From Hydrogenobacter sp. (GTDB lineage Bacteria; Aquificota; Aquificia; Aquificales; Aquificaceae): a stretch of DNA of 34,474 nt. Position 1 is the first letter of the stretch. Each line of letters starts with the position of its first letter. Shown here piece by piece: positions 1 through 34,474 of this stretch. The position numbers were made by a program, and so were the translations under genes. The stretch spans positions 1 to 34,474 of the forward strand of contig JAPYWJ010000012.1 in assembly GCA_028276405.1 (NCBI GenBank). The letters run 5' to 3'. The notes under the pieces were generated by a model. The model saw only the letters and a list, made by a program, of their open reading frames with translations. It was not told the origin of the DNA and made no database searches.

Positions 1-19
1 TTATAAGTCCTAAGGGGTA

Positions 20-40
20 AAAGGGGAGGGGAACCTCCCC
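20..40 (-). terminator. Rho-independent terminator of hup
   Basis: Read on the minus strand just after the hup stop codon, a perfect 7-bp GC-rich stem (GGGGAGG / CCTCCCC, plus-strand arms 23-29 and 34-40) closes a 4-base loop and is followed by TTTT. The position 20 bases beyond the stop and the short T tract fit an intrinsic terminator. Confidence 0.7.
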
Positions 41-58
41 AAAGAAGATAGGGAAAGT

Positions 59-331
59 TTACTTTATGGATTCTCTGAGGTCCTTGGCAGGTCTGAAGGT
101 TACCACCTTTCTGGCAGGTATGTTGATGACTGCGCCAGTTCTGGGATTCCTTCCCTTCCTCGCTGCCCTTTTCCTTACGGTGAATATACCAAAGCCAGGT
201 ATGGCAACCCTTTCCCCCTTCTTCAGGGATCCCGCTATGGCAGATATGGCAGCTTTTAGAGCGGCATCCGCCTGCTTTTTGGTTATGCCAGCTCCTTTTG
301 CAACTGCAGAAACAAGCTCAGCCTTTGTCAT
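59..331 (-). CDS. hup: HU family DNA-binding protein
   Basis: This 90-residue protein has the length and layout of bacterial HU/IHF nucleoid proteins. The N-terminal helices (MTKAELVSAVAKGAGI) form the dimer body. The PGFGIF turn near residues 45-50 leads into the beta arm, which carries the RNPRTG signature at about residues 61-66. The basic tail (RPAKDLRESIK) completes the fold. HU dimers bend and compact DNA without strong sequence preference. The start is supported by an AAGGAGGG ribosome site upstream of ATG. It is monocistronic, with its own terminator, and divergent from xth. Whether the protein is a homodimeric HU or an IHF subunit cannot be told from one gene, but the sequence reads as HU. 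Confidence 0.95.
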   Translation of the reverse strand: MTKAELVSAVAKGAGITKKQADAALKAAISAIAGSLKKGERVAIPGFGIFTVRKRAARKGRNPRTGAVINIPARKVVTFRPAKDLRESIK

Positions 332-364
332 GTCAATCCCTCCTTACAAAAGTTTTACTCGGAC

Positions 365-370
365 TATAAT
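365..370 (+). promoter_or_regulatory. candidate xth -10 element (TATAAT)
   Basis: A perfect TATAAT lies 21 bases before the xth start codon and would give a leader of roughly 15 bases. No good -35 is visible at 17 bases upstream, so this rests on the -10 alone. It overlaps the opposing hup -10. Confidence 0.3.
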
Positions 371-397
371 AATACATCAAGCTTTTGTGCTATGCAA
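369..397 (-). promoter_or_regulatory. hup promoter (TTGCAT-17-TATTAT)
   Basis: On the minus strand TTGCAT (plus 392-397) is separated by exactly 17 bases from TATTAT (plus 369-374), about 38 bases before the hup start. The -10 matches the sigma-70 consensus at 5 of 6 positions and the -35 at 3 of 6. The -35 covers the xth start codon, and the -10 overlaps a plus-strand TATAAT at 365-370. Confidence 0.45.
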
Positions 398-1198
398 GAG
401 GAAATTGGAAAAAACGGGAATTTTAAGGTTGCATCCTACAATGTAAACTCAATAAATACGAGAAAGGAGCTTGTCCTGTCTTGGTTAGAAAGAAACCCCA
501 TTGATGTGCTTTGCCTTCAGGAACTCAAACTGCCTGATGAAAACTTTCCTACAGATGACTTTATAAAGCTCGGGTATAAATGCTACACCTACGGACAAAA
601 AACTTACAACGGCGTAGCCACATGTGCCAAGCTTGAACTAAAAGAGGTTTTCAGAGGTATGGGAGATCCCATCTACGATGAAGAAAAGCGGGTAATAGGT
701 GGAAGACTAAAGGACCTGTGGATCATAAATGTTTATTTTCCTCACGGGGAGGCCCGTGGAGGTAAAAAGTTTTACTGGAAGCTTCATTTTTACGAAAGGT
801 TCTTAAAGTTTTTACAAGAGCGCTTCAGTCCAGATGAAAAGATCATACTTTTGGGTGATATGAATGTGGCTCTTGAAGACATAGATGTTTATGATCCTGT
901 GCTTTTAAAAGATACCATAGGAACTATGCAAGAGGAAAGACAAGCTCTTAGAAAAATTCTATCATGGGGATTTATAGATGCTTTTAGATACCTTTATCCT
1001 CAAAAAAGACAGTTTACTTGGTGGGATTACATAGGAGGCATGATTTGGAAAGACCAAGGCATGCGCATTGACTACATTTTAATAACACAACCTTTATTAC
1101 CGCACCTGAGAGATGTTTATGTGGATATGTGGCCAAGAAAAAGAAGAGTTCCAAAACCATCAGACCATGCGCCCGTGATTGGAGTGTTTGAGATATGA
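392..1198 (+). CDS. xth: Exodeoxyribonuclease III (AP endonuclease)
   Basis: The 268-residue protein belongs to the ExoIII/APE1 endonuclease-exonuclease-phosphatase family. It cuts DNA 5' of abasic sites during base excision repair and removes 3' blocking groups. Family motifs appear in order: the N-terminal ASYNVNSINTR strand with the metal-site Asn, the LQELK motif holding the catalytic Glu (about residue 44), LGDMNVA (Asp and Asn) in the middle, and SDHAPV near the C terminus with the catalytic Asp-His pair. Length is normal for ExoIII. ATG 392 has no Shine-Dalgarno sequence and adds about 11 residues before the usual family N terminus, so the exact start is uncertain. The stop overlaps the next gene as ATGA. 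Confidence 0.93.
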   Translation: MQEEIGKNGNFKVASYNVNSINTRKELVLSWLERNPIDVLCLQELKLPDENFPTDDFIKLGYKCYTYGQKTYNGVATCAKLELKEVFRGMGDPIYDEEKRVIGGRLKDLWIINVYFPHGEARGGKKFYWKLHFYERFLKFLQERFSPDEKIILLGDMNVALEDIDVYDPVLLKDTIGTMQEERQALRKILSWGFIDAFRYLYPQKRQFTWWDYIGGMIWKDQGMRIDYILITQPLLPHLRDVYVDMWPRKRRVPKPSDHAPVIGVFEI

Positions 1199-1620
1199 AG
1201 GCCTTTTTTCTGGCTTTGCTGGCAAGCTTGGTATGGGGTTTAGCCCCTTCCATTTTTAAGTTAGTGATCAAAGAAGGTGTTCCACCCTCTGTTATCTTAA
1301 TATTTCACAACCTCTCTGCTTTTATTACAGCAGTTTTTATTACTGCTATACTTGGTGAATCCCCATGGGTAAATCTTAAGTACTTAATGTTTGCCTTCAT
1401 TGGAGGCTTTCTTTCAGGTTTTTTAGGTCTTTACCTGTTTTTCTTAGCTTTGCGTCATGGTGATGTTTCTATTGTTTCACCAGTAGCTTCCATATCACCC
1501 CTTTGGAGTGCTATGTTTGCCCATGTACTTCTCGGTGAACCTCTAAATTGGTCAAAGATCGCTGGCATAGTACTCATAATAATAGGTGTTTCCTTGTTGT
1601 CCTTACCTTTTCAAAAGTGA
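1195..1620 (+). CDS. Half-size EamA/DMT-family membrane transporter
   Basis: This 141-residue, very hydrophobic protein has about five predicted membrane segments and reads as a single EamA (DUF6) repeat. The landmarks are the N-terminal LVWGLAPSIFK and the C-terminal segment SPLWSAMFAHVLLGEPLNWSKIAGIVLIIIGV. Most drug/metabolite transporters contain two such repeats in about 300 residues. A single-repeat protein would have to dimerise, as small multidrug-resistance proteins do. Its substrate cannot be inferred. The start overlaps the xth stop as ATGA, so translation is probably coupled. Its TGA stop doubles as the TG of the ileS extended -10 element. Confidence 0.85.
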   Translation: MKAFFLALLASLVWGLAPSIFKLVIKEGVPPSVILIFHNLSAFITAVFITAILGESPWVNLKYLMFAFIGGFLSGFLGLYLFFLALRHGDVSIVSPVASISPLWSAMFAHVLLGEPLNWSKIAGIVLIIIGVSLLSLPFQK

Positions 1621-1626
1621 TAAAAT
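1618..1626 (+). promoter_or_regulatory. Extended -10 promoter of ileS (TGATAAAAT)
   Basis: TG-A-TAAAAT is an extended -10 element whose TGA is the stop codon of the preceding EamA gene. A weak TTGTCC sits 18 bases upstream of the hexamer. Transcription would start about 7 bases on, only 2-3 bases before the ileS ATG at 1636. No Shine-Dalgarno sequence lies between, which suggests a leaderless transcript. Confidence 0.5.
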
Positions 1627-1635
1627 ACACCTTTT

Positions 1636-4404
1636 ATGAGAGATTATAAAGAGACGCTAAACCTCCCCAAAACGGATTTTCCCATGAAAGCCAACTTACC
1701 AGAAAGGGAACCTGTCATTCTCAAAAAGTGGGAGGGTCTGTACAAAAAGTTAGAATCTGCTACTCAAGGTAGACCTCTTTTTGTGCTTCACGATGGACCT
1801 CCTTATGCTAACGGCAACATACACATAGGACATGCGCTAAACAAGGTGTTAAAAGATGTCATAAACAAATACATGCTCATGTCTGGCTACAGGATACATT
1901 ACATACCCGGCTGGGACTGTCATGGACTTCCCATAGAACAGCAGGTAGAAAAAGAGCTAAAAGCCAAGAAGATAGACAAAGAAAGCATAAGCAAAGTAGA
2001 ATTTAGAAGGCTTTGCAGAGAGTATGCCCAGAGGTTCGTGGATATTCAAAGAGAAGAGTTCAAAAGGTTAGGTGTACTGGGAAACTGGGAAGAGCCGTAC
2101 CTAACCATGGACCCCAACTATCAAGCAAGTGAGGTGAGAGAACTCGGAAGGCTCTTTAAAAAGGGGTTTGTGATAAAGAGCAAAAAACCCGTTTATTGGT
2201 GCATATACGATAAAACAGCAGAAGCAGAAGCAGAAGTAGAATACTACGAAAAACAGGACCCAAGTATTTATGTAAAGTTTCCTCTGGTAAATCAAAGAGA
2301 CACACATTTTGTCATATGGACTACTACACCGTGGACCCTTCCAGCAAACATGGGTGTTATGGTAGGAGAAGACTATGAGTATGTCTTTTACCAAGTGGGA
2401 GATGAGACATACATAATCGCTAAGGACATTGTTGAAGACTTTGAAAACATCACTCAGCTCAAAGGTACGGTCGTTAAAAGCGTTAAAGGGAAGGAACTTT
2501 TAGGACTTGAGTATGTATCACCTTACGGTAAGATAAACAAGGTTTATCCCTCAGAGTTTGTAGAGCTAAGCACTGGCACTGGCATAGTGCATATGGCACC
2601 GGGGCACGGTAGGGAAGACTACCTTGTGGGAATAAGGTACGGACTTGAACCCTTTGCACCTGTTGATGATGAAGGAAGATTTACGCAATCAGCGCCTGGC
2701 TTTTTGAGAGGCATAAAGGTATTTGATGCCAACAAACTCATAATAGAGGACCTAAAGAGTAGAGGACTTCTGCTTTATGAAGGTAGTATTACTCACTCTT
2801 ATCCCCACTGTTGGAGATGTAAAAACCCAGTTATATTCAGAGCCACATCTCAATGGTTTATAAGCATGGAGGAAAAGAGGGATGGAAAAACTCTTAGAGA
2901 ATTAGCCATTGCGGAGATAGACAAAGTCAAGTGGATACCACCCTACGGAATAAACAGAATAAGGTCTATGGTGGAAACCAGACCCGATTGGTGCATATCA
3001 AGACAACGCTATTGGGGAGTTCCCATAACTGTCTTTTACTGTAAAACTTGCGGCCATTTAATAGCAGAGGAGAAGGTATTTGAGCATGTGGCAAAACTTA
3101 TAGAAAACCACCCTTACGGTGCGGATGCATGGTTTGAGTTAACGGAAAAAGAACTTCTACCAGAGGGCTATAGATGTCCCAGGTGTGGAAACAATGAGTT
3201 TGAAAAGGAAGAAGACATTCTTGATGTGTGGTTTGATTCTGGCTCTTCCCATGCGTGCGTTTTGAGGAGGATGGGTATAGAAACAGCGGACATGTACTTG
3301 GAAGGGTCTGACCAACACAGAGGATGGTTCCAGTCATCACTCCTTGAGTCTGTAGCATCTTATGGAAAAGCCCCCTATAGGTCGGTGCTTACGCACGGCT
3401 TTACCGTTGACGAGCAAGGGAGGAAGATGTCCAAATCCTTGGGTAATGTGGTTTCACCGCAAGAAGTCATAAAAGATTTGGGAGCAGACATCTTAAGGCT
3501 TTGGGTGGTATCTGAGGATTACACTCAGGATGTAAAGTTAGGTAGGTCCATACTCCAAAAAATAGTGGAAGACTATAAGAAAATAAGAAACACCTTGAGG
3601 TTTTTACTGGCTAACCTTTATGACTTTACACCAAGGGCTTTTGTTCCTTATCAGCAGCTTCATCACTTTGACAGATGGATGATATCACGCCTTCAGCTCA
3701 CATTAAAGGAAGTACACAAACACTACAGAGAGTATGCCTTTCATAGAGTCTACCAGCTTGTGAGGAATTTCTGCAGTGTGGAACTTTCAAGTTTATATCT
3801 TGATGTGCTAAAGGATAGGCTCTACACTTACGCACCAGATTCTTGGGAAAGAAGGTCCGCTCAGACAGTTTTGTACCAACTTCTAAAGGCTTTGACCCTA
3901 TCCATAGCACCCTTTTTAAGTTTTACCGCGGAGGAGGTCTGGGAATACATAAGAAAGATAGATGAAAGTCTTGAAGAGAGCGTTTTCTTTCACAGCATAC
4001 CCTATCCAGACGATAGCTTGATAGATGAAGAACTGCTCACAGATTACTCCAAGCTTGAAAAATTAAGAGATGAGGTTATGAAAGTTATAGAGATGGCGAG
4101 AAAAAATAAGCACATAAACCATCCTTACGAAGCCAAGGTTTTTCTTTGGGGTAATGGGGAGTATATGGACATTGTAAAAAAGTACCAAGATTACATGAAG
4201 TTTTACCTCACGGTCAGCCAGGTAGAGCTATCAGAAGGTGGCTTTTACATAACCAACAGCGAGGAAGGTATGTTTGTAGGTGTGCAAAAAGCAGAGGGCA
4301 AGAAATGTCCAAGATGTTGGATGTATTACAGGGAGGAAGAGTTTGTAGGAGAACTTTGTAATAGATGCGCAACAGCAGTGGTTAAAATGGGTATGCAGGT
4401 GTAA
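1636..4404 (+). CDS. ileS: Isoleucine--tRNA ligase
   Basis: This 922-residue class I aminoacyl-tRNA synthetase charges tRNA-Ile. The [12 protein letters not shown] segment carries the HIGH signature at residues 63-66, and KMSKS follows at 597-601. Between them lies the CP1 editing domain, with the [10 protein letters not shown] motif, which hydrolyses mischarged Val-tRNA. CxxC pairs lie within and after this region. The C terminus has a zinc-binding CPRCW...CNRC module at roughly residues 890-912, typical of bacterial IleRS. Length is normal. The gene lacks a Shine-Dalgarno sequence and starts 10 bases after an extended -10. Confidence 0.98.
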
Positions 4405-4427
4405 ATTATAAAAGTTTGGAGGTAGTC

Positions 4428-5426
4428 ATGAGATACGAAAGCGTACCTATTATAGATATGCTAAAAGAGGAAAAAGGTTCCATACTTGTGTTTTCTCACG
4501 AGAATCCCGACGCAGACACTCTTGGAAGTGCTCTTGCTCTGTATCTCTTTTTGAAGAAAAAGGGTAAAAATGTTAAAGTGGGGTGTAAAGACAAAGTGCC
4601 TCACTTTCTTGATTTTCTGCCCCATTGCGAGGAGGTCATACCACTTCCTACACCTGAAGTATTTGATACGGGCATAATAGTAGATGCAAGTGGTTTTTAC
4701 AGGGCAGGTACAGAAGTAAGAGCCATAAAAAAGGTGAGAATAGACCATCACATAGGAGGCGAGTTCTACTCACCATACGACTACATAGACCCCTCAGCCC
4801 CGTCCACGACGGCCATAATATACCATCTTCTTAAAACATGGGATGAGTCTGCAATAGATCAAGAAATAGCAGAATGTTTGTACGCAGGTCTTTCAACAGA
4901 TACGGGCTTTTTTAAGTACTCTAACACCAACGCAGATACCTTCCAGATGGCAAAAGAACTTGTAGAAAAAGGTGCAGACCCTCATAAAGTTTATGTGATG
5001 TTTAGCGAAAGGGAATCTATTGGGAAAATGCGTCTCATTTCTAAAGCGCTTGATACCTTAACGCTCTACGAAGATGGTTTAGTAGCAGGTATTGTCATTT
5101 ACGACAGGTTCTTCAAAGAGACTGGCACTACTTACCCAGACAGCGAAGGGCTCGTGAACTTTGCAAGGTCCATAGAAGGTGTAGAAGTAGCCTTTGCTCT
5201 AATAGAAAAGGCAGATGAAGGCGTATGGAAAGCATCCTTGAGGTCAAAAAATAGAGTAAATGTAGCAAGCATAGCACAGAAGCTTGGAGGAGGAGGACAC
5301 AAGTACGCATCTGGATGCAAAATAAAAGCAGACTCTGCATCATCCGCCGTGGCACTCCTACTTTCTGCCATCAGAGAAGAATTAAACCAAGAGCAAGCAC
5401 AACTGCAGGTACAATGCCCTACTTAG
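4428..5426 (+). CDS. nrnA: DHH/DHHA1 phosphoesterase, NrnA-like
   Basis: I place the start at ATG 4428, preceded by GGAGGT at 4418-4423, rather than at the in-frame TTG at 4416 that overlaps this ribosome site. The 332-residue product has the two-domain DHH layout: SHENPDADTLGSALAL near the N terminus (first metal motif), VDASG, then RIDHHIG (the DHH motif itself) at about residues 100-106. STDTGFF follows, and the C-terminal DHHA1 domain carries GGGGHKYASGC. Such proteins act as oligoribonucleases degrading 2-5-nucleotide RNAs, as pAp phosphatases, or both; some relatives cleave cyclic dinucleotides. No extra sensor domain is present, so NrnA is the best call. The 3' end overlaps nfo by 13 bases. 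Confidence 0.88.
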   Translation: MRYESVPIIDMLKEEKGSILVFSHENPDADTLGSALALYLFLKKKGKNVKVGCKDKVPHFLDFLPHCEEVIPLPTPEVFDTGIIVDASGFYRAGTEVRAIKKVRIDHHIGGEFYSPYDYIDPSAPSTTAIIYHLLKTWDESAIDQEIAECLYAGLSTDTGFFKYSNTNADTFQMAKELVEKGADPHKVYVMFSERESIGKMRLISKALDTLTLYEDGLVAGIVIYDRFFKETGTTYPDSEGLVNFARSIEGVEVAFALIEKADEGVWKASLRSKNRVNVASIAQKLGGGGHKYASGCKIKADSASSAVALLLSAIREELNQEQAQLQVQCPT

Positions 5427-6244
5427 GTGTTCATGTATCCTCTGCAGGTTCCATACTAAGGACTTTTGAGAGAGCAAAACAGGTAGGAGCTGAGGTCTTT
5501 CAATTTTTCTTGAGAAGCCCAAGAGCTTGGAAAGCAAAAGACATAAGTCAGGAAGAAGTAGAAACCTTCAGGAAGTTAAAGAATGGCTGGAATTCTCTTA
5601 TGGTTCATGCTCCTTACCTTTTGAACCTTGCAAGTCAAGAGCTAAACTTGAGAAAAAAGTCTGTTGAAGTGTTTATTCAAGAGCTAAAACTGTGCGACCT
5701 TCTTGGAGTAGACTACTATAACTTTCATCCGGGTACTGCAAAAGGGATAAGCGATGAAGAAGGCATAAGAAACATCATAAAGAGCTTGGAGGAGGTATTT
5801 TCTGCATATACACCAAGGCACACCTGTGTGCTTTTTGAAAACACAGCAGGAGAAAAGGGAGATCTGGGTAAAAACTTTGAGGAACTCAAAAAGCTCTTAG
5901 AACCCTTCAAAGACTTGAAAGTGGGTGTATGCATAGATACATGCCATGCCTTCGCTTATGGCTATCCTATAAACACTGCAGAAGGTTTTGATGCCTTTAA
6001 AAAAGAGGCGGACAATACGGTGGGTATAGAGAGTATAAGAGCGGTGCACTGCAACGACTCAAAAGTGCAGTTGGGTAATAAAAAAGACAGGCACGAACAC
6101 ATAGGTTTAGGATACATGGGTATACAGGCTTTCAGGCTTTTTCTCAAAGACCCATACTTTTCAAACTTACCTTACTACTTGGAAACGCCAAAGGAAGATG
6201 ATTGGGATAGGAAAAACCTACAAACGCTAAAAAAGATCCTCTAA
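5414..6244 (+). CDS. nfo: Endonuclease IV (AP endonuclease)
   Basis: The protein is a zinc-dependent AP endonuclease of the Nfo family. The start chosen is ATG 5414, giving 276 residues that begin MPYLGVHVSSAG; the reading frame stays open upstream, but that extension runs through nrnA and looks nothing like the family. Recognisable metal-ligand motifs are YNFHPG, LFENTAG, CIDTCHAFAYGY, HCNDSK, DRHEHIGLG and the terminal LETPKED. It incises DNA at abasic and oxidised sites, complementing xth 4 kb upstream. The start lies 13 bases inside nrnA, implying one transcript and coupled translation. Confidence 0.96.
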   Translation: MPYLGVHVSSAGSILRTFERAKQVGAEVFQFFLRSPRAWKAKDISQEEVETFRKLKNGWNSLMVHAPYLLNLASQELNLRKKSVEVFIQELKLCDLLGVDYYNFHPGTAKGISDEEGIRNIIKSLEEVFSAYTPRHTCVLFENTAGEKGDLGKNFEELKKLLEPFKDLKVGVCIDTCHAFAYGYPINTAEGFDAFKKEADNTVGIESIRAVHCNDSKVQLGNKKDRHEHIGLGYMGIQAFRLFLKDPYFSNLPYYLETPKEDDWDRKNLQTLKKIL

Positions 6245-6282
6245 AAATTTGTGCATAAATTATTATAAACGGGGGGTTTGCC

Positions 6283-7473
6283 ATGATAGATGCTTTAATA
6301 GACGAGGTGAGCAAAAGGCTCGAAGAAGGTCTTTGCGTTGAATTTCCTGACGGTAAAACCGTAGGTAAGGGTGCATGCAAAGTGAAGGTTAAAGACTCAA
6401 GTGCTGTTAGAAACATACTAAAAAACCCTGAAATGGGCTTTGGTGAAGCTTACATGAAAGGAGATATAGAATTACACGGAGACTTGGAGCGTTTTTTAAT
6501 AGCCTGCGTAAGCTACTTAAAAGAGAAGGAAGGTGATAAAGGTTTTAGAAATAGCCTGCTTAGGAATGCCTTGAAAATATTAGGTGTTTTGAAGTTCGTT
6601 GAAGGAAAAGAAGTAAGAAAACACTACGACCTGGGAAACGACTTTTACAGTCTCTGGCTTGACAGTTCCATGACTTACTCGTGTGCCTTTTTCTCTTCTA
6701 AAGACCAGAGTCTGGAGGAAGCGCAGGCTGAAAAAAGAAACATAATTTACGAGAAACTACAGCTTACAGATGGTGATAAACTGCTGGATATAGGCTGTGG
6801 ATGGGGTTCTATAATCCTTGAAGTACCAAAGCTCTATAATATAGAAACTGTAGGCATCACCCTTTCAAAAAATCAGTATGAGTATATAAAATCCAAAATA
6901 GAGATGGAGGGCTTAAAAGATAAAGTAAGGGTTTACCTTATGCATTATGAAGACCTGCCCCGTTTAGGAGAAAGGTTTAACAAGGTTGTTTCTGTAGGTA
7001 TGTTTGAGCATGTGGGCAAAGGAAGGCACAGAACCTTCTTTAAAGTAGTCAATAAGATCATACAAGATGGGGGGATATTTTTACTCCACACTATAGGGAA
7101 GGTTCTGCCAGAGACCCAAAGTGAATGGATAAGAAAGTACATATTCCCAGGTGGCTATATACCTGCTCTTACAGAGATACTCCAAGCTACAAAAGGTTTA
7201 GGCTTTAACCTTATAGACATAGATAATTGGCGACTCCACTACTATAGAACCCTAAAAGAGTGGAGAAGAAAGTTTTACCAACACAGAGAAAAAGTTATAC
7301 AAAAGTATGGTGAGGAGTTCTTCCGCATGTGGGAACTCTATCTTACATCTTCCGCTGTGTCTTTCCTAACAGCTTCTAATCATCTCTTCCAACTACTCTT
7401 TTCCAAAGGTGTGGTAAACGATTACCCTATAATGAAAAGGTACTTCTTGCCTGCTTATGAAGTGGTAAAATAG
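6283..7473 (+). CDS. cfa: Cyclopropane-fatty-acyl-phospholipid synthase family methyltransferase
   Basis: The 396-residue protein matches CFA synthase in length and order. It has an N-terminal fatty-acid-site domain, then RKHYDLGNDFYSLWLD and MTYSCAFF, which line the lipid site and include the family Cys. The SAM-binding LLDIGCGWGS motif and a catalytic-core VGMFEHVG segment follow. In characterised enzymes SAM methylates unsaturated acyl chains within membrane phospholipids to form cyclopropane rings. A GGGGGG ribosome site precedes ATG 6283. The acyl substrate in this organism is not known from sequence, and some relatives add methyl branches instead. The last codons hold the icd promoter. 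Confidence 0.92.
   Translation: MIDALIDEVSKRLEEGLCVEFPDGKTVGKGACKVKVKDSSAVRNILKNPEMGFGEAYMKGDIELHGDLERFLIACVSYLKEKEGDKGFRNSLLRNALKILGVLKFVEGKEVRKHYDLGNDFYSLWLDSSMTYSCAFFSSKDQSLEEAQAEKRNIIYEKLQLTDGDKLLDIGCGWGSIILEVPKLYNIETVGITLSKNQYEYIKSKIEMEGLKDKVRVYLMHYEDLPRLGERFNKVVSVGMFEHVGKGRHRTFFKVVNKIIQDGGIFLLHTIGKVLPETQSEWIRKYIFPGGYIPALTEILQATKGLGFNLIDIDNWRLHYYRTLKEWRRKFYQHREKVIQKYGEEFFRMWELYLTSSAVSFLTASNHLFQLLFSKGVVNDYPIMKRYFLPAYEVVK
7463..7471 (+). promoter_or_regulatory. Extended -10 promoter of icd (TGGTAAAAT)
   Basis: TG-G-TAAAAT ends 7 bases before the icd ATG at 7479, inside the last codons of cfa (stop TAG at 7471-7473). Initiation about 7 bases after the hexamer would put +1 at or next to the A of the start codon. 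There is no Shine-Dalgarno sequence before ATG 7479. Confidence 0.5.
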
Positions 7474-7478
7474 AAAAC

Positions 7479-8744
7479 ATGGTAAAGATGGATAATGTTT
7501 ACAGATGGGAAGGAAGCGTAAAACTACCACAGGAAGGCGAGTTTATTAGGCTGCGGGAAGACAAACACATACATGTACCCGACCAACCCATCATACCCTT
7601 CATAGAAGGTGATGGCATAGGCTCGGAGATTATGCCTGCCATGATACACATAGTAAATACTGCTGTAGAGAAGGCTTACAGTGGTTCAAGAACCATTCAC
7701 TGGGTGGAGCTTTTGGCAGGCGATAAAGCGGAGGAAAAAACAGGAAAGAGAATGCCAGAAGAAACCTTAGAGTTCTTAAAACAGGCAGTTGTAGGTATAA
7801 AGGGACCACTTGGAACACCTGTAGGAAAGGGAGGTAAGTCCCTTAACGCCATACTGCGCCAATCTATGGACTTTTACTCTGCCATAAGACCCGTCTATTG
7901 GCTTGGGCAACCTACCCCCATACCCCATCCAGAAAGGGTAAACTTAGCGGTTTTCAGGGAAAACTCTGATGATGTGTACATGTCTATAGAGTACATGCCT
8001 AAGGCTGAAAACACTGAGAAGGTCAGGAAATTTTTCATAGAAGAGATGGGGGTTTCTGAATATGCTCTTCCTGAGGATTGTGGAATTACGGTAAAACCCA
8101 TGAGCGAGTATAAAACAAAAAGACATGTAAGAAAAGCATTAAGATGGGCAATAGAAAATAACAAAAAAGTGGTAGCGGTTGTAGGAAAAGGAAACATAAT
8201 GAAAGCCACAGAAGGAGCCTTTATGAACTGGGCTTTTGAGGTGGCAAAAGAGCCTGAATTTGAAGGAAAAGTAATAACTGAAGGGGAGCCAAAAGATGGT
8301 CAAGTACTCATGGTCAAAGTCATCACCGACCAGATGCTCATGCAGTTAGTACTAAAGCCAGAAGCTTATGATGTAATAATCACACAGAACCTTAACGGAG
8401 ATTACATATCAGACTTGGCATCTGCTCTCGTAGGAGGTCCTGGTTTTGTACCCAGTGGAAATATAGGTGATGGATACGCTCTTTTTGAAAGTACGCATGG
8501 TACCGCTTACGACATAGCGGGTAAAGGTATAGCTAATCCTCTTTCCCTTACTCTTTCCGGAGCCATGATGTTAGAATATTTAGGTTGGAAAGAGGCAAGC
8601 CATCTCATATACCATGCTGTAAGGAAAGCCATAGAGGACAAACTTGGTACACCCGACATAGCTAGTGGCTTTAGAAGGCAAGGCATAACAGCAAAAGAAC
8701 TAAGTACCTTAGAGTTTGCTAAGGCTATAGCGGACAGGATTTAA
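7479..8744 (+). CDS. icd: Isocitrate dehydrogenase, NAD-type cofactor site
   Basis: The 421-residue protein is a prokaryotic homodimeric isocitrate dehydrogenase, with GDGIG near the N terminus, SLNAILRQ (isocitrate-binding Ser121, equivalent to the E. coli Ser113 phosphorylation site), Lys237 in VVGKGNIMK and the cofactor loop THGTAYDIAG. Residues that set NADP specificity in E. coli (Lys344, Tyr345, Val351, Arg395) align with Asp345, Ile346, Ala352 and Ser396 here. These are the residues of NAD-using members and of the engineered NAD-specific E. coli enzyme. In Aquificota this enzyme is known to run reductively in the reductive TCA cycle. A second in-frame ATG at 7488 is possible, but the promoter position favours 7479. 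Confidence 0.97.
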   Translation: MVKMDNVYRWEGSVKLPQEGEFIRLREDKHIHVPDQPIIPFIEGDGIGSEIMPAMIHIVNTAVEKAYSGSRTIHWVELLAGDKAEEKTGKRMPEETLEFLKQAVVGIKGPLGTPVGKGGKSLNAILRQSMDFYSAIRPVYWLGQPTPIPHPERVNLAVFRENSDDVYMSIEYMPKAENTEKVRKFFIEEMGVSEYALPEDCGITVKPMSEYKTKRHVRKALRWAIENNKKVVAVVGKGNIMKATEGAFMNWAFEVAKEPEFEGKVITEGEPKDGQVLMVKVITDQMLMQLVLKPEAYDVIITQNLNGDYISDLASALVGGPGFVPSGNIGDGYALFESTHGTAYDIAGKGIANPLSLTLSGAMMLEYLGWKEASHLIYHAVRKAIEDKLGTPDIASGFRRQGITAKELSTLEFAKAIADRI

Positions 8745-8775
8745 TGTGCATGATGTATCTCATAACAAAATTTTC

Positions 8776-8792
8776 TTAGCATCTGCTAAAAT
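8776..8792 (+). promoter_or_regulatory. Ferredoxin promoter with 14-bp palindrome
   Basis: An extended -10 (TGCTAAAAT, 8784-8792) lies 30 bases before the ferredoxin ATG. Its TGCTAA is the right half of a perfect palindrome TTAGCA-TC-TGCTAA (8776-8789). A loop of two bases is too short for an RNA hairpin, so the symmetry looks more like a dimeric protein site overlapping the promoter. No -35 is recognisable. Confidence 0.5.
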
Positions 8793-8821
8793 ACCTACCA
8801 AAAAGCTAAAGGAGGTATATA

Positions 8822-9154
8822 ATGAACTTTAAGCACGTCTTTATATGCGTAAACCAAAGACCGCCGGGACATCCTATGGGCTCTTGCGCAGAGAAAGGAA
8901 GTAGGGATATTTACCAAAAATTCATGGAAAAACTGCAGATGGACCCAGAGCTCTTTATGAGTGTAGTGATAACACCTACAGGCTGTCTTGGTCCCTGTGG
9001 AATGGGACCCACTATGGTGGTTTACCCAGAAGGTGTGTGGTACGGAAACATAAGACCAGAAGATGTAGAAGAGATAGTTAACAACCATCTTAAAAAAGAC
9101 CAACCCGTAGAAAGGCTCGTAGTTTCGAAAGGTAAACCTCCAGGTATGTTTTAA
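8822..9154 (+). CDS. Thioredoxin-fold [2Fe-2S] ferredoxin (Aquifex Fd type)
   Basis: This 110-residue protein matches the free-standing thioredoxin-like [2Fe-2S] ferredoxin known from Aquifex aeolicus and, as a subunit, from NuoE-type and Clostridium Shethna proteins. Cluster ligands are Cys9 and Cys22 in the first half (FICVNQRP and GSC) and Cys55 and Cys59 in the PTGCLGPCGMGP loop, exactly the Aquifex spacing. The VVYPEGVWYGN strand follows. It would carry single electrons in the cytoplasm; its partner is not evident here. GGAGG precedes ATG. It has its own promoter downstream of icd and converges on hfq 11 bases away. Confidence 0.95.
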   Translation: MNFKHVFICVNQRPPGHPMGSCAEKGSRDIYQKFMEKLQMDPELFMSVVITPTGCLGPCGMGPTMVVYPEGVWYGNIRPEDVEEIVNNHLKKDQPVERLVVSKGKPPGMF

Positions 9155-9158
9155 GAGT

Positions 9159-9178
9159 TGGGGCTTTATACAGCCCCA
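9159..9178. terminator. Hairpin between the convergent ferredoxin gene and hfq
   Basis: TGGGGCT (9159-9165) and AGCCCCA (9172-9178) form a perfect 7-bp stem around a 6-base loop. It starts 5 bases after the ferredoxin stop and covers the last codons of hfq. Neither side has a proper T tract, so it may be a weak bidirectional terminator or a 3'-end stabilising hairpin. Confidence 0.4.
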
Positions 9179-9408
9179 GGTAGACCCTCTTCTTCAAATT
9201 CTATTTCAAGCTTTTCTACTGGTATTATTGTGGTTATGGCATGTTTATACACAAGGGTTTGCTGTCTCCCATCTTCTATAAGTATGGTATACAAATCAAA
9301 GGATCTGACCCTACCTTGAAGTCTCACTCCGTTTACGAGGTATATGGTCACCTTTACCCTTCTCTTCCTTGCAGTGTTTAAAAAGCTCTCCTGCAACTTA
9401 TAAGGCAT
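9166..9408 (-). CDS. hfq: RNA chaperone Hfq
   Basis: The 80-residue protein is a minimal Hfq. It has the N-terminal LQESFLN helix (proximal-face Gln and Phe), Sm1 strands ending in NGVRLQGRVRSFD, the distal-face YTILIEDG strand, and the Sm2 YKHA motif that lines the U-rich RNA pocket. The acidic C-terminal tail is very short. Hfq hexamers promote pairing of small RNAs with mRNAs. The ribosome site (AAAAGGAGG) lies within the end of the upstream ADP-ribosylglycohydrolase gene, so the two are cotranscribed. It is the last gene of the fabG-topA-ADP-ribosylglycohydrolase-hfq run. Confidence 0.98.
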   Translation of the reverse strand: MPYKLQESFLNTARKRRVKVTIYLVNGVRLQGRVRSFDLYTILIEDGRQQTLVYKHAITTIIPVEKLEIEFEEEGLPGAV

Positions 9409-9411
9409 CTT

Positions 9412-10398
9412 CTAACCTCCTTTTATGTGTTCTTCTACTATACGGTAAAGCTTGTCCGCTAAAGAAATATAATAACCTGAATTCTCTAAGTTTTCAATAA
9501 GGTATATAGGGAAAACGCTTTCCCCCCAATAAGCGCCTATATAGGCTCCTACTAAGTATCCTATAGCATCTGTATCTCCTCCAAACTCTCCGTAGGAGTT
9601 TACCGCAGACCAAAAAGCGCTCATAGGATGGTCCATATGGGAAAGAAATATAAAAAGGGATAGGGGAAAGGCTTCAAAAACATAAGTGGAATTACCTATG
9701 CTGTGAATGGCTTCTTCCAGCGTTGCTTTATACTCAAGGAGTTCCTTCACTTTATCCATGTAAGTTTTGTGTTTTTTGTATTTCGCAAATAAACCAAGTG
9801 TTTCCAAAAGCTCCAACCTCTGCGAGAAATTCCTAAGGTCATGATCCCCTTTGATAAGGTAGGATATAAAAACCGCAAGCATGGCGCTTGCATCGTAAAC
9901 CTCTGGGCTCCTGTGGGTCATTATGGAAACAAGCCTTGCACCCTCAGAAGCTATCATGGGTTCGTAAAAGTGAAACATCCCAACTGCGATGCATCTCAAA
10001 ATACCTTCAACGCTTGCGGATACAAAACCGGCATCTTCAAGAGATACGCCAGAAGACAGAAGGTCAAGAGCTGTTAGCAGGGCTGGGTCTGGGTATCTAT
10101 GGTTTTTTTCGTCTTGCCTCCAAGCAAGCAGTCTGTTGTAGAAGTCATAGGGATCTATTGCCTTTTTGTTTACCATACTTTCAAGGAGTATAACGGTTAT
10201 TTTTGTTTCGTCAGACACTTCCTGCGGTGCGGATCCGTACGCAGGACTAAGGGGATGAGGGTCTACAAAACCTTCTATGGGTCCACCGTAAAAGTCGTAT
10301 ACTTCCTTTGCGGTTATCTCCTCCACACACTTGCCTATAGCATCTCCCAAAGCTGAACCTATTATGGTTCCTATAAACTTACTCTTGAGCGTACTCAT
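9412..10398 (-). CDS. ADP-ribosylglycohydrolase (DraG/ARH) family protein
   Basis: The 328-residue all-helical protein has both halves of the DraG/ARH binuclear metal site: the early GSALGDAIG segment (residues 14-22), SDETK at 62-66, and the late GGDTDAIGYLVGA segment at 273-285. Typical members read [ST]DDT at the first site, so the second Asp is replaced by Glu64 here, a conservative change that may keep metal binding. Such enzymes remove ADP-ribose from arginine or other targets, or act on free ADP-ribose derivatives. No ADP-ribosyltransferase partner such as DraT lies nearby, so the substrate is open. The start overlaps topA by 20 bases. Confidence 0.85.
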   Translation of the reverse strand: MSTLKSKFIGTIIGSALGDAIGKCVEEITAKEVYDFYGGPIEGFVDPHPLSPAYGSAPQEVSDETKITVILLESMVNKKAIDPYDFYNRLLAWRQDEKNHRYPDPALLTALDLLSSGVSLEDAGFVSASVEGILRCIAVGMFHFYEPMIASEGARLVSIMTHRSPEVYDASAMLAVFISYLIKGDHDLRNFSQRLELLETLGLFAKYKKHKTYMDKVKELLEYKATLEEAIHSIGNSTYVFEAFPLSLFIFLSHMDHPMSAFWSAVNSYGEFGGDTDAIGYLVGAYIGAYWGESVFPIYLIENLENSGYYISLADKLYRIVEEHIKGG

Positions 10399-11983
10399 GA
10401 AGCAATTCCCTGTATATTTCTTTAGTTATATGCTTCCAATCCTTCCTACCTTCTTCTACCTCATCCAGCATATCTTCCATGCTTGCGGTAAAACCGTAAT
10501 CCATAAGGCTTGGAAACTTTTCCACAAGATAATCAACAACCTTAAAGGCTATCTCCGTAGGCTTTAAATGTCCTTTTTCAGTAACTACATACCCTCTTTG
10601 TTTGAGGGTTTTCACAACAGTTGCATAAGTGGATGGTCTACCAATACCTAAGCGTTCTAATGCCTTCACAAGACTTCCCTCTGTATATCTTGGTGGGGGT
10701 TGTGTCTCTTTTTCCTCTATATATATTCTTTTGGGTTTGAGTATATCTCCTTGTGCAAGCTCAGGAAGTTTTTTACCTTCCATCTCCTTTCCGTATATCC
10801 TCATCCAGCCTTCAAAGAGTAAGTTCTCTCCTTCAGCAAAGAACTCAAGCGTTTCATCGTTTATAGGGTTTAGACTTACATGGATCTTTTCTATTACCGC
10901 AGGCGAAGATAGGCTTGCAAGGGTTCTTGAGCTTATAAGCAAATACAGTTTTAGTTGTATATCTTCTTTGGGTTTTTTTCTTAGGCTTGTGGGTCTTATA
11001 CACTCGTGTGCAGACTGAGAGAGCTTCCCACCTCTGAAATTCCTAAGTCTTCCCACATACTCTTTTCCGTAGTTATCTTCTATAAAAGCCATGAACTCTT
11101 GAGCTTTCTCTTGGTTCATCCTGTAGCTGTCTGTTCTTGGGTATGTGATGTATCCCTCTTCGTATAGCTTTTGGGCTATCTTCTGTATCTCATTAACGCT
11201 TAAGTTGAGTCTTTTGCTACCTTCTGACTGGAGACTTGCGGTGTTAAAGGGTTTTGGTGGTTCGGATGGGGACTTTTCTTTTTTTATGGCTTTTACAACA
11301 AATAAAGCGTCCTTTAGTTTTTTCAGGTAAGGCTCTGCGTTGGAGGGCTTTTCAAACCTCTGTGGAAAAACTGCAGAGAAGCTCATACCATCCTTTAAAA
11401 AATCCACCTTTATATAGTAATACTTCTTCTTTTTAAAACTCTGAATCTGCCTTTCCCTTTCCACTATTAGTCTAAGAGCTGGAGATTGAACTCTCCCAAC
11501 TGACAAACCTTTTGTCATGAATTCCTTCCACAAAAGTGGTGAAAGCTTGTATCCTATCAGTCTGTCAAGGACTCTCCTTGCAAACTGTGCGTGCACAAGG
11601 TTTAAATCTATGTCCTTAGCGGTTTGAATCGCTTTGAGTACAGAGCTTTTGGTAATTTCGTAAAACATAGCTCTATAAATTCTGCTATTCATATTAGAAA
11701 GCTCCTGCTTTAAAAAGTAAGCTATAGCTTCTCCTTCCCTGTCAGGGTCCGTCCCCAAATAGACTTTTTGGGCATTTCTGGCAAGCTTTTTTATATTTTC
11801 CATGAGTTTCTTTTTACCTTTCAGCCACACATACTTAGGTTCTAAGGTCTTTGGGTCTACCCCAAGAGATCTTTCTGGAAGGTCCTTTATGTGTCCAAGT
11901 GTCGCCTTAACCACCCAACCTTCACCCAAATATTTAGATATGGACTTGGCTTTTGTAGGAGATTCTACTATAAAGAGCTTCAT
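10379..11983 (-). CDS. topA: DNA topoisomerase I without C-terminal zinc ribbons
   Basis: This type IA topoisomerase relaxes negative supercoils by transient cleavage of one strand. The TOPRIM domain begins MKLFIVESPTKAKSI (catalytic Glu7) and includes GTDPDREGEAI around residues 77-87. The active-site Tyr281 lies in YITYPRTDSYR, and SAHECIRPT and GIGRPSTYA follow. At 534 residues it ends with the core gate domain. The zinc-ribbon repeats that extend many TopA proteins to 700-870 residues are absent, and the ORF ends cleanly with the next gene overlapping, so this is not an assembly truncation. It starts 3 bases after fabG on the same transcript. Confidence 0.95.
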   Translation of the reverse strand: MKLFIVESPTKAKSISKYLGEGWVVKATLGHIKDLPERSLGVDPKTLEPKYVWLKGKKKLMENIKKLARNAQKVYLGTDPDREGEAIAYFLKQELSNMNSRIYRAMFYEITKSSVLKAIQTAKDIDLNLVHAQFARRVLDRLIGYKLSPLLWKEFMTKGLSVGRVQSPALRLIVERERQIQSFKKKKYYYIKVDFLKDGMSFSAVFPQRFEKPSNAEPYLKKLKDALFVVKAIKKEKSPSEPPKPFNTASLQSEGSKRLNLSVNEIQKIAQKLYEEGYITYPRTDSYRMNQEKAQEFMAFIEDNYGKEYVGRLRNFRGGKLSQSAHECIRPTSLRKKPKEDIQLKLYLLISSRTLASLSSPAVIEKIHVSLNPINDETLEFFAEGENLLFEGWMRIYGKEMEGKKLPELAQGDILKPKRIYIEEKETQPPPRYTEGSLVKALERLGIGRPSTYATVVKTLKQRGYVVTEKGHLKPTEIAFKVVDYLVEKFPSLMDYGFTASMEDMLDEVEEGRKDWKHITKEIYRELLHEYAQE

Positions 11984-11986
11984 CTT

Positions 11987-12736
11987 TTAGTACATACCAC
12001 CATTTACATGTATGACCTCTCCTGTTATGTACTCAGCCAAAGGAGAACAAAGAAAAAGCACAGCACCGGCTACATCCTCAGGCTTGCCAAATTTCCCCAA
12101 AGGTATTCTCCTTAGATACTCCTGCTTTAAGTCTTCTGGGAGAAGAGAAGTCATGTCTGTCTCTATAAAGCCCGGTGCTACCGCATTAACCGTTATGTTC
12201 CTGCTTGCCAGCTCCTTTGCCAAGCTTTTGGTAAAACCCACAAGACCCGCTTTTGTAGTGGAGTAGTTGACTTGCCCCGCATTTCCTGTAAAGCCCACAA
12301 CAGAAGATACATTTATGATTCTGCCCCACCTTTTTTTTACCATACCCTTTACAAAAAAAGATGTTATCAAGAAAGTGCCTGTTAGGTTCACTTTGAGCAC
12401 AGCTTCCCAATCTTCCAAGGACATCCTTAAAAAAAGTTTGTCCTTAGTTATGCCTGCATTGTTCACAAGTATGTCTATATCTCCTACTTGGCTTTCTACT
12501 TCTTCACAGCACGCTCTTATGGAATAAGGGTCTTCTAAGTTGATGCTCGTGCCAAAAGTAAGAACTGAGTATTTGTCAGAAAGCTCTTTTGCAGTCTCCT
12601 GGGCTCTTGATCTGTCTCTTCCTGTGATCACCACACTCGCACCTGCTGATGCAAGATACTCTGCTATTGCCTTACCTATACCCCTTGTGGAACCCGTAAT
12701 GAGTGCTTTTTTCCCCGATAGGTCTATGGAAAACAT
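11987..12736 (-). CDS. fabG: 3-oxoacyl-[acyl-carrier-protein] reductase
   Basis: This is a classical short-chain dehydrogenase that reduces 3-oxoacyl-ACP with NADPH in fatty acid elongation. With the start at 12736 it has 249 residues: the cofactor motif TGSTRGIG (14-21), NNAG (92-95), and the catalytic triad Ser145 (NVSS), Tyr158 and Lys162 (YSTTK). The C terminus is GEVIHVNGGMY. An upstream in-frame ATG at 12754 would add six residues, but it lies in the extended -10 element and is probably not transcribed. There is no Shine-Dalgarno sequence, so the mRNA may be leaderless. It heads the fabG-topA-ADP-ribosylglycohydrolase-hfq operon. Other SDR substrates are possible, but the match to FabG is close. 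Confidence 0.93.
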   Translation of the reverse strand: MFSIDLSGKKALITGSTRGIGKAIAEYLASAGASVVITGRDRSRAQETAKELSDKYSVLTFGTSINLEDPYSIRACCEEVESQVGDIDILVNNAGITKDKLFLRMSLEDWEAVLKVNLTGTFLITSFFVKGMVKKRWGRIINVSSVVGFTGNAGQVNYSTTKAGLVGFTKSLAKELASRNITVNAVAPGFIETDMTSLLPEDLKQEYLRRIPLGKFGKPEDVAGAVLFLCSPLAEYITGEVIHVNGGMY

Positions 12737-12741
12737 AGGGA

Positions 12742-12747
12742 TATAAT
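12742..12747 (+). promoter_or_regulatory. -10 element of the efflux operon (TATAAT)
   Basis: A perfect TATAAT lies 21 bases before the hlyD-like ATG, predicting a 15-base leader that contains AAAAGG as a ribosome site. No convincing -35 is seen. CATAGG (12734-12739) and CCTATG (12766-12771) flank the element as an inverted repeat. Confidence 0.4.
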
Positions 12748-12753
12748 ATAACA
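12745..12753 (-). promoter_or_regulatory. Extended -10 promoter of fabG (TGTTATATT)
   Basis: On the minus strand TG-T-TATATT ends 8 bases before the fabG ATG at 12736. It overlaps the opposing TATAAT of the efflux operon by three bases, so both promoters cannot be occupied at once. Confidence 0.45.
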
Positions 12754-12768
12754 TGAAAAGGTAAACCT

Positions 12769-13875
12769 ATGAGAAAGCTCTTCTTTCCGTTGGCGGTTTT
12801 ACTCACAGTTGGCGCTTTGTTGGTGTTTTTTGACAAGAGCAACAAAGTAAAGGTTTTTGTAGTAGAAGAAAGACCCATAAAAAAGGTAGTTTACGCTTCT
12901 GGTTATGTAAAGCCTGTAGATTATGTAGTAGTAAGGTCTGAAGTGTCTGGATATGTACAAAAGATCATGGTAAAGGAAGGAGACAAGGTAAAGAAAGGAC
13001 AGATACTTGCCATTGTAGACCCGGGATCACTAACTGCTTCCCTCCAAGAGATCGAGGAAAGACTAAAGCTCGCAGAGGACAGACTCAGAGAAGGTTCGGA
13101 CTACAGAAGAAACTTGACGGAACAGGTACAGATAGCCAAAAGAAACATGGAACAAGCACAAAGGTATCTTGAAAGAAGGAAAAGCCTTGCGGAAAAGGGA
13201 CTTATACCAAAAGAACAGTACGAAGAGGCAAAAAGAGCTTATGAGAATGCCAAAAGCGAGTATCAGCGAGCGCTCGCTGTGTATGAGGATGCCATAGCTT
13301 CCCTTTTTTCAGAAGAAAAAACCCTTTACGCAAACAAAGAGAGGATAAAAAGGGAGATAGAAAGGTATTACATAAGAAGTCCTGTTGATGGTATAGTGCT
13401 CAATAAATATGTGGAGGTAGGGGATTATGTGAATTACATGAGTGATAACAAGCTTTTCAGCATAGGAAATGAGAAAGATAAAGAGGTAGTTCTTAATGTA
13501 GACGAAGAATACGCTTCCATGATAAAGGAAGGTATGAAAGTATTTCTTTCTCTTGACATTTATCCAGATAAGGTGTTTGAAGGTACGGTAAAGCTTGTAA
13601 AGGAGGAGCTTGACAGGAACAAAAAAACCCTTGAGGTAAGAACAAGCGCACCACTGCCTGCAGAAGTTCCAGCAGGTGCTACCGTTGAAGCTAACATATT
13701 AGTGGAAGAGAAAAAGGCTTTGGTTATACCCACATCCGCTTACAAGGACGGATTCGTTTATAAGTACGAAGGAGTTAGAAAGGTCAAAGTGCCCGTCAAG
13801 GTAGGAACTCAGGTAGATGGATACATTGAGATAATTGAGGGTTTGAAAAAAGGTGATAAGGTGCTTATAGAATGA
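12769..13875 (+). CDS. HlyD/MacA-type periplasmic adaptor subunit
   Basis: The 368-residue membrane-fusion protein has an N-terminal membrane anchor (residues 3-21). A first half-lipoyl motif (SEVSGYVQKIMVKEGDKVKKGQIL) and a long charged alpha-helical hairpin of about residues 85-200 follow. The second half-lipoyl (IRSPVDGIVLNKYVEVGDYV) and the beta-barrel and membrane-proximal domains come last. Such adaptors link an inner-membrane transporter to an outer-membrane TolC-type channel; no TolC gene is in the window. The next two genes, overlapping by 4 bases and 1 base, encode the permease and ATPase. Gene order matches DevBCA-type exporters more than MacAB, where permease and ATPase are fused. 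The substrate is unknown. Confidence 0.88.
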   Translation: MRKLFFPLAVLLTVGALLVFFDKSNKVKVFVVEERPIKKVVYASGYVKPVDYVVVRSEVSGYVQKIMVKEGDKVKKGQILAIVDPGSLTASLQEIEERLKLAEDRLREGSDYRRNLTEQVQIAKRNMEQAQRYLERRKSLAEKGLIPKEQYEEAKRAYENAKSEYQRALAVYEDAIASLFSEEKTLYANKERIKREIERYYIRSPVDGIVLNKYVEVGDYVNYMSDNKLFSIGNEKDKEVVLNVDEEYASMIKEGMKVFLSLDIYPDKVFEGTVKLVKEELDRNKKTLEVRTSAPLPAEVPAGATVEANILVEEKKALVIPTSAYKDGFVYKYEGVRKVKVPVKVGTQVDGYIEIIEGLKKGDKVLIE

Positions 13876-15116
13876 ATCACACACTCTTTATAGCTTACAA
13901 GCTCCTCCTTGAGAGAAAAAGACAAACCCTTGTTTCTGTAACGGGTGTTGCCATTGGGGTTTGTGCTCTTATAGCTATGAGCTCTCTCATGTTTGGCTTT
14001 CAGAACTACTTTATCCAGCAAGTCATAGACCTGGAAGCCCACATAAGTATAAAACCAAAAGAGTACGAAGAAGAAGACAGGATAGTAAAGAAAGCTAAAC
14101 AGGATGCCATATGGGAAGTTTACGGCAACAAGCCAAAAGAAAAGGACAAGATAGTAGGTTGGAGGGACATAATCAAAGAAGTACAAAAAAGGGAAGACAT
14201 TGCTGGTGTAGCGGTACATCTTGTAGCTAGAGGCATTCTCAAGTACGGTGTTAAAGAAAAACCTGTTACGCTCATAGGTATAGACCCTGATATGGAACCA
14301 AAGGCATCTGTGATAAATAGGTTTCTTGAAAACAAGAGATTGGAAAAGCTCAAGACAAACAAAGACGCTCTAATAGTAGGTAAGCTGGTAGCTAAGGACT
14401 TGGGAATAAAAGACACAGGCAAAAAGGTGATCCTATCTTTAGCAAACGGGCGTACAGCTTTGCTCAGGGTAGAGGACTTTTTCAATTCAGGCATAACTAA
14501 CATAGATAACAGTAGAGTTTACATGCACATAAAAACTCTGCAAGCTCTTACAGACAGGTCTGACGAAGTGAACGAAATAGTTATAAAGGTAAAGGATGTA
14601 AACAAAGCCCAGAAGATAGCCTTAGACCTTCAAAAAAATCTCAGATACGATGTGGAGAGCTGGCAAAGAGCTTATATAAACTTCCTTCAGATATTCAAAA
14701 TACAGAACCTTATAACTTATATGATAGTGTTTGCCATATTGACCGTTTCCGCCTTTGGCATTTTTAACATTATCATGATGACTGTTTTAGAAAAGAAGAA
14801 GGACATAGCTATACTTATGGCAATGGGATACAGTAGAAAAGATATACTTTTTATGTTTCTCGCACAAGGATTAGCCATAGGGTTCCTTGGAGCCATATTG
14901 GGTTTTCTTTTGGGTTACGCTCTTCAGGAGTATCTTTCTTCAGTGAAGCTTGATGTTGAAGGACTCATAAGAACTAAAGGTTTCATACTAGACAGAAGAC
15001 CCATATATTACCTGTATGCCTTTATCTTCTCTATGTTCTTTTCTTTCTTTGCAAGTTTTTATCCATCTTACAGGGCAAGCAGGCTAAACCCTGTGGACAT
15101 ATTCAGAAGTGGCTGA
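13872..15116 (+). CDS. ABC transporter permease, FtsX/MacB-LolC/E type
   Basis: The 414-residue protein has the four-helix topology of the type VII ABC superfamily. One membrane segment lies near residues 20-45 (VSVTGVAIGVCALIAMSSL). A large extracytoplasmic domain of about 230 residues carries the MacB-type core. Three C-terminal helices (around 275-300, 325-350 and 375-400) complete it, with the coupling-helix segment EKKKDIAILMAMGYSRKDI in between. Such permeases do not transport across the inner membrane in the usual way; they drive periplasmic extrusion or lipoprotein release. The start overlaps the adaptor stop as ATGA. A Lol-like role is an alternative, but the adjacent HlyD adaptor points to efflux or lipid export. 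Confidence 0.88.
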   Translation: MNHTLFIAYKLLLERKRQTLVSVTGVAIGVCALIAMSSLMFGFQNYFIQQVIDLEAHISIKPKEYEEEDRIVKKAKQDAIWEVYGNKPKEKDKIVGWRDIIKEVQKREDIAGVAVHLVARGILKYGVKEKPVTLIGIDPDMEPKASVINRFLENKRLEKLKTNKDALIVGKLVAKDLGIKDTGKKVILSLANGRTALLRVEDFFNSGITNIDNSRVYMHIKTLQALTDRSDEVNEIVIKVKDVNKAQKIALDLQKNLRYDVESWQRAYINFLQIFKIQNLITYMIVFAILTVSAFGIFNIIMMTVLEKKKDIAILMAMGYSRKDILFMFLAQGLAIGFLGAILGFLLGYALQEYLSSVKLDVEGLIRTKGFILDRRPIYYLYAFIFSMFFSFFASFYPSYRASRLNPVDIFRSG

Positions 15117-15772
15117 TGGTTTTGATAGAGCTTGTTAATGTAAAAAAGAGAGTTGGCAACGAAGAAATACTAAAAGGTATTGACCTGAAGGTCCATAAAG
15201 GGGAATTCTTAGCGGTTGTGGGCGCCTCTGGTTCTGGGAAAAGCTCTTTGCTTTACATAATGGGACTTCTTGATTTTCCCACAGAGGGCAGAGTGTTTTT
15301 TAAGGGACAACAAGTTAGCTCCATGGACCCACAGGTGGTCTCTAAGATAAGGAACGAAAGCGTAGGCTTTGTATTTCAGTTCCACTACTTGCTTCCCGAA
15401 TTTAACCTACTTGAGAATGTCATGATCCCCATGCTAAAAAAGGGCATACCAAAACGCCAGGCAGAAGAAAGGGCTCGTGAGCTTCTCAAAAGCTTAGGGC
15501 TTGATGGTAAAGAAAAGAGAAAAATCTACCAAGTATCAGGAGGTGAAATGCAAAGAACCGCCATAGCCAGAGCCTTAGCCAATAACCCAGAAGTGATATT
15601 AGCAGATGAACCTACGGGTAACTTAGATAGCAAAAACACTCAGATGGTCATGCAGATACTGGAGGATATAAACAGGTCTGGCACAACTGTAGTTATGGTC
15701 ACTCACGAACTTAACTTGGCAAAAAGAGCAGACAGGATAGTGCAGATGAAGGATGGACTTTTAGTGTTGTAA
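15116..15772 (+). CDS. ABC transporter ATP-binding protein, LolD/MacB class
   Basis: The 218-residue ATPase has Walker A GASGSGKSS, a Q-loop (VFQFHYLLPEF), the ABC signature VSGGEMQRTAIARAL, Walker B VILADEPTGNLD and the switch His in VTHEL. This sequence style (FQFHYLLPEFN, EPTGNLD) is typical of LolD/MacB/FtsE-type ATPases that pair with FtsX-like permeases. The A of its ATG is the last base of the permease TGA, so the three-gene operon is translationally coupled. The stop codon TAA forms part of the proposed rpoD -35. Confidence 0.93.
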   Translation: MVLIELVNVKKRVGNEEILKGIDLKVHKGEFLAVVGASGSGKSSLLYIMGLLDFPTEGRVFFKGQQVSSMDPQVVSKIRNESVGFVFQFHYLLPEFNLLENVMIPMLKKGIPKRQAEERARELLKSLGLDGKEKRKIYQVSGGEMQRTAIARALANNPEVILADEPTGNLDSKNTQMVMQILEDINRSGTTVVMVTHELNLAKRADRIVQMKDGLLVL

Positions 15773-15796
15773 GAGAATTTAAAAAGCCTATATTAT
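15767..15796 (+). promoter_or_regulatory. rpoD promoter (TTGTAA-18-TATTAT)
   Basis: TTGTAA (15767-15772, including the stop of the upstream ATPase gene) is followed after 18 bases by TATTAT (15791-15796). The rpoD ATG lies 27 bases later behind a strong GAAGGAGG ribosome site. An alternative -10, TATATT at 15789-15794 with a 16-base spacer, overlaps it. Confidence 0.45.
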
Positions 15797-15822
15797 ATAA
15801 AGTTTAATGAAGGAGGTAAGGT

Positions 15823-17535
15823 ATGCTAGGTAAGGAAAACATAAAGAAGCTCATGGAACTTGGTGAGAAAGGTTATGTCACTTACGACGAGATCAACGAC
15901 GCGTTAGGAGAAGAAGTTGCAGACCCAGAGATCTACGAAGAGATCATGGACTTTCTTCAGGAAAGAGGCGTAAGGATAGTAGAAAACGAGGAAATCACAG
16001 AAGAGATAGAGAGCGGTGATGAGCTTACTGTATCAGCGGACAGCCTCCTCCTCAGTGCCAGAGATGGTGACCCAGTAAAGCTTTATCTAAGAGAGATGGG
16101 AAGGATCCCGCTCCTCAAAAGGGAGGAGGAGATCATGTATGCAAAGCAGATAGAAATAGGCAGGAAGATCATGAGGCGAGGCCTTTTGAGAACCTCCTTT
16201 CTTATAGACAGAGTGCTCAAAGAGTGGGGAAATGTTTGCAACGGAAAGATCAAGGCAACAGACCTTATGGATACCATAGATGACAGTAAAACGGTAGAAG
16301 AATATGAAGAAAATCACGAACACCTTGAAAGATACTTTATTGATAAAGGACTTGAGCTCGCCAAGGCTTACAAAGAAGCCATAACTTGGAGAGAGATATA
16401 CCTCAAATACAGGACACCCGAGTACAAAAGGGCATATCTTGAAAGGCACGCCAAGATGAACAAGGTGTTAAAAGACATGAAACTAAAATACTCAAAATTT
16501 GAAAAAATAGCGGACGAGCTTTTGAACCTTTACAAAAGGTACACAAGAAAGTTAAAAGAGTATGAGATTAGGAAGCAAAAGTTAGAAAGCATACATCCCG
16601 ATGTGGAAGAGCTTATAAAGTTTTATGATTATAACAAGGACCTTCAGCTCAAAGCGGAAAGGGCGGGATACAGCTTTGCCAAGTTTCAAGTTTTGAAAAG
16701 TGAATACCTGAGTCTCGAAAGGGAAGTAAAAGAGTTAAGGAAAGAGTTAGGGGTCCTTCCTGAGGAGTTAGACAGGGTCATGCACATTATAAAAGAGGGC
16801 AGAACCAAGGTGACCAAAGCAAAACAGGTTATGGTCAAGTGCAACCTAAGGTTAGTAGTATCTATAGCCAAAAAGTATGTCAACAGGGGTCTGCACTTTT
16901 TAGACCTCATTCAAGAAGGTAACATAGGGCTTATGAAGGCGGTAGATAAGTATGACTACAGAAAAGGTTATAAGTTCTCTACCTATGCCACTTGGTGGAT
17001 AAGACAAGCTATAACAAGAGCCATAGCAGACCAAGCCAGAACTATAAGGATACCCGTACACATGATAGAAACCATCAATGACATAACAAAAGCACACAAA
17101 AAACTCTTTCAGGAGCTTGGGCGTGAACCTTTCCCGGAGGAGATAGCAAAATACCTAGGTATATCAGTAGAAAAGGCAAGGAAAGTTATGAGAACTTCAC
17201 AAGAACCCATATCCCTTGAAACACCTATAGGAGACGACGAAGAGACTCACCTAAAGGACTTTATAGAGGACAAAAGCGTTCCATCACCTGAAGAACAGGT
17301 TTCAAGGAAACTACTCAGGGAACAGCTTATAAAAGTTCTTAACACCTTAGGAGAAAAGGAAAAGGAGATACTTATGTACAGGTATGGACTCGTTGACGGC
17401 ACAGAATACACCTTAGAGCAAGTAGGAAAGATGTTCAATGTGACTAGAGAGAGGATAAGACAGATAGAGACAAAAGCCATAAGAAAACTCAGGCATCCAG
17501 CAAGAGCCAAGTATTTGAAAGACTTTGAGATATGA
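15823..17535 (+). CDS. rpoD: Primary RNA polymerase sigma factor (sigma-70)
   Basis: The 570-residue protein is the housekeeping sigma factor. Region 1.1 is the N-terminal 60 or so residues ([19 protein letters not shown]). Region 1.2 starts at [11 protein letters not shown] (about 86), and a charged non-conserved insert occupies about 115-325. Region 2 runs [12 protein letters not shown] to [15 protein letters not shown], containing the -10 recognition helix. Region 3 ([17 protein letters not shown]) precedes region 4 with the -35 helix [18 protein letters not shown]. Presence of region 1.1 and overall length separate it from the second, 310-residue sigma factor at 22373. A strong ribosome site precedes ATG. 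It overlaps the following gene as ATGA. Confidence 0.97.
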
Positions 17536-18596
17536 ATTTTAAAAAGAAAGCTGTTGGTGTAGAAATAACTCAAAGAGGAATTTATGTATGCTCACAGGAA
17601 GGAACGCACCGATTTGAAAACCTTGACCAGCTAAGGGAGTTCTCCAAAAACAAAAAACTGGGTATAGCAGTAGGAAGAGACATACTTTTGGTGCGTAAAT
17701 ACCTTTTTCCTGCTCAGGCAGTAGATGACCTTTTGGAAACAGTTATGCTCAACATTGAAGACTTATTTCCCACCAAGGTCCCTTTGAAGGTGAGCGTTTT
17801 GACTACAAATAGAGAAAAAGATAATATAGAATGCTTAGTATTTGCGGTACCACAGTCTTTTTTTGAGGAGCTCATGAGCCTTCCTAATCTTAAGTTTGTA
17901 GTGCCTTCCCCAGCCCTTTATGTAATGGAAAAAGCTGGGATCTTTTACAGAAAGCTGGATGATACCCTTTATGAAAAGATAGTTATAAAAGACAATAAGC
18001 TCGTAGACAGCATACTTACGGAAAGTTTGGAAGATGGCAGTTATAAAATAGAAGATATTCACAGTGCTTCGTGTCTTGCCATGAAAGCACTGTTGGAAAG
18101 TAAGCCCATAGAGCCTGTTTTTTACGAGAAGCGCAGATTTCTTCCTGTAAAACTAAGTGGGAAGTACACCCGTCTTCTGATGGCTGGCATTCTTTTGCTA
18201 CTTTTGGTAGCAGGTATGATGGCAAAGGACATTTATCAACTCAAGGGTAAGCTACAAAGGACACAGGAGGAGATAGAGAGGTTAAAACCCCTTGCGGAAA
18301 GGTACGAAGTAAAGCGCAAAGAGGTAGATACAAAAAATACTGTGCTGAACATACTCAAAAGCAAGAGTTTTGTAATGTCTTTGGCAGATTTCGTTGCAAT
18401 GCTTCCACCCAAGACCAAGATATTAAGTGTGAGTTATGACCGCAAAAGTATAACTGTAGAAGGCTATACACCTTCTGCTTCTGCACTTATTCGGACCATT
18501 CAGGATAGATGTAAGAATCTTCAAGTGCAAACATCTAACCTTCAACCACCTTACGGACAGCCTTTTAAGATAATGGTAGGATCCGAATGTCTTTAG
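17532..18596 (+). CDS. Membrane protein resembling GspL or fused PilM-PilN
   Basis: I recognise the architecture but not a precise family. Residues 1-205 are cytoplasmic and look like a shortened actin-like PilM/GspL domain. A single membrane helix lies at 214-231 ([16 protein letters not shown]), a charged coiled coil at about 234-278, and a periplasmic C-terminal region at 280-354. In that region the pattern [20 protein letters not shown]...[14 protein letters not shown] is typical of PilN/GspL ferredoxin-like domains. Such proteins link the cytoplasmic ATPase to the envelope part of type IV pilus or type II secretion machines. No other secretion or pilus gene is nearby; it is coupled to rpoD by a 4-base overlap. 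Confidence 0.65.
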
Positions 18597-18626
18597 GCTT
18601 ATATTATTTAAACGGAGGCTTTTGGA

Positions 18627-19712
18627 ATGAGGACTAACAGCCTTGATTACATAAAGGAGAAAGCACTTGACAGAAGAAGGATAAATACTGACGAAGCCCT
18701 TTTGCTTATGGAGGAAGCTGACCTCACTCTTTTGGGTTTTTTGGCAAACGAGATCAGAAAAAACTTACATCCAGAAGGTATAGTTACCTTTGTAATAGAT
18801 AGAAATGTCAATTACACCAATGTTTGTGTAGCAGGCTGTAAGTTTTGTGCCTTTCAGAGAAAGGTGGGCTCACCTGAGGGATATGTACTTAACAGAGAAG
18901 AGATCCTCCATAAGGTTCAAGAGCTTGTAGATTGGGGAGGGACAACTCTTCTCATGCAAGGAGGGTTAAATCCAGACCTTCCCTTGGAGTACTACGAAGA
19001 CCTCATATCCTCTATAAAAGAGCGCTTCCCTCAGGTTCAAGTGCATTCCTTTTCTGCACCAGAAATAGTTTATCTCTCTAAGTTAGAAGGCATAAGCATA
19101 AAACAGGTTCTTGAAAGGTTAAAAAATGCAGGGCTTGACTCTCTTCCGGGTGGTGGTGCGGAAGTGCTTTCCCAAGAAGTGAGGAGTTTTTTAAGTCCCG
19201 GAAAGTGTACGGTAGAGCAATGGGAAGAGGTACACAGAACCGCTCATGAGCTTGGTATGACTTCAACCGCTACCATGATGTTTGGGCATATAGAAAAACC
19301 ACACCACATAGTAGAGCATCTTGAACGGGTAAGGCGTCTGCAAGATGATACGGGAGGCTTTACAGCCTTTATACCTTGGACTTTCAAGAAAGGCAATACC
19401 CAGCTTGATCACATAGAGGAAACTTCCACCATGTACTACCTTAAGGTCCTTGCCCTTTCACGCATATATCTTGATAACTTCAAAAATATACAAAGCTCTC
19501 ATGTGACACAAACCATGCAGGTGGGTATGGTGGGACTACACTTTGGTGCTAATGACATGGGGAGCGTAATGATAGAGGAAAATGTTATATCTTCCACATC
19601 CTACAAGGTAAACATTCCAAAGGTGGAAGACATGGTTTATGCCATAAGGTCTGCCGGCTTTGTTCCCGCACAGAGAGACACCTACTATAGAATAGTAAAG
19701 GTCTTTGAGTAA
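18627..19712 (+). CDS. mqnC: Cyclic dehypoxanthinyl futalosine synthase (radical SAM)
   Basis: The 361-residue protein is a radical SAM enzyme of the MqnC/MqnE/CofH group. The 4Fe-4S cluster is bound by Cys67, Cys71 and Cys74 in NVCVAGCKFCAF. LMQGGLNPDLP, LPGGGAEVL, TATMMFGHIE and FIPWTFKKGNT follow in the order typical of MqnC, which cyclises dehypoxanthine futalosine in the futalosine route to menaquinone. CofH of F420 biosynthesis is related, but the mqnA gene 12 kb away supports the quinone pathway. GGAGG precedes ATG by 8 bases, and an AT-rich TTATATTATT upstream may hold its promoter. It is the first gene of a run reaching lnt. Confidence 0.93.
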   Translation: MRTNSLDYIKEKALDRRRINTDEALLLMEEADLTLLGFLANEIRKNLHPEGIVTFVIDRNVNYTNVCVAGCKFCAFQRKVGSPEGYVLNREEILHKVQELVDWGGTTLLMQGGLNPDLPLEYYEDLISSIKERFPQVQVHSFSAPEIVYLSKLEGISIKQVLERLKNAGLDSLPGGGAEVLSQEVRSFLSPGKCTVEQWEEVHRTAHELGMTSTATMMFGHIEKPHHIVEHLERVRRLQDDTGGFTAFIPWTFKKGNTQLDHIEETSTMYYLKVLALSRIYLDNFKNIQSSHVTQTMQVGMVGLHFGANDMGSVMIEENVISSTSYKVNIPKVEDMVYAIRSAGFVPAQRDTYYRIVKVFE

Positions 19713-20334
19713 GCTTTTTTGTCTTCACGGCTGGGGTTTTTCTTCAAAGGTTTTTAGAGGTCTTGGATGCTTAAGCATAGACCTTCCTGCTCACGGAAGT
19801 TCAAAGCTCCCTTACAGAAACTTTAAAGATACAGCTAAAGACATAGGACTGAGGATGCCCAACAAGTCTGTGCTTCTTGGGTGGTCTATGGGTGGCAGTT
19901 TGGCTCTTTTGACGGCTTTTATGTTCCCGCAAAAGGTTCAAGGGCTCATTCTCATAGGTACAGCTCCTCACTTTAGGTCGTGCTGGAGCGAGAAAAACAT
20001 AAGGGCTTTTCTTTTGAGGCTAAGGAAAGAAGGGGAGAGTTTCTTAAGGGAATTTAGGAGGATGGCTTACACAGAAGAATTTGAAGACACGCTTGACCTT
20101 CAGGTAGCCTACAGAATGCTTGAAGACTATATAAACTTAGACCTGACTCACCTTTTACCTTATATAAAACAAAAGACTGTGATAATTCAAGGTACACAGG
20201 ATAACATAGTCCCATTAATAGCAGGTCTGAGCCTTTACAATCTCATAAAAGGGTCTAAATTTATTACCTTCCAAGGAGGACATTTTCCAAAAGGTTATGA
20301 GCATCTTATCCTTGAGGTTCTCAAGAGCTTTTGA
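19705..20334 (+). CDS. bioH: Pimeloyl-ACP methyl ester esterase-like alpha/beta hydrolase
   Basis: The 209-residue alpha/beta hydrolase starts at TTG 19705, overlapping mqnC by 8 bases, with AAAGG just upstream. The oxyanion motif LHGWGFSS is at the very N terminus. The nucleophile Ser61 lies in GWSMGG, an acid is in GTQDNIVP and the His in GGHFP near the end. BioH removes the methyl group from pimeloyl-ACP methyl ester and ends the BioC-BioH detour of biotin synthesis. Sequence alone only gives a hydrolase; the specific role comes from the bioC-like gene overlapping its 3' end by 38 bases. At about 209 residues it is shorter than E. coli BioH (256). Confidence 0.8.
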   Translation: MSKLFCLHGWGFSSKVFRGLGCLSIDLPAHGSSKLPYRNFKDTAKDIGLRMPNKSVLLGWSMGGSLALLTAFMFPQKVQGLILIGTAPHFRSCWSEKNIRAFLLRLRKEGESFLREFRRMAYTEEFEDTLDLQVAYRMLEDYINLDLTHLLPYIKQKTVIIQGTQDNIVPLIAGLSLYNLIKGSKFITFQGGHFPKGYEHLILEVLKSF

Positions 20335-20956
20335 AACTTACGAAGGTTGGGCTTTGCCACAAAAGAAAAGCGCTGAGATACTGCTGGGAATGAAAAGAGT
20401 GTGCGGGTTTGCTTTAGATGTGGGGTGTGGTACGGGTTTTGCTAGCAGGGGCTTAGAAAAAGTAGTAGGGGTTGACATATCAAAAGGTATGGCAAGGGTA
20501 TACAAAGAGAGGTTCGGAAGGGTGGTTTTGGGAAATGCAGAGTCTTTACCTTTCAAAGACAAACAGTTTGATCTTGTGGTAAGCAACTTCTCCCTTCACT
20601 GGACGGATATAAAGAGAAGCATTCCTGAGCTAACAAGGGTTTGTAAAAGACAACTACTCTTGGCTATTCCCGTAGAGGGAAGTTTAAAGGAACTGGGGTT
20701 TCCCTTTCCACAGAAAGAGGAAGTTATTGGCATGCTAAGGACAGGGGTCTGCACCATACTGGAGAACTTTACCCAAAGCTTAGATATTCCCTTCAGAGGG
20801 TGGGATCTTGTGAGGTTTTTCCACTATACGGGCAGTTCCTTTAACCCATCAAATAAAGGCGTTATAATGTCAAAGAAGAGGATAGAAGATATGATATCAC
20901 ATATTGACACGCCGAGCTTCACTGTGTTATTCTTGTCCTGTGAGGTAAAAGTATGA
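20297..20956 (+). CDS. bioC: Malonyl-ACP O-methyltransferase-like SAM methyltransferase
   Basis: The 219-residue class I methyltransferase begins with the BioC-like pattern RFSRAFETYEGWA, then has the SAM-binding motif LDVGCGTGFASRGL, GVDISKGMA, and the post-motif block PFKDKQFDLVVSNFSLHWTDI, which is highly characteristic of BioC. BioC methylates malonyl-ACP so that fatty acid enzymes can build the pimeloyl chain. ATG 20297 has AAAAGG close upstream, and lies 38 bases inside bioH in another frame, an unusually long overlap. A TTG at 20312 is an alternative start. The stop overlaps the next gene as ATGA. Confidence 0.87.
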   Translation: MSILSLRFSRAFETYEGWALPQKKSAEILLGMKRVCGFALDVGCGTGFASRGLEKVVGVDISKGMARVYKERFGRVVLGNAESLPFKDKQFDLVVSNFSLHWTDIKRSIPELTRVCKRQLLLAIPVEGSLKELGFPFPQKEEVIGMLRTGVCTILENFTQSLDIPFRGWDLVRFFHYTGSSFNPSNKGVIMSKKRIEDMISHIDTPSFTVLFLSCEVKV

Positions 20957-22368
20957 GGAGGTTAAAGATGTTCTTCCTTCCATCCTTAGTTTTAATTTCC
21001 TTCTTTTTATTTACTGGCTGTAAAGCCCAAAAAGTGCAGGATGAAGTTCCAAAGGCACCTTTAGTTAAAAGTGATGTGCTTGCCCAATTTGAAAACGAAC
21101 TTACACAGATAGTGGATAGGGTTTCACCTTCAGTGGTTACCATATTTGCCACACAGGAAGTCCAGATGCAAAATCCTTTTGGTGAGGAGTTTCCCTTTCC
21201 TTTTCCCCTTCCTGTCCCACCACAAGAAAGAAGGTCGTTGGGTTCTGGTGTCATCATTGATTACAAGAACGGAAAGTTTTACATACTTACAAACAATCAT
21301 GTGGTGCAAAACGCAAAAGCTATAAAGGTTAGGTTTGATGAGCACACGGAAAAGAAAGCCAGGATAGTAGGAACAGACCCCAAGACGGACATAGCGGTGG
21401 TAGAAGTTGATGCAAAGGACATAAAGGATCCAGAGCAAAGGGTGGCAAGGTTAGGAGATTCTGATAAACTCAAAGTAGGACAGTTAGTTATAGCCATAGG
21501 CAACCCTTACGGACTTGAAAGAACCGTCACTATGGGTGTCATATCCGCGCTTAAAAGGTCTATAGGTGTTACTCAGTATGAGAGCTTCATACAGACGGAC
21601 GCACCCATAAACCCGGGAAACTCAGGAGGACCCCTTGTGAACATAAGAGGCGAGGTCATAGGTATAAACACCGCGATAGTTGCAGAGGGACAAGGGCTGG
21701 GTTTTGCCATACCTATAAACTTAGCCAAATGGGTAGCAGACCAGCTTATAGCCAAGGGTAAGGTTGTAAGGGGTTGGCTGGGTGTAGTTATACAGGAAGT
21801 AACACCTGATATGGCAGAAGCTGTCGGAGTAAAGGAAGGTGTTATCATAGCACAGGTAATGCCATCAAGCCCTGCAGAAAAAGCAGGACTGAAGGTAGGA
21901 GATGTGGTGATAGCTATAGATGGAGAAAAGGTAAGCAGTGTAAGAGACCTTCAGCTCAGGGTTATGAGAACCCCACCCGGTAAAGAGCTAACTCTGACAG
22001 TAATAAGGAACGGCAAAGAAGAAAACATAAAGGTAAGAGTGGAAGCCATGCCCGAAGAGACCAAAATTTCTCAGGCTGGACCATCTGCTCAAGATGTGGG
22101 ACTTGTGCTCAGAGACCTTACACCAGATGAGGAGAGGCGTATAGGTGTGAAAGGTGTGTATGTAAGCGGTGTAATGCCCGGAAGTTTTGCCTACCAGAGC
22201 GGTATAAGGCCCGGAGACATTATAATGAGCGTTAACAACAGAGCAGTTGCTAACAAGTCCGAGTTTATGCAAGCCATAGATAATGCCAGAAAGATGGGAA
22301 GGGACAAAGTACTCCTTCTCATAAGGAGAGGGGATACAAACCTTTATCTTGTGCTTAGCTTGAGGTAG
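20953..22368 (+). CDS. degP: DegP/HtrA-type serine protease, predicted lipoprotein
   Basis: The 471-residue protein has an HtrA protease domain with His116 (LTNNHVV), Asp146 (KTDIAVV) and Ser224 (PGNSGGP), followed by two PDZ domains (about 260-350 and 375-465). This is the DegP/DegQ arrangement for periplasmic protein quality control. The N terminus is MRRLK followed by a hydrophobic stretch ending FLFTGC, so Cys23 is a probable lipidation site and the protease would be membrane-tethered. ATG 20953, with GAGGT 6 bases before it, keeps the basic n-region. ATG 20968 has a stronger AGGAGG but would lose it. lnt, the last enzyme of lipoprotein maturation, is three genes downstream. Confidence 0.92.
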   Translation: MRRLKMFFLPSLVLISFFLFTGCKAQKVQDEVPKAPLVKSDVLAQFENELTQIVDRVSPSVVTIFATQEVQMQNPFGEEFPFPFPLPVPPQERRSLGSGVIIDYKNGKFYILTNNHVVQNAKAIKVRFDEHTEKKARIVGTDPKTDIAVVEVDAKDIKDPEQRVARLGDSDKLKVGQLVIAIGNPYGLERTVTMGVISALKRSIGVTQYESFIQTDAPINPGNSGGPLVNIRGEVIGINTAIVAEGQGLGFAIPINLAKWVADQLIAKGKVVRGWLGVVIQEVTPDMAEAVGVKEGVIIAQVMPSSPAEKAGLKVGDVVIAIDGEKVSSVRDLQLRVMRTPPGKELTLTVIRNGKEENIKVRVEAMPEETKISQAGPSAQDVGLVLRDLTPDEERRIGVKGVYVSGVMPGSFAYQSGIRPGDIIMSVNNRAVANKSEFMQAIDNARKMGRDKVLLLIRRGDTNLYLVLSLR

Positions 22369-22372
22369 GGAT

Positions 22373-23305
22373 ATGATACCCGATACAGAGCAGGAGTTAA
22401 TAAATCAGTACCTTAAGAAGGTAGCCAAAATACCCCTTCTGAAACCGGAGGAAGAAAAAGAAGTTGCCAAGCGTGCTAGGGAAGGCGACCAAGAAGCTTT
22501 TAAAAAACTTGTGGAGTCTAACCTCAGGTTCGTTATAAACATAGCGAAACAGTATTTGGGATACGGACTTCCCCTTTCTGAGCTTATAGCAGCTGGTAAT
22601 CATGGACTCATTGAGGCAGCAAAGAGGTTTGATCCGGACAGAGGTGTAAAATTTATATCCTACGCAGTTTGGTGGATAAGACAGGCTATCATGCAGGCGC
22701 TATCTCAACAAACTGGTGCGGTGAGAATACCCCTTAAGCAAGCCCATGTGATAAACAGGATAGGCAGTATATACAGCAAGTTATTCAGAGAGCTTGAAAG
22801 AGAACCCACACCCAAAGAGGTGGCGGAGGAATACTCAAGAGAGGTCATATCTAAAGAAATGGAAAAAGAGCTGGGAAGAAAACCCACAAAGGAAGAGATA
22901 GAAGAAAGGCTCAAGAAAGAAGGTTTGAAAATAAGTCCTGAAGAGGTAGAAAAGTGCATGCAGGTATGCAGGATACCCCTATCTTTGGATGCACCGGTAG
23001 GTGAGAACGAAGATACATTCTTCGTTGATTTTCTAAGCCAGCACGGAACCGCAGAAGTGGAAGAGAGGATCATAACCGAAGTGCTTGAGAAAGAGATAGA
23101 GGACATGTTAGATAGACTTCCTGAAAAGGAGAGGAGAGTAATAGAGCTACGGTTTGGACTCAGAGGCGAGGAACCAAGAACTCTGAGAGAAATAGGGGAC
23201 ATACTTAACATCTCCAGAGAAAGAGTCAGGCAGTTAGAAACGAGAGCACTTAGAAAACTTAGAAATATGGCTATAAAGAAACATCTGAAAGACTTTCTAA
23301 GCTGA
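22373..23305 (+). CDS. Second sigma-70 family sigma factor (group 2 type)
   Basis: The 310-residue sigma factor lacks region 1.1. It has region 1.2 (INQYLKKVAKIPLLKPEEE), complete region 2 (NLRFVINIAKQYLGYG to VKFISYAVWWIRQAI), region 3 and region 4 with SRERVRQLETRALRKLR. The strong likeness to RpoD in the -10 and -35 reading helices suggests similar promoters, as for RpoS-like group 2 factors. Region 3 has about 26 extra residues: ELEREPTPKEVAEEY (140-154) is followed by a similar ELGRKPTKEEIEERL (166-180). GAGGTAGGG precedes ATG, 4 bases after degP. It overlaps truB by one base. Its regulon cannot be read from here. Confidence 0.9.
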   Translation: MIPDTEQELINQYLKKVAKIPLLKPEEEKEVAKRAREGDQEAFKKLVESNLRFVINIAKQYLGYGLPLSELIAAGNHGLIEAAKRFDPDRGVKFISYAVWWIRQAIMQALSQQTGAVRIPLKQAHVINRIGSIYSKLFRELEREPTPKEVAEEYSREVISKEMEKELGRKPTKEEIEERLKKEGLKISPEEVEKCMQVCRIPLSLDAPVGENEDTFFVDFLSQHGTAEVEERIITEVLEKEIEDMLDRLPEKERRVIELRFGLRGEEPRTLREIGDILNISRERVRQLETRALRKLRNMAIKKHLKDFLS

Positions 23306-24171
23306 TGCTACCTTCTGTGCTTTTGGTGGACAAACCCAAGGGCTTGACCTCTTTCCAAGTGGTAGAAGAGGTAAAAAGAAGGTTCCAAGTCAAGGTGGGA
23401 CATACAGGCACTCTTGACCCCGTAGCTACAGGGTTGCTGATCCTTCTTCTTGGCACAGCAACAAGGTACGCTGAACTTTTTACAAAACTTCCCAAGGAAT
23501 ACTTGGCCACAGCAAAGCTTGGAGAGATAAGAGATACATACGATGCGGAAGGCAGAACGGTGGAAAAAAGAGAAGTAGATATCACCTGTCAGGACATCCA
23601 TCGTGTGCTTAAGGACTTTATAGGAAGGATAAGCCAAACACCACCACCTTATTCTGCAAAAAAAGTGGAAGGTAAAAGAGCTTATCAGCTGGCAAGAAGG
23701 GGCATATCCTTCTCCTTAAAGCCAGTAAAAGTAGAAGTGTTCACCGCACAGCTCATAGAGTGCCAAATACCTCAGGTAAAGTTTTTATTTTGTGTATCTT
23801 CTGGAACTTACATAAGAAGCCTTGTGCACGACATAGGTTTAAAGCTGGGTTGCGGCGCCTATGTAGAAGACCTAAGAAGGACAAAGATAGGACCCTTTGA
23901 GGTGAGTAAAGCGGTAAATTATGAAAGACTCATAACACTTACGGATTTGCAAGGAATAGCAATACCCATATGGTCTGCTCTTGATTTCCTACCGCGCGTT
24001 AACCTTGACTTTAAGAACGCGGATAAAATAAAAAAGGGTATGTTTATAACGCTACCTTCTTACATTAAAAACAGACTTTTTGTCAGGCTTTATGAAGGTG
24101 ATACCTTCATAGGAGTAGGTATTGTGGAGAAAGACAGATTAAAAGCTTACAGGCTTCTTCCTCAGGAATGA
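23305..24171 (+). CDS. truB: tRNA pseudouridine(55) synthase
   Basis: The 288-residue protein is TruB, which converts U55 in the T-loop of tRNAs to pseudouridine. The catalytic Asp38 is in GHTGTLDPVATGLL. DKPKGLTSF, the PPPYSAKKVEGKRAYQLAR region, SSGTYIRSLVHDIG and LRRTKIGPF follow in family order, and a short PUA-like C-terminal part of about 70 residues completes it. Start and upstream sigma stop share a base (TGATG). Its place between a sigma factor and lnt appears to be operon packing without functional link. Confidence 0.96.
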   Translation: MLPSVLLVDKPKGLTSFQVVEEVKRRFQVKVGHTGTLDPVATGLLILLLGTATRYAELFTKLPKEYLATAKLGEIRDTYDAEGRTVEKREVDITCQDIHRVLKDFIGRISQTPPPYSAKKVEGKRAYQLARRGISFSLKPVKVEVFTAQLIECQIPQVKFLFCVSSGTYIRSLVHDIGLKLGCGAYVEDLRRTKIGPFEVSKAVNYERLITLTDLQGIAIPIWSALDFLPRVNLDFKNADKIKKGMFITLPSYIKNRLFVRLYEGDTFIGVGIVEKDRLKAYRLLPQE

Positions 24172-25502
24172 GAGTGTTTATCTTTGCAATACTTAATGGC
24201 GTTTTGCTTTATCTTCCCTTTTCCCGCTACGAGCTTTGGTTTTTAATCCTTCCTGCACTTTTAATGCTTTTGAAGACTCCAAATCACAAGCATTACTTTT
24301 TAGCAGGCTTTACCTTCTTTTTCATGTCTTTGAAATGTGTCAACATAGCAAGCATACAATACGGAGGTGTTAATCCCTTTCTGGCTTACGCTTTGTTTTC
24401 CGTCTTTGTCCTTTTCCTTACCCTTTATCAAATGAACCTACCCTTGATGTTATGGAAAAAGCTAAGCGCTGAAAGGTTATGGACCTTACCCATCTTTTAC
24501 TCTCTGTTTGAGGTAATAAGGTCTTATCTACCTTACGGTGGTTTTCCTTGGCTCCTAGTGGGTGAGATGTCTGCAGACATGCCCATTATAAAGTATTCAC
24601 TGCGCTTCTTTACCGTTTACGGTGAAAGCCTTCTCCTATGGTACATAGCTTACTTTCTCTTTAAAAGAAAAGCATTACCACTACTTTCTTTACTGCTGTT
24701 TGTTTTTTTGACGGGTTTGTATGCTAAACATAAGCTTTTAAAAGAGCTTAGCTCTGCAGTTTCCATAAAGGTAGCCTTAGTGCAAACAGCCATACCTCAG
24801 GAAGACAAACTCAGCGAAAAGAGTTTTAAAAAACATACAAAAGAGATGCTCTCTTTGGTAAGGTCTGCTCTAAAGGAAAAGCCTGATCTGATAGTGCTCC
24901 CAGAATCCGCTTTTCCTTTCTTTTTTTCTGATGAATTTGACAAGGACAGAAACGAGATGTTTGAACTTAGTTTCCAAGCGCCTCTGCTGGTGGGTCTTAT
25001 AGACATAAGGGAGGGTGTCAAACCGTACAACTCTGCCTATTTAATAAAGGATGGTCAATTAGTAGGCTACTACGACAAGATAAGACTTTTTCCCATTGGT
25101 GAGTATGTACCCTTCCCTTTTGCTTTCTTGAAAGATGTTTTTTCCGCGATAGGTGGCATAGACTACACACCGGGCAAAATTTGGAAACCTCTTACTTATA
25201 AAGACATAAGAGTAGCTACCCCCATCTGTTTTGAAGTAGCTTATTGGGACTTAGTTAAAAAACTATCAAAAGAAGCAAACCTTATAGCAGTTATCACTAA
25301 CGATGGGTGGTTTAACAACAGCGACTGCACCCACCAACACTTTACTTGGGCAAGAGTAAGAGCCTTAGAGAACGCAAAGTTTGTCCTTTGGATAAACAAT
25401 TCAGGAGACACAGCAGTGATAGACCCCTCAGGGAAGGTGCTAAAAAAATTACCATACATGAAAAGAGGCATCCTTATATATGAGGTTAAGCTGTTAGGTT
25501 AG
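24168..25502 (+). CDS. lnt: Apolipoprotein N-acyltransferase
   Basis: The 444-residue protein acylates the N-terminal Cys of lipoproteins in the inner membrane. Residues 1-190 hold about five to six membrane segments. The nitrilase-like domain follows with Glu246 (VLPESAFPF), Lys304 (YYDKIRLFPIGEYVPFP) and Cys354 (TPICFEVAYWD), the catalytic triad in the usual order, plus NDGWF. The protein ends soon after the nitrilase domain, without the last membrane helix present in E. coli Lnt (512 residues). The start overlaps truB as ATGA. The stop overlaps the convergent PLD-HerA gene by 4 bases. Confidence 0.94.
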   Translation: MRVFIFAILNGVLLYLPFSRYELWFLILPALLMLLKTPNHKHYFLAGFTFFFMSLKCVNIASIQYGGVNPFLAYALFSVFVLFLTLYQMNLPLMLWKKLSAERLWTLPIFYSLFEVIRSYLPYGGFPWLLVGEMSADMPIIKYSLRFFTVYGESLLLWYIAYFLFKRKALPLLSLLLFVFLTGLYAKHKLLKELSSAVSIKVALVQTAIPQEDKLSEKSFKKHTKEMLSLVRSALKEKPDLIVLPESAFPFFFSDEFDKDRNEMFELSFQAPLLVGLIDIREGVKPYNSAYLIKDGQLVGYYDKIRLFPIGEYVPFPFAFLKDVFSAIGGIDYTPGKIWKPLTYKDIRVATPICFEVAYWDLVKKLSKEANLIAVITNDGWFNNSDCTHQHFTWARVRALENAKFVLWINNSGDTAVIDPSGKVLKKLPYMKRGILIYEVKLLG

Positions 25503-27373
25503 AGTTCTATACTTACTAGCATGCTGAAAGGGACTGCAATACCACTGAGGAAGAGTGTTCCAGGTCTTAAGGAGGGCAAAAGCCTGAGGAGTTCCATCTG
25601 CCCTTCTCCGAAAAATACAGAAACTGCATCAAGGTCGTTTTTGGTTATAAGCCTGAAAACTGCCTGAGTGTTCAGCTGAGAAAGTATGTACTTACTTATA
25701 TTAGCAGGCCTCTGGGTTATGGCTATAAGACCAACACCAAACTTTCTACCTTCTAAAGCTATCCTTTTTGCCATTAGGTAAGACAAGTTTTCTCTGCCAA
25801 AAGGTACATCTAAAGCACCCCTCTCTGGAGCAAAGTTATGAGCTTCTTCAAGTATCACAAGTCTTTTTTTGCCATCAAGCCTTGAAAGTATAAAAACCTC
25901 CTTCATGAGTAATCCTGCCATGTTTATTCTGGCATCAAGGTTGAGCACATCTTTAAAGTCAAATATAACTATATTCTTGTTTGAGCTCAGCCCCTTAAGA
26001 AGCATAAGGTAAACATCTTTCTGATTTTTTACAGAGGCAGAACCAAAATCCCGCATAATAGTGTTGAGGAAATCCTCTACATGGCTCTTTAAAGAGGCAG
26101 GAGCTGATGAAATAAGAAGGTCCTCCAAGTTCATCTCTTTGTAGCATATAAGCTCAAGGTCTGGTTTGAGATGCTTTCTGAGGTTTGTGAAGAATGCTTT
26201 TTCTTCTGTTGTTCTTTCTTCTAAGCCTATACCGTAGGTCCTAAGTATGTCTTTTAGGTCTTCTGCTTGAATAGGAAAGAGGGTATAAGGGATCTTTATA
26301 TACTCTATGCTTTCTTTATTCACTTTTAGTTTCTCGTAATACTCGCCAAAAACATCGATAACGAAAAACTGAATTCCTTCGTTTTGTGTGTGCTCTATAA
26401 GCCTCCTGATAAATGTGGTCTTACCCGCTCCAGTAGTGCCTATTACTGCCATATGCATACTAGACACCTTTGTTATATCTATATAAACATCAATGTCTGT
26501 GTTGAGCAGTTTTCCTACAAAGGACTTTTTTTCCATAGGGTATCCAGAAAGGTTCATACTCATGATCTTCCGCATGTCTGGATCATCACCTTTTAATCTC
26601 AGAAGTTGTGTTCCAACTTTCAAAGGTTTTAAGGGTACGCCAAAATAACTCTCTTTTTCTTCTTCTTTGATCTTCCTATACTCACACATAACCTTTATTT
26701 CACCTATTCTTAAGTTTCCTGTTTCGTTGGCGTAAGCTTTCAGAAAAGCTATAAGCCAGTCCTTATCTGCAGCCCTTACCCAAAAAGTACTTTCTTCTAA
26801 GCTTTGGGTCTTTACTGTGGTTAGCTTACAAAGTAAAATTCCTTTTTCCGTTGGTGTTTTAAGAAAGCACTGTTCTGGAAGGTCTTCAAGTAGCAAGACA
26901 CGAGATGATAGGGAGTTTTCAGAGGAAAGGACCAATGCGACTGTATCTGGCTGTATCTCTTCAGATTCATCTTTTAGCACTTGGTAAAGGAGAAGAAGTT
27001 CCTTGAGTTTAATAGGGTCTGTGATCTCAACAACTGCTTCAAAGTTCCCCCGCTGTGTTCCTGCATAAGTGAGGTTAGCAGAACCTACAAAGGCTTTACT
27101 GTCATCGATCACAAGGAACTTGGCGTGAAGCCTTGGGTTTAAGTAGATTTTCCCTTTTACATTTCTGACCGCTCTGAACACCCTAAAATCAGTAATGTCC
27201 ATGTCCTTTTTCTCTCCCGCCCTAAGAAAGACCTCTACTTTCACGCCCTGTTTGATACCTTCCAGAAGGTCTTCAAGTATGTCTCCGTTAATCCAAGCAG
27301 ATACTATCTTTACACTTTCCTGAGCGGACTGCAGTGCCTTTTTTAGCTCTTGTATGAGCTCATTACCTTCCAT
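25499..27373 (-). CDS. Fusion of phospholipase D-type nuclease domain and HerA-like ATPase
   Basis: I do not recognise a named family for this 624-residue protein. Residues 1-130 are a single PLD-type domain with one HKD motif: His83, Lys85 and Asp90, then GSAN at 97-100. About 140-300 is a linker that may include a HAS-like beta barrel. About 300-624 is a HerA/FtsK-class ATPase with Walker A GTTGAGKT (312-319), a VIDVFGEY segment (338-345) like the HerA D-hGEY motif, Walker B RLVILEEAHNF (504-513) and AITQRP (551-556) with the probable sensor and arginine finger. HerA pumps DNA for a nuclease, normally separate NurA. Here a nuclease-like domain is built in. It is the last gene of the ilvE operon, 4 bases after the GNAT gene. 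Confidence 0.8.
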   Translation of the reverse strand: MEGNELIQELKKALQSAQESVKIVSAWINGDILEDLLEGIKQGVKVEVFLRAGEKKDMDITDFRVFRAVRNVKGKIYLNPRLHAKFLVIDDSKAFVGSANLTYAGTQRGNFEAVVEITDPIKLKELLLLYQVLKDESEEIQPDTVALVLSSENSLSSRVLLLEDLPEQCFLKTPTEKGILLCKLTTVKTQSLEESTFWVRAADKDWLIAFLKAYANETGNLRIGEIKVMCEYRKIKEEEKESYFGVPLKPLKVGTQLLRLKGDDPDMRKIMSMNLSGYPMEKKSFVGKLLNTDIDVYIDITKVSSMHMAVIGTTGAGKTTFIRRLIEHTQNEGIQFFVIDVFGEYYEKLKVNKESIEYIKIPYTLFPIQAEDLKDILRTYGIGLEERTTEEKAFFTNLRKHLKPDLELICYKEMNLEDLLISSAPASLKSHVEDFLNTIMRDFGSASVKNQKDVYLMLLKGLSSNKNIVIFDFKDVLNLDARINMAGLLMKEVFILSRLDGKKRLVILEEAHNFAPERGALDVPFGRENLSYLMAKRIALEGRKFGVGLIAITQRPANISKYILSQLNTQAVFRLITKNDLDAVSVFFGEGQMELLRLLPSLRPGTLFLSGIAVPFSMLVSIEL

Positions 27374-27377
27374 AGCT

Positions 27378-27863
27378 TTAATTATCTATCTTTTTAACCA
27401 TCCTTATCCAATAATTGAACCTGTCTTTGCTTTCAAAACCAAGAGATCTGTAAAAATTCATAGCGGGATAATTTTCCTCACCCACCCACAACTCAGCAGT
27501 GTCAAGACCTCTGCTTTTGAAGTACTCTATTGCTTTCTCTACAAGAGCTTTCCCTATACCTTTGTTTCTGTAATTTGGAAGTACAACGATCTCATGAATG
27601 GCACCTACTACTTTACCCTCCCTTTTGCTAAACCAGTTTCCATCACTGGCTACAAAACCAACAATCTTACCGTTATGTCTTGCTACAAATATGCCTGCTA
27701 CATCTCTTCTAAAAAGCCAGTTCAAATAAGCCAGCACATCGTCCATGTGCGTGTAAGAATATTCCTCAAGCCCCTTATAGCTTTCTAGATATATCTGTGC
27801 AAGTTCTTGCATGTCTTTTTCCGAAGCTTTCTCTATGGAAAAATCTACCGTTTGCCTCTTCAT
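27378..27863 (-). CDS. GNAT family N-acetyltransferase
   Basis: The 161-residue protein has the GNAT fold in order: an N-terminal strand-helix (FSIEKASEKDMQELAQIY), the beta-bulge strand IHEIVVLPNYRNKGIGKAL holding the acetyl-CoA pyrophosphate loop (RNKGIG, about residues 106-111), and the C-terminal NFYRSLGFE helix-strand found in RimI-like members. It transfers an acetyl group to an amine; the target, whether a protein N terminus or small molecule, is not visible. It overlaps lolA by 4 bases (ATGA) upstream and is 4 bases from the PLD-HerA gene downstream. Confidence 0.88.
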   Translation of the reverse strand: MKRQTVDFSIEKASEKDMQELAQIYLESYKGLEEYSYTHMDDVLAYLNWLFRRDVAGIFVARHNGKIVGFVASDGNWFSKREGKVVGAIHEIVVLPNYRNKGIGKALVEKAIEYFKSRGLDTAELWVGEENYPAMNFYRSLGFESKDRFNYWIRMVKKIDN

Positions 27864-28462
27864 AACTTTTTAACCTTTACACCTTGCGGTAGCTTGATCT
27901 TGAATAAGTCCTCGGAAGGTAAAAAGTTACTGCTCATACTCAAAAATTCTACAGTGGTAGTTGTCCCTTCCTTGTCCTCAACTTTCAAAGACTTTACATT
28001 GTACTCTTCGTCTACTTCTAAGTATACCCTGTAAAACTCATCGTCCTTTAGCCTTGGCTTGAGAACAAGAGTGGTGCTCCTGCCGTTTTTTATCTCTCCT
28101 ATTGGTTCAAAAACCTCGCTTAAAGGTTTAGACAAAAGAAAAAGGGCTTCTACCACTGCGGACCTGTTGTTCTCCACTCTATCTATGATGGCGCTTTCTT
28201 CCTGCGGATAGTAAATGAGTATGTTCTTGCTGTCAGACACTATGATCATGCGCTCAGGCTGTTCATACTCTATCCTAAACTTCCCCCCCTTCTGAGCGTA
28301 AAAGAAGCCTTTGGATATGTCTGGTTTAGGATACCAAGAGTATGACACCTTCTGCACAAAGGATACTCTTAAGGTTTTCATCTGCTCAAGTTTTTTTTCC
28401 AAAAGATGAAAGGTCTGCGCAAAAGACAACAGGGGAAAGATGAGCAATACAAGGTATCTCAT
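27860..28462 (-). CDS. lolA: Outer-membrane lipoprotein carrier protein LolA-like
   Basis: The start chosen is ATG 28462, which overlaps the upstream stop as ATGA and begins a clean signal peptide (MRYLVLLIFPLLSFAQ). A longer frame from 28507 would bury it. The 200-residue protein has the LolA pattern: LEKKLEQMKTLRVSFVQKVSY near the N terminus, KGFFYAQKGGKFRIEYEQPERMIIVSDSKNILIYYP, then a C-terminal half-barrel. LolA ferries lipoproteins across the periplasm to the outer membrane. It complements lnt and the two predicted lipoproteins in this window. Confidence 0.85.
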   Translation of the reverse strand: MRYLVLLIFPLLSFAQTFHLLEKKLEQMKTLRVSFVQKVSYSWYPKPDISKGFFYAQKGGKFRIEYEQPERMIIVSDSKNILIYYPQEESAIIDRVENNRSAVVEALFLLSKPLSEVFEPIGEIKNGRSTTLVLKPRLKDDEFYRVYLEVDEEYNVKSLKVEDKEGTTTTVEFLSMSSNFLPSEDLFKIKLPQGVKVKKL

Positions 28463-29532
28463 AGCCTGTGAAACCTCCTTAAAAAGGATAAGATAAGCTC
28501 GTACCAAACAATGACCATATCCCAGTTTATAGCCTCTGTGTTGTCATAGAAAGTGTGATTTATGGTAAAAGGTTCAGAACTCAAAAAAAGAGTCTGCACG
28601 CCTTTTTTTTTGAAAGGTATGTGATCGCTTTTTGCAGAGTTTTTAATAACAAAAGGTATGTCTATTTTCATTTCCTGAGTGTGCCTTAAAAACATCTCTG
28701 TGATGCGCTCACCGTTATATCCTTCTGCGTCTTTGTATATGACTGCTGGATGGTGCCAACCTATAGTATCCAAATTTATGCAGTAGTAAGTGTGTTTTAT
28801 ACCTTTATTCACATGGAAATTTGAACCTTCAAGTCCTAACACTTGGGCATCAGTAAGGAGAAACCTTATCCTATAAGGTATGTTGAAGTTTTTCTTGAGT
28901 TCGTCCGCCAAGAAAAGTAGCAGTAAAAAACCTACTCCGTTATTTACCGCACCAAACACCTCGGGTGCAGTATCCATATGTGCGGTTAAGTAAATAATTG
29001 GACCTCTTCCCACCTCAAAAAGTATGTTGCTACAGAGGATCTTCTCTTTCTTGGTCTTTACCGTGAGCTTCACATGAGCATCTTCTATGTGCTGAACATC
29101 CTCAAGCTTTATGTTTACGACGGGAATACTTGCTGTCTGTATACCACCATAGTAGTAAAGGTTAATCCTGTCCAAGTAAGTGATGCAAGCCTTTACACCC
29201 TCCCCCTTAAAGTCTGTACCTTCTTCTGATACTCTAAGAAGAGCCATATCTCCCTCTATGGGTTCTTTTTTCACATAGCCTTCGTAAACTCCACTTGGAC
29301 TTCCTGAGTAAGGAACAGCTTTTATGATAGTATTCCCAACTTTAAGGGTTGCCTCTACCGGAAGAAGTTTTTCTATATAAAAAAACTCTTCCCAGTATTT
29401 TATTCCTCTGTGTCTTAGCCACTTTTTTACGCTCCTCTTTGCAGTAGCGTTTCCCTCGCTTCCAGATAATCTGTTTATCCTTAAGATTTCATCTGCCAAG
29501 TGCTGAAATTCTTCCAAAGTTTCACTTCTCAT
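28459..29532 (-). CDS. M28 peptidase-like protein with altered active site
   Basis: The 357-residue protein has an M28 (aminopeptidase S/Y) fold with an inserted PA-like segment (about 65-160). The first zinc motif is intact (AHMD, His185-Asp187), as are Asp255 in NLDTIGW and His326 in NHTFYDN. But the bridging Asp of the usual GAxDN motif is Asn197 (GAVNNG). The usual Glu-Glu pair before GLxGS, general base and metal ligand, is Gln230-Val231 (DAQVLGLEGS). No signal peptide is seen, so it is probably cytoplasmic. It could be a non-catalytic relative or have a new activity. It overlaps ilvE by 11 bases and lolA by 4. Confidence 0.8.
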   Translation of the reverse strand: MRSETLEEFQHLADEILRINRLSGSEGNATAKRSVKKWLRHRGIKYWEEFFYIEKLLPVEATLKVGNTIIKAVPYSGSPSGVYEGYVKKEPIEGDMALLRVSEEGTDFKGEGVKACITYLDRINLYYYGGIQTASIPVVNIKLEDVQHIEDAHVKLTVKTKKEKILCSNILFEVGRGPIIYLTAHMDTAPEVFGAVNNGVGFLLLLFLADELKKNFNIPYRIRFLLTDAQVLGLEGSNFHVNKGIKHTYYCINLDTIGWHHPAVIYKDAEGYNGERITEMFLRHTQEMKIDIPFVIKNSAKSDHIPFKKKGVQTLFLSSEPFTINHTFYDNTEAINWDMVIVWYELILSFLRRFHRL

Positions 29533-30439
29533 AAACGGGCGTAAGCCAGACTTTGTATCTTTCTATGTTGCCCCTAACTGCATTAAAGTAAAGCTCTTGA
29601 AGTTCTCTGGTTATTATTCCCACATCACCCCTGCCTACTTTCCTGTTGTCCACCTCTATTATTGGAGTTACTTCTGCAGCAGTACCAGTCATGAAAAGCT
29701 CATCAGCAACGTACAGCTCGCTCCTTGCAACAGGTCTCTCTTCTACCTCTACCAAAAGCTCCTTTTTGAGAAGTTTTATGACCGCGCTTCTGGTGATACC
29801 CTCAAGTATGTGTTCCGAGTATGACGGGGTTATTGCCTTTGTGCCTCTTATGAGGAATATGTTTTCTCCAGAGCCTTCTGCAATAAATCCGTGCTGGTTG
29901 AGCATTATAGCTTCGTCGTATCCACCAAGAAGAGCTTCAGTTTTTGCTAAAGCGCTGTTTACATACGCACCCGCTACCTTCCACCTTGAAGGTATGGCGT
30001 TATCGTCGTTCCTCCTCCAAGAAGAAACCTTTACCCTTATACCCTTTGATGTATCTAAGTATCTACCAAAGTTGTAAGTGTATATGGCAACATCAGGTGT
30101 AAAGCCAATAAGCTTGGGGGTGAGTGCAAGGTCCTTAAAGTAAGCTATGGGTCTTATGTAAACATCCCATCTTATTTCACTTTTTCTGAGTATCTCTTTA
30201 GTGATTTCCACAAGCTCCTCTGCAGTGTAAGGAAGCTCCATAAACATAGCTCTTGCATTTTTCAGAAGTCTCTCGTAATGTTCCTTTGCAAAGAGTAGGT
30301 ACAACTGGTGCTCCTTTTCGTTCCAGTATGCTCTTATACCTTCAAACACTGCGGTTCCGTAATGAAAGGAGTTGGTTTTTATATTTATGTTCGCGTTTTC
30401 TACAGGGACTACCTTACCCTCAAAGAAGGCGTATTCCAT
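29522..30439 (-). CDS. ilvE: Branched-chain amino acid aminotransferase
   Basis: The 305-residue fold-type IV PLP enzyme transfers the amino group of glutamate to the keto acids of valine, leucine and isoleucine. Family features are FHYGTAVFEGIRAY near residues 26-38 and the catalytic Lys154 in RWKVAGAYVNS. GYDEAIML, EGSGENIFLI and TRSAVIKL follow, then the MTGTAAEVTPI block that contacts PLP phosphate. It starts at ATG 30439 with no Shine-Dalgarno sequence, a few bases after an extended -10, and heads the five-gene run to the PLD-HerA fusion. Confidence 0.96.
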   Translation of the reverse strand: MEYAFFEGKVVPVENANINIKTNSFHYGTAVFEGIRAYWNEKEHQLYLLFAKEHYERLLKNARAMFMELPYTAEELVEITKEILRKSEIRWDVYIRPIAYFKDLALTPKLIGFTPDVAIYTYNFGRYLDTSKGIRVKVSSWRRNDDNAIPSRWKVAGAYVNSALAKTEALLGGYDEAIMLNQHGFIAEGSGENIFLIRGTKAITPSYSEHILEGITRSAVIKLLKKELLVEVEERPVARSELYVADELFMTGTAAEVTPIIEVDNRKVGRGDVGIITRELQELYFNAVRGNIERYKVWLTPVYEK

Positions 30440-30447
30440 GATGTCTT

Positions 30448-30456
30448 ATTATAGCA
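30448..30456 (-). promoter_or_regulatory. Extended -10 promoter of ilvE (TGCTATAAT)
   Basis: On the minus strand a perfect extended -10, TG-C-TATAAT, ends 8 bases before the ilvE ATG at 30439. The predicted transcription start falls about 2 bases from the start codon, so the mRNA should be practically leaderless. Confidence 0.55.
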
Positions 30457-30465
30457 CAAGCGTTG

Positions 30466-30471
30466 TATAAT
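30466..30471 (+). promoter_or_regulatory. hpf -10 element (TATAAT)
   Basis: TATAAT lies 23 bases before the hpf ATG, followed by an AAGGAGGT ribosome site at 30481-30488. It sits 12 bases from the opposing ilvE -10, in the place where the ilvE -35 region would lie. No clear -35 is seen. Confidence 0.4.
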
Positions 30472-30494
30472 TATTTCACTAAGGAGGTCAGAAA

Positions 30495-31097
30495 ATGAAC
30501 TTGGAGTTTATTGGAAAGGGTATTGAATGGACGGATGCTATGAAAGGCTTTGTGGAGGGCAAATTGGAAAGGCTGTCAAGGTTTTTAAAGGAAGCAGAAG
30601 AAGATCAAGTTGAAGTGGTGGTTACCCTTTCTACTACAAGAGCAAAGCAAAAGGACTTCGCAGGGGATAGCAGACCTACTCTTTACAGGGTAGACATAGA
30701 TATGTATCTCAAAACTTGGGGTGGTGGCAGTGTACACGCATGGGAGGAGGATGTGGATGTGTTTTCTGCACTTGATAGAGTTATGGACGAAGTGGAAAGG
30801 CAGATCATAAAGTTAAAACAGCGCAGACACGAGATAAGAAGAAGGGGAGCAAGGTTAAAAGAAGAGATACTAACAGCAGAGCTGATGCCTTCTGAAGAGA
30901 GGGAGCTTCCCCCTATAATAGAAGAGGAGCTTGTCGTAGAGAAACCCATAAGCCTTGAGGATGCCATCTTTGAGCTAAAAGACACGGGTGTGTACTTCCT
31001 TCCTTTTGTTGATGTGGAAACAGGCACCCTTAAAATACTTTACAGAAAGAGAGGAGGAAACCTTGGCGTCATAAACACCAAGTGTAAGATGCTCTGA
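30495..31097 (+). CDS. hpf: Ribosome hibernation promoting factor, long form
   Basis: The 200-residue protein is a long HPF. The N-terminal domain (about 1-105; MNLEFIGKGIEWTDAMKGFVEGKLERL) binds the 30S decoding region and has the basic helix near KLKQRRHEI. After an acidic linker, a C-terminal dimerisation domain (SLEDAIFELKDTGVYFLPFVD) pairs two ribosomes into inactive 100S particles. Short HPF/YfiA proteins of about 110 residues lack that domain. It has its own promoter and a strong ribosome site. Its TGA directly abuts the convergent lipoprotein stop. Confidence 0.95.
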   Translation: MNLEFIGKGIEWTDAMKGFVEGKLERLSRFLKEAEEDQVEVVVTLSTTRAKQKDFAGDSRPTLYRVDIDMYLKTWGGGSVHAWEEDVDVFSALDRVMDEVERQIIKLKQRRHEIRRRGARLKEEILTAELMPSEERELPPIIEEELVVEKPISLEDAIFELKDTGVYFLPFVDVETGTLKILYRKRGGNLGVINTKCKML

Positions 31098-31487
31098 TCA
31101 GGGGCAAACTTCTTTTTCTTCCACCTTTACGAGTTTACCGTCTTGATAATAATTGGTTTTCACTATCTTACAGTTTCCTCTTGACGCTACTGGCTCCGCA
31201 TAAACCCTTTCTCTTCCATCTTCAGACCTGTATTCCACGGGCCTGTTATTAATTGCAGCTTCTCTTGCCGCTCTTGAGGCTATTTCCGTTATAGTTCCTC
31301 CTAAAACTGCACCGAGTACGCCACCTATAACAGCTCCCCTCCATCTGTTATTTTTGTCTAAAAGTGCTCCCGCTATGGCACCCCCTGCAGCGCCAACACC
31401 TGCTCCCTGATAAGTCCTTTCTGAGGTTACCTGTCCACAACTTACTGCAAACATCACAGGAACCATAAATAGGGCTATCTTTTTCAT
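31098..31487 (-). CDS. Glycine-zipper lipoprotein
   Basis: The start at ATG 31487 is backed by GAGGAGGT with a 6-base spacer, and gives a signal sequence MKKIALFMVPVMFAVSC with probable lipidation at the Cys. A longer frame from 31508 overlaps mqnA and adds seven residues before this. The 129-residue product has two glycine-zipper segments (GAGVGAAGGAIAGALL and GAVIGGVLGAVLGGTI) that form a helical hairpin in or on the membrane. A polar C-terminal part ends with two Cys. Function is unknown; similar proteins are seen in the outer membrane of many Gram-negative bacteria. It follows mqnA by 17 bases. Confidence 0.8.
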   Translation of the reverse strand: MKKIALFMVPVMFAVSCGQVTSERTYQGAGVGAAGGAIAGALLDKNNRWRGAVIGGVLGAVLGGTITEIASRAAREAAINNRPVEYRSEDGRERVYAEPVASRGNCKIVKTNYYQDGKLVKVEEKEVCP

Positions 31488-31504
31488 ACTTGCACCTCCT
31501 CTTT

Positions 31505-32242
31505 TCATTTAGTATAACCTCTTGAATCTAAAAACTTCATGAAAATTTCAAGGGAGGTCAGCTCCTTTTCTCCAAGCCCGTTGTGAAGGCACTTGGTGAA
31601 ATACTCGACAAGTTCTTCTTGCTCAAAACCTTCTATTTCTACCTTTCCTTGTATAAGGTCCTTGAAAAAAGCCTTTTTTGATGCACTGCATAGCTCACTT
31701 ATTCTTTGGGCAAGCCACAGAGGTGCATCTTTCCTTACTATGAAAAGGGCAAAGACAAAGGGCAATTGGTGCTTTTTGTACCACTCATGACCAAGGTCGT
31801 AAATGTAAGGAAACCTACCTCTCTTTTTCTCAAGTAGTGCCTCATCACCTATGAGCAAAAAACAGTCTGCCTTTTGTATTTCTTCCGTATAAATGGGTTT
31901 AAGACCGTATATCTCTTCAAGTACATAAACGCTTAGGTATTTGGAAGTGAGGGAGTTGGGCGTAAGATACACATTTTTAACCTCAGCAATAGGCACTTTG
32001 GAAAAGATCAAAACAGAGCAGGCATATTCCTTAGAGGATATGGAAATGTCAGGCACATAGCTATAGATATGGGGATTTATAATATACTCCGCTGAGGAAA
32101 CTATTCCCGCTTGGATATTTCCTTCTCTTAGCTTAAGTACAAGCTCAGAGGGATGCCCGTATACGAGCTGTATGTTTGGGTCTTCCCACTTGTAAAAAAG
32201 AGGCATGGTGTTTAAGTAAGCAACCTTTCCTACTTTTACCAT
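31505..32242 (-). CDS. mqnA: Chorismate dehydratase
   Basis: The 245-residue protein has the periplasmic-binding-protein-like fold of MqnA. It starts VGKVAYLNTMPLFY and continues with GHPSELVLKLREGNIQAGIVSSAEYI, SISSKEYACSVLIFSK and FLLIGDEAL, all typical of the family. It dehydrates chorismate to 3-enolpyruvylbenzoate, the first committed step of the futalosine menaquinone pathway also served by mqnC at 18627. MqnD is a sister family, but the N-terminal AYLNTMP favours MqnA. It overlaps trpD by 7 bases. Both genes use chorismate-derived precursors. Confidence 0.92.
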   Translation of the reverse strand: MVKVGKVAYLNTMPLFYKWEDPNIQLVYGHPSELVLKLREGNIQAGIVSSAEYIINPHIYSYVPDISISSKEYACSVLIFSKVPIAEVKNVYLTPNSLTSKYLSVYVLEEIYGLKPIYTEEIQKADCFLLIGDEALLEKKRGRFPYIYDLGHEWYKKHQLPFVFALFIVRKDAPLWLAQRISELCSASKKAFFKDLIQGKVEIEGFEQEELVEYFTKCLHNGLGEKELTSLEIFMKFLDSRGYTK

Positions 32243-33255
32243 AACCTTTTGGACATTTCTACAAATTTTGTGAGCTTCTCGTAAGCTTTGCCACTGTGTA
32301 TAGATTCCTTTGCCATCTCCAAGGCAGTTTTTTTGTCTTCTGTAATGCCAGAGACTATAAGCCCAAACATGGCATTCAAAAGCACCATGTAATATGCAGG
32401 AGATTCGTCTCCTTTAAGTACAGATATAGCAATCTTTGCGCTTTCTTCTACACCCGATACGCATACGGAACTTAGAGGGTATCTTTTAAATCCCACATCT
32501 TCTGGCACAAACTCGTAAAGTAGAACTTCTCCACTTTCTCTTAGGTGTGCTATCTTGGTTGCTGAAGATATGGAGACCTCATCTATGCCATCCTTACCGT
32601 GCACAACTAAAGCACTTTTACAGCCAAGACCTTTAAGAGCGTGAGCTATTTTATCAACAAGCCTTTCGGAAAAAACTCCAAGCAACTGTCTCTTAGCACC
32701 CGCTGGATTAGAAAGGGGACCTACCAAGTTAAACACGGAACGCACACCTACCTCCTTTCTGGGAGCTAAAACCCTCTTCATAGCAGGATGAAAGATGGGT
32801 GCAAACATAAAGCCTATACCGAGCTCTTCTATCATGATAGCTACCTTATCTGGTGGAAGGTCTATCTTTGCCCCTATGTATTCCAGGAGGTCTGCGCTTC
32901 CGCTTTTTGAGGATACGGATCTGTTACCGTGTTTGGCTACTTTTACACCGGCACCTGCAAGCACGAAGGCTGTAATAGTAGACACATTAAAAGTTCCCTG
33001 CATATCCCCACCAGTACCACAAGTGTCTACAATGTCATCTCCTTGTGAAACATGTACTTTTGTGGCTAGCTCTCTGAAGACTTCCGCGGCACCTTCTATC
33101 TCTTCTACGCTTTCCCCCTTCATCTTGGTTGCTATGATGAAGGCTCCTATCTGTGCATCCGTAGCCCTTCCCTCCACTATATCCCTTATAGCGCTCTTGA
33201 TCTCTTCTTTTGCCAGGTTCTCAAAGTTGGACAGTTTGTAAAGTATTTCCTTCAT
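32236..33255 (-). CDS. trpD: Anthranilate phosphoribosyltransferase
   Basis: The 339-residue enzyme joins anthranilate and phosphoribosyl pyrophosphate in tryptophan synthesis. Signature elements are DTCGTGGDMQGTFNVST (PRPP loop), KHGNRSVSSKSGSADLLE, the FAPIFHPAMKRVLAPRKEVGVRSVFNLVGPLSNPA block that binds anthranilate, and VHGKDGIDE. The start codon lies 7 bases after the CCA end of tRNA-Asp, with no Shine-Dalgarno sequence, so the mRNA may be freed by tRNA processing. No other trp gene is present, so the tryptophan pathway is scattered in this genome, as is common in Aquificota. Confidence 0.96.
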   Translation of the reverse strand: MKEILYKLSNFENLAKEEIKSAIRDIVEGRATDAQIGAFIIATKMKGESVEEIEGAAEVFRELATKVHVSQGDDIVDTCGTGGDMQGTFNVSTITAFVLAGAGVKVAKHGNRSVSSKSGSADLLEYIGAKIDLPPDKVAIMIEELGIGFMFAPIFHPAMKRVLAPRKEVGVRSVFNLVGPLSNPAGAKRQLLGVFSERLVDKIAHALKGLGCKSALVVHGKDGIDEVSISSATKIAHLRESGEVLLYEFVPEDVGFKRYPLSSVCVSGVEESAKIAISVLKGDESPAYYMVLLNAMFGLIVSGITEDKKTALEMAKESIHSGKAYEKLTKFVEMSKRLW

Positions 33256-33262
33256 AGCAAAG

Positions 33263-33340
33263 TGGCGGAGCCGACGGGACTTGAACCCGCGCCCTCCGGC
33301 TTGACAGGCCGGCGTTCTGACCGGGCTGAACTACGGCTCC
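33263..33340 (-). tRNA. tRNA-Asp (anticodon GTC)
   Basis: The minus strand folds as a complete cloverleaf. The acceptor stem GGAGCCG/CGGCTCC has discriminator G and an encoded CCA at 33263-33265. The D arm contains TAGTTCAGCCCGGTCAGA. The anticodon stem CCGGC/GCCGG closes the loop CTGTCAA with anticodon GTC. The T arm GCGGG-TTCAAGT-CCCGT has the standard TTC. Length is 78 with CCA. It lies between sco and trpD in the same direction. Confidence 0.97.
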
Positions 33341-33349
33341 TCAACAATT

Positions 33350-33358
33350 ATTATATCA
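33350..33358 (-). promoter_or_regulatory. Extended -10 promoter of tRNA-Asp (TGATATAAT)
   Basis: On the minus strand TG-A-TATAAT ends 9 bases before the mature tRNA 5' end. Its TGA is the stop codon of the sco gene, so gene end and promoter share sequence. The likely start is about 3 bases before the tRNA, leaving almost no 5' leader for RNase P to remove. Confidence 0.55.
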
Positions 33359-34036
33359 CCTTTTGAAGATTTTTAAAAGTATGTAAAGAGAGGTAGATGC
33401 AAAACCCAATAAACCAACAAAGAACAAGTAAGGTCTTGCTTTTTCTAAGATGCTTTCCTCTTCCAAAGCCTTCTTTAAATCGTGGTAATTGAAAACCACA
33501 CCGTAGAGATACTTTTTTACCTTCATGTCTGGAGATATAACCACCAAAAGATTGGGATGTACAAAATCTCTGTTTTCCAATGTCATAAACCTAAAGTCTA
33601 TGGCATCTGCGAGCCTAAAAAGATCCTCTTTATCCTTTGCTATAACTACCTTCCAGCCAATGCCGTCTATAAGGTGATCTTGTTGAAATTTCCTTATGTC
33701 CTCAATGCGGTCTTTAGGGTCAAAGGAAAAGCTGATAACCCAGAAGTCCTCTCCGGGTTTTCCCAGCTTGGGAATGACTTTTTTTAAAGAATCCGTTATT
33801 ATGGGACATGCGGAGTTGCAATGCGTGTATATGGGGCTCAAAATTATGGGCTTTCCTTTGAGCTCGTATATATCAAAAGTGTTTCCGTAAGAGTCTACCA
33901 GTTTTACATGTGGTAAACGCTTTCCTAAAGTTCTTGATTCGTTAGGGGGTATACCCGTGCCTTGAGAGTAAGCGTAGTTAAAAAATAAAAGAAGGGGGAG
34001 GACCCCCAAAAACAAAAGGCGCACGAGGGAACGCAT
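33356..34036 (-). CDS. SCO1/SenC/PrrC family copper chaperone
   Basis: The 226-residue thioredoxin-fold protein has a signal peptide or anchor (residues 4-24), the copper-binding pair Cys73 and Cys77 (THCNSACP), and the third ligand His160 in FVHPN. A C-terminal membrane helix lies at about 203-222. SCO proteins deliver copper to the CuA centre of cytochrome oxidase or keep its cysteines reduced. The position one base after the oxidase subunit I gene supports this role. Most SCO proteins are anchored only at the N terminus, so the C-terminal helix is a less usual anchor. Confidence 0.92.
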   Translation of the reverse strand: MRSLVRLLFLGVLPLLLFFNYAYSQGTGIPPNESRTLGKRLPHVKLVDSYGNTFDIYELKGKPIILSPIYTHCNSACPIITDSLKKVIPKLGKPGEDFWVISFSFDPKDRIEDIRKFQQDHLIDGIGWKVVIAKDKEDLFRLADAIDFRFMTLENRDFVHPNLLVVISPDMKVKKYLYGVVFNYHDLKKALEEESILEKARPYLFFVGLLGFASTSLYILLKIFKR

Positions 34037-34037
34037 A

Positions 34038-34474
34038 TCATTTGGCTTCCGCAGTATTCCTTTGGTCTTCCTTTGCGCTCTGAGGTTTGGTTATAGGCAC
34101 GGGGCTTTTATCGTTGTACCCTGGAGAGTCAAAGAATACACCTCTCTTTGTAACGTCGTATATGGCAGGTATGTAAGAAATCACAAAGAGTAATACAGAT
34201 ACTACAAACCAAGGAGTAAGACGGTTTAGAGCTGGCACTTTCTCATCGTGTAGCGCAGACGCTGTAGGAAACTCAATGGTGCTTTCTCTCACCTTGGGAG
34301 AGAATATGGTTCCAAAGAAGGATATAGCCCAGAATACAAAGCCAAGCACTATTATAAATCCTGCCAACACGGTCAGTTCTGCATAACCTACCCATTCTGG
34401 TCTGTAGAGGGGAGACTCGGGGTTTAGGTAGGATATACCAGTGTTTGTTCTTCTTGGAAAGCCATGAATACCTG
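34038..34474 (-). CDS. Cytochrome c oxidase subunit I, C-terminal part (cut by window edge)
   Basis: The frame is open from 34474 to the TGA at 34038, so the gene enters from outside the window. The first visible residues read GIHGFPRRTNTG, which matches the conserved G-x-PRR segment of haem-copper oxidase subunit I in the loop before the last helices. Two further membrane segments follow (TVLAGFIIVLGFVFWAISFF and TPWFVVSVLLFVISYI). The protein ends in a Pro/Lys-rich polar tail. Internal GTG codons such as 34370 could be mistaken for a start, but the upstream match shows they are not. A SCO chaperone gene follows one base later. Confidence 0.82.
   Translation of the reverse strand, partial: GIHGFPRRTNTGISYLNPESPLYRPEWVGYAELTVLAGFIIVLGFVFWAISFFGTIFSPKVRESTIEFPTASALHDEKVPALNRLTPWFVVSVLLFVISYIPAIYDVTKRGVFFDSPGYNDKSPVPITKPQSAKEDQRNTAEAK

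Follow-up and report, generated by a model that had tools for sequence, protein, structure and literature searches.

A stretch of 34,474 nucleotides from the heat-loving bacterium Hydrogenobacter sp. (contig JAPYWJ010000012.1; the whole stretch is referred to as the window) carries four genes, ileS, icd, fabG and ilvE, with a promoter-like -10 box almost directly before the ATG. The question is whether these genes are expressed as leaderless mRNAs. The original prediction placed extended -10 boxes 7–9 bases before the four start codons, and all four boxes were re-extracted at these positions, by direct reading and by script. The features are as follows.

1618–1626, plus strand: extended -10 box of ileS, TGATAAAAT, 9 bases 5' of the ATG at 1636
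1636–4404, plus strand: ileS, no Shine–Dalgarno (SD) sequence in its start context; TIGR00392 match above the cut-off
7463–7471, plus strand: extended -10 box of icd, TGGTAAAAT, 7 bases 5' of the ATG at 7479
7479–8744, plus strand: icd, no SD; its best NCBIfam match, TIGR00183, scores 460.7 bits and misses the cut-off of 567.3
12753–12745, minus strand: extended -10 box of fabG, TGTTATATT, 8 bases 5' of the ATG at 12736
11987–12736, minus strand: fabG, no SD, with the start reset to 12736; TIGR01830 match above the cut-off
30456–30448, minus strand: extended -10 box of ilvE, TGCTATAAT, 8 bases 5' of the ATG at 30439
29522–30439, minus strand: ilvE, no SD; TIGR01122 match above the cut-off

The lack of an SD, also predicted, was confirmed: no SD-like tetramer is present at -17 to -4 in any of the four genes. 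In the survey of window starts, 35 starts were tried and lolA, whose start had been placed wrongly, was left out. Among the 34 usable starts, a -10 box (TA...T, at least five of six positions matched, 5–10 bases before the start) is found only in ileS, icd, fabG and ilvE. NCBIfam profile models were tried on ten window proteins, and most of the other gene labels in this survey are presumed ones. The longest open reading frame (ORF) of fabG starts at 12754, and its first six codons lie inside the promoter. FabG models align from residue 10–17 of this ORF, and a start at 12736 agrees with the FabG N-terminus. Therefore, the start was set to 12736. On the opposite strand of the fabG promoter (12742–12755, plus strand), TATAAT is located 5 bases before the ATG of a three-codon frame, which sits just upstream of an HlyD-like gene at 12769.

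The genes with an SD have a different layout, as shown by hpf, which is divergent from ilvE.

30466–30471, plus strand: -10 box TATAAT of the hpf promoter
30481–30487, plus strand: SD AAGGAGG of hpf, followed by the ATG at 30495

Strong GGAGG sites had been noted for hpf, rpoD, hfq and a ferredoxin gene, and AAGGAGG is read in all four. Their -10 boxes lie at 23 (hpf), 26/28 (rpoD), 28 (hfq) and 29 (ferredoxin) bases. Where a window gene has a -10 box as well as an SD-like site, the box lies at 16–39 bases; the exception is one TTG-start gene with the box at 11 bases. Besides rpoD, the window encodes a second sigma-70 family factor (22373–23305, plus strand); among the matches listed, it reached the cut-off of a superfamily model only.

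The genome consists of 1.36 Mb in 55 contigs, and k denotes the spacing in bases from the box to the start codon. TATAAT followed by ATG at k = 6–9 occurs 177 times genome-wide, against 77 times at k = 16–19 and 47 times for the reversed pattern. Single spacings were counted in 418 kb (20 stretches and the window), where the TATAAT–ATG count is highest at k = 6–9 (15, 14, 18 and 12, with a background of about 5.5), and the peak may reach k = 10. No peak at k = 6–9 was found in the 418 kb with GTG, TTG, CTG or any further codon examined, and only ATG shows it. Leaderless starts at GTG or TTG were rejected, since they have no spacing peak. When 20 rearrangements of TATAAT were compared, the true hexamer gave the highest near/far ratio (2.7), and the second-ranked ATAATT (2.15) is TATAAT shifted by one base.

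With our own simple codon-usage caller and scorer, by which short genes are missed, 328 genes were called. TAWAAT is located at k = 5–10 in 51 of the 328 genes, whereas the shifted windows give 11, 8 and 3. An SD is present in only one of these 51 candidates versus 104 of the 328 genes overall. If one mismatch is allowed, the number of genes with a -10 box at k = 5–10 rises to 68 of the 328, compared with 13.8 ± 3.3 in shuffled leaders and 6–18 in shifted windows, some of which are probably real leadered promoters. Of the 68, 67 have no SD, and among those 67 the start codon is ATG in 66. According to the comparison with the shuffled and shifted counts, roughly one gene in six would be leaderless-like. 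The share is 48/169 among operon-first genes versus 16/134 among internal genes (p = 6e-4). In the same sample, most -10 boxes of SD genes are located at k = 20–40, and those of SD-less genes at k = 5–10. The genome-wide spacing and the near-exclusion of SD and proximal box thus support the earlier proposal that two initiation classes coexist.

The evidence on the proposed common extended layout is mixed. TGn precedes the box at all four chosen sites, but only at 11 of the 51 TAWAAT candidates. The latter frequency is higher than an assumed chance level of 6% (p = 2e-4), yet it is similar to that of -10 boxes located further upstream of genes (11/45). The TGn common to the four sites is partly the result of selection, because the earlier reader picked those sites. 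The extended TG is a minority feature among the candidates and probably not a general mark of them. A -35 element was also sought, and no aligned TTGACA-like columns were found.

Orthologues were collected from 31 genomes of one family (f1), with 30 loci per gene. The nearest named ilvE is that of Hydrogenobacter sp. KUB_Bin01 (92%), and f1 is taken as Aquificaceae, because the other close ilvE hits are titled Aquificaceae or Aquificota. A partial ileS (L049), paralogues of ileS (L050) and icd (L079, L080) and a truncated fabG (L180) were left out, and fabG of genome G024 is outside the 30 loci. For fabG, a proximal box without SD is present in 20 of 30 loci (k = 5–10), the other ten have TATAAT at k = 11–12, and an SD is present in none. 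For ilvE, the corresponding number is 22 of 30 (k = 5–10), with five more boxes at k = 11–13 and an SD in three. Among the ileS orthologues, 18 of 28 show the proximal box and no SD, nine have an SD and one has neither; for icd, 6 of 28 show the proximal box and no SD, 19 have an SD and three have neither. Shifted-window controls over the orthologues of the four genes gave 11/116 and 10/116. The box is retained among orthologues though the flanking sequences differ. Thus, ilvE and fabG have a conserved proximal box in relatives, whereas its conservation is patchy for ileS and limited for icd.

The best explanation for the four genes is leaderless initiation from housekeeping-sigma promoters at the start codon, which we consider very probable. 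The genome-wide spacing, the near-exclusion of the SD, the operon-first bias and the conservation in relatives all argue for the probable leaderless mRNAs of the original prediction. The reading is firmest for ilvE and fabG; ileS is a likely case and icd a plausible one. The promoter of the housekeeping sigma factor would have its -10 box 6–10 bases before the start codon, and with this spacing transcription should start at the A of the ATG or 0–3 bases before it. The mRNA would then have neither leader nor SD, and its translation would begin at the 5' AUG, presumably through initiation by 70S ribosomes or with help from IF2. Both modes of initiation on leaderless mRNA are known from work on other bacteria. 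The second class of genes would use a -10 box 20–40 bases upstream and a GGAGG-type SD.

The positions of ileS and icd bring in another explanation. Same-strand genes end 15 bases (ileS) and 5 bases (icd) upstream. The TGA within the ileS box TGATAAAAT is the stop codon of an upstream EamA-like ORF (1195–1620), and the icd box TGGTAAAAT overlaps the stop codon TAG (7471–7473) of the upstream ORF 6283–7473. Since the boxes overlap these stop codons, readthrough transcripts are possible for both genes. Both could be translated mainly on upstream-gene transcripts, through stop–start coupling or reinitiation, with the proximal box as an extra or weak promoter. The upstream ORFs ending at 1620 and 7473 fit such coupling, and so does one relative (L024), whose ileS lacks both box and SD and directly follows the upstream stop codon. 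However, the box is retained in 18 of the 28 ileS orthologues compared with about 10% in shifted windows, and the genome-wide class is skewed to first genes. We regard coupling as the main route for ileS and icd as unlikely, although it is the most serious of the alternatives.

Two further explanations concern the box itself. An AT bias upstream of SD-less genes has been discussed as a Pribnow box or an S1 site in the accessible part of PMC5397173. The AT-rich tract could only reduce structure or bind ribosomal protein S1 on leadered mRNAs, with no promoter present. This is very unlikely, because none of the rearrangements tried reaches the excess of the true hexamer, its one-base shift coming next, the spacing is fixed and specific to ATG, and first genes are favoured. 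Many TATAAT-like strings occur in an AT-rich genome, and random matches are certain to be among the candidates (about 14 of 328 genes in the shuffles). Nevertheless, chance as the whole explanation is contradicted by the controls and is hardly credible, given an approximately 5-fold excess and the conserved position in relatives. Leaderless initiation is therefore preferred.

The distribution of the pattern was surveyed in 61 genomes of the order (28 of f1, 26 of f3 and seven of f2). TATAAT–ATG is more frequent at k = 6–9 than at k = 16–19 in 28/28 f1, 2/26 f3 and 4/7 f2 genomes, and the median ratios are 2.16, 0.86 and 1.45, respectively. The contrast between f1 and f3 gives p = 3e-10, with kinship among the genomes ignored. 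The f2 genomes have just 5–16 matches of the TATAAT pattern each, counts too small to judge this family. The enrichment is clear in f1 and absent in f3. For the TAAAAT box, with the reversed pattern as the control, a clear enrichment is observed in most f1 genomes (122 versus 52 in our genome), and it is weak in the groups g5 and g7. Several f3 genomes are also above the control (for example, 433 versus 317 in G018), so leaderless-type genes may occur in f3 as well. In almost every genome of f1, f2 and f3, the SD counts are higher than their reversed control.

Individual genes outside f1 were inspected by eye. In f3, GAGG or GGAGG precedes the ilvE start in 16/16 loci, most of which show a -10-like box at a greater distance, and most fabG loci have a box further upstream and an SD-like site. 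In f2, fabG looks leaderless in 3/4 loci, and ilvE is SD-led with a GTG start in 4/4. Among named loci of Desulfurobacteriaceae or relatives (L203–L213), ilvE is SD-led in 11/11.

Leaderless genes of this kind are not new here, since Aquificae are already listed as bearing them in the accessible part of an earlier study, in which leaderless genes were predicted at 20.7–32.4% in two of five Aquificae genomes (Zheng et al., 2011; PMC3160421). The same part describes TA-led genes, with a -10-like box about 10–12 bases before the start, a TAtaaT pattern in Aquificae and Aquifex aeolicus as an example. The boxes described here resemble these in their place shortly before the start and in their TAtaaT-type pattern. 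The gene-by-gene orthologues, the contrast between f1 and f3 over 61 genomes, the minority status of TG and the tRNA–trpD case described below go beyond what that part contains. As far as the accessible texts go, mRNAs starting at or near the AUG beside SD-led genes are also known in mycobacteria (PMC4633059), Streptomyces (PMC4681348) and Deinococcus-Thermus (PMC3160421); those of mycobacteria and Streptomyces were mapped by RNA-seq, whereas ours are known from sequence alone. For A. aeolicus, SD (GGAGG) and Pribnow motifs and a dRNA-seq data set were described (Lechner et al., 2014; PMC4227106), and the word 'leaderless' does not occur in the accessible text. An intact anti-SD is listed for Aquificae in the accessible part of PMC10783764.

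The present analysis ties the 2011 prediction to individual, testable genes. Within one order, ilvE, fabG, ileS and trpD have the look of leaderless genes in some lineages and of SD-led or tRNA-led genes in others. Aquificota are often invoked in arguments on early translation. The differences between the families suggest gains or losses of leaderless usage inside an order rather than its simple inheritance.

The trpD gene of the window lies behind a tRNA gene.

33350–33355, minus strand: -10 box TATAAT of tRNA-Asp, part of TGATATAAT, 9 bases 5' of the tRNA gene
33263–33340, minus strand: tRNA-Asp with encoded CCA; 7 bases separate its end from the trpD ATG
32236–33255, minus strand: trpD, with neither an SD nor, within 40 bases, a -10 box; TIGR01245 match above the cut-off

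In all five genomes of the genus searched, tRNA-Asp precedes trpD, with gaps of 7, 7, 7, 8 and 6 bases, an SD-less start and no promoter in between, as in tRNA punctuation. Elsewhere in the family, tRNA-Asp is found before trpD in none of 24 orthologues (L290, a distant paralogue, was left out). Of these 24, ten have a -10 box at k = 5–10, six at k = 11–13 and seven neither, and one has no nearby ATG. On the simplest reading, the tRNA took the place of a leaderless trpD promoter, and 3' processing of the tRNA would make the mRNA end. A fused tRNA–trpD transcript or an effect of the compact genome would look the same. Folding of tRNA-Asp with the trpD start gave no greater stability than shuffled sequences, an uninformative result.

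In human mitochondria, the 5' end of an mRNA is set by excision of the upstream tRNA, leaving little or no leader (Ojala, 1981, as cited in the accessible part of PMC10941002). The case here resembles it, but the organism is a bacterium, 6–8 bases would stay and the processing is putative. A search of open-licence papers found none on processed leaderless mRNAs behind bacterial tRNAs.

ATG ORFs of at least 60 codons starting at most 15 bases after a tRNA were also counted. In our sample they follow 6 of 21 tRNA genes, four of them with no intervening SD, and in G042 they follow 6 of 14, two of them with no intervening SD. The numbers are 2 of 9 in G001, where the single case lacking an SD has a -10 box of its own in the gap, and 0 of 14 in the f3 genome G018. 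Our sample and G042 pooled differ from G018 (p = 0.011, Fisher). Three cases of our genome have a long ATG ORF and no SD in the gap.

L298:4817–4903: tRNA-Leu, ending 5 bases before the ORF
L003:11194–11268: tRNA-Arg, ending 7 bases before the ORF
L015:1914–2003: tRNA-Ser, ending 12 bases before the ORF

The genes behind them presumably resemble murJ, a macrodomain gene and carA, respectively. We tentatively propose, as a conjecture somewhat short of even chances, two routes to leaderless or near-leaderless mRNA, one by promoters placed at the start codon and one by excision of a tRNA. The trpD promoter would have been replaced by tRNA-Asp with a leader of 6–8 bases left, and the genes behind tRNA-Leu, tRNA-Arg and tRNA-Ser perhaps follow the same route. 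At another tRNA gene, tRNA-Val (L307, around 6571, minus strand), the 17-base gap to the downstream ORF contains a complete TATAAT, 8 bases before the ATG.

Follow-up and report, generated by a model that had tools for sequence, protein, structure and literature searches.

A PLD Nuclease Domain and a HerA-Class ATPase in One Protein Chain Recurrent among Aquificota

The stretch of Hydrogenobacter sp. DNA analyzed here (34,474 nt, henceforth the window) codes for a protein, PLD-HerA, in which a phospholipase D (PLD)-type domain precedes a HerA-class ATPase in a single chain. It is best regarded as a HerA-nuclease machine distinguished by the PLD nuclease carried in cis, and it probably works as a self-contained device that trims or destroys DNA ends, whether for repair or as a weapon against invading DNA. 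We give about an even chance to the reading that it is a double-strand DNA translocase of the HerA class with its own nuclease, acting as a housekeeping DNA-end processor in Aquificaceae and redeployed for defense in a sister clade. For the copy in the window, repair or turnover of linear DNA, at roughly even chance, is favored over defense, which is a possible but less probable role.

Sequence and Architecture of PLD-HerA

A sequence-only reading of this DNA had proposed an open reading frame at 25499-27373; this is a real gene, on the minus strand and 624 codons long (Table 1), and the plus strand across the same interval is full of stops. The gene follows one for a GNAT acetyltransferase at a distance of 4 nt, at the end of a tight run of ilvE, M28 peptidase, lolA, and GNAT genes, and the convergent lnt overlaps it by 4 nt (ilvE, M28, lolA, and lnt are named by sequence recognition). 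GNAT and PLD-HerA likely share one transcript. Among these window neighbors there is no adjacent gene for a SIR2 or DUF4297 effector, and no DISARM partners (drmA/drmB helicase, methylase) were recognized within the window.

Table 1. Coordinates of PLD-HerA, its domains, and its upstream neighbors in the window
Feature	Position	Strand	Evidence and remarks
PLD-HerA gene	25499..27373	minus	624 aa, ATG start, stop included; full-length homologs known
PLD nuclease domain, single HKD, N-terminal (residues 1-138)	26960..27373	minus	H83, K85, D90, G97 S98 N100, E112; PLDc_2, PDB profile matches, 74 homologs
Beta-rich middle domain (residues 139-285)	26519..26959	minus	AF2 secondary structure; HAS-barrel assignment by position and fold, tentative
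HerA-class RecA-like ATPase (residues 286-624)	25502..26518	minus	Walker A 312-319, D340/E344, Walker B E509 E510, R543, TQRP 553-556; DUF87
GNAT acetyltransferase gene, upstream neighbor	27378..27863	minus	GNAT by Pfam
lolA, upstream	27860..28507	minus	name from sequence recognition

The two halves of the protein are recognized by Pfam well above the cut-offs, PLDc_2 at residues 9-123 (E 4e-17, 62.6 bits, cut-off 27) and DUF87 at residues 285-492 (E 4e-23, 83.2 bits, cut-off 23.2), which confirms the proposed fusion of an N-terminal PLD domain to a C-terminal HerA ATPase. The core has the features of the HerA branch, i.e., DUF87, Walker A, a Walker B with EE, and the conserved arginine/QRP region, and the N-terminal part has HxKxxxxD, GSxN, and a downstream E, with one HKD copy per chain. 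All the motif positions given in the sequence-only reading (H83, K85, D90, GSAN 97-100, Walker A 312-319, VIDVFGEY 338-345, Walker B 504-513, and TQRP 553-556) are correct. In a set of 74 non-identical full-length homologs, H83, K85, D90, S98, N100, and E112 are invariant in the PLD part, and so are G312, G315, G317, K318, D340, E344, E509, E510, R543, Q554, R555, and P556 further on; G97 is kept in 73 of the 74, and position 319 is T or S. Against two congeners, the overall dN/dS is 0.13 and 0.09, and the PLD and HerA parts give similar values of around 0.1; in comparisons with more distant congeners, dS is saturated. Hence, both domains are under purifying selection, and the invariant motifs together with the low dN/dS indicate that PLD-HerA is not a chance open reading frame.

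Matches to the HerA equivalogs of NCBIfam are far weaker than those that define these families (82-83 bits for NF040819 and NF042943, with cut-offs of 970 and 800), and by its sequence PLD-HerA is HerA-like but belongs to a distinct subfamily, outside the named HerA families. The DrmC model NF038319 is not reached either (50.7 bits versus a cut-off of 133). An AF2 model built from PLD-HerA and 36 relatives (mean pLDDT 86.8, pTM 0.81) predicts a PLD domain at 1-138, a beta-rich domain at 139-285, and the HerA core, the middle domain being confident except in the loop 196-218. The best PDB matches of this model are the HerAs of Sulfolobus (4d2i) and of T. kodakarensis (9x1m, a HerA-NurA complex), followed by defense HerAs. 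For those HerA chains the TM-scores normalized to the query are ∼0.5-0.56, values that would be expected if neither the PLD part nor the angles between domains match. Going by its position and fold in the model, the middle domain, on which the sequence-only reading was silent, is tentatively equated with the HAS barrel of HerA; no match to PF09378 (HAS-barrel) is among the Pfam families shown for PLD-HerA, and a canonical HerA (L073) has one.

A profile of the PLD part matches 7e0m, mitoPLD (4ggj), NucT (6ehi), Nuc (1byr), and larger phospholipases in the PDB. Single-HKD enzymes of the Nuc type act as dimers. With Nuc, NucT, and mitoPLD among its matches, the earlier argument that one HKD per chain implies two chains per active site is plausible. 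The PLD superfamily also acts on lipids and RNA, and the presence of phospholipases and mitoPLD among these matches could suggest a domain that works on one of these, in a chain that is not a DNA nuclease; we regard this as very improbable, given a single short HKD domain of the Nuc/NucT/DrmC type that is fused to a DNA pump.

Distribution and Phylogeny

The sequence-only reading had called for a search for PLD and HerA in one chain, and this uncovered a recurrent family, found in most genera of Aquificota and sporadically elsewhere. In a set of 136 Aquificota genomes, PLD-HerA is present, full-length or as fragments, in most genera of four families, once the matches that correspond only to canonical HerA are separated by coverage and identity. 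Outside this phylum, the same single-chain layout is found in bins of WOR-3, in one Archaeoglobaceae bin, and in one bin labeled Thermotogota, and a longer variant of 730-786 aa occurs in Desulfobacterales, Synergistetes, and unassigned bins; all these members come from metagenome bins, in which the taxon label of a single contig may be wrong. The contig scan retrieved homologs with an alignment-based query, a single-sequence query having given nothing. PLD-HerA is sporadic in WOR-3, where 5 of 147 genomes of the phylum have substantial matches and some of these matches are fragments. In viral and phage collections PLD-HerA was not found, the matches there being to the pump part only.

The tree of the Aquificota copies, a quick tree with SH-aLRT support only, separates clade A (Aquificaceae and Hydrogenothermaceae, including the copy of the window) from clade B (Desulfurobacteriaceae and some copies of Aquificaceae). 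Decaying copies also occur: in two Hydrogenothermaceae loci (G078:C22:262131-263901 and L130), PLD-HerA is split into several short frames.

Genomic Contexts

Copies of clade A are mostly single, and several genera keep one in most of their species. The order lolA-GNAT-PLD-HerA is conserved in four congeners and in one related genome (G050), and other clade A genera have different housekeeping neighbors (coaE, or a glycosyltransferase and a homoserine dehydrogenase, by sequence recognition). The GNAT was considered as a functional partner, since the genus, G050, and one clade B genus have it next to PLD-HerA, yet almost every genome of the family has this gene, in most cases away from PLD-HerA; we therefore judge the adjacency incidental and of little functional information. 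Genes of the same GNAT family adjoin PLD-HerA in L078, L102, and L123, as well as in the window at 27378-27863, in both clades and on opposite sides.

Among Hydrogenothermaceae (family f2), the genes pldHerA, obgE, a small gene, nurA, and a comEA-like gene follow one another on one strand in L047, and L049 has the same order without the small gene; the NurA of the pldHerA-obgE-nurA operon was confirmed by Pfam. Since obgE and nurA are also adjacent at Aquificaceae (family f1) loci without PLD-HerA (L062, L063, and L072), their association looks older, PLD-HerA having joined it later. Two WOR-3 bins have recJ upstream of PLD-HerA, at a distance of 33-38 nt (Pfam run on L125).

The comEA-like helix-hairpin-helix gene, the weak matches of PLD-HerA to the CedD and CedB profiles, and the existence of HerA-like DNA-transfer pumps could point to a pump for DNA transfer or competence, like TdtA of Thermus or CedB, in which PLD would be the processing nuclease. 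We find this improbable: the comEA-like gene adjoins nurA and not PLD-HerA, no transfer genes were recognized at the loci examined, and the nearest structures are HerAs of nuclease and defense complexes.

Clade B is found in other surroundings. PLD-HerA closes a type III-A csm operon with Cas10/Csm1 (L041), follows RAMP and Cas6 genes (L038), or stands beside an N6 methyltransferase (L035), in one case together with RmuC (L040). The idea that a housekeeping setting argues against a defense island thus holds for the clade of the window and does not extend to its sister clade, which occurs in CRISPR III-A, restriction-modification, and plasmid contexts. We infer that clade B is mobile and used in defense settings.

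Some individual loci deserve mention. In a Desulfurobacteriaceae bin (L114:8011-13959), PLD-HerA is directly followed by genes for a 601-aa trypsin-like protease and a 722-aa DUF87 protein and by a further gene; the protease and this second HerA possibly form a separate protease-HerA defense cassette. Plasmid ece1 of A. aeolicus carries a clade B PLD-HerA that is broken and has been annotated as two proteins (NC_001880.1 26335-28270, L184), as well as PIN and AbiEii-type genes. In the Archaeoglobaceae bin (L124:867-5184), the gene of an 806-aa Piwi-domain protein (Argonaute) overlaps the end of PLD-HerA by ∼30 nt. A general link with Argonaute was rejected, Piwi being present in 5 of 35 genomes and absent from the window genome, which leaves a local association.

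Such contexts lend some weight to an antiviral device of one or few genes, in which the HerA pump and its in-cis PLD effector would degrade invading DNA and which would now be resident in Aquificaceae. The clade B loci with csm, cas6/RAMP, methyltransferase and RmuC, and protease/HerA genes, the plasmid copy, the Argonaute overlap, and the patchy presence within genera of family f5 all agree with it, and the best relatives in PADLOC are MkoB and DrmC for the PLD part and defense HerAs for the pump, although PADLOC contains defense models only, so that a HerA match there is no proof. The clade of the window, however, sits amid housekeeping genes, is mostly single copy, is kept across species with a local order conserved in the genus, and evolves under purifying selection, and viral or phage relatives with the PLD part were not found. 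We hold the antiviral reading to be a real possibility, but not the leading one.

NurA, Other HerAs, and Nucleases

The window genome, which is 99.96% complete, encodes no DUF87 protein other than PLD-HerA. NurA is encoded on a different contig (G000:C16:16670-17374, PF09376 E 1e-16), so that the question of a herA-nurA pair, raised by the sequence-only reading, is answered by a NurA and no separate HerA; adjacency of nurA is lacking in this genome, and the two genes are linked, through obgE, only in Hydrogenothermaceae. The gene immediately before nurA on the same contig encodes a protein of 238 aa that matches DUF4350 weakly (L060:5812-6528). Canonical HerA of ∼520 aa was not seen in Aquificaceae, a family where NurA is kept. 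A search for PF12705 (AddB/RecB-type nuclease) found nothing in the window genome, and the control search matched in 12 of 14 reference genomes. The window genome also has a 971-aa SMC-like open reading frame compatible with SbcC/Rad50.

Among Aquificaceae genomes at least 90% complete, counted by hand, 33 have both NurA and PLD-HerA (G002 with a fragment only), 5 have NurA only, 5 have neither, and none has PLD-HerA only (Fisher p 2.6e-4, uncorrected for kinship). This co-occurrence is only suggestive, because of the kinship among the genomes and because about two events account for the joint absences. The main reading draws on the retention of NurA, the operon links with nurA and recJ in relatives, the lack of a PF12705 match, and the syntenic housekeeping context. 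Against it, the five near-complete genomes with NurA alone indicate that NurA does not need PLD-HerA, two f3 bins have PLD-HerA without NurA, the contexts of clade B are defense-like, and an N-terminal PLD domain could block the docking of NurA.

Families f2 and f5 also have canonical HerA, which may be the true partner of their NurA; as a neighbor of nurA it was ruled out in both, the genes not being adjacent. A second HerA of ∼600-650 aa lies beside a NurA-like protein of 582-606 aa in several genomes (G115:C47:4161-7263, G119:C59, G131:C2, and G010:C1:366559-369465), and the two look like a separate pair.

Discussion

By analogy with the families to which its domains belong, PLD-HerA would couple ATP-driven DNA translocation by a ring with phosphodiester cleavage by HKD. 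Six chains would form the ring, and ATP hydrolysis would pull double-strand DNA through it. In solved complexes, the HAS domain provides the face on which NurA (PMC12977600) and DUF4297 (PMC11291478) dock, and DUF4297-HerA is a double-strand DNA nuclease whose nuclease domains dimerize on the HerA ring (PMC11291478). Because PLD is fused N-terminally to the domain at the position of this face, we infer that the PLD domains may sit on the HAS side, where NurA or the DUF4297 and SIR2 effectors dock on other HerA rings. There they would pair, as a single HKD needs two chains, perhaps as the three dimers per hexamer that the sequence-only reading put forward, and cut DNA emerging from the pump. 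In Aquificaceae, its resident role would be to process DNA ends as a housekeeping function or to destroy linear DNA, either in parallel with NurA or jointly with it, and the ring may contact NurA. HerA from D. radiodurans binds RecJ, which it stimulates, and NurA competes (PMC4663267). The original alternative of a repair or resection machine or an antiviral device remains plausible on both counts, given the housekeeping context of one clade and the defense contexts of the other.

PLD-HerA resembles several known systems without coinciding with any. It shares with HerA-NurA (Sulfolobus 4d2i, T. kodakarensis 9x1m, and D. radiodurans) the HerA-fold ATPase, the thermophile setting, a NurA in the same genome and, presumably, a nuclease at the HAS-side face; its nuclease, however, is a PLD in the same chain, whereas NurA is a separate protein of different fold, and its gene lies on another contig of the window genome. 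In DUF4297-HerA and SIR2-HerA (Nezha), too, the HAS face of a HerA ring bears an effector enzyme, and the DUF4297 nuclease domains dimerize, but these systems have two genes and other effector folds, the DUF4297 complex has twelve effectors per six HerA, and the gene of the window lies outside a defense island. DrmC (DISARM) and MkoB (Mokosh) have the closest PLD domains of the defense library by profile, but lack the HerA fusion, and the other genes of their systems are absent here. Nuc and NucT are sequence relatives in the PDB with the same short single-HKD domain, but stand alone, without a motor. HerA and NurA homologs of A. aeolicus have been mentioned earlier, with no mention of a fusion in the part of that article cited here (PMC4641729). 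We found no published description of the PLD-HerA fusion in the literature searched, which excludes the 2004 HerA-FtsK survey (Iyer et al.).

In the HerA-nuclease machines that we found in the literature, the nuclease is supplied by other chains. A single-chain form spread over a phylum is a compact system for studying the delivery of DNA from a pump to a nuclease, and it places one protein architecture in both housekeeping and defense settings. Some bacteria lack the known presynaptic recombination enzymes (PMC1193525), and PLD-HerA is a candidate for this step in them. A bolder proposal, which we consider rather unlikely, is that PLD-HerA is the missing double-strand-end processor of Aquificaceae, where no nuclease of the AddAB/RecBCD type was found: one ring pump would serve two unlike nucleases, its in-cis PLD and a NurA acting in trans, and its sister clade would have been drafted into CRISPR III-A, restriction-modification, and Argonaute loci.
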